The notes under the pieces are model-generated. The model searched no databases and had not been told where the DNA came from. It saw only the letters and a list, made by a program, of their open reading frames with translations. Below, piece by piece: positions 1-64,000 of a DNA stretch of 64,000 bases. Position numbers and translations under genes: made by a program. The stretch covers positions 620,001 through 684,000 of the forward strand of contig NZ_CP157940.1 of the NCBI RefSeq assembly GCF_040207125.1, in the 5' to 3' direction. Origin of the DNA: Lacrimispora sp. BS-2. GTDB lineage: Bacteria > Bacillota > Clostridia > Lachnospirales > Lachnospiraceae. Position 1 is the first letter of the stretch; each line of letters opens with the position of its first letter.

Positions 1-2
1 AA

Positions 3-449
3 TGGGCTGAGTCATTATTGTGTGACGAGTATTTTATAAATGAAGATATGCAGTTTACTAATTATCCGGGTTTTCATATCGCCGGAGTAAAAGCAGGGTG
101 GTTTGATATACTATTAGTGGATAGAGCGAAAACCATAAATATCACTGCGTCTAATTATCTCGGTCATGATGCTCCTTTTGAACTTCTCAAAGCAGTAAAT
201 GACTTGACCATTGTTAATACAGATGATAAATCAAAAACAAACTGGATATCTTGGGATGATGAGCCCGGTACATATATTTGGAAATTAGAAAGACAAAATG
301 AAACAATAAACATTAACATATACGAATCACAAACAATTCCCAAAGATAGAAAACATCTTGAGAAAGAAGAAACATATCGTATCGATTTTGAAACAAATGG
401 CGAATTTCTTGGGTTTGTAAAAGAAGTTTCCAGATGCAGAGTTATATAA
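3..449 (+). CDS. Hypothetical protein, 5' end outside the window
   Basis: The reading frame is open from the first complete codon of the window to the stop at 449, so the gene is probably cut by the window edge. A TTG at 18 is the first possible start inside the window but has no ribosome binding site. About 143 residues are visible: soluble, acidic, rich in Asn, Asp and Glu, no membrane segment, no cysteine cluster except one near the visible N-terminus. I do not recognise the family. Small soluble proteins of this type are common among accessory and immunity genes, but that is only an impression. Confidence 0.6.
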   Translation, partial: WAESLLCDEYFINEDMQFTNYPGFHIAGVKAGWFDILLVDRAKTINITASNYLGHDAPFELLKAVNDLTIVNTDDKSKTNWISWDDEPGTYIWKLERQNETININIYESQTIPKDRKHLEKEETYRIDFETNGEFLGFVKEVSRCRVI

Positions 450-977
450 AATGAGATCGTTTATTCATACAATCAGGCAGAATAGAAGCTAATTCTATTT
501 TTCTGCTGATCGATCAGTGAAGATTTTTGGAGGTAATATCCTGCCGCAAAGGGGTTAACAGATACATACGGCATCATTATTGCATACTCAAGGCATACAG
601 AAGTTGTAGTCCTACTGCAACGGACGAAGAAATAGAAAAATGAATATCTGATATATAAAAAGCGTGGAGGTTTGAACAGCCTTCATGTTTTTATATATTT
701 ATTAAGGAAAGGAAAAACATATGAAAAATGTCATGTGATTACCAGCTATAGTTTTGATATGCCTGAACAGCCAGTTATTTCAGCATATCTTGACGTCATA
801 CCAAAACGCCGATATAATAAGGTGATAAAATTGACAATGCAACAACCAAATAATCTTGTTTAATTAATCGCAGGCGGGGTAAAGTGGTATTTTGGCACGA
901 AGTATAAAAGAACGGTTGCATCACATTGTGAAGTTTGTATCAAATGATATCGGAAATAAATACCACAGGAGGTAATC
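450..977. other. Mostly non-coding gap with possible gene fragments
   Basis: No convincing complete gene. An imperfect hairpin lies at about 473-507 just after the preceding stop and could act as a weak terminator. The frame at about 544-642 is open without a start and ends in a VVVLLQR-like stretch, and a 63-codon frame from a TTG at 672 runs to 863 (it contains MPEQPV). Neither has a good start signal. They look like remnants of one or two genes whose identity I cannot establish. Confidence 0.4.
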
Positions 978-2732
978 ATGATTAAGGTTCAAAACTTGTC
1001 CTACTCATATCCGCAAAAGGATTTATATAAAAAAGTTTCATTTACAATAGAAGATAATGTACATTGTGCATTGATTGGTACCAACGGTACAGGAAAAAGT
1101 ACGTTACTCGATTTACTAATGCACCCGGAAGAGTATCTGTACGATGGGAAAATAGTAATTGACAATACAGACAGAATCGGATATGTCAGCCAATTTTCGC
1201 AATTAGACCCAAAAGAAGATATGACCGTGTTTCAGTATATCAGCGATGAATTTGTAAAGCATGAGCAGAAAATATTTGACTTTTGTAAGGAAATGGAGAC
1301 TGCTGTAGACCTGGAAAGTATCTTCGAGGAATATCAAAAAGAGTTAGATGAATGGAATGCCATTGATGGAGAGTCTCACGAAATCAATATTAAGAAACAA
1401 TTAAAACTAGCTGATTTGCAAAAGTTAGAAGAACAGAAAATCAGTAGTCTGAGTGGTGGAGAATTTAAGCTGGTTCAGGTAATCAGAGAGATGATGTTGA
1501 GTCCAAGGCTTCTTGTTATGGATGAACCGGATGTATTTTTGGATTTTAAACATCTGAATGCATTAAGAAATCTGATCAATGCCCACAAAGGAACGCTTCT
1601 TATTATCACTCATAACCGGTACTTGCTAAACCATTGCTTTAACAAGATACTTCACATGGAAAATATGGAGGTTCAGGAATTTAATGGAACCTATACAGAA
1701 TATAATTATGAGCTTCTGGCTATGAAGATTGATTTAGAAGAAGCAGCAGCTGCAGACCAAGCTGAGATTGACCGTCAAAGTAAAATCTTACAAAAATCCA
1801 GAGCGAGAGCGTCGGAAATGGACAACGCATCCCTTGGAAGAGCCGTACACGCAAGACAGACCTTGGTGGACCGCCTGAAAGCAAGAAAAACAAAGGCCCC
1901 TTTCGTAGATATCAAACAGCCCGAAATTTATTTTGAACTGGAAAACGAAGTGGCAGATGAAAATATTCTGGAATTGACGGATTATAGCGCTGCATTTGAT
2001 GAGCAGCTTTTAGAACATGTAGATTTTGAAATGAAGCCAGCAGAGCATGTAGCAATTGTGGGGAGTAATGGAACAGGAAAAACAACAATGCTATGTGAAA
2101 TCTTTGAAAATAAGAAAGACACGATCAAGATTAGTGAAAGTGCAAAGGTCAGCATGTTTTCCCAGATTACCGGCTCATTATATGACGATACGAAAACATT
2201 GCTTGAAATTTTTGAAGAAAAAGGTTTTGCTACAAAAAATGATATAGAGAATTATTTGAAAAAATATGGTTTTGAAGGAGAGACGCTTGGTCAGAAAGTG
2301 AGTGAATTGTCTGGAGGAGAGAAGGATTTGTTTCAATTAGCGGCGCTCTCATTAGAAAAAGCCAACTTCCTGCTGTTAGATGAACCCACGGGGCATTTGG
2401 ATGTTTATGCGCAGATTGCATTGGAGCAGGCGATTTCAGAGTACAAAGGTGCAATTCTTATGGTGTCCCATGATTATTACACGGTGGCCAATTGTATGGA
2501 CTATGTACTTTTGGCAGAAAATAACACTGTGCGCAGAATGAGCAGCCGTAAATTCCGACAGATGATTTATGCCAATCATTTTGACAAAGATTATCTGCTG
2601 CTGGAGCAAAAGAAAAAAGAGACAGAGACTAGAATTCAACAGCTGCTTCGAACAAACGAATTTGAAAAAGCAAAGGTTCTGATGGAGTCATTAGAAGAAG
2701 TTATTAAAAAAATGAAAATGTCAATGACATAA
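978..2732 (+). CDS. ABC-F family ATPase (ribosome-associated, antibiotic-resistance or translation-factor type)
   Basis: This 584-residue protein has two ATP-binding cassettes and no membrane segment, the hallmark of ABC-F proteins. These bind the ribosomal E site and either protect it from antibiotics or aid translation. Cassette 1 has Walker A GTNGTGKST at residues 34-42, signature LSGGE and Walker B LLVMDEPDV. Cassette 2 has GSNGTGKTT, LSGGE and LLLDEPTGHLD. A charged, helical linker (about residues 250-320, rich in Arg, Lys, Ala and Gln) separates them and would be the P-site tRNA interaction motif. The C-terminus is a short Lys/Glu-rich helix. The start ATG at 978 has a good GGAGG upstream. 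It appears monocistronic with an untranslated leader. Whether it confers resistance (Lsa/Vga/Msr-like) or is a housekeeping paralogue cannot be told from sequence alone. Confidence 0.9.
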   Translation: MIKVQNLSYSYPQKDLYKKVSFTIEDNVHCALIGTNGTGKSTLLDLLMHPEEYLYDGKIVIDNTDRIGYVSQFSQLDPKEDMTVFQYISDEFVKHEQKIFDFCKEMETAVDLESIFEEYQKELDEWNAIDGESHEINIKKQLKLADLQKLEEQKISSLSGGEFKLVQVIREMMLSPRLLVMDEPDVFLDFKHLNALRNLINAHKGTLLIITHNRYLLNHCFNKILHMENMEVQEFNGTYTEYNYELLAMKIDLEEAAAADQAEIDRQSKILQKSRARASEMDNASLGRAVHARQTLVDRLKARKTKAPFVDIKQPEIYFELENEVADENILELTDYSAAFDEQLLEHVDFEMKPAEHVAIVGSNGTGKTTMLCEIFENKKDTIKISESAKVSMFSQITGSLYDDTKTLLEIFEEKGFATKNDIENYLKKYGFEGETLGQKVSELSGGEKDLFQLAALSLEKANFLLLDEPTGHLDVYAQIALEQAISEYKGAILMVSHDYYTVANCMDYVLLAENNTVRRMSSRKFRQMIYANHFDKDYLLLEQKKKETETRIQQLLRTNEFEKAKVLMESLEEVIKKMKMSMT

Positions 2733-2881
2733 TTTCAATGAGTTTCATTATATCGTTTAGAATTGTTGTCCCAGCATATATGGAGATGGTTGTACTTCTT
2801 TCTCATAAATAAGCAGACATGCATTTATTAAAAAGATAGATATAATAAATATTTAAAATTGTACACAAGGGAGAGGCATAC

Positions 2882-3262
2882 TTGAAAAAAATAGGCATAT
2901 ATGTTTGCGGAAACATTTCGAAAAAGTGTACAGCAAATGGCTGTATGAGAGCATTTAATGAGAATAAAGATTCTTTTAGCATCTATGACGAATCAGATTA
3001 TAAGCTGGTATCATTTAACAACTGCGCCGGATGTGATGAGGCACCGATGGAAAGTCTTTTGACTAAAATTGAAAAGTTTAAAAAGGCAGATGTTGATACG
3101 ATTCATCTGTCCTCATGCATTAGAAGTAAATGCGAGCATTATCAAGAGTTTGTGGATGTGTTATCGAAAGACTTTGATATTATAGGTTATACTCACGGAT
3201 CTGCCGAAGGAAAAAAGAATAATAATATTAATAAGAAAAAGCTGATCACAGTAAAAAAATAA
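2882..3262 (+). CDS. CGGC domain-containing protein
   Basis: A 126-residue protein with a TTG start 6 bases behind GGGAGAGG. It has the pattern of the small CGGC-domain family: an N-terminal beta strand with KIGIYVCGN, spaced cysteines (CGN..KKCTANGCM), then NCAGCDEAP in the middle and SSCIRSKCEHY in the C-terminal half. The cysteines are arranged as if to bind a metal or carry thiol chemistry; the biochemical role of the family is not established. The last 20 or so residues are Lys/Asn-rich and low complexity, which may be a tail added by read-through into AT-rich DNA. It stands alone, just before the non-coding block at 3.3-3.96 kb. Confidence 0.8.
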   Translation: MKKIGIYVCGNISKKCTANGCMRAFNENKDSFSIYDESDYKLVSFNNCAGCDEAPMESLLTKIEKFKKADVDTIHLSSCIRSKCEHYQEFVDVLSKDFDIIGYTHGSAEGKKNNNINKKKLITVKK

Positions 3263-3798
3263 TATTCATGTTGAAGTCCTTGACACTCCCTCCTGCTTTC
3301 ACTTATGGAAATCAAGGCAGAAAAGTCCCCGTGTGGCTTTCACGCCCCATTCCAATTTGGAAAAGATATGTCCCCGTCGGTAACGGCACTTGTAACGGTA
3401 ACGCCGGCAGAGTGTTTAACACACTACATTTTAGTCATGTGCCAAAAAGGGCGCTCCCCTCTTCGGATTCCCCCACAACAAAACAGCGGTATGCACTTTA
3501 TCAGGTGCATACCGCTGTTTTGTTGTCAGCATCCCATTTCCCGGTCTGCATATAGTTCCTTGTAAACGAACCTAAATACAGTATAAATAAACAAAAATTT
3601 GGGGATTTGAACAGTATGAATAGGAAAATATATTTTGAATTTCGGACAAGATAGTTATAAAGGCCAAGATGTGATTATATTCAAAGAATTGTTTTCAAAA
3701 ATGCTCGAAAATCCAATTAAAGAATATCGGTATCATATGAATCCCGCAGGGAGGATTTTATATTACCTTGTCTGTTGGTCTTTCCGGAGGTGAAATAT
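3263..3798. other. Non-coding block with a very strong stem-loop; possible mobile-element scar
   Basis: Two overlapping short frames (3268-3555 and 3305-3565) cross this block but have no start signals, and their reading frames run through a perfect hairpin, so I do not call them genes. The base composition (C-rich plus strand between about 3280 and 3470) differs from both flanks. After the hairpin, 3560-3798 is AT-rich with no gene. The block may be what remains of an integrated element, because it sits between two unrelated operons and carries no coding capacity. Confidence 0.4.
3475..3526. terminator. Perfect 22-bp inverted repeat (strong hairpin)
   Basis: Arms at 3475-3496 and 3505-3526 pair perfectly over 22 bp around an 8-base loop. 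The plus-strand 3' arm ends in CTGTTTTGTTGT, so it has a loose T tract; the minus strand ends similarly. It could be a bidirectional terminator, but the stem is longer than needed for that and could equally be the end of a small mobile element. Confidence 0.6.
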
Positions 3799-3826
3799 TT
3801 TACACAAATTTTACCTATACTTAACA
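3799..3826 (+). promoter_or_regulatory. Candidate PhoP (Pho) box of the pst operon
   Basis: Three direct repeats TTTACA (3799), TTTACC (3810) and TTAACA (3821) sit exactly 11 bp apart. This matches the known PhoP-binding arrangement in Firmicutes: TTAACA-like hexamers repeated with one-turn spacing. A good -10 (TATAAT, 3858-3863) follows about 32 bp later, with no recognisable -35, as expected for a promoter that needs an activator. The position upstream of six phosphate-uptake genes supports the reading. No phoPR genes lie in the window. Confidence 0.7.
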
Positions 3827-3857
3827 TAGATAATGCTTTAATTATCTTTAATTATTG

Positions 3858-3863
3858 TATAAT
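3858..3863 (+). promoter_or_regulatory. -10 element of the pst operon promoter
   Basis: TATAAT preceded by a weak -35 region (GCTTTA at 3835-3840, 17-bp spacing). It lies about 100 bp upstream of the first gene; the leader contains a small inverted repeat (CTTATTA...TAATAAG, about 3922-3941) just before the ribosome binding site. Confidence 0.55.
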
Positions 3864-3964
3864 TAGTATTTGTTGTGAAAAAGAAAATAGAAATTTAAAA
3901 TATTATAAAGGATAAGCGCTTCTTATTAAAGATTTAATAAGGAGTCGATTAGCGAGGGTGACGA

Positions 3965-4762
3965 ATGGATGATCAAATGTTAAAGTCTGGGCAAAAGGCC
4001 AAGATAAAAACAGATGCGGTAAACCTTTTTTATGGCAACTTCCAAGCGCTGAGGGATGTTACAATGGATATAGCGGAATGTGCTATAACAGCCATAATCG
4101 GACCGTCAGGATGCGGTAAATCTTCTCTTCTGCGTCTTTTTAATCGTATGAATGACCCGATACCAGGAGTTAGGGTAGAGGGGAAAATTATGCTTGATGG
4201 TGTTTCTATCTATGATAAGAATATGGATGTTGTTGCATTGAAAAAAAGAGTTGGCATGGTTTTTCAAAAACCTAATCCCTTTCCCATGTCTGTGTATGAT
4301 AATATGGCATTTGGTCCAAGGCATCATGGAATAAAGCAAAGAGCCCGTCTTGATGAGATTGTGGAGAGGAACTTGAACCAGGTTGCTTTATGGGACGAAG
4401 TTAAGGACAAACTGAAAGAATCTGCTTTTGATCTTTCTCCGGGCCAGCAGCAGCGTCTGTGTATTGCCCGTGCATTGGCTGTAGAGCCTGAGGTTTTATT
4501 AATGGATGAATCCTGCAGTGCTCTTGATCCGGAATCTACAATGCAAGTTGAGGGGTTAATGGAAGAACTGGCCCAAAAATATACGATCATTATTGTAACT
4601 CATAGTATGGAACAGGCGGCAAGGGTGTCTCATATGACTGCGTTTATGATGATGGATCATGATAGAGCGGGGACATTGGTCGAATACGCTCCAACAGCAG
4701 AAATTTTTGCTAATCCTAAGGATAAACGCACCGAGGACTATATTACAGGTCGATTCGGATAA
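3965..4762 (+). CDS. pstB: Phosphate ABC transporter ATPase PstB1 (catalytic subunit with degenerate signature)
   Basis: A cytoplasmic ATPase of the high-affinity phosphate importer, 265 residues, normal PstB length. Walker A is GPSGCGKSS (46-54, Lys52), Q-loop Gln101 in [11 protein letters not shown], Walker B LLMDE with catalytic Glu182, D-loop SALDP, H-loop His213. Two positions deviate from the family. The ABC signature is LSPGQ (157-161; Pro159 for Gly), and Walker B is followed by SCSALD rather than PCSALD. The gene leads the operon, an unusual place since pstB normally follows pstA, and a second pstB lies at the other end. Its intact Walker A/B and damaged signature complement the second copy exactly (see findings). 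ATG 3965 follows AGGGTGA. Confidence 0.93.
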
Positions 4763-4876
4763 AAAATTTTAAAATGTGAACTTGCAGTTCTTTAATATAT
4801 TCTGAGAAATGGAGGAAATCGAACATTGGAGTTTTATCATAGTAGATGATTTTGATGTTTGATTTTTGTGAGAGAC

Positions 4877-5725
4877 ATGAGGAAAAAGATTGTAACATGC
4901 AAATTATTAAGACGAATAAAAGGTTCTGTCAGCATAGTGATATTGACCCTTTCTATGGGGGTGCTGACTGCATGCAGCCAGGCACCTGGCTCAGCCACGA
5001 TTGTTGCAGGCTCAACTTCCGTACAACCCTATGCTGAGATTCTGGCAGAAGAGTACATGGCTTTAAATCCAGACGCTGTGATTGATATCCAGGGCGGAGG
5101 ATCTTCGGCCGGCATTACGGCAACCAAGACTCACAGTGCTGATATTGGAATGTCTTCCCGTGCATTGACCGATGAGGAGAAAAATCTGTGGAATGTGGAA
5201 ATTGCCAAGGATGGATTGGTATTAATCGTGAACCCCAGGAATCCGATACAAGACCTTACTTCAGATCAGATCCGCGATATTTACGCAGCTACAATTACCG
5301 ACTGGAGTCAATTGGGAGGCTCAAAGTCAAAGATCAATATCATAGCGCGTGAAGAAGGATCAGGTACAAGAAGTGCCTTTGCAGAGCTGTTGATGGATGA
5401 AGAAGAGATAACTCCAAAAGCTATCGTCCAGGACTCCAATGGGGCGGTACGGCAATTGGTTGCGGATGACCCCAATGCGATAGGATTTATCTCTTTGGGT
5501 TTGGTTACGGATGAAGTGAAAGCTTTACATTTAGATGGCATCGAAGCGACACGGGAAAATATAATGAATGGCAGCTACAAACTTTCCAGGCAGTTTTTAT
5601 TTGTCACCGACGGTGAGCCGACCGGATTAAATAGGGAATTCATAGATTTTACCCTTTCTTCAGAGGGGCAGAAATTACTGAGTAATGAGGGACTTATTCC
5701 ATCAGAAGAGGGGGCAGGGAAATGA
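4877..5725 (+). CDS. pstS: Phosphate-binding lipoprotein PstS
   Basis: The periplasm-equivalent, membrane-anchored phosphate receptor of the Pst importer, about 282 residues. A basic N-terminus and hydrophobic stretch end in lipobox VLTAC, so the protein should be lipidated on Cys33 (counting from ATG 4877). The mature part has the usual PBP-like phosphate-binding motifs GSTSVQPY, GGGSSAGI, GMSSRAL and EEGSGTRSAF; the Ser, Thr, Arg and Gly residues of the latter contact phosphate in known PstS proteins. ATG 4877 is preferred over TTG 4859 and GTG 4868 because it gives a typical signal peptide; none has a strong ribosome binding site. It overlaps pstC by four bases (ATGA), indicating translational coupling. 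Confidence 0.93.
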   Translation: MRKKIVTCKLLRRIKGSVSIVILTLSMGVLTACSQAPGSATIVAGSTSVQPYAEILAEEYMALNPDAVIDIQGGGSSAGITATKTHSADIGMSSRALTDEEKNLWNVEIAKDGLVLIVNPRNPIQDLTSDQIRDIYAATITDWSQLGGSKSKINIIAREEGSGTRSAFAELLMDEEEITPKAIVQDSNGAVRQLVADDPNAIGFISLGLVTDEVKALHLDGIEATRENIMNGSYKLSRQFLFVTDGEPTGLNREFIDFTLSSEGQKLLSNEGLIPSEEGAGK

Positions 5726-6567
5726 AGAGTTTTAAGGAAAAATTATCTGAGCGTGTGTTTCTTCTAATTGCTCTTTCGACTTTATCGGTGCTGGCACTCA
5801 TCACTGTGTTTATATTTATAAAAGGTATACCTATTATTGCCAAGGTTGGTATAATAAACTTTGTTTTTGGGATGAAATGGGCTCCCAGCCAAGGTGCCTA
5901 TGGCATTTTCCCGATGATAGTGGGATCTGTATCGGTCACTTTAGGAGCAGCAATCCTGGGAGTTCCCATTGCCATTTGCTGCAGTATTTTTCTGGCTGAG
6001 TTTGCTCCGGCAAAACTTAGAAACATATTCAGACCCGCCATCCAGTTGCTGGCTGCCATACCTTCCGTGGTATATGGGTTCTGGGGAGTATTGTTCGTTG
6101 TACCAATGATACGTAATTACCTGGGAGGGCCGGGCTTAAGCATATTAGCCGGTTCCATCATTTTGGGTATTATGATCCTGCCAACGATCATCAGTATCAC
6201 CGAAGTATCTCTCCTTGCGCTGCCACGCCATTATAAAGATGGGGCACTTGCATTAGGGTTAACACATTGGCAGACGATACGCTCCCTGCTGTTACCTGCG
6301 GCTAAATCGGGTATTGTTGCCGCCATAATTTTAGGTTTAGGCAGGGCAATTGGTGAGACTATGGCGGTGATTATGGTTCTGGGTAATGCTGTCGCACTTC
6401 CTGAATCAGTTCTTGACCCTGTCAGGACGCTGACCACGAATATCGGTATTGAGATGGGATACGCATCCGGCGAACACCAGCAGGCGCTTTTCGCCACTGG
6501 TATTGTATTGTTTGTTATTATTATGATTTTAAATGCTACTGCGCAATACATCACACGAAAGAGGTGA
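5722..6567 (+). CDS. pstC: Phosphate ABC transporter permease PstC
   Basis: One of the two membrane subunits of the phosphate importer, 281 residues with about six hydrophobic segments. The binding-protein-dependent transport EAA loop is present as LALGLTHWQTIRSLLLPAAKSGI (about residues 173-195), the segment that docks onto the ATPase dimer. An N-terminal helix is followed by GAYGIFPMIVGS, typical of PstC. The start overlaps the pstS stop by four bases, and the stop sits just before the pstA ribosome binding site, so the four central genes are one translational unit. Confidence 0.93.
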   Translation: MKSFKEKLSERVFLLIALSTLSVLALITVFIFIKGIPIIAKVGIINFVFGMKWAPSQGAYGIFPMIVGSVSVTLGAAILGVPIAICCSIFLAEFAPAKLRNIFRPAIQLLAAIPSVVYGFWGVLFVVPMIRNYLGGPGLSILAGSIILGIMILPTIISITEVSLLALPRHYKDGALALGLTHWQTIRSLLLPAAKSGIVAAIILGLGRAIGETMAVIMVLGNAVALPESVLDPVRTLTTNIGIEMGYASGEHQQALFATGIVLFVIIMILNATAQYITRKR

Positions 6568-6574
6568 GGTCACT

Positions 6575-7411
6575 ATGAGAATTAACGCGAAAACTTCCGA
6601 AAAGATAGCAAAATTTTTGATTTGGACAGCTGCTCTTCTTGTTATTGCAATTCTTTTTTCTATCATTATCCATATACTAATCAAGGGCATACCTATGCTC
6701 AGTTGGCAGTTTTTAACGGATATTCCGCGGGATATGGGGCGTTCTGGGGGTATTTCTTCTTCTATTGCCGGTACCCTGATTGTAACTGCAGTAGCCGTTA
6801 TTGTAGCAACACCATTTGGAATTGGAACCGCTATATACCTTACGGAGTACACGCGTGAGAGCAGAGTCACCCGCATTATCCGTTTCAGTGCCGAGTCTCT
6901 GGCAGGGATCCCATCCATTGTTTATGGACTTTTTGGTTTTATCTTCTTTGTTATATACTTAAAAATGGGATGGTCAATTTTATCCGGCGGATTAACCATG
7001 GCTATCATGATTCTGCCTACTATCATACGTACATCAGAAGAGGCGATTCGTACTGTGCCGCAGCTATACCGGGAGGTAGGCTTCTCTTTGGGACTCACTA
7101 AGTGGCAGACAATAACCAGGGCGGTACTCCCATCAGCAATCCCTGGTATAGTGAATGGAGTGATTTTGAGCATAGGGAGATGTGTAGCCGAGACTGCTGC
7201 TGTTATTTTAACAGCCGGCTCAGCATTGCGCATGCCTACATCGCTCTTCTCCCCAACTAGAACCATGGCAGTACATTTTTATATACTGGCGAGGGAGGGA
7301 ATATCCATGGATAACGCTTATGGAACAGCAGCGCTCTTGATTATTCTTATTCTTCTGCTTAATGTTGGTTTCAATATGCTGGTCAATCGATTCATAGCGA
7401 AAGGCCGTTAA
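6575..7411 (+). CDS. pstA: Phosphate ABC transporter permease PstA
   Basis: The second membrane subunit, 278 residues, about six membrane segments, paired with PstC. It has GGISSSIAGTL in the early transport domain and the EAA loop FSLGLTKWQTITRAVLPS that contacts PstB. ATG 6575 is chosen because GAGGTGAGG ends 5 bases before it; the frame extends 14 codons further back over the end of pstC but without a better start. Ten bases separate it from pstB2. With two different PstB proteins in the operon, PstC and PstA could each contact one preferred ATPase. Confidence 0.93.
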   Translation: MRINAKTSEKIAKFLIWTAALLVIAILFSIIIHILIKGIPMLSWQFLTDIPRDMGRSGGISSSIAGTLIVTAVAVIVATPFGIGTAIYLTEYTRESRVTRIIRFSAESLAGIPSIVYGLFGFIFFVIYLKMGWSILSGGLTMAIMILPTIIRTSEEAIRTVPQLYREVGFSLGLTKWQTITRAVLPSAIPGIVNGVILSIGRCVAETAAVILTAGSALRMPTSLFSPTRTMAVHFYILAREGISMDNAYGTAALLIILILLLNVGFNMLVNRFIAKGR

Positions 7412-7421
7412 GAGGTGAAAA

Positions 7422-8183
7422 ATGACACAGAAATCAAAAATAGAGATAAAAGGATTAAACTTCTATTATCAACAAAAGCAGGTTATTAAAGAACTTAACC
7501 TGGAGATACCTGAAAATCGGATTATGGCTGTTTTCGGTCCGGCTAACAGTGGTATAACAACATTGCTTCGCACATTAAACCGTCTGAGTGACTTGACAGT
7601 GGGAGCCCGTCAGGAGGGTGAGATACTTTTAGAGGGGAAAAACATCTTTGACCAGGACGTCAATGTGACAGAACTGCGCCGCAGGGTAGGGATGGTCTTT
7701 GATGTACCAACACCTCTGCCTATGTCCATCTTTGACAATGTGGCATTGGGCCCCCGCATGAGTGGAATGAAAACCAAGGCGGCTGTGGAAGAGGAAGTAG
7801 AAAAGGCTCTGCGTATGTCTGCCCTCTGGGATGATGTCAAAGACAGGCTGGATACTCCTGCAGCCAGGTTATCCGGTGGTCAGCAGCAGCGCTTGTGTAT
7901 TGCCAGGGTTTTGGCTCTTGAGCCGGAGGTTATTTTGCTGGACAGACCCTGTTCAGCTCTTGACCCAATATCAACGGCTAAAATTGAGGAATCCTTAATA
8001 CAGCTTAAGGAGCAATACACCATTATCATTGCACCCCATACCGTTCAGCAGGCGGGGCGTATCGCTGACCGGGTAGCATTCATGCTAATGGGAGATCTGA
8101 TTGAACAAGGTTATACTCAAGAGGTTTTTTCATTCCCCAAGGATAATCGAACCAACGATTATCTTACCGGAAGATTTGGTTAA
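7422..8183 (+). CDS. pstB: PstB2: PstB-family ATPase with degenerate nucleotide-binding residues
   Basis: Full-length PstB homologue (253 residues, ending LTGRFG like PstB1), but the ATP site is not canonical. Walker A reads GPANSGITT (39-47), with Ile45 for the essential Lys (codon ATA at 7554). The Q-loop Gln is Asp94 (VFDVP), and Walker B reads ILLDR, with Arg175 for the catalytic Glu (codon AGA at 7944). The signature LSGGQ (150-154), D-loop SALDP and His206 are intact. The frame has no stop or indel, the ribosome binding site is good (GAGGTG) and the gene sits between pstA and phoU, so it is not a decaying pseudogene by appearance. It is probably the non-catalytic partner of PstB1 in an asymmetric heterodimer; a regulatory or inhibitory role is an alternative. 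Confidence 0.9.
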   Translation: MTQKSKIEIKGLNFYYQQKQVIKELNLEIPENRIMAVFGPANSGITTLLRTLNRLSDLTVGARQEGEILLEGKNIFDQDVNVTELRRRVGMVFDVPTPLPMSIFDNVALGPRMSGMKTKAAVEEEVEKALRMSALWDDVKDRLDTPAARLSGGQQQRLCIARVLALEPEVILLDRPCSALDPISTAKIEESLIQLKEQYTIIIAPHTVQQAGRIADRVAFMLMGDLIEQGYTQEVFSFPKDNRTNDYLTGRFG

Positions 8184-8226
8184 ACTTCCGTATATTTATA
8201 ATTTTTTGTAAAAGGAGATGAGCATA

Positions 8227-8880
8227 TTGATTAGAGAACGTTTTGCACAGAAGATACTTGACGTTAAACAAAAGGTATTAAAAATGGGAGCTCTGGTTGA
8301 GAATATTATTGACACGGCAGTGACTGCTTTAAAGACACAAGATCTTGATCTTGCAAGGAATGTTTTTGAGAAAGATGACGAAATAGATCAGTTAGAACTT
8401 GAAATTGAAAAGGAATGTATGATGCTTCTTGCCCTTCAGCAGCCTCTTGCCAAGGATTTAAGGACAATTGCATCGATTCTGAAAATCATAACAGATCTTG
8501 AAAGAATGGGAGACAATGCAGTAAACATTGCAGAGGTAATACTTGAGATTGGCGAAGACCCTATTATGAATTCCCTAAAAGATATTCCAAGTATGGCAGA
8601 TATTGCTCAGAAAATGTTAAAAATGAGTCTTGATGCCTTTGTAAATGAGGATATTGCCCTTGCAGAAAAGGCAGCTGAGAGGGACGAAGATGTTGACAGG
8701 CTCTATGAAACCGTTATAAATGATATCCTTAACATCATCACAGAAAAAAGGGGGCTTACAAAACAAGGTACTAAACTTCTGTTCTTAGGACGGTATCTTG
8801 AGAGAATCGCCGACCATTCTACCAATATATGTGAAAGAACGATATACATGATCACAGGTGAGTTAAAGGAAATCAATTAG
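8227..8880 (+). CDS. phoU: Phosphate signalling protein PhoU
   Basis: A cytoplasmic, all-helical protein of two PhoU repeats (about residues 15-105 and 115-210) that links the Pst transporter to the PhoR kinase and damps the Pho response when phosphate is sufficient. Conserved acidic/metal-binding stretches are visible: EKDDEID and DLERMGDNAVNIAE in repeat 1, and ERDEDVDRLYE and RYLERIADHSTNICE in repeat 2. TTG 8227 is preferred (9 bases after GGAG); ATG 8218 would lie directly on the ribosome binding site. It is the last gene of the operon, and the stop codon is inside the terminator palindrome. Confidence 0.92.
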   Translation: MIRERFAQKILDVKQKVLKMGALVENIIDTAVTALKTQDLDLARNVFEKDDEIDQLELEIEKECMMLLALQQPLAKDLRTIASILKIITDLERMGDNAVNIAEVILEIGEDPIMNSLKDIPSMADIAQKMLKMSLDAFVNEDIALAEKAAERDEDVDRLYETVINDILNIITEKRGLTKQGTKLLFLGRYLERIADHSTNICERTIYMITGELKEIN

Positions 8881-8907
8881 AGGCATGCCTCTAATTGATT
8901 TCCTTTA
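8864..8907. terminator. Terminator palindrome after phoU
   Basis: A perfect 22-bp inverted repeat centred between 8885 and 8886 (AGAGGCATGCCTCT at the core). It includes the last five codons and the stop of phoU, and is followed by TTATTTATATT on the plus strand and bordered by T-rich sequence on the minus strand. It marks the end of the pst operon. Confidence 0.75.
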
Positions 8908-9286
8908 TTTATATTATAAGAGTCCGGAGTATCATTATGTATGCAGCCGTAATGGAATGATTCTGGTCATCAGAAATGCAGCAACAAGACATGTGCAGGT
9001 ATGCGTTTTATTAACTGGAAAGATATGATATAATTATTTTATTCAATTAGTTTTAGATAAAATAAAACTGTGGATGTTTCATATGCACTTTGTTACGTGT
9101 TTTTAGACACTCTGTGACTCGGTTAATCCAGAGGATCATAAGCGCAAAGGTTGGTGAAATCAGGCCGAGTCCCAAATTCCCAGTCCAGCTGCGGCCATAT
9201 CGAGCATAGCAATCCGTATATTGGCAGTAACAGAGCTCTATGATGAATTAATAAATTTAAAGGTTTGATAAGGAGATTTGTTCCAT
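8908..9286. other. Intergenic region between phoU and the Atl gene
   Basis: No complete gene. The stretch 9110-9266 is less AT-rich and has an open frame without a start that ends at 9268 (AAAISSIAIRIL in its middle), so it may be the 3' remnant of a lost gene. The rest is AT-rich and featureless. Confidence 0.35.
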
Positions 9287-9586
9287 ATGACACAGTTTAC
9301 CGAGGAAGTCCTTGTAATAATAAAGGGAATACCATATGGGAGAGTTATGAGCTACGGACAGGTTGCAAGGCTTGCAGGAAATACTAGAGGAGCAAGGCAG
9401 GTAGTCAGGATACTTCATTCCATGTCTGAGAAGTACAATCTCCCATGGCACCGGATAATTAACTCCAAAGGCAAAATATCAATCACGGATAAAAGACATG
9501 CAGCTATTCAAAGAGAAATTCTTATATCAGAAGGAGTGGAAGTATCTGAGGACGGATGCATAGATATTTCTACATATGGAATATGA
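9287..9586 (+). CDS. Alkyltransferase-like (Atl/MGMT-family) DNA-binding protein
   Basis: A 99-residue protein corresponding to the C-terminal DNA-binding domain of O6-alkylguanine-DNA alkyltransferases. It has PYGRVMSYGQVARLAG, the winged-helix recognition segment GARQVVRIL, and PWHRII. The catalytic cysteine of true alkyltransferases (PCHR) is Trp here, which defines the Atl class. Those proteins cannot take over the alkyl group but bind O6-alkylguanine and, in studied members, hand the lesion to nucleotide excision repair. ATG 9287 is placed 11 bases after AGGAG; the alternative TTG 9278 is too close to it. Monocistronic. Confidence 0.88.
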   Translation: MTQFTEEVLVIIKGIPYGRVMSYGQVARLAGNTRGARQVVRILHSMSEKYNLPWHRIINSKGKISITDKRHAAIQREILISEGVEVSEDGCIDISTYGI

Positions 9587-9663
9587 GCACGCTCTACTTG
9601 CCGGACTTACAATATCATTTTCACGGAATGGATCCAAACTGGGTGGTCAACCATGCTTATAAT

Positions 9664-10476
9664 CTACTTAGCTTTAATTGGGAAACAAACCTCCGTAATC
9701 ATTTCTTTTGGTTGATTTTCTGTTTTGGGTGAGATGTGGTATATATTAAATATATTCCCATTGAAATCATACCCATTCTCATTAATCCATTTTGCAATAT
9801 CCGCATTTACAGCAAATAATTGAGGATATTCCCCTTTAAAAGTCAAGGAAGCTACTTTTATAGGCTGAATCTCTTTAAAGCGTATATCTTCAAAATCTTT
9901 ATGCATTTCTGAAATTGACCTCTGTATTTCTACTGATAATCCATTGGGCGTATCCTCATGAATAATGGCAATATCATAATTAGGTACTGTATATTGTAAA
10001 TTCAAATGAGCTGTTTTCAGACCCAGTCCAATCCACAGCTGCCCTTCCTCTTCATATTTAGATATTGTTTTGGTGTAACTAACTACTTTACGCTGTGGGA
10101 TTTCTTTAATGGCAATATCACAGTTTGTAAAAACAGACTTTTCATCAAGACTTTTTATCGCTGTATTGAGCATCATTATCTGCCTTTGCAGAGTATTCAG
10201 GTCTTCTTGTTTCTGTGAGAGCTGTAACTGTAAATATTTTTTCCAACTTTCTGTATCTTCATATTGGCTAAGAATCTGCTTAATGATAGTTAGACTTAAT
10301 CCCATTGCTTTTAGTGATTGTATTCTATTGGCACAAACCAACTGTTCTTCTTCATAGTATCGGTATCCGCTGTATTTATCAATCTGTGCTGGCTTTAATA
10401 ATTCTATTTCATCATAATGGCGCAGCATATTAATACTTATTTTAGACAGCATAGCAAAATCTCCGATTTTTAGCAT
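9664..10476 (-). CDS. MerR-family regulator with GyrI-like effector-binding domain
   Basis: A 270-residue transcription regulator. Residues 1-70 form a MerR winged helix (LKIGDFAMLSKISINMLRHYDEI, then GYRYYEEEQL), followed by a coiled-coil dimer helix (about 75-115). A C-terminal GyrI/AraC-type effector-binding domain (about 125-270, ending TEVCFPI) resembles the BmrR/Mta class that senses drugs or cations. ATG 10476 is used because AAAGGAG lies 9 bases before it. It is divergent from the ABC ATPase at 10625, an arrangement typical of MerR regulators that activate an adjacent exporter. A parallel module with an AraC-type partner lies at 36.7-39.7 kb. Confidence 0.88.
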   Translation of the reverse strand: MLKIGDFAMLSKISINMLRHYDEIELLKPAQIDKYSGYRYYEEEQLVCANRIQSLKAMGLSLTIIKQILSQYEDTESWKKYLQLQLSQKQEDLNTLQRQIMMLNTAIKSLDEKSVFTNCDIAIKEIPQRKVVSYTKTISKYEEEGQLWIGLGLKTAHLNLQYTVPNYDIAIIHEDTPNGLSVEIQRSISEMHKDFEDIRFKEIQPIKVASLTFKGEYPQLFAVNADIAKWINENGYDFNGNIFNIYHISPKTENQPKEMITEVCFPIKAK

Positions 10477-11513
10477 TTCCCTCAACTCCTTTCGATATAT
10501 ATCTTATCATACCTCATAATACCATGATAGCGTCAAGTCTTTTTTACTTTTTATGAATGGTATTGACTCTCACATTATACGAGGGTATATACTGATGCCA
10601 TCTTATAAGAATGGAGGTATAAAAATGAACGCTATATCAATTAAAAACTTAACCAAAGCATATAAAGACGGTAAAATAGCGCTTAATGAGATGTCTCTTG
10701 ATATTAAAAAGGGAGAAATATTCTCTTTGTTAGGAACAAATGGAGCAGGTAAAACCACACTTATTAATATCTTAACTACCTTTTCGGAGCCAACGTCCGG
10801 TACAATAAATATTTTGGACAAGGATATAAAAAAGGATAGAGACTTTGTACGTTCAAAAATTGCTTGTGTTGCACAATCACTTTCTATTGATGATTATTTA
10901 ACATTAAAAGAAAATATGATTTTTCAAAGCCGATTGTATGGTATCGATAAAACAACAGCGCTCCAAAGAATTGATACCCTTATTACAATATTCGATTTAA
11001 AAGATTATATAAATAAGAAGGTAGCGTTATGTTCTGGAGGAATAAAACGGCGATTAGATATTGCAATGAGTATGATACCCTTTCCACAAATACTTTTCCT
11101 TGATGAACCAACAGTAGGCATGGATATCCAGTCTCGTATGGCTATGTGGGAAATGTTAAAGAGAATAAAAAAAGAGTTGCATACAACAATTATCTTAACA
11201 ACACATTATCTTGAGGAAGCTGATATATTAAGTGATACCATCTGTTTTATAAAAGATGGAAATAGGATACTTCAAGATTCTCCATCAAATTTAAAACATT
11301 ACACAAAGCAGAATCTGATTAAAATTTATTTGGGCAATCAAAATGATACGGAAAAAATACAGAAAAATTTGGCAAGTGTGGAGTGTGTAGATTCAAGTTC
11401 TCTGGAAGGAAATGTTATAAATCTATATGTAGCAGATTGTCATAAGAACCTGCCCGAAATCAATCCATCTTTAGCTTTTGGAACGTTTAATAAGCTATCT
11501 ATATGCATTATAA

Positions 11514-11555
11514 AAGTCCCCCACTTCAAATGCGAAAGCAGTAAGTGGGGGACTT
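11514..11555. repeat. 13-bp perfect stem-loop inside the insert at the end of the truncated ATPase
   Basis: Arms AAGTCCCCCACTT (11514-11526) and AAGTGGGGGACTT (11543-11555) pair perfectly around a 16-base loop. It lies at the point where homology to exporter ATPases stops, so it belongs to the inserted or joined DNA rather than to the gene. Confidence 0.65.
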
Positions 11556-11582
11556 GCTTGTGTCAGGGTGGTTTTAAAACGA

Positions 11583-11631
11583 TTTTGAGGCTTAAAAACA
11601 GGGGGAAAAGTGCTGTTTTTGAGCCTCAAAA
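11583..11631. repeat. 19-bp stem-loop next to the first
   Basis: Arms at 11583-11601 and 11613-11631 (TTTTGAGGCTTAAAAACAG and its complement, with one G-T pair) around an 11-base loop, flanked by A-rich DNA. Together with the hairpin at 11514-11555 it gives a 120-base structured block of unknown origin; it may also end transcription from either side. Confidence 0.6.
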
Positions 11632-11744
11632 AATAGCAAAAAATTAGATGACATAAATTGGCTTATCTAAAAGATATTGGTTCAAAACTCCTTCACTGCA
11701 TAAAACTGATTTACTTTTTCTATGATAATTTGTTAAAAATAAAA

Positions 11745-12749
11745 TTATGCCTTAGCCTTACGGATTTCTTCGGTGAGCACAGGAAGAACCTCAAATAAAT
11801 CTCCAACAATGCCATAATCAGCAACACCAAAGATCGGTGCATCAGGGTCTTTGTTGATGGCAATCACGACATCCGAACTGCTCATTCCGGCAAGATGCTG
11901 AATTGCGCCGGAGATACCACAAGCAATATAAAGTTTGGGCCCAACCGTTTTTCCGGTCTGTCCTACCTGATGCGGGTGAGAAATCCAGCCTGCGTCAACT
12001 GCTGCACGGGAAGCACCGACTGTGGCACCGAGAACTTCGGCAAGCGCTTTAATTGGAGCAAACCCTTCCGGTCCTTTCACACCGCGTCCACCGGATACAA
12101 TAATCTGTGCACCTTCTAAGTCGATTGTTTCTGCATCCATTTCTTTGATCAGTTCAAGAATCTGTGTGCGGATATCAGATTTGGGGATATGGATATTTTC
12201 CCGGATAATTTCGGCATGAGAGATTGCCTCGTCGGGCATTTTAAACACACCGGGCCGTACGGTACCAAGCTGAGGACGGTGGTCCGGACACATGATCGTG
12301 GCCATTAAGTTCCCGCCAAATGCAGGACGTGTCCATGCAACGTTTCCGGTTTGTTCATCAATATCCAATGAAGTACAGTCTGCGGTCAGACCGGTTTTTA
12401 AACGGCATGCAATACGTGGACCGAGATCGCGTCCATTGTTTGTGGCTCCAATCAGCATACTGGTCGGACCATATTTTTTCACTAATTGTTCTATAACGGC
12501 GGTGTAGGCGTCCGTAGAGTAATTCTGATATTCTTCTCCCTCGACCACAATGATTTTATCGGCACCGTGTGCGGAGACGGCTTCAATAGCCGGGGTGACA
12601 TGATTGCCAATAATGATGGCAGCAAGGTTGCCGCCCTGTTTTCCGGCCATGTCTTTACCCGGACTTAAGAGCTCAAGACCGACTTTTTTTGCGGAACCAT
12701 CCTCTTTTGTTTCGATAAATACCCAAAGATCTTTGCTTTTGACTTCCAT
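11745..12749 (-). CDS. etfA: Electron transfer flavoprotein alpha subunit (EtfA, Bcd-associated type)
   Basis: A 334-residue FAD-carrying subunit that passes electrons between an acyl-CoA dehydrogenase and other carriers. The C-terminal FAD domain is complete: VSGGRGVKGPE, GASRAAVDAGW, VGQTGKTV, GISGAIQHLAGM and INKDPDAPIF. The N-terminal half has LIGATNNGRDLGPRIA. This is the form found beside butyryl-CoA dehydrogenases in Clostridia, distinct from the FixB-like copy at 15178-16104. It ends the minus-strand arm; ATG 12749 is 9 bases after AGGAGG and 13 bases downstream of etfB. No ferredoxin domain is fused. Confidence 0.93.
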   Translation of the reverse strand: MEVKSKDLWVFIETKEDGSAKKVGLELLSPGKDMAGKQGGNLAAIIIGNHVTPAIEAVSAHGADKIIVVEGEEYQNYSTDAYTAVIEQLVKKYGPTSMLIGATNNGRDLGPRIACRLKTGLTADCTSLDIDEQTGNVAWTRPAFGGNLMATIMCPDHRPQLGTVRPGVFKMPDEAISHAEIIRENIHIPKSDIRTQILELIKEMDAETIDLEGAQIIVSGGRGVKGPEGFAPIKALAEVLGATVGASRAAVDAGWISHPHQVGQTGKTVGPKLYIACGISGAIQHLAGMSSSDVVIAINKDPDAPIFGVADYGIVGDLFEVLPVLTEEIRKAKA

Positions 12750-12762
12750 GAATGTTTCCTCC

Positions 12763-13566
12763 TTAAATGATACCAGCGTCGCTCATAAGAGAGAACAGCT
12801 TTTTAGCTGCATCTGCGCCGGATTCTTCTTCGATTTTGACACCGCCGCTTTTTCTGGGCGGCACGAAAGTTTTCTTGACTTTTGTAGGAGAACCTTTTAG
12901 ACCGGCGTGCTCCAGATTGAGGTCAGGAAGATCTGCTGCTGTGATATTTGGAATCTCAGCTTTGTTTGCTGCCATTTTACGCTTAATGGTAGGATGTCTT
13001 AAATCCCAGGAAGGCTTTGTATATGTGACGACGCAGGGAAGGGCAGAAGCAATAATCTGAATGCCTTCTTCGGTTTCCTTTTTAACTTTAATCCGGTCGC
13101 CGTCAAGTTCTGCTTCCAGGGCATAAGTAATCTGCGAATAGCCAAGATGCTCCGCAATTTCAGGACCTACCTGTGCAGTATCGCCATCAATTGCCTGCTT
13201 GCCGCAGAAGATAAGATCAAAAGCTCCTTCGGTTTCTTCGATTTTTTTTATGGCCTCAGAAAGAATGTAGCTTGTGGCAAGGGTATCGGAACCGCCGAAT
13301 GCACGGTCAGTTACCAGATAGGCGGTGTCAGCGGCAATGGACAGACATTCTTTCAGTGCATTCTTTGCCTGTTCCGGTCCCATGGAAAGAACGGTGATCT
13401 TGGTGTCAGGATTGGCATCTTTTATTCGTGCAGCCGCCTCTAAGGCATATCCGTCAAATGGATTAACGATGGATGGCACACCTTCGCGGATCAGTGTATT
13501 TTTTACGGGATCAATCTTGATCTCGGTAGTATCGGGTACTTGTTTTACGCATACAAGTATATTCAT
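12763..13566 (-). CDS. etfB: Electron transfer flavoprotein beta subunit (EtfB, possible bifurcating type)
   Basis: The 267-residue partner of the EtfA immediately downstream. The nucleotide-binding motif reads CGKQAIDGDTAQVGPEIAE; DGDTAQVGP is the form seen in EtfB proteins that hold a second FAD and bifurcate electrons, as in clostridial Bcd-Etf. The other EtfB in this window has DLYAQEVG instead. The C-terminal recognition loop region (NITAADL) is present. ATG 13566 has GGAGG 8 bases upstream and is preferred to ATG 13572. The bifurcating role is inferred from motif and context; no ferredoxin gene is nearby. Confidence 0.92.
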   Translation of the reverse strand: MNILVCVKQVPDTTEIKIDPVKNTLIREGVPSIVNPFDGYALEAAARIKDANPDTKITVLSMGPEQAKNALKECLSIAADTAYLVTDRAFGGSDTLATSYILSEAIKKIEETEGAFDLIFCGKQAIDGDTAQVGPEIAEHLGYSQITYALEAELDGDRIKVKKETEEGIQIIASALPCVVTYTKPSWDLRHPTIKRKMAANKAEIPNITAADLPDLNLEHAGLKGSPTKVKKTFVPPRKSGGVKIEEESGADAAKKLFSLMSDAGII

Positions 13567-13580
13567 GGTCATTCCTCCTG

Positions 13581-15146
13581 TTATTGTTTGTCTGCTGCTT
13601 GCAGCTCTCTTTTCTTTATTTTACCTGTGGCAGTGCGGGGGAAATCCTTTACGAATGCCACAAATTCGGGGACTTTAAAGCAAGCAAGGCGGCTTTGGCA
13701 ATAAGCGGTGATTTCATTCGCTGTCAATGCGGCGCCATCTGCCAACTTCACGTACGCTTTTACTGCCTGATTCCGGATGGAATCAGGTACCCCGATCACA
13801 GCGGCATCCTCAATCAGAGGGTGGGAGGTGAGGACACATTCCACTTCCGCACAACTGATATTTTCGCCGGAACGTTTGATCATATCTCCGCAGCGGCCAA
13901 GAAAGAAGAGCCAGCCATCATTGTCTAAATACCCCCAGTCCCCGGAATGAAGCCAGTTGTCTTTATCAATGAGCCGCTTGGTAGCCTCTTCGTCCTTAAA
14001 GTATCCGGGTATGATGGAGCGTCCGGGAGTGCCATGTATGCAAATTTCACCCTCCGAACCGGCGGGGAGTGTATTGCCGTTTTCGTCTACGATTTTTATT
14101 TCATAGGAGACGGCTGGGCGGCCAACGGAGGGCCAATGCTGGTCTCCGTACAGTGGAACGCAGGTTACGGCGGAAACAGTTTCTGTCATGCCATAGGAGT
14201 TTAGCAGCCGTACATGGAAACGTTCCTCAAAAGCTTCTTTTTCCTCCGTTCTTAAACCCATGGAAAAGTAGATTTCCTTTAGATGATGGTTCTTTTCCCA
14301 GGGCTGCACGGGTTGCAGCAGCATAGTCCGGTTCATGATGGACATGGTATCTGTAAAGTTTGCTTTATGGTCACAAATCTGACGCCAGAATCGGCGTGCA
14401 CTGTAATGCTCTACCATAACAAGAGTTGCACCGGCGCAGATAACGGGAGCCGCAGCCATTTCCTGAAAATCCATATGATAACATGGCATAGAAGTTAAAA
14501 AGATATCTCCTGTGCGCATGCCTATTTGTGCACAGTGGAAGAGTCCGCCATAAATGACATTGCAGTGGGTGTAAAGTGCGCCTTTGGGATGTTTTGTGGT
14601 GCCGGAAGTAAATAGTATCACAGCGGTTTCTTCGGCAGAGACGGAAACTTGTGCCTTTAATGAAACCGGCTGAAGCGCCATCTCTTTTTCCAGAAGATGA
14701 ACGCGGGAATCTTCGCTGAAACCATCGGTTAAAATAAGAGTGTCAAGTTTCAGCTCGTTATAGTGCTCTGTGTAAATATTCAAACAGCATGGTTCTGTAA
14801 TCACACGGGAAATATCGCCTTTTTGAAGTATGTATCTGCACTCATCAATTTGAAAGTGTTCATTTATAGGGACGGATACAGCCCCGATTTGAGCCAGAGC
14901 CAGCCAGCAGATCAAATACTCAGGTTTATTGTGAAGATGAAGGGCAACTAATTCCTGTTTACGAATGCCCAAAGCCAAAAAAACATTGGCAGCCTGTTTT
15001 ACCTTCAGGTCAAATTCATGATAGGTAAAGCAGCTTACCTCGTCATTGACAGAAATATACTTTAAAAAAGTGTGGTCTCCGTAATAAGAAACTGTTTCAT
15101 TCCATTGGCTTTGTACCGTTTTACTACCTACCATATCTGCGACCAT
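13581..15146 (-). CDS. caiC: Acyl-CoA ligase, CaiC-like (carnitine/betaine-CoA ligase candidate)
   Basis: A 521-residue AMP-forming ligase that would activate the pathway's carboxylate with ATP and CoA. Motifs: P-loop ILFTSGTTKHPKG, A5 NSYGMTET, A7 WLHSGDWGYLD, A8 RCGDMIKRSGENIS, and the catalytic lysine in A10 RTATGKIKKRELQ. Much of the sequence follows E. coli CaiC as I remember it (for example GIRKQELVALHL, SARRFW, VRLLNSYGMTET), and the neighbours fit (FixAB-like Etf, CaiA-like reductase). The ligand is therefore probably carnitine, crotonobetaine or a similar betaine, but this is not proven. ATG 15146 sits 7 bases after AAGGAG; TTG 15170 is less likely. It lies between the two Etf pairs. 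Confidence 0.85.
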   Translation of the reverse strand: MVADMVGSKTVQSQWNETVSYYGDHTFLKYISVNDEVSCFTYHEFDLKVKQAANVFLALGIRKQELVALHLHNKPEYLICWLALAQIGAVSVPINEHFQIDECRYILQKGDISRVITEPCCLNIYTEHYNELKLDTLILTDGFSEDSRVHLLEKEMALQPVSLKAQVSVSAEETAVILFTSGTTKHPKGALYTHCNVIYGGLFHCAQIGMRTGDIFLTSMPCYHMDFQEMAAAPVICAGATLVMVEHYSARRFWRQICDHKANFTDTMSIMNRTMLLQPVQPWEKNHHLKEIYFSMGLRTEEKEAFEERFHVRLLNSYGMTETVSAVTCVPLYGDQHWPSVGRPAVSYEIKIVDENGNTLPAGSEGEICIHGTPGRSIIPGYFKDEEATKRLIDKDNWLHSGDWGYLDNDGWLFFLGRCGDMIKRSGENISCAEVECVLTSHPLIEDAAVIGVPDSIRNQAVKAYVKLADGAALTANEITAYCQSRLACFKVPEFVAFVKDFPRTATGKIKKRELQAADKQ

Positions 15147-15177
15147 AGTGACACTCCTTGCGTTTGTCAAATGTTAT

Positions 15178-16104
15178 TTAGGAAAGTTTATCGATTAATG
15201 CCGGAACAATTTTGTACATGTCCCCTACAAGTCCAAAATCTGCATTCTTAAAGATCGGTGCAGCTTTGTCCTTGTTGATGGCAATGATGACCTTGGATTT
15301 ATTAATGCCGCCAATGTGCTGCACCTGCCCGGATAAACCTAAGGTTACGATTAAGTCCGGTTTTACCTGTACACCGGTAATTCCCAGGTAGCATGCTTTT
15401 GGCATCCATTTATTATTTTCGGCTATTGGACGGGAACATCCAACCTCTGCATCGAGTAATTTAGCCAGCTTGCGGCACATGTCCAAATCTTCTTCAGCAG
15501 CAAGTCCGCGGCCTATATCTATAATCCGTTTTGCGGCTGCCAGATTCACGGCACCTTCCTTTTTTTCATTGCGGGAGATACGTGGGATGGAACCTTCCGG
15601 TGCGCCTTCAATGGCCCTTATATCTGTGGTTTCCCCTCCGGCAGGCGCCACATCGAAGATACCGCCTGCGATGGTCACTATGCCGTAAGGCTTTGTAAAT
15701 ATCTCTTTACGCTGTGCGGTGCCGCCATACACCATGCGGCTGCAGATAAATTTATCTTCTTCGACGGAAAGATTATTGGCACCGCTGATGACAGCGGTAT
15801 CTAAATATACGGAAATTTTTCCGGCTAACAGGTGTCCGCGTATGCTGTTGTTCACCAGCACAATGGCATTTGGAACCGCCTTTATTTCGGCAGCGATGGC
15901 AGACGCGTAATCCTCCGGTGCACCTTCTTCGGCAACGGGACAGAAAATGATTTTGTCCGCCGAGCAGTTTGCAGCAGCTTTTGCAGCAGTCTCATCGCCG
16001 AAAACAATGGCAGTAACACTGTCAGCCAGAGTTTTTGCTCCGCAGCAGAACTCGGGAAGCACAGAGTAATTATCACTTACAATAAAAATAGATGGAATAG
16101 CCAT
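15178..16104 (-). CDS. fixB: FixB-like electron transfer flavoprotein alpha subunit
   Basis: The second EtfA of the cluster, 308 residues. It has the FixB-type motifs CSRPIAENNKWMPKACYLGI, VKPDLIVTLGLSGQVQHIGG and INKDKAAPIFKNADFGLVGD, closely resembling E. coli FixB, which serves anaerobic carnitine reduction. It binds FAD and pairs with the EtfB just upstream (30-base gap). The short N-terminal domain (about 30 residues less than the other EtfA) is typical of FixB. Its likely electron acceptor is the CaiA-like dehydrogenase at 21.2 kb. ATG 16104, 9 bases after GGAGG. Confidence 0.9.
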   Translation of the reverse strand: MAIPSIFIVSDNYSVLPEFCCGAKTLADSVTAIVFGDETAAKAAANCSADKIIFCPVAEEGAPEDYASAIAAEIKAVPNAIVLVNNSIRGHLLAGKISVYLDTAVISGANNLSVEEDKFICSRMVYGGTAQRKEIFTKPYGIVTIAGGIFDVAPAGGETTDIRAIEGAPEGSIPRISRNEKKEGAVNLAAAKRIIDIGRGLAAEEDLDMCRKLAKLLDAEVGCSRPIAENNKWMPKACYLGITGVQVKPDLIVTLGLSGQVQHIGGINKSKVIIAINKDKAAPIFKNADFGLVGDMYKIVPALIDKLS

Positions 16105-16133
16105 ATCAATGATCCTCCTTTACTAGATTGATT

Positions 16134-16895
16134 TTAGAAACCTTCTTTCTTTAAGAACTGAACCAGTGCGCTCACTGCTTCCTCACCATCTCCCTCAATA
16201 ATCTCCTGGCGGCGGTCCTGCGCGGCAGGAGCCAGCTGTTCTAATGTCTGGGTCGATGCATCGGTTTTTGCTTCAATGGTCAACTCATTAACAGGCTTTT
16301 TGCCAGCTTTCATAATGTCACGCATACTCGGTACGGCCGGGATGTTGATTTCAGAAGAAACGGATAATACTGCGGGAAGGGGAATTTCCAATGCCTCCAC
16401 CCCGTTTTCTAAGGTGCGTTCCACTAAAAGCGTGGACTCTGATAATACTTTAATGCCGGTGATATTGTTCATAACAGGAATACCAAGCAAAGTGCCGGCC
16501 TGGATGCCGACTTCCTGCGCATAGAGATCACTGGAACCTGCTCCGCATATTACAACATCGTATTCCATGAGCTTTAATGCCCCGGCGATTGCCTTGGCAG
16601 TCTGCAGAGAATCAAAACATTCATCGGAGTCATCCGGTACAAGGCTTAATTCGTCTGCGCCTCTGGATAAAATATCTTTTCGGATTTTTGAATTTGCTAA
16701 AGAGGCTGCCGGACCAATGCTGAGTGCAGTCATAGTTCCGTTAGTTTCTGATGCTAACTGCTTTCCGGTTTCAAGGGCATTCAAATCATACTGGCTGATT
16801 TTTAAGGAAGCGCCAGTCATGGACAATTCACGATTTGGAAGGATGCTGATTTCTTCTTCGTTTGGAACAATTTTACAACATGCAATTATTTTCAT
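16134..16895 (-). CDS. fixA: FixA-like electron transfer flavoprotein beta subunit
   Basis: The 253-residue partner of FixB. It has CGAGSSDLYAQEVG in the nucleotide-binding loop, VPSMRDIMKAGKKPV, and the C-terminal IIEGDGEEAV, all FixA-type features rather than those of the second EtfB in the window. It is the first gene of the minus-strand arm. ATG 16895 is chosen (GGGTGA 6 bases upstream) over GTG 16904. Electrons would enter this Etf from an unknown donor and pass to the CaiA-like enzyme; the FixC and FixX quinone branch of E. coli is not in the window. Confidence 0.9.
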   Translation of the reverse strand: MKIIACCKIVPNEEEISILPNRELSMTGASLKISQYDLNALETGKQLASETNGTMTALSIGPAASLANSKIRKDILSRGADELSLVPDDSDECFDSLQTAKAIAGALKLMEYDVVICGAGSSDLYAQEVGIQAGTLLGIPVMNNITGIKVLSESTLLVERTLENGVEALEIPLPAVLSVSSEINIPAVPSMRDIMKAGKKPVNELTIEAKTDASTQTLEQLAPAAQDRRQEIIEGDGEEAVSALVQFLKKEGF

Positions 16896-17258
16896 AGTAA
16901 TCACCCATCTGTCCTTTCTTTACATTGTAATTTATTTTGTCTGTAAGAACAAGTACTTTCTCGTGAAAGCAATGTGCTTGTTTTTATATTAACAAAAAGA
17001 TTTATTTTGTCAACAGGTGAAAAGAAAAAATGTTAACTTTTGTGAGAAATATTAAAAAAAGCGTTGGGTAAAAATGCGAAAAAAAAGTGGTTTATAACCT
17101 AAAAATGTAAAATGTGCATGAAAAACATAGTTAAAAATTAGACGAAATATAGTTTGACTTATGATTTATGTGCATGTTATACTAAAACACACAACTTGAA
17201 AAGGATGTCGATTTTCCTTGATTTCACGTAAAAGTAAAACGGAAAGGGAGTGCAGATC
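16896..17258. promoter_or_regulatory. Divergent promoter region of the two acyl-CoA arms
   Basis: A 360-bp AT-rich region between fixA (minus) and the first CoA-transferase (plus). Plus-strand promoter: TTGACT (17154-17159), 18-bp spacer, TATACT (17178-17183). Minus-strand candidate: TTGACA read from 17013-17008 and TATAAA from 16988-16983, with a long 19-bp spacer. TTTATTTTGTC occurs twice (about 16929 and 17001), and ATGTGCATG occurs twice (about 17112 and 17168), the second overlapping the plus-strand spacer. These repeats are candidate regulator sites; the LacI-type gene at 26.9 kb is one possible binder. Confidence 0.55.
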
Positions 17259-18443
17259 ATGAAGCCACTTTGTTCATTGAAGGTTTTGGATATGACAGAT
17301 GGTAACCCGTATACAGGCAGCATGTTTGCTGATTATGGTGCGGAGGTTCTAAAGATTGAGAAACCGGATGGAGGAGATTCTGTTCGCAGACGCGGTGCAG
17401 CTGATGCTGGTGAGGGAATTTACCAGGCTTTTTACAATCGCGGCAAAAAGAGCATGACGCTGGATATCAATAAGGAGGCAGGTCAGGAGATTATAAGGCG
17501 TCTGATACCACAATTTGATATGCTGATTGTCAATAAAAAAGAAGAGGATATGAAAGCACTGGGACTTGGATTTGAATCGTTAAAAGAAAAAAACCCTAAA
17601 TTGATTTACGGAGTTCTCACACCGTATGGAGAAAGCGGGCCGTGGAAGGATATGCCGGATTATGATTTGCTGATTAATTCCCGTTCCGGTTTACAGGAAA
17701 AGACGGGATTTCCTGAAAAGCCTACGAAATTTGGTTTCCCCTTGGGATATATTTATGCAGGCTGGCATTTAAGTGCCGGAATGCTGGCGGCTTATATGAA
17801 CATGCAGAAAACAGGGGAAGGGATAAAGGTTTCTGTCAGCGTGTGGCATACGCTGATGTCACTGGATGATACGTTTGCAGAAGGCCTTCTTGGCATGAAT
17901 GCACTGCCAAAGAGAATTGGAAATGGTTTCCCAACGACTAATCCCACCGATACATTCCGGTGTAAGGATGGCTGGTTTTCTTTGAGTATCGGCAGCGATG
18001 CACAGTGGATCTCTTTTGCACAGTGTGCGGGCCGAAAGGACTGGGCGGAAGATCCCCGTTATGCACATGATCCTGCCCGTTCCATGGAAAATTATTTTGG
18101 AGATCTGGACCAGCAGTTAAAAGATTATTTTGCCACAATTACCATCCAGGAGGCAGACATGATTTGCCGGGAGGCAATGGTACCAGGTGGTCCGTGCAAT
18201 ACGGTGATGGAACTGGCACATGATGAACAGGTTGCAGACAGAGAGATGCTGCTTCATATTCAGGATAAAAAGCTTGGCGATACGCTGCAGATTGGAAAAG
18301 CGGCAAAGTTTTCATGGGATGGAAAAGAGGACCATGTGATTGATTCCGCACCGTTGCTTGGAGAAGATACCGATGATTATCTGGCGGGAATTAATATAGA
18401 GCAGGTTGAGATTGCACGTTTGCGGGCAGACGGCGTGATCTGA
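17259..18443 (+). CDS. Family III CoA-transferase paralogue lacking the catalytic Asp
   Basis: 394 residues with the CaiB/BaiF fold: N-terminal ADYGAEVLKIEKPDGGDSVR, LGLGFESLKEKNPKLIYG, GESGPWKDMPDYD and the C-terminal PLLGEDTDDYL. In this family a single Asp carries the acyl-anhydride/CoA-thioester intermediate. Aligned on the TGKG/TGEG motif, that position is Tyr164 here (GYIYAG, codon TAT at 17748), while the next gene has Asp173 (NCDTLTG). So this copy is probably a non-catalytic or altered partner in a heteromeric transferase. ATG 17259 is used (AAAGGG 9-12 bases upstream); GTG 17250 is too close. First gene of the plus-strand arm. Confidence 0.85.
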   Translation: MKPLCSLKVLDMTDGNPYTGSMFADYGAEVLKIEKPDGGDSVRRRGAADAGEGIYQAFYNRGKKSMTLDINKEAGQEIIRRLIPQFDMLIVNKKEEDMKALGLGFESLKEKNPKLIYGVLTPYGESGPWKDMPDYDLLINSRSGLQEKTGFPEKPTKFGFPLGYIYAGWHLSAGMLAAYMNMQKTGEGIKVSVSVWHTLMSLDDTFAEGLLGMNALPKRIGNGFPTTNPTDTFRCKDGWFSLSIGSDAQWISFAQCAGRKDWAEDPRYAHDPARSMENYFGDLDQQLKDYFATITIQEADMICREAMVPGGPCNTVMELAHDEQVADREMLLHIQDKKLGDTLQIGKAAKFSWDGKEDHVIDSAPLLGEDTDDYLAGINIEQVEIARLRADGVI

Positions 18444-18476
18444 CAGGAATGAAATATATGGAAAGGGGTAGAAAAA

Positions 18477-19691
18477 ATGGCCAAATGGGAATCAAAGGGC
18501 GTATTTAAGGGCATGAAAGTTTTAGACTTTACCATTGCATTGGCGGGAGTCTTTACGGCGTGGCAGTTTGCTGATTTAGGAGCAGAGGTGTGGAAGGTAG
18601 AGAGATACAACGCCGGTGATCAATCCAGAACATGGGATCCATTTGTAAATGGCATGAGTACGCTTTACTGCGCCTATAACAAAAATAAGCAAAGCATTGA
18701 ACTGGATCTTTCCTCAGAGGAAGGGAAAAACGTCATTTATGAGATGGTAAAACAATGCGATGTGGTATTGGAAAATTTTAAGAGCGGTTCGATCGACCGG
18801 CTGGGACTTGGGTATGACAAATTAAAGGAAATCAATCCCGGGATTGTGTTTATGTCGCTGAGCGGTTTTGGTGCCAGCGGGCCGCTGATGAAATATCCCT
18901 GCTATGATGCGATCGCGGCTGCGCGTGGTGGTTTTGCGGCCAGCAATGGTGAGGCAGAGGGGGCTCCGGTGAAAGCGGGAAATGCAAACTGTGATACGCT
19001 TACCGGAATCTATGGGTTTAATGCGGTGCTTATGGCATTGATCGAAGCCCGCAGGACTGGAAAGGGATGCAGAATTGACATTGGAATGTCGGATGTTGTA
19101 ATGGAGGCATGTGCAGAAACAGTAATGGATTACGGTATGGAAGGAAAGGCCCAGGCACGTTTTGGGAATCATGATCGTTTTACTGCACCCTATGGGATCT
19201 TTGAGGCAAGGGATGGCTGGGTATCCATCATTGCCGATACCCAGGAAAAGTGGAAAGCCCTTGCCAATACTTTGGAGCTGACAGACTTGCTTTCAGACTC
19301 CCGGTTTGCAACAAATGAAGCACGCATTGCAAACAGGGAAGTACTTATCGAAAAGATAGAAGGGGTGACCCGTACCATGTTCCGCAAAGAAGCAGAAGAA
19401 AAGCTTTTGGCGGTGAACGTCGGAGCATCGGAGGTTCTGCCATTTATTGAAGCTTATACATCGGACCATGCGAACCAGACAGATGTCACGGCTCTGGCAT
19501 GGCAGGACAACATTGGTTCCATCCGCTTTTACAATAATCCCATCCGGTTCAATGATGAGATATGCCCGATTCACAGGGGCTCGCCGCTGCTGGGGCAGGA
19601 TTCAAGGGATATACTGGAGAAAGCAGGATATTCAAGGGAAGGGATTCAAAAATTAATTGATGATGGCGTTGTTGGTGAACACATGTTTTAA
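18477..19691 (+). CDS. Family III CoA-transferase (CaiB/BaiF), catalytic
   Basis: 404 residues, full family length. It would move CoA between the pathway's acyl-CoA product and the incoming acid, saving ATP once the ligase has primed the cycle. Key features: FADLGAEVWKVERYNAGDQSR, LGLGYDKLKEINPGIVF, SGFGASGPL, the active-site Asp173 in NCDTLTG, the TGKG turn, and C-terminal SPLLGQDSRDIL. It follows the Asp-less paralogue by 33 bases, so the pair is very likely co-expressed and may assemble. The substrate is inferred (carnitine/crotonobetaine/butyrobetaine type) from neighbours only. Confidence 0.9.
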   Translation: MAKWESKGVFKGMKVLDFTIALAGVFTAWQFADLGAEVWKVERYNAGDQSRTWDPFVNGMSTLYCAYNKNKQSIELDLSSEEGKNVIYEMVKQCDVVLENFKSGSIDRLGLGYDKLKEINPGIVFMSLSGFGASGPLMKYPCYDAIAAARGGFAASNGEAEGAPVKAGNANCDTLTGIYGFNAVLMALIEARRTGKGCRIDIGMSDVVMEACAETVMDYGMEGKAQARFGNHDRFTAPYGIFEARDGWVSIIADTQEKWKALANTLELTDLLSDSRFATNEARIANREVLIEKIEGVTRTMFRKEAEEKLLAVNVGASEVLPFIEAYTSDHANQTDVTALAWQDNIGSIRFYNNPIRFNDEICPIHRGSPLLGQDSRDILEKAGYSREGIQKLIDDGVVGEHMF

Positions 19692-19724
19692 AAAACAACG
19701 AAAGAGAATGCAGGGAGGTGAGTG

Positions 19725-20372
19725 ATGGAAGTACAGAGATTTGTTTTGGGAATATTTAAGACAAATTGTTATATTATTTCAGGCAAGAGTTTGGGCAAAT
19801 GTATTTTAATTGATCCGGCAGATGATGCAGAGATAATCAGGAAATGGCTTATGCAGCAGAATCTGGTTCCGGAGGCCATTCTTCTTACCCATGGACATTA
19901 TGACCACTTTCTGGCAGTTCCCAAGCTGCAGGCGTTGTGGAAGGAACTTCCTGTGTACTGTCATTTGCTGGACTGCCCCAAGGAAAAAGAGGAGCATGAC
20001 ATGGGCATGGTGTTTCCCACTGTAGCTGCGTTTTCAAATGTCAAAGGAATCAAAGAAGGTCAGAAGCTTTGGTTGGCGGGTTTTGAGATTACCGTGTACC
20101 ACACGCCGGGGCATACAAAAGGGTCTGTACTGTTTTTGGTGGAGGATGGACTATTTACGGGAGATACACTGTTTTGCAATAGCATTGGACGTACGGACTT
20201 TCCAGGAGGTGATGATGCCCAGATGCATTTGTCATTGCGCCGGATTTCAGAAATGAAAGGAGGTTATAACGTGTATCCGGGGCATGATGGGCTTACGACA
20301 CTTTCGGCAGAAAAAAGAAATAACCCGTATTTACAATGTTTCTGCAAAGATTCAGGCAGATTACATAAATAA
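19725..20372 (+). CDS. MBL-fold metallohydrolase (glyoxalase II-like)
   Basis: A 215-residue metallo-beta-lactamase-fold enzyme with the metal ligands THGHYDH (about residues 56-62), HTPGHTKGS, FTGDTLF and YPGHD. This arrangement matches thioester hydrolases of the hydroxyacylglutathione hydrolase group. In this operon it could hydrolyse a CoA thioester or another ester to reset dead-end intermediates; that is inference. It lies 33 bases after the CoA-transferase and 16 bases before the crotonase. ATG 19725 with GGGAGGTG upstream; GTG 19722 is less likely. Confidence 0.88.
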   Translation: MEVQRFVLGIFKTNCYIISGKSLGKCILIDPADDAEIIRKWLMQQNLVPEAILLTHGHYDHFLAVPKLQALWKELPVYCHLLDCPKEKEEHDMGMVFPTVAAFSNVKGIKEGQKLWLAGFEITVYHTPGHTKGSVLFLVEDGLFTGDTLFCNSIGRTDFPGGDDAQMHLSLRRISEMKGGYNVYPGHDGLTTLSAEKRNNPYLQCFCKDSGRLHK

Positions 20373-20388
20373 CAGGAGGTAAAGAAGC

Positions 20389-21162
20389 ATGGAGAATCAA
20401 AAGGTACTTACAGAATTAAGGGATGAGGTGTTGATTGTAACGATCAACCGCAACGAGAAGAGGAATGCCATTGATCCGGAAACATCTGAAAGGCTGGAAG
20501 AAATTTTTAATGATGCGGAAAATGATTCAAAGGTACGCTGTATTATCATAACAGGCGCCGGAGAAAGAAGCTTCTGTGCGGGAGAAGATTTAAGTGCATA
20601 CGATGAAAATGGCGGTTGTCAGACGATTATGGCCCATGGTTTCGCTGGAATCACAGAAAGGGTGTCCACAAAACCGATTATCTGCGCGGCAAATGGAACA
20701 GCAGTTGCAGGGGGACTTGAAATTGCAGTGTCATGTGATCTGATCGTGGCGGCAGAACATGCAAAATTTGGACTTTCTGAGGTGAAGGTAGGTCTTTTGG
20801 CAACCAGCGGCGGACTGATTCGCCTTCCCAAGCTGGTGCCGCCTAAAATTGCGGCGGAGATGTGCCTGACTGGAAAATTAATTTCGGCGTCCCGCGCATA
20901 TGAGATTGGCCTGGTGAATTATGTGGTGCCTTCAGACCAGGTACTTGAAAAGGCATTGGAGCTTGCCCATATTATCGCTGCAAATGCGCCGATTTCTCTG
21001 AAGCTGACGAAAGAAATTTTACACATTGCTCCCCAGGTATCGCAGGAGGATGCGCAGCGCTTCTGTAACCGCTGCTGGGATTATATAGAAAAAACAGAAG
21101 ATTCAGTAGAAGGACCAAGAGCATTTCTGGAAAAACGAAAACCTGACTGGCAGGGAAAATGA
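20389..21162 (+). CDS. caiD: Enoyl-CoA hydratase/crotonase family, CaiD-like
   Basis: 257 residues of crotonase fold that would hydrate or dehydrate the acyl-CoA (carnitinyl-CoA to crotonobetainyl-CoA if the cai assignment is right). The oxyanion-hole and active-site stretches are visible: GAGERSFCAGEDL and NGTAVAGGLEIAVSCDLIVA, then FGLSEVKVGLLATSGGLIRLPK, whose Glu is the usual acid/base. C-terminal TEDSVEGPRAFLEKRKPDWQGK closely follows E. coli CaiD in my memory. It sits between the MBL hydrolase and two dehydrogenases. ATG 20389 follows AGGAGG. Confidence 0.85.
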   Translation: MENQKVLTELRDEVLIVTINRNEKRNAIDPETSERLEEIFNDAENDSKVRCIIITGAGERSFCAGEDLSAYDENGGCQTIMAHGFAGITERVSTKPIICAANGTAVAGGLEIAVSCDLIVAAEHAKFGLSEVKVGLLATSGGLIRLPKLVPPKIAAEMCLTGKLISASRAYEIGLVNYVVPSDQVLEKALELAHIIAANAPISLKLTKEILHIAPQVSQEDAQRFCNRCWDYIEKTEDSVEGPRAFLEKRKPDWQGK

Positions 21163-21223
21163 TTGAAAACCGGGGAGTCTCCCGTAAGGGATAATAATAG
21201 ATAGAATAATGGAGGAAAGAAAT

Positions 21224-22360
21224 ATGGATTTTAGAATTACAGAGGAACAGGAATTAATGGTACAGGCAATTGAAGAGGCATTGGCACGTGAAAATTTAGA
21301 AAGCTATTTTCAGGAATGTGATAAGAATCACGAGCATCCCCACAAGTTCTGGGATATTTTAAAAGAATTGGGATGCTTTAGCATGTTCTTGCCGGAGGAG
21401 GCAGGCGGAGACGGTGAGGGTGCGATTACCATGCTCCTTGTGATGGAAGCCCTGGGAAGATGCGGAACGCCGGTATACTTATTCTGGGATCATGTGAAAG
21501 CAGATGCATTACTGGAGAACGGAACAAAAGAGCAGATTGAAAAATTCATGCCATTGTTTTTTGAGGGGAATCCGGCATATGCACAGGGCTTTTCGGAACC
21601 GACTGCAGGTACGGATCTTTCCAGTGGCACAATTTTGACCACCTATACACGCAGAAATGGAAAAGTATATATCAATGGACACAAGCACTTTATCTCCGGT
21701 GCGCAGGGAAGTGATTACTGCCTGACACTTGCAAAGAACAGTGAAAACCCAGAGCAGCTGACCTTATGGTTTGTTCCTACCAATGGCCCCGGCTGTAAGA
21801 AGGAGCCTATGGAGACCATGGGTCTGAATATGGAGAATGTAAATGATATCTGGTTTGACGATGTAGAAATCGAAGAAAAGGATATGTTCAGCACAGAAGG
21901 AAACGGTCTGCTGGCGACCTCAAAGGGATTTGATTATGAGCGTCTCATTGATGCGTTTAACGCATACGCACAGGCTTTGTGTGCATACGAAGATGCATGC
22001 AGATATGCAAACCAGAGAATCGCTTTTGGCAAAGAAATCGGAAGATTACAGCTGATTCAAAACCATATTATGGAGATGGCAATGAGAATTGAAGCAATGC
22101 GTGATATGCTGCTGCACTTTGCATGGAATAAGGATAATGGCATCCTAAGAAGAGAAGAAGCATCCATTGCAAAGCAGTTCTGCTCCGAATCTGCCAACAT
22201 TGTGGTAGATCACGCCATGCAGGTAATGGCAGGCATCGGATTCTGCGGAAGCCGTGTAAGCCGTATTTACCGTGATCTTAGAATCACACGTATCTCTGGA
22301 GGTACTGGCGAGATTCAGACAGTGATAGCAAGCAGGCAGATTTTGAAAAAATATCGATAA
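21224..22360 (+). CDS. caiA: Acyl-CoA dehydrogenase family, CaiA-like (crotonobetainyl-CoA reductase candidate)
   Basis: 378 residues. It follows E. coli CaiA through much of its length: opening MDFRITEEQELMV, FQECDKNHEHP, TYTRRNGKVYINGHKHFIS, DDVEIEEKDMF.TEGNG, YANQRIAFGKEIGRLQLIQ, and the ending ILKKYR. CaiA reduces the enoyl-CoA with electrons from FixAB. The helix-G motif FDYERL keeps a Glu where isovaleryl-CoA-type dehydrogenases have their catalytic base, while the C-terminal site is SGGTGE, so the base is probably that Glu. ATG 21224 follows GGAGGAAAG; ATG 21209 is on the ribosome binding site. It fits as terminal reductase of the pathway. Confidence 0.87.
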   Translation: MDFRITEEQELMVQAIEEALARENLESYFQECDKNHEHPHKFWDILKELGCFSMFLPEEAGGDGEGAITMLLVMEALGRCGTPVYLFWDHVKADALLENGTKEQIEKFMPLFFEGNPAYAQGFSEPTAGTDLSSGTILTTYTRRNGKVYINGHKHFISGAQGSDYCLTLAKNSENPEQLTLWFVPTNGPGCKKEPMETMGLNMENVNDIWFDDVEIEEKDMFSTEGNGLLATSKGFDYERLIDAFNAYAQALCAYEDACRYANQRIAFGKEIGRLQLIQNHIMEMAMRIEAMRDMLLHFAWNKDNGILRREEASIAKQFCSESANIVVDHAMQVMAGIGFCGSRVSRIYRDLRITRISGGTGEIQTVIASRQILKKYR

Positions 22361-22394
22361 GGCCGGCAGATACTAGAGGTAAAAGGAGATAATT

Positions 22395-23537
22395 ATGGAA
22401 TTTAAGTTAAATGATGAGCAGGAGTTATTGCGTGACACAATTCGGGAATTTGTAGAAGCGGAAATTGCGCCCATTGCAGCAGAACTTGACAGGGAGGAGA
22501 GATTTCCAGAAGAGTTGATACCGCAGCTTGGGGAAATCGGCGTAATGGGTATTCCGATTCCGGAGGAGTATGGCGGAGTCGGAATGGGAGACTTAGAATG
22601 TGCCATGGCGGTGGAAGAGATTTCAAAAGCATGTGCAAGCACAGGTGTTACCGTATCGATCCATACCTCTTTTTGCTGCTGGCCCATTCTTGCTTTTGGG
22701 ACAGAAGAGCAGAAGCAGAAGTATCTGCCGGATTTGGCCGCAGGCGAAAAGCTTGGTGCCTTTGGCCTGACCGAGCCGAACGCCGGTACGGATGCTGCCA
22801 TGCAGGCAACAACGGCTTCCGATGAAGGGGATCATTATCTGTTAAATGGAAGTAAGATTTTTATTACCAATGGGTCTTACGCTGATGTATATATCATCTT
22901 TGCAGTGACAGATAAGAAATTGGGAAAGAAAGGGATCAGCGCATTCATTCTTGAAAAAGGGATGGACGGATTTACCTTTGGAAGCAAGGAGCATAAAATG
23001 GGAATCCGCGGCTCAGCTACCTATGAGCTGGTATTTGACAACGTTAAGGTTCCAAAGGAAAATTTACTTGGTGAAGCCGGAAAAGGCTTCAAGATTGCCA
23101 TGGCCACACTTGATGGGGGCCGTATTGGGATTGCAGCACAGGCACTTGGCATTGCCCAGGGGGCAATTGACGCAGCCACGGCATATGTAAAAGAGCGTGT
23201 CCAGTTCGGAAAGCCGATTTCTGCTTTCCAGAACACACAGTTTACGTTGGCGGATATGCAGACACGTGTCGACGCGGCTCGTTTGCTGGTCTACCGTGCC
23301 GCATGTATGAAGACGGCAGGAGAAAAATATACTGCACAGGCATCAATGGCAAAATTATATGCGTCTGAAACTGCCGGGTATGTGACCAGCAAAGCGGTTC
23401 AGATGTTTGGAGGATACGGCTATACCAGAGAGTATCCGGTGGAAAGAATGATGCGTGATGCAAAGATTACGGAAATCTATGGCGGGACCAGCGAGGTTCA
23501 GAAGATAGTTATAGCCGCGGATATGGGAATGAAATAG
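22395..23537 (+). CDS. Acyl-CoA dehydrogenase, Bcd-like, without canonical catalytic Glu
   Basis: 380 residues of the short-chain (butyryl-CoA) dehydrogenase type: FGLTEPNAGTDAA, ITNGSYADVYI, TLDGGRIGIAAQALGIAQGA, RVQFGKPISAFQNTQF, QMFGGYGYTREYPVERMMRDAKI. In most short-chain enzymes the motif IYEGTSE holds the catalytic Glu. Here it reads IYGGTSE (codon GGC near 23481), and the alternative helix-G position is Gly too (LDGGRIG). It should still bind FAD and accept Etf electrons, so it may use another base or act differently. Its likely partner is the Bcd-type EtfAB of the opposite arm. ATG 22395 follows AAAGGAGA. Confidence 0.88.
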   Translation: MEFKLNDEQELLRDTIREFVEAEIAPIAAELDREERFPEELIPQLGEIGVMGIPIPEEYGGVGMGDLECAMAVEEISKACASTGVTVSIHTSFCCWPILAFGTEEQKQKYLPDLAAGEKLGAFGLTEPNAGTDAAMQATTASDEGDHYLLNGSKIFITNGSYADVYIIFAVTDKKLGKKGISAFILEKGMDGFTFGSKEHKMGIRGSATYELVFDNVKVPKENLLGEAGKGFKIAMATLDGGRIGIAAQALGIAQGAIDAATAYVKERVQFGKPISAFQNTQFTLADMQTRVDAARLLVYRAACMKTAGEKYTAQASMAKLYASETAGYVTSKAVQMFGGYGYTREYPVERMMRDAKITEIYGGTSEVQKIVIAADMGMK

Positions 23538-23596
23538 TCCTGTGAAAGGAGTGCTTGTGTCCGAATCTGCATGAGGCGAAAGGAGCATATTTTACC

Positions 23597-23704
23597 ATGG
23601 GAGAAATCATTTTTTCAATTTGCGTTGGCGGATGTCTGGTTGCATCAGGTATCATCATGATTGTTGTTCTGAAAAAGGAAGAGAAACGAAATGATATACG
23701 ATAA
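23597..23704 (+). CDS. Symporter small accessory protein, 35 residues
   Basis: A very short gene found by reading the gap before the sodium symporter: MGEIIFSICVGG starts it, one membrane helix follows (about residues 4-25, rich in Ile, Val and Gly), then a charged tail KKEEKRNDIR. AAAGGAG lies about 12 bases upstream. A single-helix peptide of this size directly before a sodium:solute symporter is a recurring arrangement in Firmicutes, where such peptides are annotated as accessory subunits. Function is inferred from position and shape. Confidence 0.7.
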   Translation: MGEIIFSICVGGCLVASGIIMIVVLKKEEKRNDIR

Positions 23705-23745
23705 AAATACCGTTTTGTTTTTGCAAAGTGGAGAGGGGTGACCCG

Positions 23746-25359
23746 GTGAGCATTTATTTTTGGGGTGTTATTATAAGTATTATAATATATATGGCGGTTG
23801 GCTTATATGCCGGCCGCCAGGTAAAAGATGCCAATGACTACTATGTCAGTGGAAGAAATGCTCCCACTTTTTTGATTACTGGTACATTGATTGCCTCCAT
23901 GTTGTCTGTAAACGGATTTATGGGGGATCAGGGCTGGTGTTACACTGGAAATATTACTTCTTTAGTGCTTTTAAATTCCATGTGCGCCTGCGGTTATGTG
24001 TTTGGTCCTCTTGTGTTTGGAAGATATTTAAGACGCTCTGAATGTACTACGATGCCAGAGTATTTTGGCGTGCGCTATCATGACCGGAAAATCAGACGTG
24101 TGGCAGGAATCATTACCATTATTTCCTTGACGGCATATCTGTTGGCATGTATTACGGGTGTAGGTATTCTGATACAGGAACTGACCGGACTGCCTCATGA
24201 ATTGACATTGTTTTTGGCATGGCTTTGTTTTACGGTATTCACCTTTTACTCTGGCTCAAAAGGAGTGGTTTTAACAGATACGCTGATGTTTTTAGTATTT
24301 CTGTTTGGGGTAATCCTTGCAGGACCGGTTATTTTCAAAGCTCAAGGCGGGATTGGTGAACTACTGACGAATCTGATGAACAATCCGGCCGCGCCCCAGG
24401 GACTGTTGGATTATCATGGAAATATTGCCGGTACGGGAGCGAAGGATGTGTTTGGAGCGGTGATGTATGCGGTTACCATGGGCATTATCTGGTTAATCAC
24501 TGTGGCGGTATCACCGTGGCAGGCGGGACGAAATCTTATGGCTAAAAGTGAACATGTGACATTCCGTTCCGGTGCTGTCGCAGCAATCTGTACGGTCGTA
24601 TTTCTGCTGTTTCTGAATTTGCAGTCGGTGGCTGTGCTAAATTTAAATGGAGCCCTGGAAGATCCGCAGCGTGTATTGATATGGGCATCCTTTGAAGTGC
24701 TTCCCAAACTGATTGGGACATTAATGCTGGCCGGCATTACAGCCGCAGGCCTGTCAAGTGCCTCCACGTTCCTGTCGGTCATCGGGTTTTCGGTAACGTC
24801 GGATATTATTGACAGGAAATTTAATTCGGAAGCAGAAAAGCTTAAGCACAGCCGTATCATGATGCTGACGGTAGGGATTCTGGCACTTGTGCTGGCTTAT
24901 CTTGGAATGGGCGGCGTGCGTGTGATTTCCTGGTTTGCATCCACAATTATTGCAGCCAGCTGGGTAGTGCCGGGGGTTGGCGGCATTGTGTGCAAAAAGT
25001 TATCTGCAACCGGTGCCAGATGGGCGATGATTTCCGGCTTTTTGGGATTTGTCATTCCAAAATGTCTTGTAGGGCTTGGGATCAGTCCTTTTGCAGGTGT
25101 TTTTGTGAATTTCCTGGATCCGTTTTTTATCGGAATCTATTTAAGCTTATTCTTTGCGCTGATTGGCACAAAACTGCACCAGGCAGGAACAGAGGAGATG
25201 GAATACCACCAGAAATTAATGATATTGCCGGAAAAAGAAAAAGTGGTGTCCGAATATAAGCAGGATCTCCGCTATGGATATATTCTGATTATTGCAGGCG
25301 TCATAACGACGCTGGTGCTGCTGTTTGGCTGGGCGCTGCCTTATAATGGTATTATATAA
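23746..25359 (+). CDS. Sodium:solute symporter family (SSF) transporter
   Basis: A 537-residue inner-membrane carrier with about 13 membrane helices. SSF features include YYVSGRNAPTFLITGTLIASMLSVNGFMG near the N-terminus (helix 1 sodium-site region), ECTTMPEYFGVRYHDRKIR, and AGLSSASTFLSVIGFSVTSDI (helix 8, with the Ser/Thr residues of the sodium site). It replaces the BCCT antiporter CaiT used by E. coli, so uptake here would be sodium-driven rather than exchange-driven if the substrate is carnitine. GTG 23746 is preferred (GAGGGGTG just upstream). It follows the 35-residue peptide by 41 bases. Confidence 0.9.
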   Translation: MSIYFWGVIISIIIYMAVGLYAGRQVKDANDYYVSGRNAPTFLITGTLIASMLSVNGFMGDQGWCYTGNITSLVLLNSMCACGYVFGPLVFGRYLRRSECTTMPEYFGVRYHDRKIRRVAGIITIISLTAYLLACITGVGILIQELTGLPHELTLFLAWLCFTVFTFYSGSKGVVLTDTLMFLVFLFGVILAGPVIFKAQGGIGELLTNLMNNPAAPQGLLDYHGNIAGTGAKDVFGAVMYAVTMGIIWLITVAVSPWQAGRNLMAKSEHVTFRSGAVAAICTVVFLLFLNLQSVAVLNLNGALEDPQRVLIWASFEVLPKLIGTLMLAGITAAGLSSASTFLSVIGFSVTSDIIDRKFNSEAEKLKHSRIMMLTVGILALVLAYLGMGGVRVISWFASTIIAASWVVPGVGGIVCKKLSATGARWAMISGFLGFVIPKCLVGLGISPFAGVFVNFLDPFFIGIYLSLFFALIGTKLHQAGTEEMEYHQKLMILPEKEKVVSEYKQDLRYGYILIIAGVITTLVLLFGWALPYNGII

Positions 25360-25465
25360 TAAAAAATGTGGACAAATGAAAACCTTGTTATACATATGCG
25401 GCGGAAATTCCAAATGCATTTGTTATTGTTGCTACTGAAAAAAATAAAACAAAAGAGGTAGAAAA

Positions 25466-26752
25466 ATGGGGAAAGAAAAAAAAACCGGAAAAGTTATAAC
25501 CCTTATTTTGATGATGTTGTCGTTGAACACGATTTATGTTTTGCCATATCTGATGTATACATATTATGCACCGCTTCAGGAAGCAATGGGGCTGGTCGGA
25601 AGGGATGCGGATTATGGTAAATTGTTGAATGTGTATGGCATTGCCAATATTATTCTTTATATTCCCGGAGGGATGATTGCGGATAAGTTTGATGCAAAAA
25701 AGCTTTTGATTTTTTCCATGATAGGAACAGGAGCCCTTGGATTATGGGAAGCAACATGGCCAAGCTACACAATACTGATGATCATCCATGTTGCATGGGC
25801 ATTTACGACAGTACTGACTTACTGGTCGGCATCGATTAAATGTATCAACGTGATTGCTGGGGCAGATGAGCAGGGGAGTATGTATGGCTCACTGGAAGCA
25901 GGGCGCGGGATTGTAGGTATTATTCTTACGACCATTTTTGTAGGCATATTTACAAAATTTTCAGCCGATAGTTCAAAGGCAATGAGTTATGTAGTTATCA
26001 CCTGCAGCGTGGTTATGATTCTGGTTGGTATTGCAATGGTTTTCCTGATGCCTGTAACAAATGTTGAGGGCGCTACAAATAAAGGATTGCTTGACAGTGT
26101 CAAAGCAATGGGCCAGGCGCTTAGGAGGCCGGTTACCTATTTGCTTTCCGGAATGATTTTTGGCGCTTGTATTGCACAGGCAGGAATCTCTTATCTGGCG
26201 CCATATCTGGCGAATGTATGTGGTATGGATCAGAATATGACCGTTATTTTTGCGAATTATAACCGGACAATCTGTACGTTAATCGGTGCTTCAATCGCAG
26301 CGTTTGCCGCGAAAAAGATGGGACGCTCAAGTAAGTTTATGATTTATGCGGGATTTGGTTCTATAGTCAGTTACGTATTGCTGGTGCTGATACCAGGATC
26401 TGCGGCAATGATGTTTCCGATTCTGGTTATTATGGTTTTCTCTACCTTGTGCTATCCGGTATTCCGCGCATTATACTATGCAGTTGTGGATGAACTTGGA
26501 ACACAGAAAAATGTGGTGGGAAGTGTTATCGGAATTGCATCTATTTTGGGATTCCTTCCGGATACCTTTTACACTTCCATGTGCGGTGCAAGATTAGAGG
26601 CAGACCCGGTTGGCGGATACAAATTCGTATTTATTACTTGTATGGCGGCTATGGCCCTCGGTTTAATCTGTGCCTTTATCAGTGACCGTAAAATTTTAAA
26701 ATACAGGGAAACGGATGAGTACAAAGCTTCGATAAAGCAGGCAGATATGTAA
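25466..26752 (+). CDS. MFS transporter
   Basis: A 428-residue membrane protein with about 12 helices and the MFS A-motif-like loop GGMIADKFDAKKLL between helices 2 and 3. The topology and DAKK loop suggest an organic-anion or sugar-phosphate-type carrier, but the substrate is unknown. It lies about 100 bases after the symporter and is the last intact gene of the plus-strand arm. Its last 77 codons and downstream DNA are partly repeated at 29486-29771. It may export a product (for example gamma-butyrobetaine) or import a second substrate. Confidence 0.88.
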   Translation: MGKEKKTGKVITLILMMLSLNTIYVLPYLMYTYYAPLQEAMGLVGRDADYGKLLNVYGIANIILYIPGGMIADKFDAKKLLIFSMIGTGALGLWEATWPSYTILMIIHVAWAFTTVLTYWSASIKCINVIAGADEQGSMYGSLEAGRGIVGIILTTIFVGIFTKFSADSSKAMSYVVITCSVVMILVGIAMVFLMPVTNVEGATNKGLLDSVKAMGQALRRPVTYLLSGMIFGACIAQAGISYLAPYLANVCGMDQNMTVIFANYNRTICTLIGASIAAFAAKKMGRSSKFMIYAGFGSIVSYVLLVLIPGSAAMMFPILVIMVFSTLCYPVFRALYYAVVDELGTQKNVVGSVIGIASILGFLPDTFYTSMCGARLEADPVGGYKFVFITCMAAMALGLICAFISDRKILKYRETDEYKASIKQADM

Positions 26753-26920
26753 AATCCCGGAACGGGGAAAGGCGGCACCTTGATAGAAAATAGCGGGCAG
26801 TACTTTTGTTTTATATTATAGGAAATTATGCTATTTACATAAGAGGAATAGTTTAGTATAATTCAGACAAATGCAAATTTTTCAGAGAAGAGACCGATAC
26901 CTACTGCATGATGCAATGAT
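26675..26920 (+). repeat. Direct repeat copy A: MFS 3' end plus downstream region
   Basis: This stretch contains the end of the MFS gene and the leader of the LacI-type gene. It is repeated with divergence at 29519-29771: the same order of TTTATCAGTGACCG, AAAATACAG, AAGCAGGCAGATATGTAAAA, CACCTTGATAGAAA, TTTGTTTTATATTAT, and the AGAGGAATAGTT block. The two copies bracket the regulator and esterase genes. Confidence 0.8.
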
Positions 26921-26935
26921 AAGGAGAATGTTTTT

Positions 26936-27977
26936 ATGCAAAGAATAACAATTAAAGATATTGCAGCAGAGGTAGGGGTTTCACATACCACAGTATCTTA
27001 TGTCCTAAATAATAATATAAATCAGAGAATATCAGATAAAACACGTGAAGCGGTGTTAGACGCAGCGAGGCGTTTGAAGTATATACCGAATGAAACTGCA
27101 CGTTCTCTTCGTAAGGACAGTACGGAATGTATCGCAGTGGCATTGGAAAAATCTGTGGCTCAGAGCCGGTTCGGCAGGCTGCTGCAGGGAATACGGGAAG
27201 AGCTTGGGGCAGAAGGATATGGTCTTATGCTGATGGATTTCCAGATGAAGAAAGAAAGCAAGTGTCCGGAGTATGTGGAAAGCGTGCTGCAGCGGCGGAC
27301 GGATGGGGGTTATTTTTATTTCTTCAGATGGTCTGCCGCCGGTCTGCAGCAGGATGATCGACAACTATAAAATTCCCTTTGTTGCCTGTGACTGCTGTCC
27401 TGATGAAGAGGGGCTGGCTTCTGTAAGCTTTGATTATGAAGATGGGGCTTTTGAAGTAGCATGTTGTCTTTTGGGAGAGGGCGCAAAGCGGATTCTGTAC
27501 TGGCAGCCGGGCGTAGACAGTCTGCAGGAGGAATATCGGTTATGCGGATTGAAAAAAGCCATGGAGTTGTATCCGGATGCTGAGCTTACCGTGTGCAAGG
27601 TCCCCGTTATGCAAGGTACATCTTCGAACGACCGGCATACGGCATTTGATGATATGTGCAAGCGCTCTCTTACCCAGAATGTTCTGCCAAGACTCAGAGT
27701 ATTTGAACAGAATGACGCTGTGATTTGTGGCTGGGGAGTGATGATAAAGTATTTATGTGCTGCTTTATATCAGAGAAAAGAATTAGAGATCAAGATTGCC
27801 GTGCTTTCTGATTCAGATGTTCCGGTGGTTCCTGGCATGAATATCATGGTCAGCAGACCGGAATATATACGAGGGGGGATGGAGAGTGCAAGACTGCTTC
27901 TTTCCCAGATTCATAAAGAACCCTACGAGAGCAGAATTGTAATTGCACCGACACCGCCTACTTATGTAAAAATATGA
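26936..27977 (+). pseudogene. LacI-family regulator, frameshifted
   Basis: The first part (26936-27304) has a complete LacI helix-turn-helix (ITIKDIAAEVGVSHTTVSYVLNN, hinge IPNETARSLR) and the start of the sugar-binding domain. The rest of the domain continues in another frame to 27977 (for example VIFISSDGLPP, DYEDGAFEVACCLL, MNIMVSRPEYIRGG). Removing one G from the run of five at 27305-27309 joins both parts into one protein of about 345 residues (TDGVIFISSDG). So either this strain carries a one-base insertion or the sequence has an error. It would be the natural regulator of the acyl-CoA arms upstream. ATG 26936 follows AAGGAG. Confidence 0.8.
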
Positions 27978-28002
27978 AACCTGAATGCAAATAACGAAAA
28001 GG

Positions 28003-28041
28003 AGTGCCGTACCTGTGATTTATATTCGCAGGTGCGGCATT
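28003..28041. terminator. Hairpin between the LacI-type gene and the convergent esterase
   Basis: Arms 28003-28015 (AGTGCCGTACCTG) and 28029-28041 pair over 13 bp with two G-T pairs, then TCTTTATAAATAT. It lies between two convergent genes and probably ends transcription from the left. Confidence 0.55.
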
Positions 28042-28085
28042 CTTTATAAATATATTCGGCAGGTGGTCATAGCCGGCGAGTTTTT

Positions 28086-29092
28086 TTATTCTTCTAAGAT
28101 GGAAGCATAAAATTCACCGCTATGCTTTAAACAGTCAAGGGCTTCGTCCATCATACGCCCGTAATGCATGAATGCATGCAGTACACCAGGAACCAGCTCA
28201 AATTCCGTGTGTACGCCATGGAGAGCTAATATGTTATGTAAGGCCTGAGAATCGCCTAAGAGTGGATCCAGGCTGCCACAGCATAAATAAACAGCAGGTA
28301 TTCCGTGGGTCAGGTCATTATTTAAGGTAGCAAAATATGGATTTTCTCCATCTAATGAGGGATTTTCCAGATAATAGCTGATGTAAGCAGACATATCACT
28401 TTTGCGCATACCGTCTAATGCGGTTCCGTTCAAACGCCAGGAAGGACCGTCCATCAGACCGTAGGAACCATAATAGAGCAGTAGTGCGCAGATATAATCG
28501 TTATCGCCAAATACGTCACGCAGGTAAAGCGTTGTCCCCAAAGCCAGATTTGCTCCGCCGGAGTCGCCGCCAATTGCCATCTTATCCGGAAGAATACCAT
28601 ATTTAGATCCATGCTCATGGAAATAACGGATGACGGCAGTGCATTCAAACAGGGGAACCGGGAATTTCGTTTCCGGAGCAAGATGATAATCCACACCGAT
28701 TACGGCACATTTGCTGGAAGCCATGACACTTCGCATCATGCGGTCGTGAGTATCAATACTTCCTACGGTAAATCCGCCGCCGTGAATGAATACTAAAGCA
28801 TGATGCTGTGGTTTATCATCAGGGTAATAAATGCGTACAGGGATGGGCCGATCGGACCTTCGACCGTTAATTCCACTGTTTTGCAGGGATTTGGCCCTCC
28901 CTCATTCCAAAAACGGCGTTCTTTTATATATTTCGTTCTCAATTCATCCCAAGAACAATTGGTATCAAAGGCATCGGCAGAGTGTTCTGCCTGATAATCA
29001 ATGACCTTCTTCATTCCCTCAGAAAGAAGTGGATATGGATCGGGCTTGTTTACTTCGTGGTCGATTTTGTATTCTGGCATGTAAAATTTCAT
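28086..29092 (-). pseudogene. Alpha/beta hydrolase (HSL-type esterase), frameshifted
   Basis: Read leftwards, the N-terminal part (29092 to about 28846) opens MKFYMPEYKIDHEV and runs to VEGPIGP. The homologous continuation PVRIYYPDDK...FIHGGGFTVGS, then GDSGGANLALG with the nucleophile Ser and PGVLHAFMHY with the catalytic His, is in another frame ending at 28086. One base is missing in the run near 28843-28849. Joined, it is a hormone-sensitive-lipase-like esterase of about 335 residues with the HGGG oxyanion motif and complete catalytic residues. Near a carnitine-type pathway it might hydrolyse acyl-carnitines or another ester; that is inference. Real mutation and sequencing error cannot be separated here. 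Confidence 0.78.
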
Positions 29093-29485
29093 TTAGTTTA
29101 CCTCCTGATCTGGGATTGGTTCTCGTTTCGTGCCGCGGATTGTACCATGCTCTTCTGAGCGGAAGGACGTATGTTAAATTGTAATAATAGTGAGAACTGC
29201 GCTGTAATATTACTGTCAGAGCGCATATATTATGACTAAACCTAAGGCTCAGTCAGTAATTCAAACCGATGATGACGGGGGATACTAGGAGCGCTTATTA
29301 TTCGGCTTTACGGCTTCATAATAATCAAATCCCTATTTTCAATTCTACATCAAATTCCTATTTTTTGAAACCGGAAATTCTATCTTTTTCTAATAAAATT
29401 TCCAACCCTGACAGAAAATTTTCCACTGACATGATTTGTGGGCTCCCGGGTTTTGGACCAGTCCTTCATTCTTTTCAGAAAAACG

Positions 29486-29596
29486 ATTCCTTGCGGACAC
29501 CTTTTACACTTCCATATCTTTATCAGTGACCGCAAGATTTTAAAATACAGAGAAACGGCTGAGTACAAAGCTTTGTTAAAGCAGGCAGATATGTAA
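29486..29596 (+). pseudogene. Remnant of a second MFS gene, 3' end only
   Basis: ATTCCTTGCGGACACCTTTT matches the MFS gene near 26551-26580, then jumps directly to the equivalent of 26675 (ATCAGTGACCGCAAGATT), losing 94 bases and the frame, and continues to the matching stop at 29594-29596 (GCAGGCAGATATGTAA). It is the tail of a former MFS copy with no upstream part left. Confidence 0.75.
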
Positions 29597-29771
29597 AAAG
29601 TCCTGAAATTAGGAACGGCGCCACCTTGATAGAAACTGGTGGGCGGTACTTTTGTTTTATATTATATGAAATTATGCTATTTACATAAGAGGAATAGTTC
29701 AGTATAATCAGACGAATGCAATTTTTTCAGAGGAGAAACCGATACCTGCTGCATGAGGCAAGTGCAATGAT
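29519..29771 (+). repeat. Direct repeat copy B
   Basis: Diverged second copy of 26675-26920, with several substitutions and small indels. It ends just before the MBL-fold gene. The similarity continues through the non-coding leader, so the duplication copied a segment of DNA and not only a gene. Confidence 0.8.
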
Positions 29772-29839
29772 ATGTAATTTAAGAAATCGGAATCCAGTTT
29801 AGTCGTTGTAACATTAATTTAAAGGCTGTGGTGATAGTT

Positions 29840-30588
29840 ATGTTATTTAGACAAATAAGACATGCAACATGCATAATAGAATTTGAGAGAATACGTTTCC
29901 TAGTAGATCCTATATTGTATAAAAGGAATACATTAGACCCTGTTAAGGGTGGGGTGAACATCAAGAATCCTTTAGTTGATATTAATGTACCAGAAGAGAT
30001 TTTAAAGAATATAGATGTGATACTTTTGACCCATACCCATCGTGACCATTTTGATCCGAGTATAATTGCGTTTTGGGGCAAAATATTCCAATTGTGTGTA
30101 GCAGTGAATACGAAAAACAATTACTGGAGTCAGGTTTCAGTCAGTTATATTTAATAACGGACAAAATACAATTCAACAATATTGAAATCATTTTGGTTAA
30201 AGGGCAGTATGGAACGGGTATTGTAGGAAAAATGATGGGCAATTCTCATGGATTTATATTGAAAAATCAAAAAAAGGGTGTGGTCTATATTACGGGCGAT
30301 AAGGTCTGGTGCAAATGCGTTGATAAAGCAATGGAGCAATATAATCCTAATTATGTCATTGCTTTTGCAGGTTCGGCTATGATAAATAATAAACATATCA
30401 CGCTAGATGCAAATGACCTAAATAAAATATTGAGTAAAAATGCGGCCACCAAAGTTATCGCTATTCACATGGAAGCCTGGAACCATTGTCTGCTTACACG
30501 CTCTAATTTAAAAGAAGCGATTGACAATGATAATTTGTTTATACCTGATGATGGTGAGGTCATAACATTAGAAGATATATATAATTGA
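29840..30588 (+). pseudogene. MBL-fold hydrolase (UlaG-like), frameshifted
   Basis: The first frame opens MLFRQIRHATCIIEFERIRFLVDP and contains the metal-site motif THTHRDHFDP, then loses homology at about 30073. The following frame (to 30588) continues with NIPIVCSSEYEK, GDKVWCKCVDKA, AFAGSAM and AIHMEAWNHC. Adding one T to the run at 30070-30073 joins them (AFLGQNIPIV) into about 250 residues, the size of UlaG/RomA-type metallohydrolases. Substrate unknown. It is one of a group of frameshifted genes in this region. Confidence 0.75.
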
Positions 30589-30854
30589 TTTTACCCCACT
30601 TGTGACTGAAAGGAACCCTTTTGCTATGTAGTATAAAATTTCCGTCCAGGGGAACGTTGAACCCGTTTGTCTGCTTTCCAGGAAACCTTGATGTAGTGCA
30701 GGTTATGAGGACTATCTTGCAATTATGTACCTGTGTTATTTTAATATATTTTTGTCAAATATCCTAATGTACATTGCAGAGGATGAAAATACGAAAGTTG
30801 CATTAGATAATCTCTATGATATCAACGGTGACAAAAAAATGGAGGAATTCGAAC

Positions 30855-31751
30855 ATGGAAAGAGATTGGGATAAAAATAGTAATGAGTTAAAGGCGCTGC
30901 GAGAACAGTCTCAAGATATGCGCCTGGAATATTATTTTAAAGCGGCGGCGCAGCCCAATGGTCCGAGTGCTGAGAAATTGCGTGAAATGCTGGATATAAC
31001 TGAAGAAGATGGGCGTGAATATCAGATCAGGAAAGAAAAAGAAGTCAATATGAAGCCAGTAAAAAAGCGTGACTGCGTCGTTCGTGAAGTCGTGAAACCA
31101 CTGTTAAAAGCCTCGGGGTTTAAAACCAGGCGGCAAGACTGGTGGAAGGAGTTGGAGGATTCCTGGCTGTTGATTCATATGCAGTATTCGCAGTGGAACA
31201 GCAGTTTAACAGGTGCTTGCTTTGGTTTTTATATCAGCGTTACTGCGAAAGCTGATATCAGAACGGAAATAGCAGAGCAGTGGATCTATAATCGGGTCGA
31301 GGATTTAAACCAGTTTGATTTTCTACCCCATTGGGGGCTGCTTTCACCCTATTGCAGTGGCGATATGTATAAGATTGACGGGTATCAGAATTATTTGCCG
31401 ACTGATGAACCAGTTAAGAACATATTGGCTCAGATTAGGGGGGATTTCGAAGACTATGTGATTCCTGCACTTTTAGATGTACATAATATCGATGAATGGA
31501 AATTGCTGTACCAAAGGAAAAAGAATCGTTATGCGCAGAAGGAAAATTATATTCTGAGATTTTTTAGTATAGCAATTTTGATGCAGTCAGCAGTGGAATG
31601 GCCGCGATGGCAGGAGAAATACGGTTTGACTCAGGAGGATATTCTGGCGCACTTAGACTGGCTTGCTATTATGGAACAGCATTCGGCATTTCCGGATGGC
31701 GATATGAGGTCGCGGATCGTCCGCTATTTTACGCCAGCAGATAGTGATTAA
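30855..31751 (+). CDS. DUF4304-type protein
   Basis: 298 residues, soluble. A short N-terminal helical part (about 1-60) precedes a domain with the pattern of DUF4304: PLLKASGFKTRRQDWWKELEDSWLLIHMQYSQWNSS (about 80-115), then the FGFYISV strand and the DEPVKNILAQI stretch. The family has no assigned activity; it occurs with small accessory and immunity genes. ATG 30855 has GGAGG 9 bases upstream; ATG or TTG further back are not supported. No operon partner is obvious. Confidence 0.7.
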   Translation: MERDWDKNSNELKALREQSQDMRLEYYFKAAAQPNGPSAEKLREMLDITEEDGREYQIRKEKEVNMKPVKKRDCVVREVVKPLLKASGFKTRRQDWWKELEDSWLLIHMQYSQWNSSLTGACFGFYISVTAKADIRTEIAEQWIYNRVEDLNQFDFLPHWGLLSPYCSGDMYKIDGYQNYLPTDEPVKNILAQIRGDFEDYVIPALLDVHNIDEWKLLYQRKKNRYAQKENYILRFFSIAILMQSAVEWPRWQEKYGLTQEDILAHLDWLAIMEQHSAFPDGDMRSRIVRYFTPADSD

Positions 31752-31871
31752 TGTTTAAACACGAAATGCTGCTTGATTTGGTTAATTGACGGCTGTATGG
31801 AAGGGAGATATTTGAATTTTTTTGATTGAGTGGTAATTTGGAAGTTTTATATTTTCGGGAGGTGGGTATTA

Positions 31872-32261
31872 ATGAATAACGATAGGGGCTTTTTGAAATT
31901 TGATTTTTGTTTTTCATTGGTCCTTGCTTTTGTGGAATGTGCAGTCATCACTGCACTTATGTATGCCGGTTTTAATGGCTTTGGTGGAGTGGCTATGGAG
32001 TATACAAAGAACGGGGAGGCCGCCGTTACTGCGATGCTAACCTCTACTATCTCCAGACCTAAAAAGGTCGATGACTTCACTGCTGATAGACATTATAAGA
32101 GGTTTTGGCTGGGTCGACTATCCTATCAGTTAAATCTTATATTAAAAAAGGCAGAAATAATGAGCATTCGTTCCTGCAGGCGATTTAAAACAAAGCTACT
32201 GGGAAATTATATAACATGTAGATTAGCAAAAATTTGTAGTACATATATTTGTATTTTTTAG
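31872..32261 (+). CDS. Hypothetical membrane protein, possibly degenerate
   Basis: 129 residues from ATG 31872 (GGAGGTGGG upstream). One clear membrane helix (residues about 9-35), then a basic, unstructured tail with no recognisable domain. The tail (after about residue 60) has unusual composition and may be read-through into non-coding DNA, so the original gene may have been longer and altered. Not recognised. Confidence 0.4.
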   Translation: MNNDRGFLKFDFCFSLVLAFVECAVITALMYAGFNGFGGVAMEYTKNGEAAVTAMLTSTISRPKKVDDFTADRHYKRFWLGRLSYQLNLILKKAEIMSIRSCRRFKTKLLGNYITCRLAKICSTYICIF

Positions 32262-32604
32262 GGTGTGAGTAAAATGAAAAACAAAAACAAGATTACAGCA
32301 GTCTGTTGAAATATAAATTATTGCCGTTACATTATCAACATAACGCGAAGCAGAAAAAAACAATTTACAAAGAGAAATGATTAGTAGGAACTTTATTTAA
32401 TGGTGGATCACATCAAACAACTACTATTCCGATGCGCCCATTCAGTATAAGCTTTATGGGATGCTTGCAGAAATAAAAGACAAAGAAGTTGAAAATTTCT
32501 TTATAGATTATCTTATAGAGGACGATAAAGAGCATCTAGAGATTAAGAAGAATATCGATAAGTGTTTTTCGACATGACCATATATGGACTTTGTGAGGTG
32601 AAAA
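32262..32604. other. Gap with a 3' gene fragment
   Basis: The frame 32401-32577 is open behind a stop at 32398 and ends LEIKKNIDKCFST. It has no start other than ATG 32461 inside it, without a ribosome binding site. It looks like the tail of a lost gene; 38 residues from ATG 32461 is the most that could be translated. The remaining DNA is AT-rich and empty. Confidence 0.4.
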
Positions 32605-33279
32605 ATGAAATATAAATGCCCGTGTTGCGGCTGCTATACTTTTGATAATAAACCAGATGGCAGCTATGACATTTGTCAAGTCTGTTTCTGGGAAGATGAT
32701 CCGATTCAGTTGGAAGATCCAACCTGTGAAGGCGGAGCCAATAAGGTCAGCTTAATCCAAGCACAAAAGAATTATAAAAAATTTGGTGCATGTGAGCGTG
32801 AAATGATTCCGCATGTAAGAAAGCCGACTGAGAATGAGTATTTAATCAAATACTTCTATGAAGAACTGATAATGTCATTAATAACAATGTCATTACCAGC
32901 CGAAGAGCAAAATGATATGATAGGAATAGGATGCACAGGCGACGAGATTCTCCAAGACTTTAGCAATTCCTACATTGATAGGAAGCAGTTTTATTTAGAT
33001 AACAATGTATTTGACGATAAGCGAATACAGATATTAGACGAATTTGATAGATTCCTTAACAAGTATGATGGGCATGATGAGAATTTTTATTGGGATATCG
33101 AGCAATTAAAGAGTAATCCACTTTGGGAAGAATTAAGGGTACAAGCTAAAATAGTTATATCCCAGGTATTTGGTATGATTTACAGGATTGAAATAGAAAG
33201 AAAGAACGAATTGGTTGACGGTAAACTCATAGAGCATACCAGGCGGAAACTGATAGAAGTAAAGGATGAAGTCCCTTGA
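32605..33279 (+). CDS. CPCC-family cysteine-rich protein
   Basis: 224 residues. The N-terminus is the CPCC domain: KYKCPCCGCYTFD, YDICQVCFWEDDPIQ, then GGANKVSLIQAQKNY, a pattern of two CxxC pairs that should bind zinc. The rest (about 90-224) is acidic and helical with no known domain. CPCC proteins are frequent in accessory and polymorphic-toxin immunity neighbourhoods; a direct function is not established. ATG 32605 follows GAGGTG. The next gene starts 62 bases on. Confidence 0.8.
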   Translation: MKYKCPCCGCYTFDNKPDGSYDICQVCFWEDDPIQLEDPTCEGGANKVSLIQAQKNYKKFGACEREMIPHVRKPTENEYLIKYFYEELIMSLITMSLPAEEQNDMIGIGCTGDEILQDFSNSYIDRKQFYLDNNVFDDKRIQILDEFDRFLNKYDGHDENFYWDIEQLKSNPLWEELRVQAKIVISQVFGMIYRIEIERKNELVDGKLIEHTRRKLIEVKDEVP

Positions 33280-33341
33280 CAGTTTTGGCTAAACATCAGA
33301 TAAGACATAAAATTAAACAATACAGATTAATAGGAGAGCTT

Positions 33342-34757
33342 ATGCAATTTAAAGATTTAGATATTATGCCTGATATCATAAAGGCATTGGAAAAAGAAAG
33401 TTACGATATTCCTACACCGATACAGGAAGAGGCAATACCTGTTATATTAAGCGGCAGGGATTTACTTGGTTGTGCCCAGACTGGTACCGGAAAAACAGCA
33501 GCATTTGCCATACCAACGATTCAGTTGCTCAGCGAAGAAAAAGTGCCTCATCGGGCAAAACAAAATATAAGGGCTCTAATCGTAACGCCAACTAGAGAGC
33601 TGGCTCTACAAATTTATGAAAGTTTTAACACCTATGGGAAATTTACTGATTTAAAATGTTGTGTAGTCTTTGGGGGAGTATCTCAAAAGCCGCAGGAGGA
33701 AAATTTAAAGCAAAAGGTAGATATACTTGTGGCAACACCAGGAAGACTACTGGCTTTAATTGATCAAAAAATTATAAATATAGAACATATTAAAATATTT
33801 ATATTGGACGAAGCTGACCGTATGCTGGATATGGGATTTATTCATGATGTTAGAAAGATCATTGCTAAAACACCTTTAAAAAAGCAAACATTACTTTTCT
33901 CGGCTACGATGCCGCCAGACATCGCCAAGCTGGCGAGTACGATTCTGAAGACTCCTGCGAAAATAGAAATCACTCCGGTATCATCAACAGTGGATACCAT
34001 TGATCAGTATCTGTACTTTGTTGATAAAAGTAATAAAAAGGATTTGCTTCTGCACATTCTAAAAGATAAGAACATAGTTTCAGCACTGGTATTTATTCGT
34101 ACCAAGCATGGGGCGGATCGACTTATTAAGCAATTATCAAAGAATAACGTAATTGCCCAGGCAATCCATGGTGATAAATCACAAGGAGCACGTCAGAAGG
34201 CATTAAACAATTTTAAAAACAAAACATTGCGAATATTGCTTGCAACAGATATCGCGGCAAGAGGAATAGACATAGATGAACTGACCCATGTTATTAATTA
34301 TGACCTGCCAGATACACCAGAGACGTATGTACATCGTATTGGTCGAACAGGCAGGGCAGGACTTGGCGGAACAGCAATATCTTTCTGCGATTTTGATGAA
34401 AAGGGACAACTAAATGATATTGAAAAGTTGATTGGGAAGAAATTAACAGAAATAAAAGATCATCCCTACCCATTAAAGAACAACTTTCCGGCGATAAAGG
34501 CTGTGCAGCCAAGAAGAGATACAGCAAAAACAGCGAAATCTCAAGCCAAACATCCGAAGAAAGCAATTTTAAGGTCAAAAACATCACCTCAAACTACCTT
34601 ACAAAAATCGAGTGTATCATCTAAGAGAGAGTCATTGCATACAGCTTCCATAGATGGCATTTCATCAACAAAGAAAAAGTATCGAATGACAGCAGATGGA
34701 ACATTGAAAGAAAAACGGAGTTTTAATAAAATCTCAATGAAGGACAAAAAACGGTAA
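33342..34757 (+). CDS. DEAD-box RNA helicase (RhlE/CshA-like)
   Basis: 471 residues. Helicase core complete: Q motif YDIPTPIQEEAIP, motif I AQTGTGKT, Ia PTRELALQ, II DEAD ([12 protein letters not shown]), III SAT, IV LVFIRTK, V ATDIAARGID, VI HRIGRTGRAG. The C-terminal tail (about 390-471) is rich in Lys, Ser, Thr and Arg and unfolded, typical of an RNA-binding extension. It remodels structured RNA, for instance in cold growth or ribosome assembly. Start ATG 33342 (AGGAGAGC upstream); the longer frame from 33276 overlaps the previous gene and is not supported. A second helicase of a different class is at 45.9 kb. Confidence 0.92.
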   Translation: MQFKDLDIMPDIIKALEKESYDIPTPIQEEAIPVILSGRDLLGCAQTGTGKTAAFAIPTIQLLSEEKVPHRAKQNIRALIVTPTRELALQIYESFNTYGKFTDLKCCVVFGGVSQKPQEENLKQKVDILVATPGRLLALIDQKIINIEHIKIFILDEADRMLDMGFIHDVRKIIAKTPLKKQTLLFSATMPPDIAKLASTILKTPAKIEITPVSSTVDTIDQYLYFVDKSNKKDLLLHILKDKNIVSALVFIRTKHGADRLIKQLSKNNVIAQAIHGDKSQGARQKALNNFKNKTLRILLATDIAARGIDIDELTHVINYDLPDTPETYVHRIGRTGRAGLGGTAISFCDFDEKGQLNDIEKLIGKKLTEIKDHPYPLKNNFPAIKAVQPRRDTAKTAKSQAKHPKKAILRSKTSPQTTLQKSSVSSKRESLHTASIDGISSTKKKYRMTADGTLKEKRSFNKISMKDKKR

Positions 34758-34950
34758 ATTTTGACTTGCTGCCAAGGGACCACCAGATCCCGACGGTATC
34801 ATTATTATCGGCTCAAGTCCTGTAGAGATGATTTGTCTGCTTGAATATGGTAAAAGAATTGAAAAACAGATAGTAATATATTTCAAAAGAGCATTGTGTG
34901 ACAAGCGGTCAGATTATATCTGTGCTATTCTTTTATCCAGGAGGTGTAAT

Positions 34951-35315
34951 ATGCATGGGAAGCAATACAAAATTCATTGAATTATATTGAAGACCATTTG
35001 TCAGAAAATATAAAGATGGAAGCTCTTGCAAATGTAGCGTCATTATCACCGTATTATTATCAGCGCTTGTTTGGGCGTTTAGTGAAAAAATCAGTAAATG
35101 AATATGTGAGGCTGCGCAGGCTGGCAAAAGCTTCAGAAGTTCTTAAATGCAAGAAAAAGCGAATCATTGATGTGACAATTGATTATGGATTTTCAGATCA
35201 TGCCAACTTTACTCGTACATTTAAAGATGCATATAGCATTACGCCAGATGAATATCGTGCTTGTCCTGTTATGCTCAATCCCATCAGTCGCACCAGTCAC
35301 ACAGTATATAAATGA
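34951..35315 (+). pseudogene. AraC-family regulator, truncated and probably frameshifted at the start
   Basis: A perfect AGGAGGTG sits 9 bases before ATG 34951, but that frame stops after a few codons. The helix-turn-helix homology (NYIEDHLSENIKMEALANVASLSPYYYQRLF ... ANFTRTFKDAYSITPDEYR) is in a different frame starting near 34956. One missing base just after the ATG would restore a normal N-terminus. The C-terminal effector domain present in relatives, such as the gene at 36734, is absent, as the frame ends at 35315. Likely a dead gene. Confidence 0.7.
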
Positions 35316-35392
35316 AATAGAGTATCTGCTGGCTTCTTCGGACCTCCTGAAGTTCAAGCCAGTAAAGATTTTGAATTTGATAAGGATGTGAT

Positions 35393-35935
35393 ATTAGAAT
35401 AAATTTAACTGATACAAGCAGATACATTAGCCTGATCCTAAGGCATAAGCCGGACGTCATAGACATTACAGTGGATGAGCATGGATGGGCAAATGTAAAT
35501 GAATTAATTGAGGGTGTGAACAGGACGCATCCTATAAATATGGAAATACTGAAAAAAATTGTACGGACGGACAACAAGAAGCGGTATTCTTTCAATGATG
35601 ATATGTCCCTGATTCGTGCAAATCAGGGCCATTCCATTCCTGTTGATGTAGAATTGAAAGAAAAAGTCCCACCTGAATATTTATGGCATGGAACAGGTGA
35701 AAAATATGTGGAATCCATTGATAAAATAGGGCTAATACCAAAGAGTCGGCTATATGTTCATTTATCAACAGATATAGAAACTGCCGTTAAAGTAGGTAAC
35801 AGACATGGAAGGTCCGTTGTATATCAGGTTAATGCCGGTGCCATGGCAAAGGCTGGTTATAAATTCTATTGTTCTGTAAACAATGTGTGGCTTATAAAAA
35901 AGGTGCCTGCAGAATTCCTTGAGAAAGTAGAATGA
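35393..35935 (+). CDS. kptA: RNA 2'-phosphotransferase KptA/Tpt1 family
   Basis: About 180 residues. The family transfers a 2'-phosphate from RNA to NAD+. N-terminal winged-helix part: NLTDTSRYISLILRHKPDVI (from about 35402), DEHGWANVNELIEG. The C-terminal NAD domain: LWHGTGEKYVESIDKIGLIP, the YVHLSTDIETAVKVGNRHG motif, and VWLIKKVPAEFL. The full-length frame has no ATG, GTG or TTG upstream of 35471; the first conserved residues follow ATT 35393 or ATA 35399, with AAGGATG 7-13 bases earlier. A rare ATT/ATA start or a lost ATG is implied; starting at GTG 35471 would cut the N-terminal domain. The bacterial role is unknown. Confidence 0.82.
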   Translation: MRINLTDTSRYISLILRHKPDVIDITVDEHGWANVNELIEGVNRTHPINMEILKKIVRTDNKKRYSFNDDMSLIRANQGHSIPVDVELKEKVPPEYLWHGTGEKYVESIDKIGLIPKSRLYVHLSTDIETAVKVGNRHGRSVVYQVNAGAMAKAGYKFYCSVNNVWLIKKVPAEFLEKVE

Positions 35936-35972
35936 TTCTTTTTTTGCCGGCATAATGAGGAGGAAAAAGTAA

Positions 35973-36422
35973 ATGAAGATTTATGTGGATGCAGACGCCT
36001 GTCCGGTAGTTCGTATCGTTGAAAGGGTAGCTAAAGAATATAAGATAAAGGTATGTCTCCTATGTGATACAAATCATGTGTTACAGTCTGATTACAGCGA
36101 AATAAAGATTATCGGTGCAGGAGCAGATGCAGTTGATTTTGCATTGGTAAATCTGTGTAAATCTGGAGATATTGTAGTGACACAGGATTATGGTGTGGCA
36201 GCAATGGCACTGGGGAAAAATGCATATGCAATTCATCAATCTGGAAAATGGTATACCAATGACAACATAAATCAGCTTCTCATGGAGCGGCACATTGCAA
36301 AAGCCGCAAGGAGAGCAAAATCTAAAAATCATCTAAGCGGACCAAGAAAAAGAACTCTGGAAGATGACAAGCATTTTGAAGAATCGTTCCGAAAATTAAT
36401 TACCCATGCTGAAGAAAAATAA
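35973..36422 (+). CDS. YaiI/YqxD family protein (DUF188)
   Basis: 149 residues, the standard family length. Opening MKIYVDADACPVV, LLCDTNHVL, GADAVDFALVN, DIVVTQDYGVAAMALGKNAYAIHQSG and the C-terminal SGPRKRTLEDDKHFEESF all match. The acidic residues (DADACP, QDYG) resemble a PIN-like nuclease site, but no activity has been shown that I know of. ATG 35973 follows GAGGA. It is followed by two terminators. Confidence 0.88.
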   Translation: MKIYVDADACPVVRIVERVAKEYKIKVCLLCDTNHVLQSDYSEIKIIGAGADAVDFALVNLCKSGDIVVTQDYGVAAMALGKNAYAIHQSGKWYTNDNINQLLMERHIAKAARRAKSKNHLSGPRKRTLEDDKHFEESFRKLITHAEEK

Positions 36423-36475
36423 CGATCAGATTTTTGATTAAAAAGAATTTAAAAAAGTTTCTGCTACAAAAGTAG

Positions 36476-36513
36476 AGGTTACGTGTTTCAGGATTGAAGG
36501 CGTAACCTTTTTA
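36476..36513 (+). terminator. Terminator after the YaiI-family gene
   Basis: Arms AGGTTACG (36476-36483) and CGTAACCT (36501-36508) around a 17-base loop, then TTTTATT. The loop is long, so efficiency is uncertain. Confidence 0.5.
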
Positions 36514-36586
36514 TTAGTATGGCAGGCTTCCCCAAATTCTTTCCAAGCTAAAAAGCTCAATAAAGATACAGCCCAGCAGCAAGCAG

Positions 36587-36624
36587 CGCCCACACTTATA
36601 TTATAAAAAAGTGTGGGCGTTTAT
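36587..36624 (+). terminator. Second terminator ahead of the AraC/ABC module
   Basis: Arms CGCCCACACTT (36587-36597) and AAGTGTGGGCG (36609-36619) pair perfectly around 11 bases and are followed by TTTATTGTT. Confidence 0.75.
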
Positions 36625-36733
36625 TGTTGATATATAAATTATATTACGGTAAAGTAGAGTTTACAAAAGAGGACATAAAAAGCGAGGAATAAATTTATTT
36701 TAAATCGTATGATTTATACATGGAGGTGAAGAA

Positions 36734-37600
36734 ATGGAGTGGCTAAAGAAGTTAAGCAGTGCGATTGACTATATCGAAAAGAACCTGGATAACGAGCTTT
36801 CATGTGAGGAAGCGGCAAACATAGCGTGTTGTTCGCCTTATTATTTCGGACGTATGTTCGCCTATGTAGCCGGTATTCCTTTGTCTGAATATATACGCCG
36901 CCGGAGAATGACACAGGCCGCTTTTGAATTGCAGTCCACAGATACAAAGGTATTGGATGTTGCACTGAAATACGGATATAATTCTCCCACATCTTTTAAC
37001 CGGGCGTTTCAGAGCGTTCATGGAATTTCCCCTTCAGCCGCTAAATTCAGGGGGAATGTGCTCCATGCGTATCCGCCCATTAAATTTTCCGTTAAAGTTA
37101 CAGGAGGTGATGCTATGCCATATCGTATGGAAGAAAAAGAGTCTATGAGAATTGTAGGTATCCGCATTCCATTAACAGAGGACATGGAGGAAAACCAAAA
37201 GCTGGTTCCGCCTTTTTGGAACAGAGCTTTACAGGATAACCGATTCACAGAAATCTGTGAACTGTCGGATAAAATCCCAGGTACAGTGCTGGGAGTCACT
37301 ATTTATCAAAATCCAGATGCTATTTATTATTATATTGCGGCTGCAACAGATCAGCCTGTTCCAGCGGGAATGTTTGAGTATGAAATTCCGGCAGCAACAT
37401 GGGTGGTATTTGAAAGTGACGGACATTTCAAAGAATCCATTCAAAATATTTTCAAACGTTTTCTTACAGAATGGCTTCCGTTCTCAGGGTACGCTTATGC
37501 AGAATTGCCGGATATAGAAGTATATCCGATCAGTGAGGAAAAGCCGCAAGAGGGGCATTCCGAAGTATGGATTGCTGTAAAAAGGGAAAAGGGGAATTAA
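36734..37600 (+). CDS. AraC-family regulator with GyrI-like effector-binding domain
   Basis: 288 residues. An N-terminal AraC double helix-turn-helix (about 5-105: SCEEAANIACCSPYYFGRMF, YGYNSPTSFNRAFQSVHGISPS) is followed by a GyrI-like domain (about 130-288: RIVGIRIPLTEDMEEN, WVVFESDGHFKESIQ, EVWIAVKRE), the Rob/SoxS-related layout that senses small hydrophobic molecules. It is first in a four-gene unit with another GyrI-like protein and an ABC exporter, so it probably activates that exporter. ATG 36734, GGAGGTGAAG upstream. Confidence 0.9.
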   Translation: MEWLKKLSSAIDYIEKNLDNELSCEEAANIACCSPYYFGRMFAYVAGIPLSEYIRRRRMTQAAFELQSTDTKVLDVALKYGYNSPTSFNRAFQSVHGISPSAAKFRGNVLHAYPPIKFSVKVTGGDAMPYRMEEKESMRIVGIRIPLTEDMEENQKLVPPFWNRALQDNRFTEICELSDKIPGTVLGVTIYQNPDAIYYYIAAATDQPVPAGMFEYEIPAATWVVFESDGHFKESIQNIFKRFLTEWLPFSGYAYAELPDIEVYPISEEKPQEGHSEVWIAVKREKGN

Positions 37601-37603
37601 AAA

Positions 37604-38080
37604 ATGGAATACCAAATTGAAATCAGAGATATTGAACCGATTCGGGTTGCTTTTCTTAGTTACAAGGGAATTGTAACCGGAGCCAACAAGGTTTTTCCCA
37701 GCGTTTTTCAGTCTATTAAGGGAAAAACAAACGGAGCACCGTTCTTTTGCTATTATGTGATGGACCCGGAAACAAAAATGGGCGAAATGGATTTGTGCGT
37801 ACCCACCGAGGAAGTACCCATAAAAAATGGAATTGAAATAAAAGAAATTCCGCGAATCAAAGCAGTCAGCGTTACCCATATTGGCCCTTATGAAACCTTG
37901 CATAATGCTTATTCAGCAATTGACCGGTATGCTGCTGAGCATCATCTGCAGCTTAGTCCCCCATTTAGGGAGGTTTTCATCAAAGGTCCCGGAATGTTCT
38001 TAAAAGGGAATCCTGCCGGATATGTTACGGAAGTTCTGTTCCCGATCAAGGAGGAATCATATGACTGCTATTCGAACTGA
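37604..38080 (+). CDS. GyrI-like small-molecule-binding protein
   Basis: 158 residues forming a stand-alone GyrI/effector-binding domain: [50 protein letters not shown] and the ending [10 protein letters not shown]. Such proteins bind hydrophobic ligands or act as SbmC-like gyrase protectors. It lies three bases behind the AraC-type gene and overlaps the beginning of the ATPase gene, so it belongs to the same unit. It may act as ligand sensor or buffer for the exporter. Confidence 0.85.
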
Positions 38081-39011
38081 AAATTTAATCAAAAAGTATA
38101 AGAACGGCGTACAGGCATTAAATGGCCTGAACTTAGAAGTAAAGGAGGGGGAAATTTTCTCCCTCTTAGGACATAATGGTGCAGGGAAATCAACCCTTAT
38201 TCATATACTAACCACTTATCTGGCTCCTACCTCCGGTCTTGTTACCATGTTCGGAAAAGATATTTACCGGGAAACGTCTGAAATTCGCAGACAAATATCC
38301 TGTGTGGCACAGCAGACATCCATTGATACACACTTGTCTCTTACGGAAAATATGATGTTTCAAAGCAAGCTCTATAAGGTGCCTAAACTGGAAGCGCAAA
38401 AACGTATGAAAACACTAATTTCCTGCTTTGGGTTAGATCGATACTTGAAATATCCTGTTTCATCCTATTCCGGCGGGGTAAAGAGGCGGCTTGATATTGC
38501 ACTTAATATGATGTCAAATCCCAAAGTATTATTCCTGGATGAGCCAACTGTTGGTATGGACATTCAATCCCGCATGGCGATGTGGGACATGATGAGAAAA
38601 ATCAGAAATGATTTTGGAACCACGATTTTTTTGACAACTCATTATTTAGAGGAAGCTGACCAGTTAAGCGATACCATATGTATTATGAAAAGTGGGAAAG
38701 AGATACTTCAAGGTACGCCTCATGCTCTCAGAGAATACCTGCGGCAGGATATGCTTAAAATCAGCTTTGCATCAAAAGAACAGGCCCAAAATTGTTTTGA
38801 GCCGTTAAAAAGTATTGTTGGGCTGAAAGAATCTGACTTGTGCCATGATAAAATCATTACAGACTTAAAAAATGGACATATAGATTTAGAAAAAGCGAAT
38901 CGCTGGCTTCTGGAACATGAAATTCCATTCCTGGGGATAGAAATTATGCAGCCTACCTTAGAAGACGTTTTTATCAGGCTCACAAATGAAAATGGAAAGG
39001 AGGCGTGCTAA
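38061..39011 (+). CDS. ABC exporter ATPase (drug/antibiotic type)
   Basis: 316 residues, DrrA-like. Walker [11 protein letters not shown], signature [12 protein letters not shown], Walker [14 protein letters not shown]-loop [10 protein letters not shown], and the C-terminal LEDVFIRLT that the homologue at 10625 has lost. It works as a dimer with the permease encoded next. ATG 38061 (AAGGAGG upstream) lies inside the end of the previous gene (20-base overlap), and its stop overlaps the permease start by one base (TAATG). Confidence 0.92.
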
Positions 39012-39748
39012 TGGAAGTTCTTACTTTGCTTCAGCGGAATATAAAGTGGCGTTTTCATAATGCTTTCACGATTGTAATGACAATTCTACAGCCTATACTT
39101 TGGCTGGTTTTATATAGTGCCGTTGCCGGACAGTCCATGCAGGGCATTGGGATTGAAAACTATACGGCCTTTATTCTTCCCGGACTTGTTGTCCTTGTAA
39201 GCTTTGGAGCCTGCAGCAGCAGCGGTATTATGAATTATCTGATGAAAACCGATGGGAGTTTTTACAGGGTGTTGATTGCCCCGGTTCGAAGAAGCTCAAT
39301 TGTACTTGGCCAGGTATTAGAAGCAGTATTATGTACTTTTATTGAAGTTGCAATCATGTGCATTGTCAGCCTGTTCTTTTCTGTAAAAATTACTTCCGGG
39401 TTTATAGGAGGGCTTCTGATTGCTTTGCTGATATTCATGACTGCATTTTTTATGGCAGGGCTTACTTATGCGATTAGCCTTTGCCTTCCCAATGAGGTCA
39501 TTTACGAAACTGTGATGAACGCAATTGTTCTGCCGGTCTTCTTTCTGAGCACGGCATTATTTCCGGCAGAAAGATTATCCGGGGGATTGGCAATTGCAGT
39601 TAATCTAAACCCGTTTACTCATGTAATTAACACCTTACGGGCTTTGATTTTACAGGGAAATATTGCTGCCCGTGATGTTACGCTTGTTTTTCTTTTACTG
39701 GCGGTTATGTGTTTTATCAGTTTTTCGTGGGCACTGCGCAGATTATAA
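39011..39748 (+). CDS. ABC-2 type exporter permease
   Basis: 245 residues with six predicted membrane helices, of the DrrB/ABC-2 type: FILPGLVVLVSFGACSSSGIMNYL, IAPVRRSSIVLGQVLEAVL (the conserved loop after helix 2), and LNPFTHVINTLR near the C-terminus. It completes the exporter with the upstream ATPase (one-base overlap). Probable cargo is a drug or a hydrophobic peptide, given the GyrI-type sensors in the unit; not specified by sequence. Followed by a strong terminator. Confidence 0.9.
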   Translation: MEVLTLLQRNIKWRFHNAFTIVMTILQPILWLVLYSAVAGQSMQGIGIENYTAFILPGLVVLVSFGACSSSGIMNYLMKTDGSFYRVLIAPVRRSSIVLGQVLEAVLCTFIEVAIMCIVSLFFSVKITSGFIGGLLIALLIFMTAFFMAGLTYAISLCLPNEVIYETVMNAIVLPVFFLSTALFPAERLSGGLAIAVNLNPFTHVINTLRALILQGNIAARDVTLVFLLLAVMCFISFSWALRRL

Positions 39749-39837
39749 AAAGAAATAAGCTTATTTACCCAGAGCAGCTGCAGGCTAAAAAAATCTGCCT
39801 AAGCAAAAACTTTATGAAAATTAGTTTCAGTGTATAG

Positions 39838-39877
39838 CCCCCTCACTTTTTCTTTTATAGAAGTGAGGGGGATTTTT
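39838..39877 (+). terminator. Terminator of the ABC export unit
   Basis: CCCCCTCACTT (39838-39848) and AAGTGAGGGGG (39861-39871) pair perfectly over 11 bp around 12 bases and are followed by ATTTTTC. Confidence 0.85.
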
Positions 39878-39955
39878 CTAATTCACTTGTGTATCCTGAC
39901 AACATCGATATCATTCGTTCATATCCAGCAGCTTAAATACGTTAGCGTCCTTATC

Positions 39956-40000
39956 CTTGTTGTATAATAACAAGTTTACGTAAAGGAGGAATATGAAATG
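39956..40000 (+). promoter_or_regulatory. Orphan promoter with operator-like palindrome and ribosome binding site
   Basis: CTTGTTGTATAATAACAAG (39956-39974) is a palindrome centred on a TATAAT -10. About 15 bases on is AAAGGAGGAAT followed by ATG 39993. The frames from ATG 39993 and ATG 39998 stop after 8 and 19 codons. So a regulated start signal exists without a matching gene; it may make a leader peptide or be what is left of a deleted gene. Confidence 0.45.
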
Positions 40001-40045
40001 CTTATTTGCAAATTTATGAACTCATTATCAACGTTTTTTTATAAC

Positions 40046-40090
40046 TTGACATTTTAACTGGATTCCTATAATATAGTTCTTTATAGAACT
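40046..40090 (+). promoter_or_regulatory. marR promoter and likely MarR operator
   Basis: TTGACA (40046-40051) and TATAAT (40067-40072; TAATAT two bases later gives the better 17-bp spacing) are followed by the inverted repeat AGTTCTTTATAGAACT (40075-40090), with a further GTTC...GAAC pair to about 40105. A palindrome on the transcription start of a marR gene is the usual autoregulatory operator. Confidence 0.65.
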
Positions 40091-40126
40091 GTTCTGAAAT
40101 GGAACTAAAGGAAGGTGGATGAATTT

Positions 40127-40564
40127 ATGAATAAACGGGCTGCAATGCTGATTAATGGACAACGCGTGAAACGACTCTATGAAAAGCAGTTTGAAGAAAC
40201 TCGTATGAAGTACCAAATCAGTCAGTCTGAACTTGATATTCTTGCATTTCTTGCAAACAATCCAGAGTATGATACGGCAAGCGATATCGTCGAAATCAGA
40301 ATGATTGCAAAAAGCTATGTCTCAACATCCGTTGAAAGCCTTATCACGAAAGGCCTTCTGGAAAGAGTCCAGGATCAAAATGACAGGCGGGTCATTCATC
40401 TTAATTTGACAGAGAAAACCACTCCTATCATTACAGATATCAGGCTTGGACAGGCGCAGGTATTGAAATTGCTTTTTGCCGGAATGACAAATGACGAAAT
40501 CGAATTATTTGAAAAGCTGCTTGAGAGAATTTTTGATAATGCCGATGCAGCGTTAGAAAGATAG
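40127..40564 (+). CDS. MarR-family transcriptional regulator
   Basis: 145 residues with the winged helix-turn-helix of MarR proteins: QISQSELDILAFLANNPEYDTASDIVEI, KSYVSTSVESLITKGLLERVQDQNDRRVIHLNLTEK (recognition helix and wing). The terminal helices form the dimer interface. It probably represses itself and the MATE gene 17 bases downstream from the palindrome described above. ATG 40127 is used, 8 bases from the AAGGTGG stretch; GTG 40115 lies on it. Confidence 0.9.
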   Translation: MNKRAAMLINGQRVKRLYEKQFEETRMKYQISQSELDILAFLANNPEYDTASDIVEIRMIAKSYVSTSVESLITKGLLERVQDQNDRRVIHLNLTEKTTPIITDIRLGQAQVLKLLFAGMTNDEIELFEKLLERIFDNADAALER

Positions 40565-40581
40565 ACAAAAGGAGTTTGGAT

Positions 40582-41955
40582 ATGGAAAAAGATACTGCCT
40601 TTTTAGGTGAAGAAAAAATAGGAAAATTAATTTTTAAACTCTCATTGCCTGCTATTACAGCACAACTTGTGAATATGTTCTACAACCTTGTTGACCGTAT
40701 TTATATTGGACATATACCTGAAGTAGGACCACTGGCGCTGACAGGCGTAGGTGTGTGTATGCCCATTATCATGATTATAACGGCTTTTGCAGCTTTTGTC
40801 AGTATGGGTAGTGCGCCTCGTGCCTCTATTTATATGGGAAAAGACGATAACAAAACTGCTGAACAAATACTTGGCAATTCATTTGCCCTGCTTTTGATCA
40901 TAAGCGCTATTTTGACTTTGGTTGTTTACATTTGGCAAAAGGATCTTTTAATGCTCTTCGGTGCGAGCGAAAATACGATTGGATATTCAATTAGTTATAT
41001 GGGTATCTATGCAATCGGTACGATATTTGTTCAGCTTACAGTCGGCCTTAACGCTTTTATTTCAGCACAGGGCTTTGCCAAAACCAGTATGTATTCCGTT
41101 CTGATTGGTGCGGTTTTTAATACTATACTTGATCCGATCTTCATTTTCGGATTGAATATGGGGGTTGCCGGTGCGGCGTTGGCGACGGTCTTGTCACAGG
41201 CTATTTCCGCAGTTTGGGTCATACATTTCCTTTGCGGCAAAAAAACGATACTGAAACTGAAAAAAGAAAATTGTCGAATTGAGGTAAAAGTGATATTGCC
41301 CTGTATTGCACTTGGGCTTGCTCCGTTTATCATGTATGCTACGGAAAGTCTGATTGCTGTTTGTTTTAATGCGTCACTTCTGAGATATGGCGGAGATATT
41401 GCTGTCGGTGCCATGACAATTCTCACAAGCGTCATGCAATTTTCAATGCTGCCGCTTTTGGGTCTTACCCAGGGGACACAGCCTATTATCAGTTATAATT
41501 TTGGCGCGAAAAACGTTCAGCGTGTTAAGGAAGCCTTTTTTATACTGCTGAAATTTAGTGTGATATTTTCAGTTTCATTATGGCTTTTTATCATGCTTTT
41601 CCCGCAATGGTTCGCCGGTATTTTTACGTCTGATGCCTCACTCATCCAGTTTACGGCAGGTGCTATGCGTATTTATTTTTCAGTATCGCTTGTGTTTGGA
41701 GTTCAGGTTGCTTGTCAACAAACTTTTATTGCAATTGGAGACGCCAAAACCTCGCTTTTCCTTGCGCTGCTTAGAAAAGTGATCCTTCTGATTCCGTTAA
41801 TTTACATTCTGCCTTTGATACTTACAAATCAAACAATGGCAATCTATCTGGCTGAACCAATTGCCGATATTATAGCTGTGACCGTAACAGGGACGATGTT
41901 TGTTGTTCAATTTAGGAAAACGTTGAAACGCTTGATTGACCCGAAGTCTAATTAG
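40582..41955 (+). CDS. MATE family multidrug exporter
   Basis: 457 residues, about 12 membrane helices in two related halves, the MATE topology. The N-terminal half opens LGEEKIGKLIFKLSLPAITAQLVNMFYNLVDRIYIGH, which matches the DinF/NorM class. It would export drugs or cationic compounds against a sodium or proton gradient. It shares a transcript with marR (17-base gap). ATG 40582 with AAAAGGAG; TTG 40576 is too close. Confidence 0.92.
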   Translation: MEKDTAFLGEEKIGKLIFKLSLPAITAQLVNMFYNLVDRIYIGHIPEVGPLALTGVGVCMPIIMIITAFAAFVSMGSAPRASIYMGKDDNKTAEQILGNSFALLLIISAILTLVVYIWQKDLLMLFGASENTIGYSISYMGIYAIGTIFVQLTVGLNAFISAQGFAKTSMYSVLIGAVFNTILDPIFIFGLNMGVAGAALATVLSQAISAVWVIHFLCGKKTILKLKKENCRIEVKVILPCIALGLAPFIMYATESLIAVCFNASLLRYGGDIAVGAMTILTSVMQFSMLPLLGLTQGTQPIISYNFGAKNVQRVKEAFFILLKFSVIFSVSLWLFIMLFPQWFAGIFTSDASLIQFTAGAMRIYFSVSLVFGVQVACQQTFIAIGDAKTSLFLALLRKVILLIPLIYILPLILTNQTMAIYLAEPIADIIAVTVTGTMFVVQFRKTLKRLIDPKSN

Positions 41956-42628
41956 AATTAAGGTAATAAATTCTATAGAGTTAACTGAAAAGTTTATCAA
42001 CCGTTTGAACGACCTATAGAATTTAATGATTTTTTAAAATAAAGAAATATCATTAAGAAAATAAGCTTATAACCATGGAACTTTTACTCAGTTTAGGACT
42101 AGATGGTAATTAACAATAGATAGTACTGGCGTTATGATCATTTATCCAGGGTTTGTAAGAACCGGGTTATTAATGAAGTCAGCAAAATCCGTTAGATAAT
42201 AATTTTCTTAATAAAATCATCAATTTGTTATACCTATCGTTGATTATGCAGAAGAAATAGAAGAATTATGGTTGTCTGACATGATTCTTGATAATACGGA
42301 TTTCAGGGCTATAGGAATACAGAAATCAGTAATTTATTCCTTAGATTTTAATGCAATAATTAATATTATTGATAAATTCACAAGGAGTAATGAAAAGCTC
42401 ATTAAACCAAGAAATACTTTAGGGATATTCTTACGGAATATGATGACGATGAAAGACAGAAATGCTTAATTTGTCCAATACTTTGGAAGATAATTTATAT
42501 GAATTTCAAAAAAAATTCATATAAATTTAGTCTGATTGCATAAAAAACTGCACAGAACTATTTCCATTAGAATAAACTGAATTGAGAATAAAAATGCGTT
42601 GCAATTCAAGCAATTGGCAGGAGTTTAT
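41956..42628. other. AT-rich gap with a degenerate frame
   Basis: About 670 bases. A frame open from about 42230 to 42469 (contains KPRNTLGIFLRNMM) has no supported start and ends without homology I can name. The last residues loosely resemble the tail of plasmid replication initiators (KNPxAYLRSCIxN-like), which is too weak to call. The region 42040-42220 is empty. Just before the next gene the DNA is AT-rich with a GGCAGGAG ribosome binding site. Confidence 0.35.
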
Positions 42629-44494
42629 ATGGACAATATCAGTTATAATGAGGAAGCAATGGCAAGTGCAGGATTACCTTATGATGATATTAACTGGTAT
42701 ACGATTGCAGGTCAGCCTTTTGGTGCTGCATCCAGATTCAATGTTATTGTATTTAACGATGCCAATAACATTATAGATATTGAAGGGCCTGTAGCTATAG
42801 GTGGAAGTTTTTACAGTCCGAGGGGGTTGAGTGTTGGCTTTGTCAATAGAGGTAATGGCGAAGTCGGCTACTCACCGGATTTAGTACGCTTTTTAGTTGG
42901 CGGTAATGTATCTATGGCCGGCCCTTTGGTTGTTATCGGTCATGTGGTTGTCGGCGGTGGATTCCGTGCAGCCAAGGGAAGTACTTATTTCATTGGAAAA
43001 GATGGGCTGACTGATGGGATACAAGAACTAAAATTTTTGTACCAGGCCAATGGGGGCAGTCAATATTGGACGCCATCGGATAAAGGTGATCATTATTTGA
43101 TCCCCAGTTATGATGTACCAAGATATATACCTGCAAGCAGGATAGGCGCTGACATACCTGGATTTTTTAATGATGCAAGGGAAAGCATCGGATATTACAA
43201 AGATTGTATTGAAACTTTAACTCCCAATGGAATTATAGTGGATAATAATTACGAATGGATTTTAAGGGGAAATGATCCTGTACAGAATGTATTTCTTATT
43301 GATGTAAGGCCAAATGGTTTGATCAACAAAGGAATACGTGCAGAAGTTCCACAAGGAAGTACAGTTATTGTAAGGCTGAGAACGGGAGCCAATGCTCATT
43401 TGCAATACGGTGTTTATGGGGAAAGAAGTAAGGCTAACCAGACATTGTATGTGTTTGAGGATGCAACTAATATCTATATGGAAAAGTCTTCCGATATCTG
43501 GGGAAGTATTCTGGCGCCGCAGGCTATGTACCATGCACATCCTACAGGCGGCCATGTAAGCGGTAATGCGGCCTTGAGAGCTTTTGCTGTAAATGCTAAC
43601 AGCGGCTTTGAATTTCATTATTTTCCATTTGTTGGAGGAGTGACATGTCAAGCCATAGCACCAGCCCCCGTGGTTCCGGCTCCGGAAGTACCTCAAATAT
43701 CACCGGGAGAGGAGGAACAGCCTGCTCAGGTGTGCCCGGAATGCCCAACGTGTCCGGCACCAACACCTTGCCCTCCGCAGGAACCGTGTCCGGCACCAAC
43801 ACCGTGCCCTCCGCAGGAACCATGCCCGGCGTGCCCGGAACCAAGACCTTGTCCTCCGCAGGAACCATGCCCGGCGTGCCCGGAACCAAGGCCGTGTCCT
43901 CCGCAGGAACCATGCCCGGCGTGCCCGGAACCAAGGCCGTGTCCTCCGCAGGAACCGTGCCCGGCGTACCCGGAACCAAGGCCGTGTCCTCCACAGAAAC
44001 CCTGTCCGGCGTGCCCGGAATGCCCAAAACCGGAAAAAGAGTATATTCCCATTCCAATACCAATTCCAGCAGAATGCCCAAAACCGAAGCCATGCCCGGC
44101 CTGTCCAGAATGCCCCGTGTGCCCGGAATCGGAAAAGGAATACATTCCCATTCCTATTCCAATACCAATTCCTGCAGAGTGCCCGGAACCGGAACCCTGC
44201 CCTGTTTGCCAGGACTGCCTGATTAAACCCTGTATAATAATGGGTTGTATCTGGGGCTGCCGATGCCAGGATTTCCATGATTGGGATGTGAAATTATACC
44301 AGAGATGCAACGACACCGATACTTTTCTGTTCTGTATACAGATTAATGGTTGTGGCTGTTTTGAATTTACAGTTCCTTATGAAGGCCATTATATCTTAAA
44401 AGTAAGGATGTCTGATAGCTGCTGTAAGACATTCTGGTGCAAACCAATCATTACTTTGAATAATATTGGCGTAGCCAGTTTTATGGTTGAATAA
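42629..44494 (+). CDS. Large Cys-Pro repeat protein with choice-of-anchor-A-like N-terminal domain
   Basis: 621 residues in three parts. Residues 1-350 resemble the choice-of-anchor A/collagen-binding-type domain of beta repeats: FNVIVFNDANNI, IEGPVAIGGSFY, FLVGGNVSM, VIGHVVVGGGF, WGSILAPQA. Then about 150 residues of CPxCP and P-C-P-P-Q-E-P-C-P repeats, broken by two EKEYIPIPIPIP segments. The last 80 residues are a separate Cys-containing beta domain (RCNDTDTFLFCIQINGCGCFEFTVPYEGHY). No signal peptide, sortase motif or membrane helix, although the domains are typical of surface proteins. A spore coat/exosporium role would explain this; it is only a guess. ATG 42629 with GGCAGGAG upstream. 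Confidence 0.75.
   Translation: MDNISYNEEAMASAGLPYDDINWYTIAGQPFGAASRFNVIVFNDANNIIDIEGPVAIGGSFYSPRGLSVGFVNRGNGEVGYSPDLVRFLVGGNVSMAGPLVVIGHVVVGGGFRAAKGSTYFIGKDGLTDGIQELKFLYQANGGSQYWTPSDKGDHYLIPSYDVPRYIPASRIGADIPGFFNDARESIGYYKDCIETLTPNGIIVDNNYEWILRGNDPVQNVFLIDVRPNGLINKGIRAEVPQGSTVIVRLRTGANAHLQYGVYGERSKANQTLYVFEDATNIYMEKSSDIWGSILAPQAMYHAHPTGGHVSGNAALRAFAVNANSGFEFHYFPFVGGVTCQAIAPAPVVPAPEVPQISPGEEEQPAQVCPECPTCPAPTPCPPQEPCPAPTPCPPQEPCPACPEPRPCPPQEPCPACPEPRPCPPQEPCPACPEPRPCPPQEPCPAYPEPRPCPPQKPCPACPECPKPEKEYIPIPIPIPAECPKPKPCPACPECPVCPESEKEYIPIPIPIPIPAECPEPEPCPVCQDCLIKPCIIMGCIWGCRCQDFHDWDVKLYQRCNDTDTFLFCIQINGCGCFEFTVPYEGHYILKVRMSDSCCKTFWCKPIITLNNIGVASFMVE
43760..44020 (+). repeat. Tandem 45-bp (15-codon) repeats in the Cys-Pro protein
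   Basis: Six units in a row: one of 36 bp, then five of 45 bp encoding P-(R/T)-PCPPQEPCPACPE with few changes (one unit has Tyr for Cys, one Lys for Glu). Near-identity at DNA level indicates recent expansion. Codon composition (CCG, TGC, GAA, CCT) produces long spurious frames on both strands here. Confidence 0.9.
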
Positions 44495-44572
44495 TTTCAG
44501 ATCGATTTGCCATGTACTAATTTTATCAGGGCTGCTGCAAGTAGGGGATACCTTAATTGTAGCAGCTTTTTA

Positions 44573-45622
44573 TTAAGCTTTTACAGCCCAGCGTAATTTT
44601 GCACATCGGGCCCGGCCATTGGAATTACATTCGGCTGCTGATGGGCGAATCGCCTCAGGCGCTATTTCTTTGTAGATTCCTTCACGATGGAAGCGTTGAA
44701 AAGACTTTTTCACGAGACGATCTTCACCAGAATGAAAAGTAAGGATAGCAACTCGTCCGCCCTCAGCCAGGGCAGCAGGAAGTTTTTCTAAAAACTCATA
44801 TAGCACTTCAAATTCATTATTTACATCAATCCGCAACGCCTGAAAGCATCTTTGACAGGACTTCTTGATTTCATTATTTCTATCTTTTTCCGGAATGAAT
44901 TTCAGAGTATCTTTGATAATTTGCTGAAGCTGATTTGTTGTTGTAATGTCTGTTCCTTTTTTTATTGTAGAAATAATGGCATGAGCGATTTCTGCGGAAT
45001 GAGGCTCGTCCGCATTTTCTAACAACATACCGCATAATTCATTCTGCGAAATAGTTTTAAGACGATCAGCGGCAGAGATGCCTTTTAGTGGATTCAGCCG
45101 TAAGTCTAATGGTCCTTCTGCCTTAAAGGAAAATCCTCTTTCAGGATTGTCTATTTGCATGGAAGAAACACCCAAATCCGCCAATATAAAATCTAATGGT
45201 CCTGATTCGGAAGTGATTTGATCTATATTGGAAAAGTTTGTTTGCTTAATCGTTAAAATTTCGGGGCCATAACCTAAGCGCTCTAAACGTTCCCTTGTCC
45301 GAGGTAATTCGATAGAATCTACATCAGTAGCATACAAGTGCCCCTTTGAATTTAAACATTTAAGCATCTCTAAAGTATGACCACCATAGCCTAGAGTTGC
45401 ATCTAATCCAGTTTGTCCAGGGGTAATTTGTAAGAATTCCAATATTTCTTTCACGCAAATGGAACGATGCATACCAGCAGGAGTATTGCCCTTTTGAATA
45501 ACCTTTGCCACAGCATCAGCATATAGTTCTGGCTGCAGTTCTTTATATTTATCTTTAAAAGCTTTTGGGTGAGTACCTTTATACCTGGTACGACGCTGAT
45601 GTTTTTGTTCTTGATTATCCAT
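44573..45622 (-). CDS. rsmH: RsmH-family 16S rRNA methyltransferase, second-copy type
   Basis: 349 residues. RsmH methylates N4 of C1402 in the decoding centre of 16S rRNA. Conserved parts: GMHRSICVKEILEFL, GLDATLGYGGHTLEML (SAM site), ATDVDSIELPRTRERL, DFILADLGVSSMQIDNPERGFSF, PLDLRLNP, RCFQALRIDVNNE, AILTFHSGEDRLVKK and the final RARCAKLRWAVK. It is about 35 residues longer than the dcw-cluster enzyme at the N-terminus (a basic QKHQRRTRYKG extension). Its neighbours are unrelated to the division cluster, so it is probably a paralogue. ATG 45622 with AAGGTGG. Confidence 0.88.
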   Translation of the reverse strand: MDNQEQKHQRRTRYKGTHPKAFKDKYKELQPELYADAVAKVIQKGNTPAGMHRSICVKEILEFLQITPGQTGLDATLGYGGHTLEMLKCLNSKGHLYATDVDSIELPRTRERLERLGYGPEILTIKQTNFSNIDQITSESGPLDFILADLGVSSMQIDNPERGFSFKAEGPLDLRLNPLKGISAADRLKTISQNELCGMLLENADEPHSAEIAHAIISTIKKGTDITTTNQLQQIIKDTLKFIPEKDRNNEIKKSCQRCFQALRIDVNNEFEVLYEFLEKLPAALAEGGRVAILTFHSGEDRLVKKSFQRFHREGIYKEIAPEAIRPSAAECNSNGRARCAKLRWAVKA

Positions 45623-45858
45623 TCTTGCTACCACCTTTTTAAATATCTATTTTTTATATGATTCAAAGTGTCTGCGAAGCTGACGGTTTTGAATATTTCT
45701 ATATAACATGATATCAAAAGCATGTCATAATAGCAAATGAAACCGTTTTTATTGCATTGAACGGTATCCTCATGTAAAATGGGTTAGTACGTGATTTATA
45801 AAAAATAAGTAATTCATTTTATAATTATACATTTTTTCAATTAATGAGAGGTTTAGAT

Positions 45859-47304
45859 ATGGATATTAAAGGTTTTCACAATTATACAATCAGCGAGGAT
45901 ATCGTAAAGGCACTTAATGGTCTGGAATATGATATACCTACAGAAGTACAGGCTAAAGTCATTCCAGCCGCTTTAGAAAAAAATGATCTTATCGTCAAAG
46001 CGAAGACGGGCAGCGGCAAGACGGCTGCATACGCAATTCCCATATGTGAATTAGTTGAATGGCTTGAAAATAAACCACAAGCACTAATCCTGACTCCTAC
46101 AAGGGAACTTGCTGTTCAAGTAAAAGAGGATTTTACCAATATAGGAAGATTTAAACGAATAAAGGCAGCGGCAATCTATGGGGGACACCAGTTTTCTATT
46201 GAGAAAGCAGAGTTAAAGCAGAAAACACATGTAGTCGTTGGTACGCCGGGGCGTGTTATGGATCACATAAAGAAAGGTACGTTGACCTTAAATAAAATTA
46301 ACTGCTTGGTAATTGATGAAGCAGACAGAATGCTGGATATGGGGTTTATTGAACAGGTAGAAACAATTATAAAAGAACTGCCCGGGGAACGGATGACAAT
46401 GTTATTTTCTGCGACCATGTCCGATGAAGTAAAAAGTATATCATCGAATTATATGAGAGACCCTGTCAATATAGATGTCAGCGAGGCCAGTATCATGACA
46501 GCTGATATTAATCATTTTCTTTATATTACAAATGAAGAAGATAAGTTTGGACTGCTTACCGATGTTATGATTATTGAAAAACCGGATAGCGGTATCATCT
46601 TTTGCAGTACAAAGGATCGGGTGGATATGGTATGTGATAGCCTGAATGATTTAGGCTATCCCTGTATTAAAATGCATGGAGGTATGGAACAGGCTGATCG
46701 ATTATCTGCAATGATGCGTTTTAGAAGGGGAGAGTACCGCTATTTAATTGCTACAGATGTAGCGGCAAGAGGTATCGATATAGAGAACATTTCTCTGGTC
46801 ATTAACTATGACATTCCCCTGGATGAGGAAAACTATGTCCATCGTACCGGAAGAACAGGGCGTGCAGGGCAAAAAGGGAAAGCCATCTCCTTTGTGGTTT
46901 CCACACAAACCAGATATTTACATGACATCGAAGAACTGATCGGGTTTAAAATTCAGGAAATAACGAAACCTGCCAAAGAGGAAGTGGCCAGGCTGAAACC
47001 TTCTTTTGATAAAAAAATGAATATGGTTCCTCAGATTAAAAAGCTGAAAAGTGATCAGTTAAATAAGGATATAATGAAATTGCGTTTCAATGGCGGAAAG
47101 AAAAAGAAGCTTAGGGCAACTAATTTTGTTGGAGTCATATCCAATCTGGAAGGTGTGGGAGCAGAGGACATCGGAATAATAACTATACAAGATACCCTTA
47201 CCTATATAGAAATACTAAACGGTAAAGGCCCATTGGTACTGGAAGCAATGAAACATACAATGGTCTGCGGTAAGCAATTGAAGGTGACGGAGGCGAGAAT
47301 TTAA
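45859..47304 (+). CDS. dbpA: DbpA-type DEAD-box RNA helicase
   Basis: 481 residues. Helicase core: [11 protein letters not shown] (Q motif), [65 protein letters not shown]. The C-terminal 75 residues form the DbpA RNA-binding domain ([35 protein letters not shown]), which in DbpA/YxiN recognises hairpin 92 of 23S rRNA. The role would be late assembly of the large ribosomal subunit. ATG 45859; the frame start 45844 is within the ribosome binding region (GAGAGG). Confidence 0.93.
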
Positions 47305-47423
47305 ACGTATGGGAATAAATGATATTATCATGAATGTCCGTTTTACAGGCTGAGGAGAAGACAAAACAAGCCAGATTAGTACTTGTAGATTTGGTACAAA
47401 GTCTAATGGAGAGGAGTTTTAAG

Positions 47424-48038
47424 TTGGAATTCAATGAAAAATTACAACAACTTAGAAAACAAAGGAATCTGACTCAGGAACAACTTGCAGAACAATTATA
47501 CGTTTCAAGAACTGCAATCTCAAAATGGGAAAGTGGTAAGGGTTATCCCAATATTGAGTCACTAAAAGGTATATCAAAGCTTTTTGATGTTTCTATTGAT
47601 GAGCTGCTTTCTGGTGATGAACTCATTAGTATAGCAGCAACTGAAAATCGTTCTAATTTGAGTAAAGTCTTCGGATTCATCTATGCGGTGCTGGATATAA
47701 TGGCAATTGCCTTTATCCTTTTACCTCTTTACGGACAACCGGTGGGGACTCATATCCAGGCGGTTAATCTGCTTATGTACACTAATAATACTCAGGCAAT
47801 TCTTACATGTTATTGGGTCATTTTTATTACCTTGACAGGGCTTGGGATCACGCAGTTTGTTTTTTCATATTTAGAAAAAGAAAAATTAAGGGGTATCATT
47901 TCCAAGACTTCCTTTGCCATAGATGCAATAGCGATTATTTCCTTTTTTGCAACAAGAGAGCCATATGCAGGGGCCTTGCTGTTTTTCTTTTTTGTTATTA
48001 AGGTATTCACCTTGTTAAAAGAAAAACAAATCAAATAA
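47424..48038 (+). CDS. bcrR: BcrR-like membrane-bound XRE regulator (bacitracin sensor)
   Basis: 204 residues. Residues 1-65 form an XRE helix-turn-helix (FNEKLQQLRKQRNLTQEQLAEQLYVSRTAISKWESGKGYPN). The rest has about four hydrophobic segments (around 82-105, 125-150, 160-175, 178-198), the layout of BcrR in Enterococcus and Clostridium, which senses bacitracin and activates bcrABD directly. Downstream genes fit. TTG 47424 is chosen with GAGGAG 7 bases earlier, giving MEFNEKLQQLR; the longer frame from 47334 is not supported. Followed by a possible operator/terminator. Confidence 0.85.
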   Translation: MEFNEKLQQLRKQRNLTQEQLAEQLYVSRTAISKWESGKGYPNIESLKGISKLFDVSIDELLSGDELISIAATENRSNLSKVFGFIYAVLDIMAIAFILLPLYGQPVGTHIQAVNLLMYTNNTQAILTCYWVIFITLTGLGITQFVFSYLEKEKLRGIISKTSFAIDAIAIISFFATREPYAGALLFFFFVIKVFTLLKEKQIK

Positions 48039-48066
48039 ATACTGAAAAGCTTGAAAACAGGCCTTT

Positions 48067-48117
48067 GACACGAAACGTGTCGGGGCTTTTTTCCATTGTG
48101 ACGACAGGTTTCTTGTT
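48067..48117. promoter_or_regulatory. Candidate BcrR operator pair upstream of bcrA
   Basis: GACACGAAACGTGTC (48067-48081) is GACA-N7-TGTC; a second site, GACAGGTTTCTTGTT (48103-48117), is GACA-N7-TGTT with one mismatch. Centres are 36 bp apart. As I recall, BcrR of Enterococcus faecalis binds GACA-N7-TGTC repeats before bcrABD. The first site also lies in a GC-rich stem followed by CTTTTTT, so it may double as the bcrR terminator. Confidence 0.6.
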
Positions 48118-48184
48118 CAACTCATGTTAGATATGAATAATAAAGCTATCATTCATACAGGACTTGAATGAAAAGAAAGGACAT

Positions 48185-48965
48185 ATGGAGATGGAATATC
48201 TTATTGAAACAAGAAATCTGAAAAAACAGTATGGAAAATCAATTGTGGTAAACGATGTCAGCGTCCATGTACCGAAAGGGAAAATCTACGCCTTGCTCGG
48301 CAGAAATGGTGCAGGAAAAACAACCTTAATGAAAATGCTTCTTAAACTCATTCAATCAACAAGCGGAGAAATTTATTTGTTTGGTACAAGGTGTGAGAAG
48401 ACAGACCGCAGCATTTACCGGCAAATCGGATCTATCATTGAGACGCCTGGTATTTTACGAAAATCTTACCGCGTCTGACAACTTAAACCTTTTGATGCGC
48501 TTGCGTGGTCAGGGAAAAAAGGAGGACATAATGAAGGCTTTGGAAATGGTCGGTCTGCATCATGAATTTTCAAAGCCCTTTTCGGATTATTCATTAGGTA
48601 TGAAACAACGGCTTGGAATTGCAGCGGCACTGATGCATGAACCCAAATTGCTCATACTGGATGAGCAGATCAACGGACTTGATCCAATCGGAATCTCAGA
48701 AATCCGCACATTACTTACATCACTTTGCCGGGACAAAGGAACGACTATATTTGTATCCAGCCATGTGCTTAGTGAAATTGAGCAAATTGCGGATGTCATT
48801 GGAGTGATGCATGAGGGACAGTTGATTGAAGAAATCAAAATGGAGGACCTTCAAAATCGCAGACATGAGTATATTGAATTTGAAGTTTCAGATATGACGA
48901 AAGCATTGGAAATTCTGGAAAAAAGCTATGGGATTACAGACTTCCAGGTACAGGGCATTGCTTAA
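48185..48965 (+). pseudogene. bcrA: BcrA-like bacitracin ABC exporter ATPase, frameshifted and internally deleted
   Basis: The frame from 48185 has the Walker A (LLGRNGAGKTT) and runs to about 48450. The rest, with YSLGMKQRLGIAAALM (signature), LLILDEQINGLDP (Walker B) and VSSHVLSEIEQIADV, is in another frame to 48965. An extra base near 48451-48455 explains the break (PG-FYENLTASD would be continuous). The C-terminal 60-70 residues of BcrA-type proteins are also missing: homology goes from YGITDFQVQ straight to the terminal GIA. Note Gln in place of Pro after the Walker B Glu. Such a protein would probably not drive export. Start ATG 48185 or 48191. Confidence 0.8.
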
Positions 48966-49707
48966 TCTGGTTTACTGTGAAATCTTAAAATTGAAACGCT
49001 CTAAAATCGTCTTATTCAGTATCTTAGGCGTTTTGTCCACTCCTTTTATGATGTTAGTCGAAGCGTTGCAAACCCATTTTGACCATCCGGAGCAGGTTTT
49101 TACATTAAATGACATATTCGACAGCAGCTTGTTATATGTCATGTTATTGATGAATATGATGGTTTATGTGGCGATTACCTCTTACTTATTCAGCAGGGAG
49201 TATACGGAAAAGACATTGAAAATGATATTGCCTGCACCTGTTTCGCGAATTGACTTTATAACTGGCAAGTTTCTCATGCTGTATATTTGGACTACGGTAC
49301 TGACTGTTTTGACCTGGGCAGCAATCTTTGTTTTAATGTCAGTTTATCATGTCATCTTTGGTTTAGATGGGTTTCGTTTTAATGTTGCAGGCGAATGGCT
49401 GATCAAGTTTTTATTGGGGCGTGTATTAATGTTTTTGACCATATCTCCATTTGCATATATAGCCGAAAAAACAAAAGGATTTGTTATACCTGTGATTGTG
49501 TCAGCAGCCGTTGTTATGGGGAGTGCAGCAATTAGTAATCATAAATTTGGCGCTTTCTATCCTTGGACAGCTAACTTATTTTTAGTAAATGGCAGAATTC
49601 AAAGTAGGGATTATCCAATTTCCGTAGTCATAGGGATCATTTTATTTGTTTCACTCTCAGGCTTTTATTCAACATTTAGATATTTTTATAAGGAGGATTT
49701 AAAATAA
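48958..49707 (+). CDS. bcrB: BcrB-like ABC-2 permease
   Basis: 249 residues, six membrane helices, of the lantibiotic/bacitracin exporter permease class: [18 protein letters not shown] at the N-terminus, [27 protein letters not shown] in the cytoplasmic loop, C-terminal [16 protein letters not shown] 48958 is used because homology begins there and it overlaps the bcrA stop, as expected for coupled genes. Frame appears intact, but its ATPase partner is damaged. It ends with TAATG shared with the next gene. Confidence 0.82.
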
Positions 49708-50537
49708 TGCCATTTGATTTCATGGAAGTTATAAAAGTTATAATTCTTGGTATTGTAGAGGGCATTACAGAGTGGCTGCCCATCAGCAGCACAGGCCATA
49801 TGCTCTTGGTCGATGAGTTCTTACAGCTTAATATGAGCGAATCATTTAAAGAAATGTTTTTTGTTGTTATTCAGCTTGGCGCAATCTTAGCGGTGGTGGT
49901 GATATTTTGGAACAGAATGATTCCTATTACATTCAAAGAAAACAGGCAGGTGGTTGTCGATAAGGATATTCTTTCCCTATGGTTTAAGGTTGTAATTGCC
50001 TGTATTCCGGGTGCTGTCGTGACAGTTTTCTTCGATGATTATATTGAAGCACATTTGCATACCCCTGTTGTCATTGCAATTACATTGATTTTTTATGGTA
50101 TTGCATTTATTCTAATTGAAAATTGGAATCAAAAACGGCCCTCTGAGGAGTGTGGGGTGTTGGACATCACTTATAAAACAGCATTGATGATTGGCTTCTT
50201 TCAGGTACTGTCTATTATACCTGGTACATCGCGTTCCGGTTCAACAATTATCGGAGCTTTATTGATCGGAGTACCCAGGCTTGCAGCAGCGGAGTTTACA
50301 TTCTTTCTTGCTGTACCGGTCATGTTCGGATTAAGCGCATTAAAGCTTTTAAAGTTCGGTATTGCTTTTACAGGGCTGGAATTAATGACGTTAGGGATTG
50401 GAATGGCGGCAGCATTTATTGTGTCATTGCTCGTTATTAAGTTCTTGATGAGCTATATTAAAAAACATGATTTTAAAATATTCGGCTGGTATCGCATTGC
50501 ACTGGGCATCCTTGTGTTACTCTATTTTTCCATATAA
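49707..50537 (+). CDS. uppP: Undecaprenyl-diphosphatase (UppP/BcrD type)
   Basis: 276 residues, about eight membrane helices. BacA/UppP motif 1 GIVEGITEWLPISSTGHMLL (active-site Glu) and motif 2 IPGTSRSGST are intact. The enzyme dephosphorylates C55-PP, the target of bacitracin, so it gives resistance by lowering target level and serves peptidoglycan synthesis. In bcrABD operons this is the bcrD position. It overlaps bcrB by one base. Because it needs no ATPase, it could still act if bcrA is dead. Confidence 0.93.
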   Translation: MPFDFMEVIKVIILGIVEGITEWLPISSTGHMLLVDEFLQLNMSESFKEMFFVVIQLGAILAVVVIFWNRMIPITFKENRQVVVDKDILSLWFKVVIACIPGAVVTVFFDDYIEAHLHTPVVIAITLIFYGIAFILIENWNQKRPSEECGVLDITYKTALMIGFFQVLSIIPGTSRSGSTIIGALLIGVPRLAAAEFTFFLAVPVMFGLSALKLLKFGIAFTGLELMTLGIGMAAAFIVSLLVIKFLMSYIKKHDFKIFGWYRIALGILVLLYFSI

Positions 50538-51136
50538 CCTTTGGGATAAAAAAAATTGCATAAAGGTCCACTGAAATGTTCCGACAAAAAATCCTTTTAA
50601 GAGACTTTTTATCTTTTTTATTTCTTTAAATCTTAACTTGGAATAAAGGTGTTTTGCAGAGTTTTCTTCAGCAACCGCTAATGACCAGGAGGTATAACCC
50701 TGATCCAATAAGGCTTGTTCGGCATGCTGAAGCAGCATGCCAATTCCTTTTCCACGTAATGCTTCATTAATTGCGATATGTTCTATATAGCATTCATTTG
50801 GCGTGTTAACATCTAACAGCAACATTTTTAAAAACAGCGGTAAGATGTTAATGACGCCATACCTTTGGCATAAGGAAATAATTGGTATTCTTTCATTTCT
50901 TTTTTACTGCAGTGTATTAAAATTACTCCAACTATATTCTGATTTTGTTTTGCAACAAAATGGATATAGGCGGGGGCACCGGCTTTCAAATCCCAGGAAG
51001 CAGATATAATATCTTTTATATCATGAACGCTTAAATTCTGACGATGGCAAAACTTACTTTTAAAAGAATGCACTAATAAAGCTATTACGCTTTCAAAATC
51101 TTTGTTTTGATACTCTTCAATCGTAATATGGTCCAT
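50517..51136 (-). pseudogene. GNAT acetyltransferase, frameshifted
   Basis: Read leftwards, the frame 51136-50828 starts MDHITIEEYQNKDFESVIALL with a GGAAGG ribosome binding site. The continuation VINILPLFLKMLLLDVNT, then IEHIAINEALRGKGIGMLL (acetyl-CoA motif A) and the C-terminal AVAEENSAKHLYSKLRFKE, is in another frame to 50517. One base lost near 50860 (AAAGG) accounts for it. Joined, it is about 205 residues with the R-G-K-G-I-G CoA loop. Substrate unknown. Confidence 0.72.
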
Positions 51137-51238
51137 GGCAAGCCTTCCTTTACAAACTATTATTTAGGTTCTATACTTACAATAAACCCTTGAGCAGCTC
51201 AAGAGTCAATGGTTCGATTTTATTTTTGGGAGGATCAA

Positions 51239-51485
51239 ATGCACGGATTGTTACGGATTGGACAAGTAAGCAAATGGTATGGAATATCCTTGGATACTTT
51301 ACGGCACTATGATAGAAAGGGGCTGCTTGAACCAATCGTTGATGCACAAGTGGTTATCGGTATTATTCCCTGGAACATCTGGACATTCTGGAAATGATTC
51401 TGGTAGGAAAATTTACTGAGATTCCTCTGGATCAAATGAAGGAAAAAATAAGAAGAGTTCATAATGGAGTATCTTTTCTAGGATG
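51239..51485 (+). pseudogene. MerR-family regulator fragment, frameshifted
   Basis: From ATG 51239 (GGGAGG upstream) the frame reads LLRIGQVSKWYGISLDTLRHYDRKGLLEP, a MerR helix-turn-helix, then leaves homology at about 51345. The continuation TSGYRYYSLEHLDILEMIL to a stop at 51485 is one base out of frame. Even joined it is only about 80 residues, without the dimer and effector domains. Not functional as it stands. Confidence 0.75.
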
Positions 51486-51512
51486 AGTTCCAATTTGACG
51501 GGAGGTATTTAA

Positions 51513-51931
51513 GTGGGGTGTAAAATACGGGAATGGCAGGTAGAGGATGCTGAAAATTTAGCATTAGCGATAAATAACAAGAAAATCCAGGATAATTTAA
51601 GAGATGGATTGCCTTATCCCTACACAGTTGAAGATGCAAAAGAATATATTACCTCTATGTTGTCAGCGAACAAGGATGTGACATATGCTTTTGCTGTTAC
51701 GGTATATGATAAAGTGATTGGAAGCATTGGAGTGTTCCGCTGTAACAACATTCATTTCAGAAGTGCTGAAATGGGTTATTATATAGCGGAATCATATTGG
51801 GGAAAAGGAATTGGAACAAGTGCAGTGAAACAGACTTGCTACCGCTTTTAAAGCAGATGATGGCCAGCAAACAGTTTAAATCTACATATTTGGATAAATT
51901 GCTGTTAAATAAAAAATCTAAAAAACAATAA
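51513..51931 (+). pseudogene. GNAT (RimJ-like) acetyltransferase N-terminal part fused to a foreign tail
   Basis: GTG 51513 opens a GNAT frame (IREWQVEDAENLALAINNKKIQDNLRDGLPYPYT, AEMGYYIAESYWGKGIGTSAVKQ) that stops at 51851 just after the CoA loop, missing the last third of the domain. Right after, in another frame, 51833-51931 reads LLPLLKQMMASKQFKSTYLDKLL...KKQ, which looks like the tail of a different protein. A deletion that joined two genes is the simplest reading. Confidence 0.6.
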
Positions 51932-51984
51932 AAGGTTTGCAGCCCCGCCAGGTTCAATCAGCCTCTTTTTTGGCTGTTTGAAAC

Positions 51985-52025
51985 TTGACTGGTAATAAAC
52001 AAGGCAGTATAGTATAGCTTATACT
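51985..52025 (+). promoter_or_regulatory. Promoter and operator-like palindrome of the siderophore-type AraC gene
   Basis: TTGACT (51985-51990), 17-bp spacer, TATAGT (52008-52013), then AGTATAGCTTATACT (52011-52025), a palindrome overlapping the -10. Autoregulation is likely. Confidence 0.65.
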
Positions 52026-52081
52026 AACAGCTTGCTGAACTATATTTTTTGATAGTATTAAGACGAGAGAGGAGCTTGTAA

Positions 52082-53122
52082 ATGGAGCATAAATTCTATA
52101 TAAATTCAAGAAATGGATATGCCGCTATGTTAGAGCAATATAGAGCTATGCATGAGCAAATTGGGGAAGCTCGTTTCTTGCCTAACCACGATAAGAGTAA
52201 GGGCATCGTTTATGATATAAAGCCGGAGTATGGCAAAGGCACCATACAAATATATAATTTGCTCGGCAATGTTATGCTGCTCATCTATAACTTTGTGTTT
52301 TATAAGGATATGGTGACAGTATTTGATTTAGCAGGCAATTATTTTGAAATTGAATACTGCATCGATGGATGCATGTATATAGAAGAAGAAAAAGCAGGAG
52401 ATACCTGTTTTGAAGCAAACAATTTATCCCTCTCTTTATCCCAGGATATGAAAGGCATCATCAGGCGCTTTGCGGGGCAAAAGTATCAGGGAGTTTCTAT
52501 AACAGCAGACAGGCAAGCACTTTCCTCTTATTTTGGAAGTACCGGAGCCGGTTTATGGAATGATACAATAGAAAAACTGGAAGATCAGTTCCGCTCAGAG
52601 TACTATTTAGGTTTAAACGCTCCCCCTGAAATAGCTGCTGCTTTTCTGCAAATATTTAATTGCCGCCTTCCTGAAAAGACCCGTACTTTATTTTACGAGA
52701 GTAAGGTTATGGAAACATTATCAATGATTATATCCAACGAAGTTATGAAGCGTGAAACATGTGAGCTGACAGCACTCACTCCTTATGAATTGCAAAAAAT
52801 CAAGGAAATTCCTCAAATCTTACTTGAACAGCCATTTGAATTACCAAGTATCCTTTCCCTGTCTAAAAGGTTGGTCATTAATCCTAAAAAACTTACAAAG
52901 GGTTTCAAGCTGGTCTATGGAGATACTATTTTTAGCTATCACAGGAAATTTTCATTACAGCGGGCATCTTCCATGTTGCTGAATACGGAGAAATCAATTA
53001 ACGAAATCGCCTATGAGATTGGCTATTCAAGCTCCAGCAATTTTTGTGCAGCATTTAAAAAGCAATATGGTATTACCCCATTAAAATATCGGGAGTCCTC
53101 TGTGCTGCGTAATGCAGAATAA
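52082..53122 (+). CDS. AraC-family regulator of the iron/siderophore importer
   Basis: 346 residues. A long N-terminal ligand domain (about 1-240) is followed by the AraC helix-turn-helix (SKRLVINPKKLTKGFKLVYGDTIFSYHRKF, SINEIAYEIGYSSSSNFCAAFKKQYGITPLKYRE). This layout is that of siderophore-responsive activators (PchR/YbtA class), and the gene lies directly before a binding-protein/FecCD/ATPase set. It probably activates that set when its ligand is bound. ATG 52082 follows GAGAGGAGC. A terminator separates it from the next gene. Confidence 0.88.
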   Translation: MEHKFYINSRNGYAAMLEQYRAMHEQIGEARFLPNHDKSKGIVYDIKPEYGKGTIQIYNLLGNVMLLIYNFVFYKDMVTVFDLAGNYFEIEYCIDGCMYIEEEKAGDTCFEANNLSLSLSQDMKGIIRRFAGQKYQGVSITADRQALSSYFGSTGAGLWNDTIEKLEDQFRSEYYLGLNAPPEIAAAFLQIFNCRLPEKTRTLFYESKVMETLSMIISNEVMKRETCELTALTPYELQKIKEIPQILLEQPFELPSILSLSKRLVINPKKLTKGFKLVYGDTIFSYHRKFSLQRASSMLLNTEKSINEIAYEIGYSSSSNFCAAFKKQYGITPLKYRESSVLRNAE

Positions 53123-53157
53123 GTTCTCCTTATAAAATTTTTTTGAATTTCGTATTT

Positions 53158-53185
53158 AACCACAGGCTGATACCTGTGGTTTTTT
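53158..53185 (+). terminator. Terminator after the AraC regulator
   Basis: AACCACAGG (53158-53166) and CCTGTGGTT (53173-53181) pair perfectly around a 6-base loop and run into TTTTATTT. Confidence 0.88.
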
Positions 53186-53271
53186 ATTTATTAATATAGG
53201 CATTCTCTCAACATAAATCGGCATCGTAAGCAGTATAGTCCTTAAGCATTTATGATGTACAATACACTGTG

Positions 53272-53298
53272 AGTTAGCAATGACTAACTAATTATAAT
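53272..53298 (+). promoter_or_regulatory. Promoter region of the iron/siderophore operon
   Basis: TATAAT at 53293-53298 has no good -35 at the right distance, but the inverted repeat GTTAGCAATGACTAAC overlaps the -35 place (about 53273-53288). An activator such as the upstream AraC protein could bind there; a Fur-type repressor is the alternative. Confidence 0.5.
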
Positions 53299-53313
53299 AC
53301 AGGAGTGATCTAT

Positions 53314-54348
53314 ATGCTTAAAAAAACAACATCTATTTTATTGGCAATCATCTTTTGCCTTACCGCATTGACTGCTTGTTCACAACCATCAACAAAAGAA
53401 AATGGGGATTCCAACCAAGTATCAGCCAGCCAGACCAGCCCCACGCAACAGGCCGGTTATTATCCTTTAAAATTTACTGTTTATGATGATAAAGGAAATG
53501 AAGTCCAGCAGACCGTTCCTGAGGAGCCAAAGAGAGTTGTCGTAATTGGGCAGGGCCTTGCAGAGTTGATGATTCATTTTGGGGAAAAAGAAAAGATTGT
53601 GGGACTGGCCTATTTAGACAAATCTTATTCCAAATATGAGGAGCAGGTGGAACAGCTTCCACTGCTCACGGATACTTGGCCCTCAAAGGAGTCTGTTATC
53701 GCTCTAAAGCCTGATTTAATTGTTGCGATGTCTTCAGCATTTACCGACGAACGCCTTGGCGATATTTCATTTTGGAATAAAAGGGGAATTCCTGTACTTC
53801 CAGGTATTAACTACACCATGGGCCGTACAATTGACAGTTTTTTTGACGACATCAATAATTTGGGAGTAGTACTAAATATGAAAGATAAAACAGATGCTTT
53901 TGTAGAGGATCAGAAAGCACGAATTAAAGGTATTCAGGACAAAGCTTCCCGGGCAACTAATAAACCAAGGGTTTTGCTGTTTGCCGGCGGTCAGAATGAT
54001 ACTTATTATTATTATGGTCCCAGCCTCTGTGTCATTGATGAAATGGTGGAAGGCGCAGGCGGTGAGTACATAGAAGTATCACAGGATACTTATGTGGAAA
54101 TGTCGGCCGAATCCATTCTTTCCATTAATCCTGACAAAATGATTGTCACTGAGTTCCAAAAATCCGATAGCAATGCGGCAGAGCATTTGTTGTTTGAGAA
54201 TTCAAGCCTGAAAAATGTTACCGCAATTAAAAAAGGGAATGTAATGGTGGTTGATTATACGAATGCAATTCGCGGAAGCCTTGATCTTGCGGACTTATAT
54301 GAGGATGTTGCCGAGTTTGTTCATCCCGAACTGTTTAAGGAGGGATGA
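53314..54348 (+). CDS. Iron/siderophore (or cobalamin) ABC transporter substrate-binding lipoprotein
   Basis: 344 residues. Signal peptide with lipobox LTAC, so a lipoprotein on Cys22, then a Ser/Thr/Gln-rich linker and a class III (FepB/BtuF-type) binding fold: VVVIGQGLAELMIHFGEKEKIVGLAYL, LKPDLIVAMSSAF, VLLFAGGQND. It delivers ligand to the permease encoded next. ATG 53314 is preferred (AGGAG upstream); GTG 53305 is on the ribosome binding site. Exact ligand (ferric siderophore, haem, cobalamin) is not determined; the regulator favours siderophore. Confidence 0.9.
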   Translation: MLKKTTSILLAIIFCLTALTACSQPSTKENGDSNQVSASQTSPTQQAGYYPLKFTVYDDKGNEVQQTVPEEPKRVVVIGQGLAELMIHFGEKEKIVGLAYLDKSYSKYEEQVEQLPLLTDTWPSKESVIALKPDLIVAMSSAFTDERLGDISFWNKRGIPVLPGINYTMGRTIDSFFDDINNLGVVLNMKDKTDAFVEDQKARIKGIQDKASRATNKPRVLLFAGGQNDTYYYYGPSLCVIDEMVEGAGGEYIEVSQDTYVEMSAESILSINPDKMIVTEFQKSDSNAAEHLLFENSSLKNVTAIKKGNVMVVDYTNAIRGSLDLADLYEDVAEFVHPELFKEG

Positions 54349-54350
54349 GC

Positions 54351-55466
54351 ATGGTTTCAACATACAAAGAAGAACAAAAGAACCCCTCCCGAATGTTTAA
54401 CGGCAGTTTACAAAAGCGGCCTGCATTCTCAATTATTCTTGCAATTTTACTCGTCGCTGTCGTTATGTCAGTTGTAATTTCACTATCCATTGGACAGGTA
54501 AATATACCCTTTCAACAATCCTTTCAAATATTGGTACATCAACTGACCGGGTATCAGATCCATGATGCCGGTGAGCAGCTAAACGGTATGTTTGTGGATA
54601 TTATCTGGCAAATCCGTTTTCCAAGGGTTTTGCTGGCAATGATTACGGGGGCTGGGCTGGCACTTTGCGGAGTAGTAATGCAGGCTTCCGTACAAAACCC
54701 ATTGGCAGACCCCTATATTTTAGGAATTTCATCTGGAGGTGTCTTAGGAGCAACCTTTTCAATTATGCTTGGGTTTGGGGCCGGAGGAATACTCGGAGAA
54801 TTCGGAGTAGCATCATGGGCATTTATTGGTGCGCTGATTGCGGCAGCACTTGTCCTGGTCCTTGCCAGTATTGGGGAAAAAACATCTTCTGTCAAGCTGG
54901 TTTTAGCGGGAACTATAATTAATGCCATATGCAGTGCATCTTCAAACTTTATCATTTATTTTGCTAAAAACTCAGAGGGTATCCGTTCCGTATCCTTTTG
55001 GACAATGGGAAGTCTGGCATCAGCAGAGTGGGATACTTTGCCTCTTGTGACTGCGTCGGTAGTTATGGCAACAGCCTTTTTCCTGTCTCAATCAAGAGTG
55101 ATGAACACGATGTTAATGGGAGAAGAAGCCGCAATCACCCTGGGTGTTAATTTGAATTTTTACAGACGGTTATACATGGTGATTTCTTCCGTAGTAACAG
55201 GCGTTTTAGTTTCCACTTGTGGAATTATTGGGTTTGTAGGCCTTATTATTCCTCATATTGTCCGAGGTGTCGTGGGAGCGGATCATAAACGGCTGGTCCC
55301 TGCGTCGATTCTTTCCGGATCTTTATTTATGATGTGGACAGATGTTTTTGCACGGACAGTAATTCCAAATGGAGAACTGCCAATTGGCATCGTTACTTCA
55401 CTTCTTGGTGCACCTGTGTTTATGTATATGCTGATTAAAAAAGGCTACAGGTTTGGAGGGAGATAA
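54351..55466 (+). CDS. FecCD-family ABC permease
   Basis: 371 residues, about ten membrane helices, forming the homodimeric channel of the importer: LAMITGAGLALCGVVMQASVQNPLADPYILGISSGG (the FecCD signature), GFVGLIIPHIVRGVVGADHK and the C-terminal ELPIGIVTSLLGAPVFMYML. ATG 54351 (6 bases after AGGAGG) is preferred to ATG 54345. It overlaps the gene before by nothing and is followed after one base by the ATPase. Confidence 0.93.
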   Translation: MVSTYKEEQKNPSRMFNGSLQKRPAFSIILAILLVAVVMSVVISLSIGQVNIPFQQSFQILVHQLTGYQIHDAGEQLNGMFVDIIWQIRFPRVLLAMITGAGLALCGVVMQASVQNPLADPYILGISSGGVLGATFSIMLGFGAGGILGEFGVASWAFIGALIAAALVLVLASIGEKTSSVKLVLAGTIINAICSASSNFIIYFAKNSEGIRSVSFWTMGSLASAEWDTLPLVTASVVMATAFFLSQSRVMNTMLMGEEAAITLGVNLNFYRRLYMVISSVVTGVLVSTCGIIGFVGLIIPHIVRGVVGADHKRLVPASILSGSLFMMWTDVFARTVIPNGELPIGIVTSLLGAPVFMYMLIKKGYRFGGR

Positions 55467-55467
55467 A

Positions 55468-56274
55468 TTGAATTTAAAAGCAGATCACATATCAGTCACC
55501 TTATCGGGGACAGATATTGTAAAAAATATCAGCATTCAAGTGGATCATAAACAGTTTGTTGGGATCATTGGACCCAATGGATGCGGAAAGTCCACTTTGC
55601 TGAAAAGTATTTATAAAGTTATCAAACCGCAAGAGGGAACTGTCTTTTTAGGGGATAAGGATGTTTTAAAATCATCTGCGCGTGCCATTTCAAAAGATAT
55701 GGGTGTGGTAGGCCAATTTAATGAATTGGATTTCGATTTTACTGTCCATGAGATGGTAATGATGGGGAGAACGCCCCATAAACACTTAATGGAATCTGAC
55801 AATATGGAGGATTATAAAATCGCAGCCAATGCCTTAGAACGAGTTAACTTGACAGAGTATGGGGACAGAAGCTATTTAACATTATCTGGCGGTGAAAAAC
55901 AACGGGTAATATTGGCAAGAGCAATCGCTCAACAGCCTGAATTCCTGATTCTTGATGAGCCGACCAACCATTTGGACATTAAATACCAGCTTCAGATTTT
56001 ATCAGTTGTCAAATCATTAAATATTGGTGTTCTTGCAGCTCTCCATGATCTTTCCATGGCATCTGTTTACTGCGATTTTCTTTATGTAGTGAAAGACGGA
56101 CGGATCATAGCTTCAGGAAGTCCAAAAGCAGTGCTGACAAAGGAGCTTATAAGGCAGGTTTATGAAATCGATTGTGAAATTTACTCTAATCCGGTTACCG
56201 GAGATTTAGCAATTGCATATCTGTCTCAAAATAACAGGCGTCAGGAGGGAAGAAATACATGGAACTTGATATGA
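55468..56274 (+). CDS. Iron/siderophore ABC transporter ATPase (FepC-type)
   Basis: 268 residues. Walker A GPNGCGKST, signature LSGGEKQRVILARAIAQ, Walker B FLILDEPTNHLD, H-loop LAALHDLSMA; the typical VYEIDCEIYSNPVTG C-terminal extension of this class is present. TTG 55468 is used (GGAGGG 7 bases upstream). Its last 16 bases overlap the MATE gene, so the importer and exporter are translationally coupled. Confidence 0.93.
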   Translation: MNLKADHISVTLSGTDIVKNISIQVDHKQFVGIIGPNGCGKSTLLKSIYKVIKPQEGTVFLGDKDVLKSSARAISKDMGVVGQFNELDFDFTVHEMVMMGRTPHKHLMESDNMEDYKIAANALERVNLTEYGDRSYLTLSGGEKQRVILARAIAQQPEFLILDEPTNHLDIKYQLQILSVVKSLNIGVLAALHDLSMASVYCDFLYVVKDGRIIASGSPKAVLTKELIRQVYEIDCEIYSNPVTGDLAIAYLSQNNRRQEGRNTWNLI

Positions 56275-57587
56275 CCAAAGGAAATCCTTCAAGGATTATT
56301 CTGAAATTTTTCATTCCGTTGTTTATAGGAGACTTGCTTCAACAATTTTATGGGATTATTGATGCAATTGTAATAGGAAAATTCGTAGGCACAGATGCAT
56401 TTGCAGCAGTTGGCTCCTCGGGTGCTGTAATTGTGTTTATTACTTCTATTTTAATAGGACTTGCTATGGGAGCTTCGGCAATTTTCTCTCAACTCTATGG
56501 CGGCAGGCAGTACGATGAACTGAAACAAACGATTTCTACTGCTTTAATATTTTTATTTTGTATCAGTGTGTTGATTACAATTGTAACATCAGTCTTTTTA
56601 CCGCAGATCATTAACCTTTATCAAATGCCAAAGGAAACTGCTGCCTATGCTGCAGACTATTTAAAATATGTTTTTTACGGTTTTATTTTTGTTGGTATGT
56701 ATAATGCATTTGCTTTTTTATTACGGGCATTCGGAGATTCAAGAACACCGTTGTACTTTTTGATCCTCTCATGTATATCAAATCTCATTTTAGACTTGCT
56801 CTTTATTGTGGTACTGCACATGGGGACTGCCGGCGCAGCCATTGCCACCCTCCTTACGCAAGCTTTCGCTGCGGTAGGATGCGGCATTTATACAATAAAA
56901 CGAATGCAATTTTTGAATTTTCAGAGGAAAGACTTTCGATTCAGCGCCTCTGTTTTTAATAAAATCGCTGCGTTTTCCGTATTGACAGCGCTGCAACAGT
57001 CAATTTCCAGCTTTGGAATGATGCTTATTCAAGGGTTAGTCAATACCTTTGGCTCAACTGTTATGGCTGCATTTGCAGCCTGCTCCAAAATCGACTCTGT
57101 TGCCAATGCTCCTTTGCAGGATCTGGGTAATTCTTTTTCTACTTATACTGCGCAGAATGAAGGTGCTGGAGAAATAAAAAGAATCCGGCAGGGATTTCGG
57201 TCGACTTCAAGGATTATCATAATCCTGTCGGCAGTAATCAGCATTACCGCATTTGTTTTCGCCCCAAATTTAATAACACTCTTCGTAAATAAAGATGCAA
57301 CAGAGGTAATAGCAGTCGGTGTTGGTTATCTTAGAATTGTCTCCGTATTTTATGTATTGCTGGGCTTTATCGTTATGTTTTATGGTTTTTTCAGGGGCCT
57401 TGGAACCATTAAAATATCAATCCTTCTGACCATAGTGTCACAGGGATTAAGAGTAGTGCTGGCCTATTCATTTGCTCCTGTTAAAGGATTTTCGGGTATT
57501 TGCTGGGCGATTGTTGTGGGATGGTTTTTGTCAGACTTATTAGGATTTTACATGTACAAAAAAGTTATGCCGCAGAAGGCGGCTTAG
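56259..57587 (+). CDS. MATE family exporter coupled to the iron/siderophore importer
   Basis: 442 residues, 12 membrane helices in two halves, opening MTKGNPSRIILKFFIPLFIGDLLQQFYGIIDAIVIGKFVGTDAFAAVG, the clostridial MATE subclass. ATG 56259 (GGAGGG upstream) lies inside the ATPase gene. Its place in the operon suggests export of a compound related to the imported ligand, such as an empty siderophore or a toxic iron chelator. The class has also been linked to haem or drug efflux, so this remains inference. Confidence 0.9.
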   Translation: MELDMTKGNPSRIILKFFIPLFIGDLLQQFYGIIDAIVIGKFVGTDAFAAVGSSGAVIVFITSILIGLAMGASAIFSQLYGGRQYDELKQTISTALIFLFCISVLITIVTSVFLPQIINLYQMPKETAAYAADYLKYVFYGFIFVGMYNAFAFLLRAFGDSRTPLYFLILSCISNLILDLLFIVVLHMGTAGAAIATLLTQAFAAVGCGIYTIKRMQFLNFQRKDFRFSASVFNKIAAFSVLTALQQSISSFGMMLIQGLVNTFGSTVMAAFAACSKIDSVANAPLQDLGNSFSTYTAQNEGAGEIKRIRQGFRSTSRIIIILSAVISITAFVFAPNLITLFVNKDATEVIAVGVGYLRIVSVFYVLLGFIVMFYGFFRGLGTIKISILLTIVSQGLRVVLAYSFAPVKGFSGICWAIVVGWFLSDLLGFYMYKKVMPQKAA

Positions 57588-57731
57588 ATGAATCAAAAGT
57601 ATTTTGTATGCAAACCAAGGCTTCACCAGCATCAAACGGCATGGTTCAGCCACCAGAATCTAAAAGTTGAAAGCTGCAGCGTATTGCCGGGTCAGAACAT
57701 TAAGTCTGAATCAGAGGTGCAGCCTTGGTAA
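57588..57731 (+). CDS. Possible 47-residue small protein
   Basis: ATG 57588 directly follows the MATE stop and has GAAGGCGG 5-12 bases upstream (within the MATE coding end). The frame gives 47 residues (starts MNQKYFVCKPRL, ends SEVQPW). No family known; composition (His, Gln, Ser) does not look like a typical real gene. It may be accidental. Confidence 0.25.
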   Translation: MNQKYFVCKPRLHQHQTAWFSHQNLKVESCSVLPGQNIKSESEVQPW

Positions 57732-57795
57732 GCAAATGAAATCGTATATAAAGTGGCTTTAAATCAATAAATATGATTATCAAGACAGATGTTTA

Positions 57796-58296
57796 CTAAT
57801 TGGAAGTCAATTTTTGAATGATCTGCTGATGCTGAGGATATTTTTCTAATAAATCATTTCTTTTAAATAACTCAAAGTCTCTGAATTCAAATCCTGGCGA
57901 TACCATGCAGCCAACTAATGCATAGCCTTTATTATTCATAGCGGAACCAAATATATAATCTTTTGGCACCAATACTTGAGGTTTCTCGCCATTTTCAATA
58001 TCAAGTCCAAGCTGTTCCGTGATAAATTCCCCTTTTGGGCTAATCATATAAATAGTCAGGGGAGAACCTGAATGATAGTACCACATTTCATCAGATTTCA
58101 ATCTGTGGAAATTAGATACTTCTCCGTCCCTAAGTAAAAAGTAGATACTTGTCCAAAGGATTCGTGAACCTTCAAAGTCAACCTTTAAATCGTTTGAGGT
58201 TATATTTTCTTCAGACGCATAAATCTCCTTATAAAATCCACCTTCCGGATGGGGTGTCATGTCCAAGTTTTTAATAAAGTAATCTGCTGTATTCAT
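57796..58296 (-). CDS. Cupin family protein (Cupin_5/DUF985)
   Basis: 166 residues. The cupin pattern is present: PHPEGGFYKEIY, FLLRDGEVSNFHRLKSDEMWYYHSGSPLTIYMI, VLVPKDYIFGSAMNNKGYALVGCMVSPGFEFRDFELF. The His and Glu residues in NFH...E..YYH would be metal ligands. Function of the family is unsettled (sugar-like or epimerase-like folds). ATG 58296 follows AAAGGAG (reverse strand). Monocistronic. Confidence 0.88.
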   Translation of the reverse strand: MNTADYFIKNLDMTPHPEGGFYKEIYASEENITSNDLKVDFEGSRILWTSIYFLLRDGEVSNFHRLKSDEMWYYHSGSPLTIYMISPKGEFITEQLGLDIENGEKPQVLVPKDYIFGSAMNNKGYALVGCMVSPGFEFRDFELFKRNDLLEKYPQHQQIIQKLTSN

Positions 58297-58475
58297 TGTG
58301 ATACTCCTTTCAATTTTTCCTTATTTTATTATATCTTATTATTTGGATATGTAAATTTAATTCCACAAATTTCATACAATTTAAAGTATTTTTTTATTTC
58401 GCTGCACCAGTATTTAAAAGGTGGCTGATACTTTTTATGAAAAAACATGGTATAATAAGGACAAATCGTTAATCT

Positions 58476-58700
58476 GCGACCCGATTTTAATTCTTGATGA
58501 AGCAACATGCAGTGTTGATACAAAGATGGAGAAAGAGATACAAAAGGCTTTGGTCAGACTCATGCAGACCACATTATGGCGATCGGTGACGGGCAGATCC
58601 TTGAAAATGGAAATCACCAAAGCCAGATGAAAGAGGGGGCGGTTATTATGAAATGGCCATGAGCCAGAAGGGAAGGGCATTCCAGGAAATAAGTATAATG
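58476..58700 (+). pseudogene. Remnant of an ABC exporter C-terminus
   Basis: Fragments of a type-IV ABC exporter ATPase end: PILILDEATCSVDTKMEKEIQKAL (Walker B/D-loop), then in another frame ADHIMAIGDGQILENGNH, then in a third GGGYYEMAMSQKGRAFQEI. The H-loop between them has been deleted. With at least two shifts and a deletion, the gene is dead. The upstream part is absent, so a deletion reached from here into the cupin side. Confidence 0.75.
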
Positions 58701-59591
58701 TTACTTAACCGCCTTATCCATAAGCTTTGATTGAATGTATTCGCTGGGAGTCAGAGTCGTATATTTTTTAAAAACAGTGGAGAAATAGCTGCTGGTATTA
58801 AAATTGAGCTTCATGGCCACCTCTGTTACAGGAATATTCTGGAGAAGCAGTAATTTTGAACATTTCACTTTTTTCTTGTTGATGTAATTCCGCGGAGAGA
58901 CGCCTACGATCCGCCTGAATTTCTGCTTAAACTGTGAAACGGACAGATTACAGATCCCGGCCAGGGTATGAAGCGATAATTCTTCCGTGACATGTTCCTC
59001 AATGTACTGGACTGCTGCTTCAATATCATTGGTCAGATAATATCTCTCCTCTTTGGCGGCTGCGATCATCAATTGGAAGAAGATAATCAGATATCCGGCA
59101 ATCAACAGGCGGTTTCCATTGGATAAGGCCAGCTCAAAGGCTTTTTCAATCACAGGACGGGTTTCCTTGATATCTGTTGATACAATATGTCTTTTTATGC
59201 TTTTTAAATCTTCAATCAGTTGTTTGGCAGTCTCTTCATTTAAAAATAACAGGTTTTTCGGATCGCTGATATCGACCTGGAACCAGTACTGTTCATTGAG
59301 GGTAATGGGAGCTTCGTTTGTGCTGTGTACCTCGTCAGGAAAAGAGACAAAGATATTCCCTCCGGAAACTTCATATTCCGTTTCCTGGGTATAGAAGGAA
59401 ATGGTTCCCTTGGATACAAAGGTAAATTCAAACGTATTTTCATGATAATGGGGTATATGAGGAAAGATTGCGTTGCGGATATTATGAGTGGCAAACAGAC
59501 GTATGCCCGGTAAGTCCAGTTCCTGTTTTGTCAGAACGATGCGGTCTTTTGAATGAAAATATTCATCATACCAGTTGATTGGTGAATCCAT
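58701..59591 (-). CDS. AraC-family regulator with cupin-type sensor domain
   Basis: 296 residues. N-terminal cupin-like arm (about 25-110: HIPHYHENTFEFTFVSKGTISFYTQ, VSGGNIFVSFPDEVHSTNEAP), C-terminal AraC helix-turn-helix (LHTLAGICNLSVSQFKQKFRRIVGVSPRNYINKKK, MKLNFNTSSYFSTVFKKYTTLTPSEY). This type usually senses a sugar or small metabolite. ATG 59591 with GGGAGG upstream; the longer frame is not supported. It is divergent from the nitroreductase at 59721, its probable target. Confidence 0.88.
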   Translation of the reverse strand: MDSPINWYDEYFHSKDRIVLTKQELDLPGIRLFATHNIRNAIFPHIPHYHENTFEFTFVSKGTISFYTQETEYEVSGGNIFVSFPDEVHSTNEAPITLNEQYWFQVDISDPKNLLFLNEETAKQLIEDLKSIKRHIVSTDIKETRPVIEKAFELALSNGNRLLIAGYLIIFFQLMIAAAKEERYYLTNDIEAAVQYIEEHVTEELSLHTLAGICNLSVSQFKQKFRRIVGVSPRNYINKKKVKCSKLLLLQNIPVTEVAMKLNFNTSSYFSTVFKKYTTLTPSEYIQSKLMDKAVK

Positions 59592-59720
59592 GGTTATACC
59601 TCCCGGTAATTTAAAATTGTACAGTGTATAAATTAAATTGTAATATAAAACTGCAATTGTTACAATACCGATATGGAAGAATAGGGATGGAATGCAATGG
59701 AAATCAGAAAGGAGCAATTT

Positions 59721-60242
59721 ATGTTATTTAATCTTTTAAAATCCAGAAGAAGCATTAGAAAGTTTCAAACCAGAGAAGTTGAAAAAGAGAAGATGGATGT
59801 AATTCTTAAAAGTGCCCTGCTATCACCTTCATCAAAGTCCATAAGACCCTGGCAGTTTATTGCCGTCACCGATAGGGAACTGATTCAGCGGCTCTCTCTG
59901 TGCCGGGAACCTGCTTCTAAATTTTTAGCAGGTGCTCCTTTTGCAATTGTAGTAATAGCGGATAAAGATTCAAGTGATGTATGGGTTGAGGATGCATCCA
60001 TAGCGGCGACCATGATTCAATTGGCGGCGCAGGATTTAAGCCTTGGGTCATGCTGGATTCAGGTAAGAGAAAGATTTCATACCGGGCAAGAGACTGCGGG
60101 GGAATATATTAGAGAAGTTCTGGAGATACCGGAGCAATACAGTGTTGAATGTATGATTGCCATTGGTTATCCTGCAGAGGAAAAAAAGCCGTATGAAGAA
60201 GATGCGCTGCCATATCAAAAGCTCCATTACAACAAATTTTGA
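59721..60242 (+). CDS. Nitroreductase family protein
   Basis: 173 residues. FMN-binding family opening with LLKSRRSIRKFQTREVEKEKMDVILKSALLSPSSKSIRPWQFIAV; later IVVIADKDSSDVWVEDASIAATMIQLAAQDLSLGSCWIQ and IGYPAEEKKPY. Such enzymes reduce nitro groups, quinones or flavin with NAD(P)H. ATG 59721 (AAAGGAG upstream) is preferred to ATG 59697. Divergent from an AraC regulator; unrelated to the rib operon beyond using FMN. Confidence 0.9.
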   Translation: MLFNLLKSRRSIRKFQTREVEKEKMDVILKSALLSPSSKSIRPWQFIAVTDRELIQRLSLCREPASKFLAGAPFAIVVIADKDSSDVWVEDASIAATMIQLAAQDLSLGSCWIQVRERFHTGQETAGEYIREVLEIPEQYSVECMIAIGYPAEEKKPYEEDALPYQKLHYNKF

Positions 60243-60307
60243 ATTTAACCGAATCGAGCAGGGGGCGGATCATTGTAAGAAAAGACCTCTTGCCGCAGGA
60301 CTAAAAT

Positions 60308-60347
60308 GATGTGCCCCTAATAAGTTAGACTTTATTAGGGGCACATC
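60308..60347. terminator. Bidirectional terminator between nitroreductase and the rib operon
   Basis: GATGTGCCCCTAATAA (60308-60323) pairs perfectly over 16 bp with 60332-60347 around 8 bases. It lies between convergent genes. T tracts are short. Confidence 0.7.
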
Positions 60348-60452
60348 GTAGGCTTGTATACATCTTCCTTTTTATATGACTGCCCTGACAATGATAGGAA
60401 TCAGTGCTTTTACCCGCCGCATTTTCTATGAAATGGATCATTTACTCTTGGC

Positions 60453-60923
60453 TTAAATACTTTCAATTTCACGGATCAGGTTGACCATTTCAATGGCCCC
60501 CACAGCGCAGTCAAAGCCTTTGTTGCCGGCCTTGGTGCCTGCTCGTTCAATGGCCTGCTCAATATTTTCTGTGGTCAGTACGCCAAACATAACCGGAATA
60601 TCACTGTTTAAGGATATACTGGCAATGCCTTTGGATACCTCATTGCACACATAATCGTAGTGGGTTGTGCTGCCGCGAATGACTGCACCAAGGCAGATCA
60701 CCGCATCGTATTTTCCGCTTTTTGCCATTTTAGAGGCAATCAGAGGAATTTCAAATGCTCCGGGAACCCATGCAATGTCTATGCAGTCATCCCTGACCTC
60801 ATGACGCCTTAGTCCGTCCAAGGCGCCGCTTAGCAGTTTGGAAGTTATAAATTCATTGAATCGTGCGGCGACAATGCCGATTTTAATATCCTTTGATACG
60901 AGCTTTCCTTCAAATGTTTTCAT
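60453..60923 (-). CDS. ribH: 6,7-dimethyl-8-ribityllumazine synthase
   Basis: 156 residues, normal size. It joins the ArP pyrimidine and dihydroxybutanone phosphate to form lumazine, penultimate step of riboflavin synthesis. Motifs: [82 protein letters not shown]. Last gene of the operon, 24 bases behind ribBA. ATG 60923, AAGGAG upstream. Confidence 0.95.
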
Positions 60924-60947
60924 TGTAAATTCTCCTTTAAAAATATG

Positions 60948-62147
60948 TTAATAATTCAAAATATGGCCCATTTTTCTTTGCTTGGTTTTTAGGTAAAACA
61001 GATCATGTGCAGTAGCATCCATCTGGATTGGAATTCTCTCTGTAATCTCAATACCAAAACCAGAAAGCTGATAGACTTTATCCGGGTTGTTCGTGAGCAG
61101 ATGCAATGTTTTTACCCCAAGGTCACGGAGAATCTGGGCACCGATAAAATACTCCCGCATATCCCCGTCAAAGCCAAGGGCGAGATTAGCCTCTAAAGTA
61201 TCCAGCCCTTTATCTTGAAGGGCATAGGCACGCAGTTTATTGATCAGGCCGATTCCGCGGCCTTCCTGACGCATATATAGCAGGATCCCGCGGCCTTCTT
61301 TCTCGATTTGTGTCATTGCTGCCGCAAACTGCTGCCCGCAATCACAGCGCTCTGAGCCGAAAGCGTCTCCGGTAAGGCACTCGGAATGAACCCGGCATAA
61401 AAGATTTTGACCATCACCGATCTCACCCTTTACCAACGCCACATGATGTTCCACGTTTAGCTTGCTGATATATCCATAAACCTTGAAATCACCGTATTTT
61501 GTCGGAAGATCTGTGCAGGTAACCTGTTCAACAAGCTTATCATTTCTTTTGCGGTATTCCTGTAAGTCTTTTATGGTGATTATCTTAAGCTCCCATTTCT
61601 TCGCCAGTTCCATTAATTCCGTGGTGCGCATCATGGTTCCGTCCTCCCGCATAATCTCGCAGCACAGGCCGCATTCCTTTAAGCCGGCCAGCCGCATCAG
61701 ATCCACAGTGGCTTCCGTATGTCCGTTGCGTTCCAGTACGCCGTTTTTTCTTGCCAGCAGAGGAAACATATGACCGGGCCGGCGGAAATCCTCTGGCCTT
61801 GCATTTTCCTCCACACATTTCATGGCAGTGAGACTGCGTTCTGCTGCTGAGATTCCGGTGGTGGTATCCACATGATCAATGGATACAGTAAAGGCTGTTT
61901 CGTGGTTATCGCTGTTATCAGAGACCATCTGAGGGAGCCTCAGCTTTTTGCAAAACTCTGCGCTCATTGGCATGCAGATGAGACCTTTGCCGTACATTGC
62001 CATAAAATTAACATTTTCCGTGGTAGCAAACTCAGCGGCACAAATAAAATCCCCTTCATTTTCACGGTCTTTATCGTCTGTCACAAGAACAATTCTTCCT
62101 TGCTGCAGCTCATTCAGTGCTTCTTCAATGGTGTTGTATTGAAACAT
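60948..62147 (-). CDS. ribBA: Bifunctional DHBP synthase / GTP cyclohydrolase II
   Basis: 399 residues with two domains. N-terminal (1-200) 3,4-dihydroxy-2-butanone 4-phosphate synthase: [54 protein letters not shown]-terminal (205-399) GTP cyclohydrolase [22 protein letters not shown] (zinc cysteines), [20 protein letters not shown] and [12 protein letters not shown]. It supplies both branches of riboflavin synthesis. ATG 62147 follows GGAGG, 11 bases behind ribE. Confidence 0.95.
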
Positions 62148-62158
62148 ATCGATTCCTC

Positions 62159-62797
62159 CTAAAAGCCGTATTTCTTAAGAAAGCCGGCTGTGATATTATT
62201 TTCAGGCTGCTGAATGGCCATCAGCCGTTCCACGTATTTACCGATACAGTCGTTTTCAAGATTGACCGTATCTCCAATGCGTCTGCCTGGCAAAATGGTC
62301 ATTGATGCTGTGTGGGGGATGACAGAAACGCTGAAGCTATCCCTTTTAACTTTTGCTACAGTAAGGCTGATTCCGTCAATAGCGACAGATCCTTTTTCAA
62401 TGATATATCTCAGAATATCAGGGGTGGTTTTAATCGTGTACCAAACGGCATTATCGTCCTTTTGAACGGCAGATACCGTTCCGGTGCCATCGATATGGCC
62501 TGAAACAATATGTCCCCCGAATCTTCCGTTTGCCGGCATTGCCCGTTCTAAATTGACAGGACTCCCCGTTGATAAATTTCCAAGAGAGGAACGGTTAAAG
62601 GTCTCGTTCATAACATCGGCAGTAAATCCGCCTTGAGAAAAGGCTGTAACCGTGAGACAGACACCGTTCACAGCGATACTGTCTCCCAGGCGGACATCCT
62701 CCATGATTTTCTTTGCCTGAACAGAGATAAAAGAAGATTCTGGGCCTTTGCGGATGGTTTGAATTTTGCCGATTTCTTCTATGATTCCTGTGAACAC
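62159..62797 (-). CDS. ribE: Riboflavin synthase (alpha)
   Basis: 212 residues of two lumazine-binding repeats: [10 protein letters not shown] with [13 protein letters not shown] in the first, [12 protein letters not shown] and [13 protein letters not shown] in the second. It dismutates lumazine to riboflavin. GTG 62797 with GAGGTG upstream; the start overlaps ribD by 19 bases, so the genes are coupled. Confidence 0.95.
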
Positions 62798-63879
62798 CGG
62801 ATCACCTCGCTTTCCAATAGAATATCCTCCTCAACCCATGAAATAGTCGGTTTGCCCAGATGAAACGCCTGATCAGGGCTATCTACGCCAATGCCCATTA
62901 CCGGAGTTTTTCCGCTGCCGCCAAATAGCTTAGGGGCAATGTAGGTCTGTACTTTGTGGACGATTCCGCTTTGCAGGGCAGACCAGTTTAAGGTGCCGCC
63001 GCCCTCCAGCAAAACACTGTCGATTTTTCTTTCACCAAGAGCTGTCATAAGGCAGTTCAGATCCATATGACCTTCTTTCGGGGGAAGTACCAAAATGCCG
63101 CAGCCTGCTTCCAGATAAGGGCGGTGTTTGTCTTTGTCCGTAATTACCGTTGCAAGGAGGGTGGAGGCAGTACCGGTGGTAGTAACAATCCTTGCGCTTA
63201 AAGGCGTTTTAAGATGGGTATCGCAGACAATACGGAGCGGATTTTTGCTGTTTTCCAGCCGGCAGGTCAGCAGCGGGTCGTCCGCAAGGACAGTGCCAAC
63301 CCCCACCATAATGGCAGAATAGCGGTGCCGGTCCTCATGAACACGGTGACGCGCCGCTTCACCGGTTATCCATTGGGATTTTCCAGTGTGTGTCGCAATT
63401 TTTCCGTCCAAAGTCATGGCGTACTTCATGATCACATAGGGTGTTTTGTTTTGGATGTAGTGAAAGAAACTCTGGTTCAGTGCGTCACATTCCTCTTTTA
63501 AAACTCCTTTTGTCACCTCGATTCCACAGGAACGTAACAGCTCAATGCCTTTTCCTGCTACCAACGGGTTCGGGTCACAAGAACCGATTACCACATGGCG
63601 GATCCCGCGTTCCAGGATCGCGTCAGTGCAGGGGGGTGTCTTGCCGGAATGGCAGCAAGGTTCCAGTGTCACATACATGGTTGCTCCCTCTGGCGATGTG
63701 TGACAGCTTGCCAGGGCGTTGCGTTCCGCATGGAGCTCCCCGTATTTCCGGTGATATCCATGTCCGATAATCTTACCGTCTTTTACGATAACCGCTCCAA
63801 CCATGGGATTTGGATTTGTCCAGCCACAGCCTTTCTTTGCAAGCTGTAAAGCAAATCTCATATATTCTGTGTCAGTCAT
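62779..63879 (-). CDS. ribD: Bifunctional diaminohydroxyphosphoribosylaminopyrimidine deaminase / reductase
   Basis: 366 residues. Deaminase domain (1-145): GCGWTNPNPMVGAVIVKDG, HAERNAL and PCCHSGKTPPC (zinc ligands). Reductase domain (150-366): YVIMKYAMTLDGKIATHTGKSQWITG, VGVGTVLADDPLLTCRL, VLLEGGGTLNWSAL. It performs steps 2 and 3 of riboflavin synthesis. ATG 63879 has AGGAGG 7 bases upstream; a frame from 63966 runs through the leader hairpins and is not used. First gene of the operon. Confidence 0.95.
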   Translation of the reverse strand: MTDTEYMRFALQLAKKGCGWTNPNPMVGAVIVKDGKIIGHGYHRKYGELHAERNALASCHTSPEGATMYVTLEPCCHSGKTPPCTDAILERGIRHVVIGSCDPNPLVAGKGIELLRSCGIEVTKGVLKEECDALNQSFFHYIQNKTPYVIMKYAMTLDGKIATHTGKSQWITGEAARHRVHEDRHRYSAIMVGVGTVLADDPLLTCRLENSKNPLRIVCDTHLKTPLSARIVTTTGTASTLLATVITDKDKHRPYLEAGCGILVLPPKEGHMDLNCLMTALGERKIDSVLLEGGGTLNWSALQSGIVHKVQTYIAPKLFGGSGKTPVMGIGVDSPDQAFHLGKPTISWVEEDILLESEVIRCSQES

Positions 63880-63904
63880 GCAGCACCTCCTAAAAAACAA
63901 AATA

Positions 63905-63926
63905 CCTTGAACAAAGTCGTTCAAGG
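63905..63926 (-). terminator. Hairpin directly before the ribD ribosome binding site
   Basis: Read leftwards: CCTTGAAC (63926-63919), 6-base loop, GTTCAAGG (63912-63905), then TATTTTGTTTTTT and AGGAGG. It has the shape of a terminator in the ribD leader and may be part of a riboflavin-responsive switch whose sensor lies outside the window. Confidence 0.55.
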
Positions 63927-63970
63927 CATTTAAGGTATCACACGTATTGACAGGTATGTACTGCAATAAA

Positions 63971-64000
63971 AAAAACTCCGGAACAAAAAATAGTTCCAGA
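63971..64000 (-). terminator. Terminator-like hairpin at the window edge, rib leader
   Basis: Read leftwards: TCTGGAAC (64000-63993), loop TATTTTTT, GTTCCGGA (63984-63977; one G-T pair), then GTTTTTTTATT. This is a good intrinsic terminator about 100 bases before ribD. In Firmicutes this is where an FMN riboswitch ends transcription; the aptamer would be beyond the window. Confidence 0.6.

Follow-up and report, generated by a model that had tools for sequence, protein, structure and literature searches.

In ABC dimers, each ATP site combines the Walker and Q-loop side of one subunit with the signature of the other. The phosphate importer PstSCAB of Escherichia coli has a single PstB gene, the product of which forms a homodimer with two identical canonical sites. 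CFTR follows the design of one consensus and one degenerate site and, to our knowledge, most exporters with a degenerate site keep the Walker A lysine. The portion of PMC7756269 available to us assigns the same design to the exporters TAP (ABCB2/B3), TmrAB, TM287/288 and Pdr5; Pdr5 has lost the Walker A lysine and has the signature LNVEQ. These exporters differ from Pst importers in fold and have non-identical NBDs, and replacement of the catalytic glutamate with aspartate is described as frequent among them (same portion of PMC7756269).

In importers, one degenerate site is reported for RbsA and NupO of Bacillus subtilis, in which the second Walker A lacks the lysine and the signature is off consensus (PMC11466899, accessible part). 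The same part of that source describes a model in which B. subtilis PstBA and PstBB occupy one complex; like the proteins considered here, they are encoded by paired PstB genes within a single pst operon. Enterococcus faecalis pstB1 and pstB2 also provide two PstB genes per pst operon but, unlike here, both products are canonical, and they have non-overlapping roles (PMC12096839, accessible part). In the part of the DppABCDF paper that we consulted (PMC12136057), there was nothing on point concerning asymmetric ATP sites, and we recognized no description of a degenerate PstB in the literature searched, which included few subscription papers.

The pst operon of the window and its two ATPase subunits

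The window analysed here, a stretch of 64,000 nucleotides from Lacrimispora sp. BS-2, carries a pst operon with a PstB gene at each end, as follows:

pstB1, 3965..4762, + strand: ATPase subunit (TIGR00972, 385.5 bits; cut-off 343.2)
pstS, 4877..5725, + strand: phosphate-binding protein (TIGR02136, 229.1 bits; cut-off 206.6)
pstC, 5722..6567, + strand: permease (TIGR02138, 298.3 bits; cut-off 196.45)
pstA, 6575..7411, + strand: permease (TIGR00974, 286.7 bits; cut-off 193.45)
pstB2, 7422..8183, + strand: ATPase-like subunit (TIGR00972, 344.3 bits, barely above the cut-off of 343.2)
phoU-like gene, 8218..8880, + strand: adjoins pstB2; we take it to be phoU-like by recognition

The starts of pstS (4877) and pstA (6575) are our choice, the corresponding starts in the open reading frame list being 4859 and 6533. 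The genes pstS, pstC and pstA thus sit between pstB1, at the 5' end, and pstB2, and are followed by the phoU-like gene. PstB1 and PstB2, which are 49% identical, belong to the PstB family, both scoring above the curated TIGR00972 cut-off and both being encoded with pstS, pstC and pstA; most relatives of PstB2 score slightly under this cut-off (319.6–341.3 bits) and three just over it. The operon has this family and the S, C and A parts in common with E. coli PstSCAB (9k3s/9k3x). Phosphate is the probable substrate, since solved phosphate-binding proteins align closely with PstS (best match among solved chains 4gd5, 1.5e-58) and have the GSTSV, GSSAGI, IGM-SR and RE-GSGTR stretches in common with it. 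Elsewhere in the genome (4.49 Mb), a further pst locus encodes a canonical PstB.

PstB1 is intact at Walker A (Lys52), the Q-loop (Gln101), Walker B (Glu182) and the H-loop (His213), and its signature is degenerate (LSPGQ, residues 157–161). PstB2 has isoleucine for the Walker A lysine (Ile45), aspartate for the Q-loop glutamine (Asp94) and arginine for the catalytic glutamate (Arg175), and keeps a perfect LSGGQ (150–154) and His206; its motif stretches read GPANSGITT, VFDVPTPLP, LSGGQ and LDRP. The H-loop histidine is therefore present in both proteins. The full set of ATPase motifs is absent from either subunit alone and is complete only in the pair, for which the sequence predicts one composite site of the consensus type and one degenerate one. 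The preliminary description had already listed the Walker, Q-loop and signature residues and the coordinates, all of which were found as claimed when re-read in the sequence, and the complementarity that it had drawn from them, between the intact Walker side and LSPGQ of PstB1 and the lost Walker side and LSGGQ of PstB2, is confirmed and is kept far beyond the window genome. The combination of an acid in the Q-loop with arginine at the catalytic position of PstB2, and the second, canonical pst locus, had not been remarked upon.

Conservation and distribution of the complementary motif states

Whether loss of Walker A/B and loss of the signature co-occur in homologous operons had been put forward as a check on this complementarity. 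They do so in the window and in all 24 further distinct same-contig pairs (from 28 loci): in these 25 pairs, PstB1 combines K/Q/E and a signature that departs from the canonical one, and PstB2 has a residue other than lysine, D or E, and R, together with LSGGQ. Three genomes with the pair on separate contigs show the same states (PstB1 L222, L223 and L224; PstB2 L049, L055 and L056). At none of the loci compared did a PstB with a canonical LSGGQ signature accompany a degenerate PstB2. A degenerate PstB2 with PstB1 out of view was seen at 34 more loci, nearly all of them short stretches or contig ends; among these, PstB1 is truly absent from one genome, G770 (L181, L171). A degenerate PstB2 alongside a canonical PstB1 in most members, named beforehand as the outcome that would speak against the claim, was thus not observed; G770 corresponds to it in part, as it has no PstB1 and an orphan PstB with LSGGQ.

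Once partial sequences had been dropped, all 35 distinct PstB2 sequences, a class set by the E-to-R replacement, were found to lack the Walker A lysine (I in 28, V in 3, T in 2, L in 1 and A in 1), to have an acid in place of the Q-loop glutamine (28 Asp, 7 Glu) and arginine in place of the catalytic glutamate, and to keep LSGGQQQR. The 29 distinct PstB1 sequences, a class set by a non-Gly signature and MDES, all keep K/Q/E and have all lost the first signature glycine, variably (P in 19, A in 6, V in 2, L in 1 and I in 1; one, L052, has LAVEQ, which resembles the Pdr5 signature quoted above from PMC7756269). K/Q/E is present in 112/112 of the other PstB sequences and the signature glycine in 111/112 (one LSRGQ), and motif loss is therefore not due to chance. 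The class-defining columns are circular by themselves, since the classes were set by motif states; independent support comes from the lysine and glutamine columns of PstB2, from a tree built without motifs, and from the lack of an LSGGQ PstB beside a degenerate PstB2. Besides the acid and arginine of PstB2, two residues of PstB1 look specific, Ser183 and Glu216, each found in 29/29 sequences; Ser183 had itself been used to define the class in 26 of these.

An acid in the Q-loop with arginine at the catalytic glutamate (35/35) is an unusual kind of degeneracy: by comparison with the degenerate-site exporters, PstB2 has lost lysine, glutamine and glutamate together, with arginine at the last position. 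Its motif states are of the same kind down to 60% identity. Sequencing error is ruled out, as losses of the same kind recur in all the distinct sequences counted, 35 of PstB2 and 29 of PstB1. Both copies are canonical in two PstB pairs, L084 and L099; in the phylum of G1212, searched for paired-PstB controls, 87 of the 149 genomes had a match of 1e-90 or better, and only two of these had more than one. The gene order B1-S-C-A-B2 is kept in every locus where all five genes are visible. A phoU-like homologue adjoins pstB2 in 20 of the 25 pstB2 loci compared; it follows pstB1 in L043, and no match for it was found in L047, L048, L055 and L181.

The operon is rare but broadly distributed, occurring in Lacrimispora, in other Clostridia (mostly uncultured assemblies), in a Sedimentibacter MAG and in one MAG labelled Treponema. 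When a collection of named genomes was searched with PstB2, 325 related loci came up, and the 80 best of these comprised 27 degenerate PstB2 (L031–L057) and 53 canonical sequences (L058–L110). Degenerate PstB2 was found in 16/99 genomes of close relatives, 14 of them within the genus (25 genomes), the window genome included. A profile of 22 PstB2 sequences identified it in 5/392 genomes of the order, 3/391 of the class and 4/398 of the phylum, samples that overlap and each count the window genome. The degenerate matches of the order search had E values of 3.7e-131 or less and the next match 7.7e-108; the motifs, read in 25 of its lower-scoring matches, were all canonical, as was the fifth match of the phylum search (G887).

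Origin, maintenance and genomic context of the two genes

In the tree of 85 rows with all motif columns removed, the PstB2 rows formed one clade (SH-aLRT 100), and 20 PstB1 rows formed another with the canonical L095 (SH-aLRT 100). L215, labelled PstB1 by its LSRGQ signature, fell outside the PstB1 clade, and the orphan PstB of G770 grouped among canonical PstBs. Many inner branches of this tree are weak and a quick search can miss better trees; a tree constrained to group L095 with both PstB1 and PstB2 could not be rejected (p-AU 0.794), and its log-likelihood exceeded that of the free quick tree by 19.74, so the free search was incomplete. L095 (Dehalococcoidales) has LSGGQ/MDEP and is the sole PstB found in its assembly; since it is canonical and nevertheless groups with the PstB1 clade, the signature of the earliest PstB1 was probably a normal one. 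As there is a single group of PstB1 and a single group of PstB2, their co-occurrence counts as approximately one evolutionary event; the complementary pattern looks like one old event that was maintained, and repeated independent co-loss is unsupported.

Both pstB genes are under strong purifying selection, with median dN/dS values, for pairs limited to dS 0.1–1.5, of 0.046 for PstB2 (98 pairs) and 0.050 for PstB1 (60 pairs). With values of about 0.05, neither gene looks to be decaying, and a pseudogene status for pstB2 is disfavoured within that dS range. AlphaFold single-chain models had a mean pLDDT of 92.1 for PstB2 and 90.8 for PstB1, and the folds nearest to the PstB2 model were those of E. 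coli PstB (9k3s/9k3x; 50% identical, TM 0.90–0.93 normalised by the model).

A profile search for further PstB covered 27 distinct genomes (five entered twice), in six of which (G071, G098, G273, G440, G1195 and G1199) no further match near the cut-off was found, the next-best scores being about 241–244 bits against 343.2; in G952, only its PstB2 was found. When eight genomes were tested for other phosphate transporters, Na_Pi_cotrans matched in G098 and G071 and PHO4 in G1195, and neither was found in G273 and G1199; a reading of Pst as the only importer in such genomes is provisional because several assemblies are incomplete (completeness: G098 96%, G273 89%, G071 77%, G440 73%). G770 (96% complete) has S-C-A-B2, and its only other PstB is the canonical orphan, near genes that we take, by recognition, to be phoU-like and two-component-like. 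Either G770 has lost PstB1 and its PstB2 has taken a new partner, or it has an arrangement of its own. The degeneracy of PstB2 does not, therefore, strictly need a degenerate partner, and PstB2 may pair with other PstBs.

A probable asymmetric motor and its alternatives

The complementary degeneracy is real and conserved, and the system is very probably functional. We consider, with a probability of about 0.83, that PstB1 and PstB2 form a heterodimer with one consensus and one dead ATP site that imports phosphate; we infer its assembly, hydrolysis at one site and its substrate from sequence. The importer would consist of PstS, PstC and PstA with one copy of each ATPase subunit. In the head-to-tail NBD dimer, Lys52, Gln101, Glu182 and His213 of PstB1 would meet LSGGQ of PstB2 in the consensus site, which would hydrolyse ATP. 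The second site would be composed of Ile45, Asp94 and Arg175 of PstB2 and LSPGQ of PstB1; it should not hydrolyse ATP and would probably lack the usual Mg-ATP binding. A salt bridge between Asp/Glu94 and Arg175 may replace the Mg/water chemistry there, with the bridged interface acting as a hinge, and each phosphate would be driven by one ATP rather than two. A complete site can come only from the PstB1 Walker side and the PstB2 signature: homodimers of PstB2 would lack any such site, and those of PstB1 would have two sites without the signature glycine. PstB2 has lost its own Walker residues and yet has an invariant signature, which is difficult to account for unless this signature serves another subunit. 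The fixed K/Q/E and LSGGQQQR, together with the variable PstB1 signature, match the prediction of full constraint on one site and relaxed constraint on the other.

Alternatively, a PstB1 homodimer that tolerates LSPGQ could be the working motor, with PstB2 as a non-catalytic regulator, for example a link between PhoU and the importer. The phoU-like gene beside pstB2 in 20/25 loci is in keeping with this, as are the non-overlapping roles of the E. faecalis PstBs, both of them canonical (PMC12096839, accessible part). However, a regulator without its own Walker residues would have no need of an invariant LSGGQQQR (35/35), and the PstB1 signature is variable (P, A, V, L or I, with one LAVEQ), the canonical glycine occurring in 0/29 sequences classed partly by that signature; we consider this explanation unlikely. 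It is rather improbable that the main partner of PstB2 is a canonical PstB encoded at a different pst locus, a pairing in which one site would be of the consensus type and the other half-degenerate. G770, with a canonical orphan as its only other PstB, fits such a pairing, and the window genome is among those that also carry a canonical PstB, but in six genomes no additional PstB came near the cut-off, and the link between signature loss in PstB1 and degeneracy of PstB2, seen in 25 operons including that of the window, would be left unexplained.

The assembly could also be a phosphate sensor or gated channel in which asymmetric ATP sites serve gating rather than pumping; degenerate sites would suit slow cycling, and a phoU-like gene is co-encoded. 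This is very improbable, given that one composite site is complete, that PstS, PstC and PstA pass their family cut-offs, and that Pst is the only phosphate importer found in two assemblies. The loss of all three catalytic residues might, finally, suggest that PstB2 is a duplicate decaying by drift, but the dN/dS of about 0.05, the like states down to 60% identity, the open frames and the confident fold leave this explanation with a negligible likelihood.

The PstB1–PstB2 heterodimer with a single consensus site would thus bring a design well known among drug exporters to phosphate import in anaerobic Clostridia. The design itself is known; what is new here is that it occurs in a phosphate importer whose two ATPases are encoded separately, by genes that flank S-C-A. 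In the Type II importers RbsA and NupO, a single chain carries both NBDs. The preliminary statement that no phosphate importer had been described in this way holds insofar as we recognized no degenerate PstB in the literature, and is to be qualified by the asymmetric importers RbsA and NupO (PMC11466899, accessible part). Some degenerate PstB2 proteins pass the family cut-off and may therefore be annotated as ordinary ATPases. More tentatively, and with some doubt on our part, these importers of Clostridia may have become one-ATP-per-cycle systems, in which one site is now a nucleotide-free, salt-bridged hinge, halving the ATP cost of phosphate uptake. This natural importer has one of its two ATP sites dismantled and the loss kept over a wide divergence; it thus allows a direct test, with the symmetric PstSCAB as control, of whether ABC importers need two ATP hydrolyses per cycle.

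Apparently PstB1-specific residues and a canonical relative

Immediately behind its catalytic Glu, where Pro is usual, PstB1 (window 3965-4762) carries Ser183 in 29/29 distinct sequences, this residue having been part of the class definition for 26 of them, and Glu216 replaces Gln near the H-loop, also in 29/29. A Dehalococcoidales PstB (locus L095, 959-1777), the sole PstB found in its assembly, was placed with the PstB1 clade, yet its LSGGQ and MDEP motifs are canonical.

Other pst arrangements

In genome G770, a degenerate PstB2 (L181, 7199-7996) lies within an S-C-A-B2 operon from which pstB1 is absent. A canonical orphan pstB, adjoined by phoU-like and two-component-like genes, was found on a separate contig (L219, 9494-10303). 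Genome G917 has an additional locus:

L220, 9654-12287: second pst-like locus, PstB signature LSRGQ

The 604-residue ORF that follows this PstB matches PstA, and L214/L215 contain a PstC match; the ORF is perhaps a fused permease.

Operons in other assemblies

The Anaerobacterium chartisolvens operon (L057, 4486-8759) is 83-98% identical to that of the window, a similarity that points either to transfer in the recent past or to an assembly of mixed origin. The PstB1/PstB2 pair was also present in a MAG labelled Treponema (L048, 4616-8759), with no phoU match beside it at this locus; transfer or mis-binning may account for its occurrence there.
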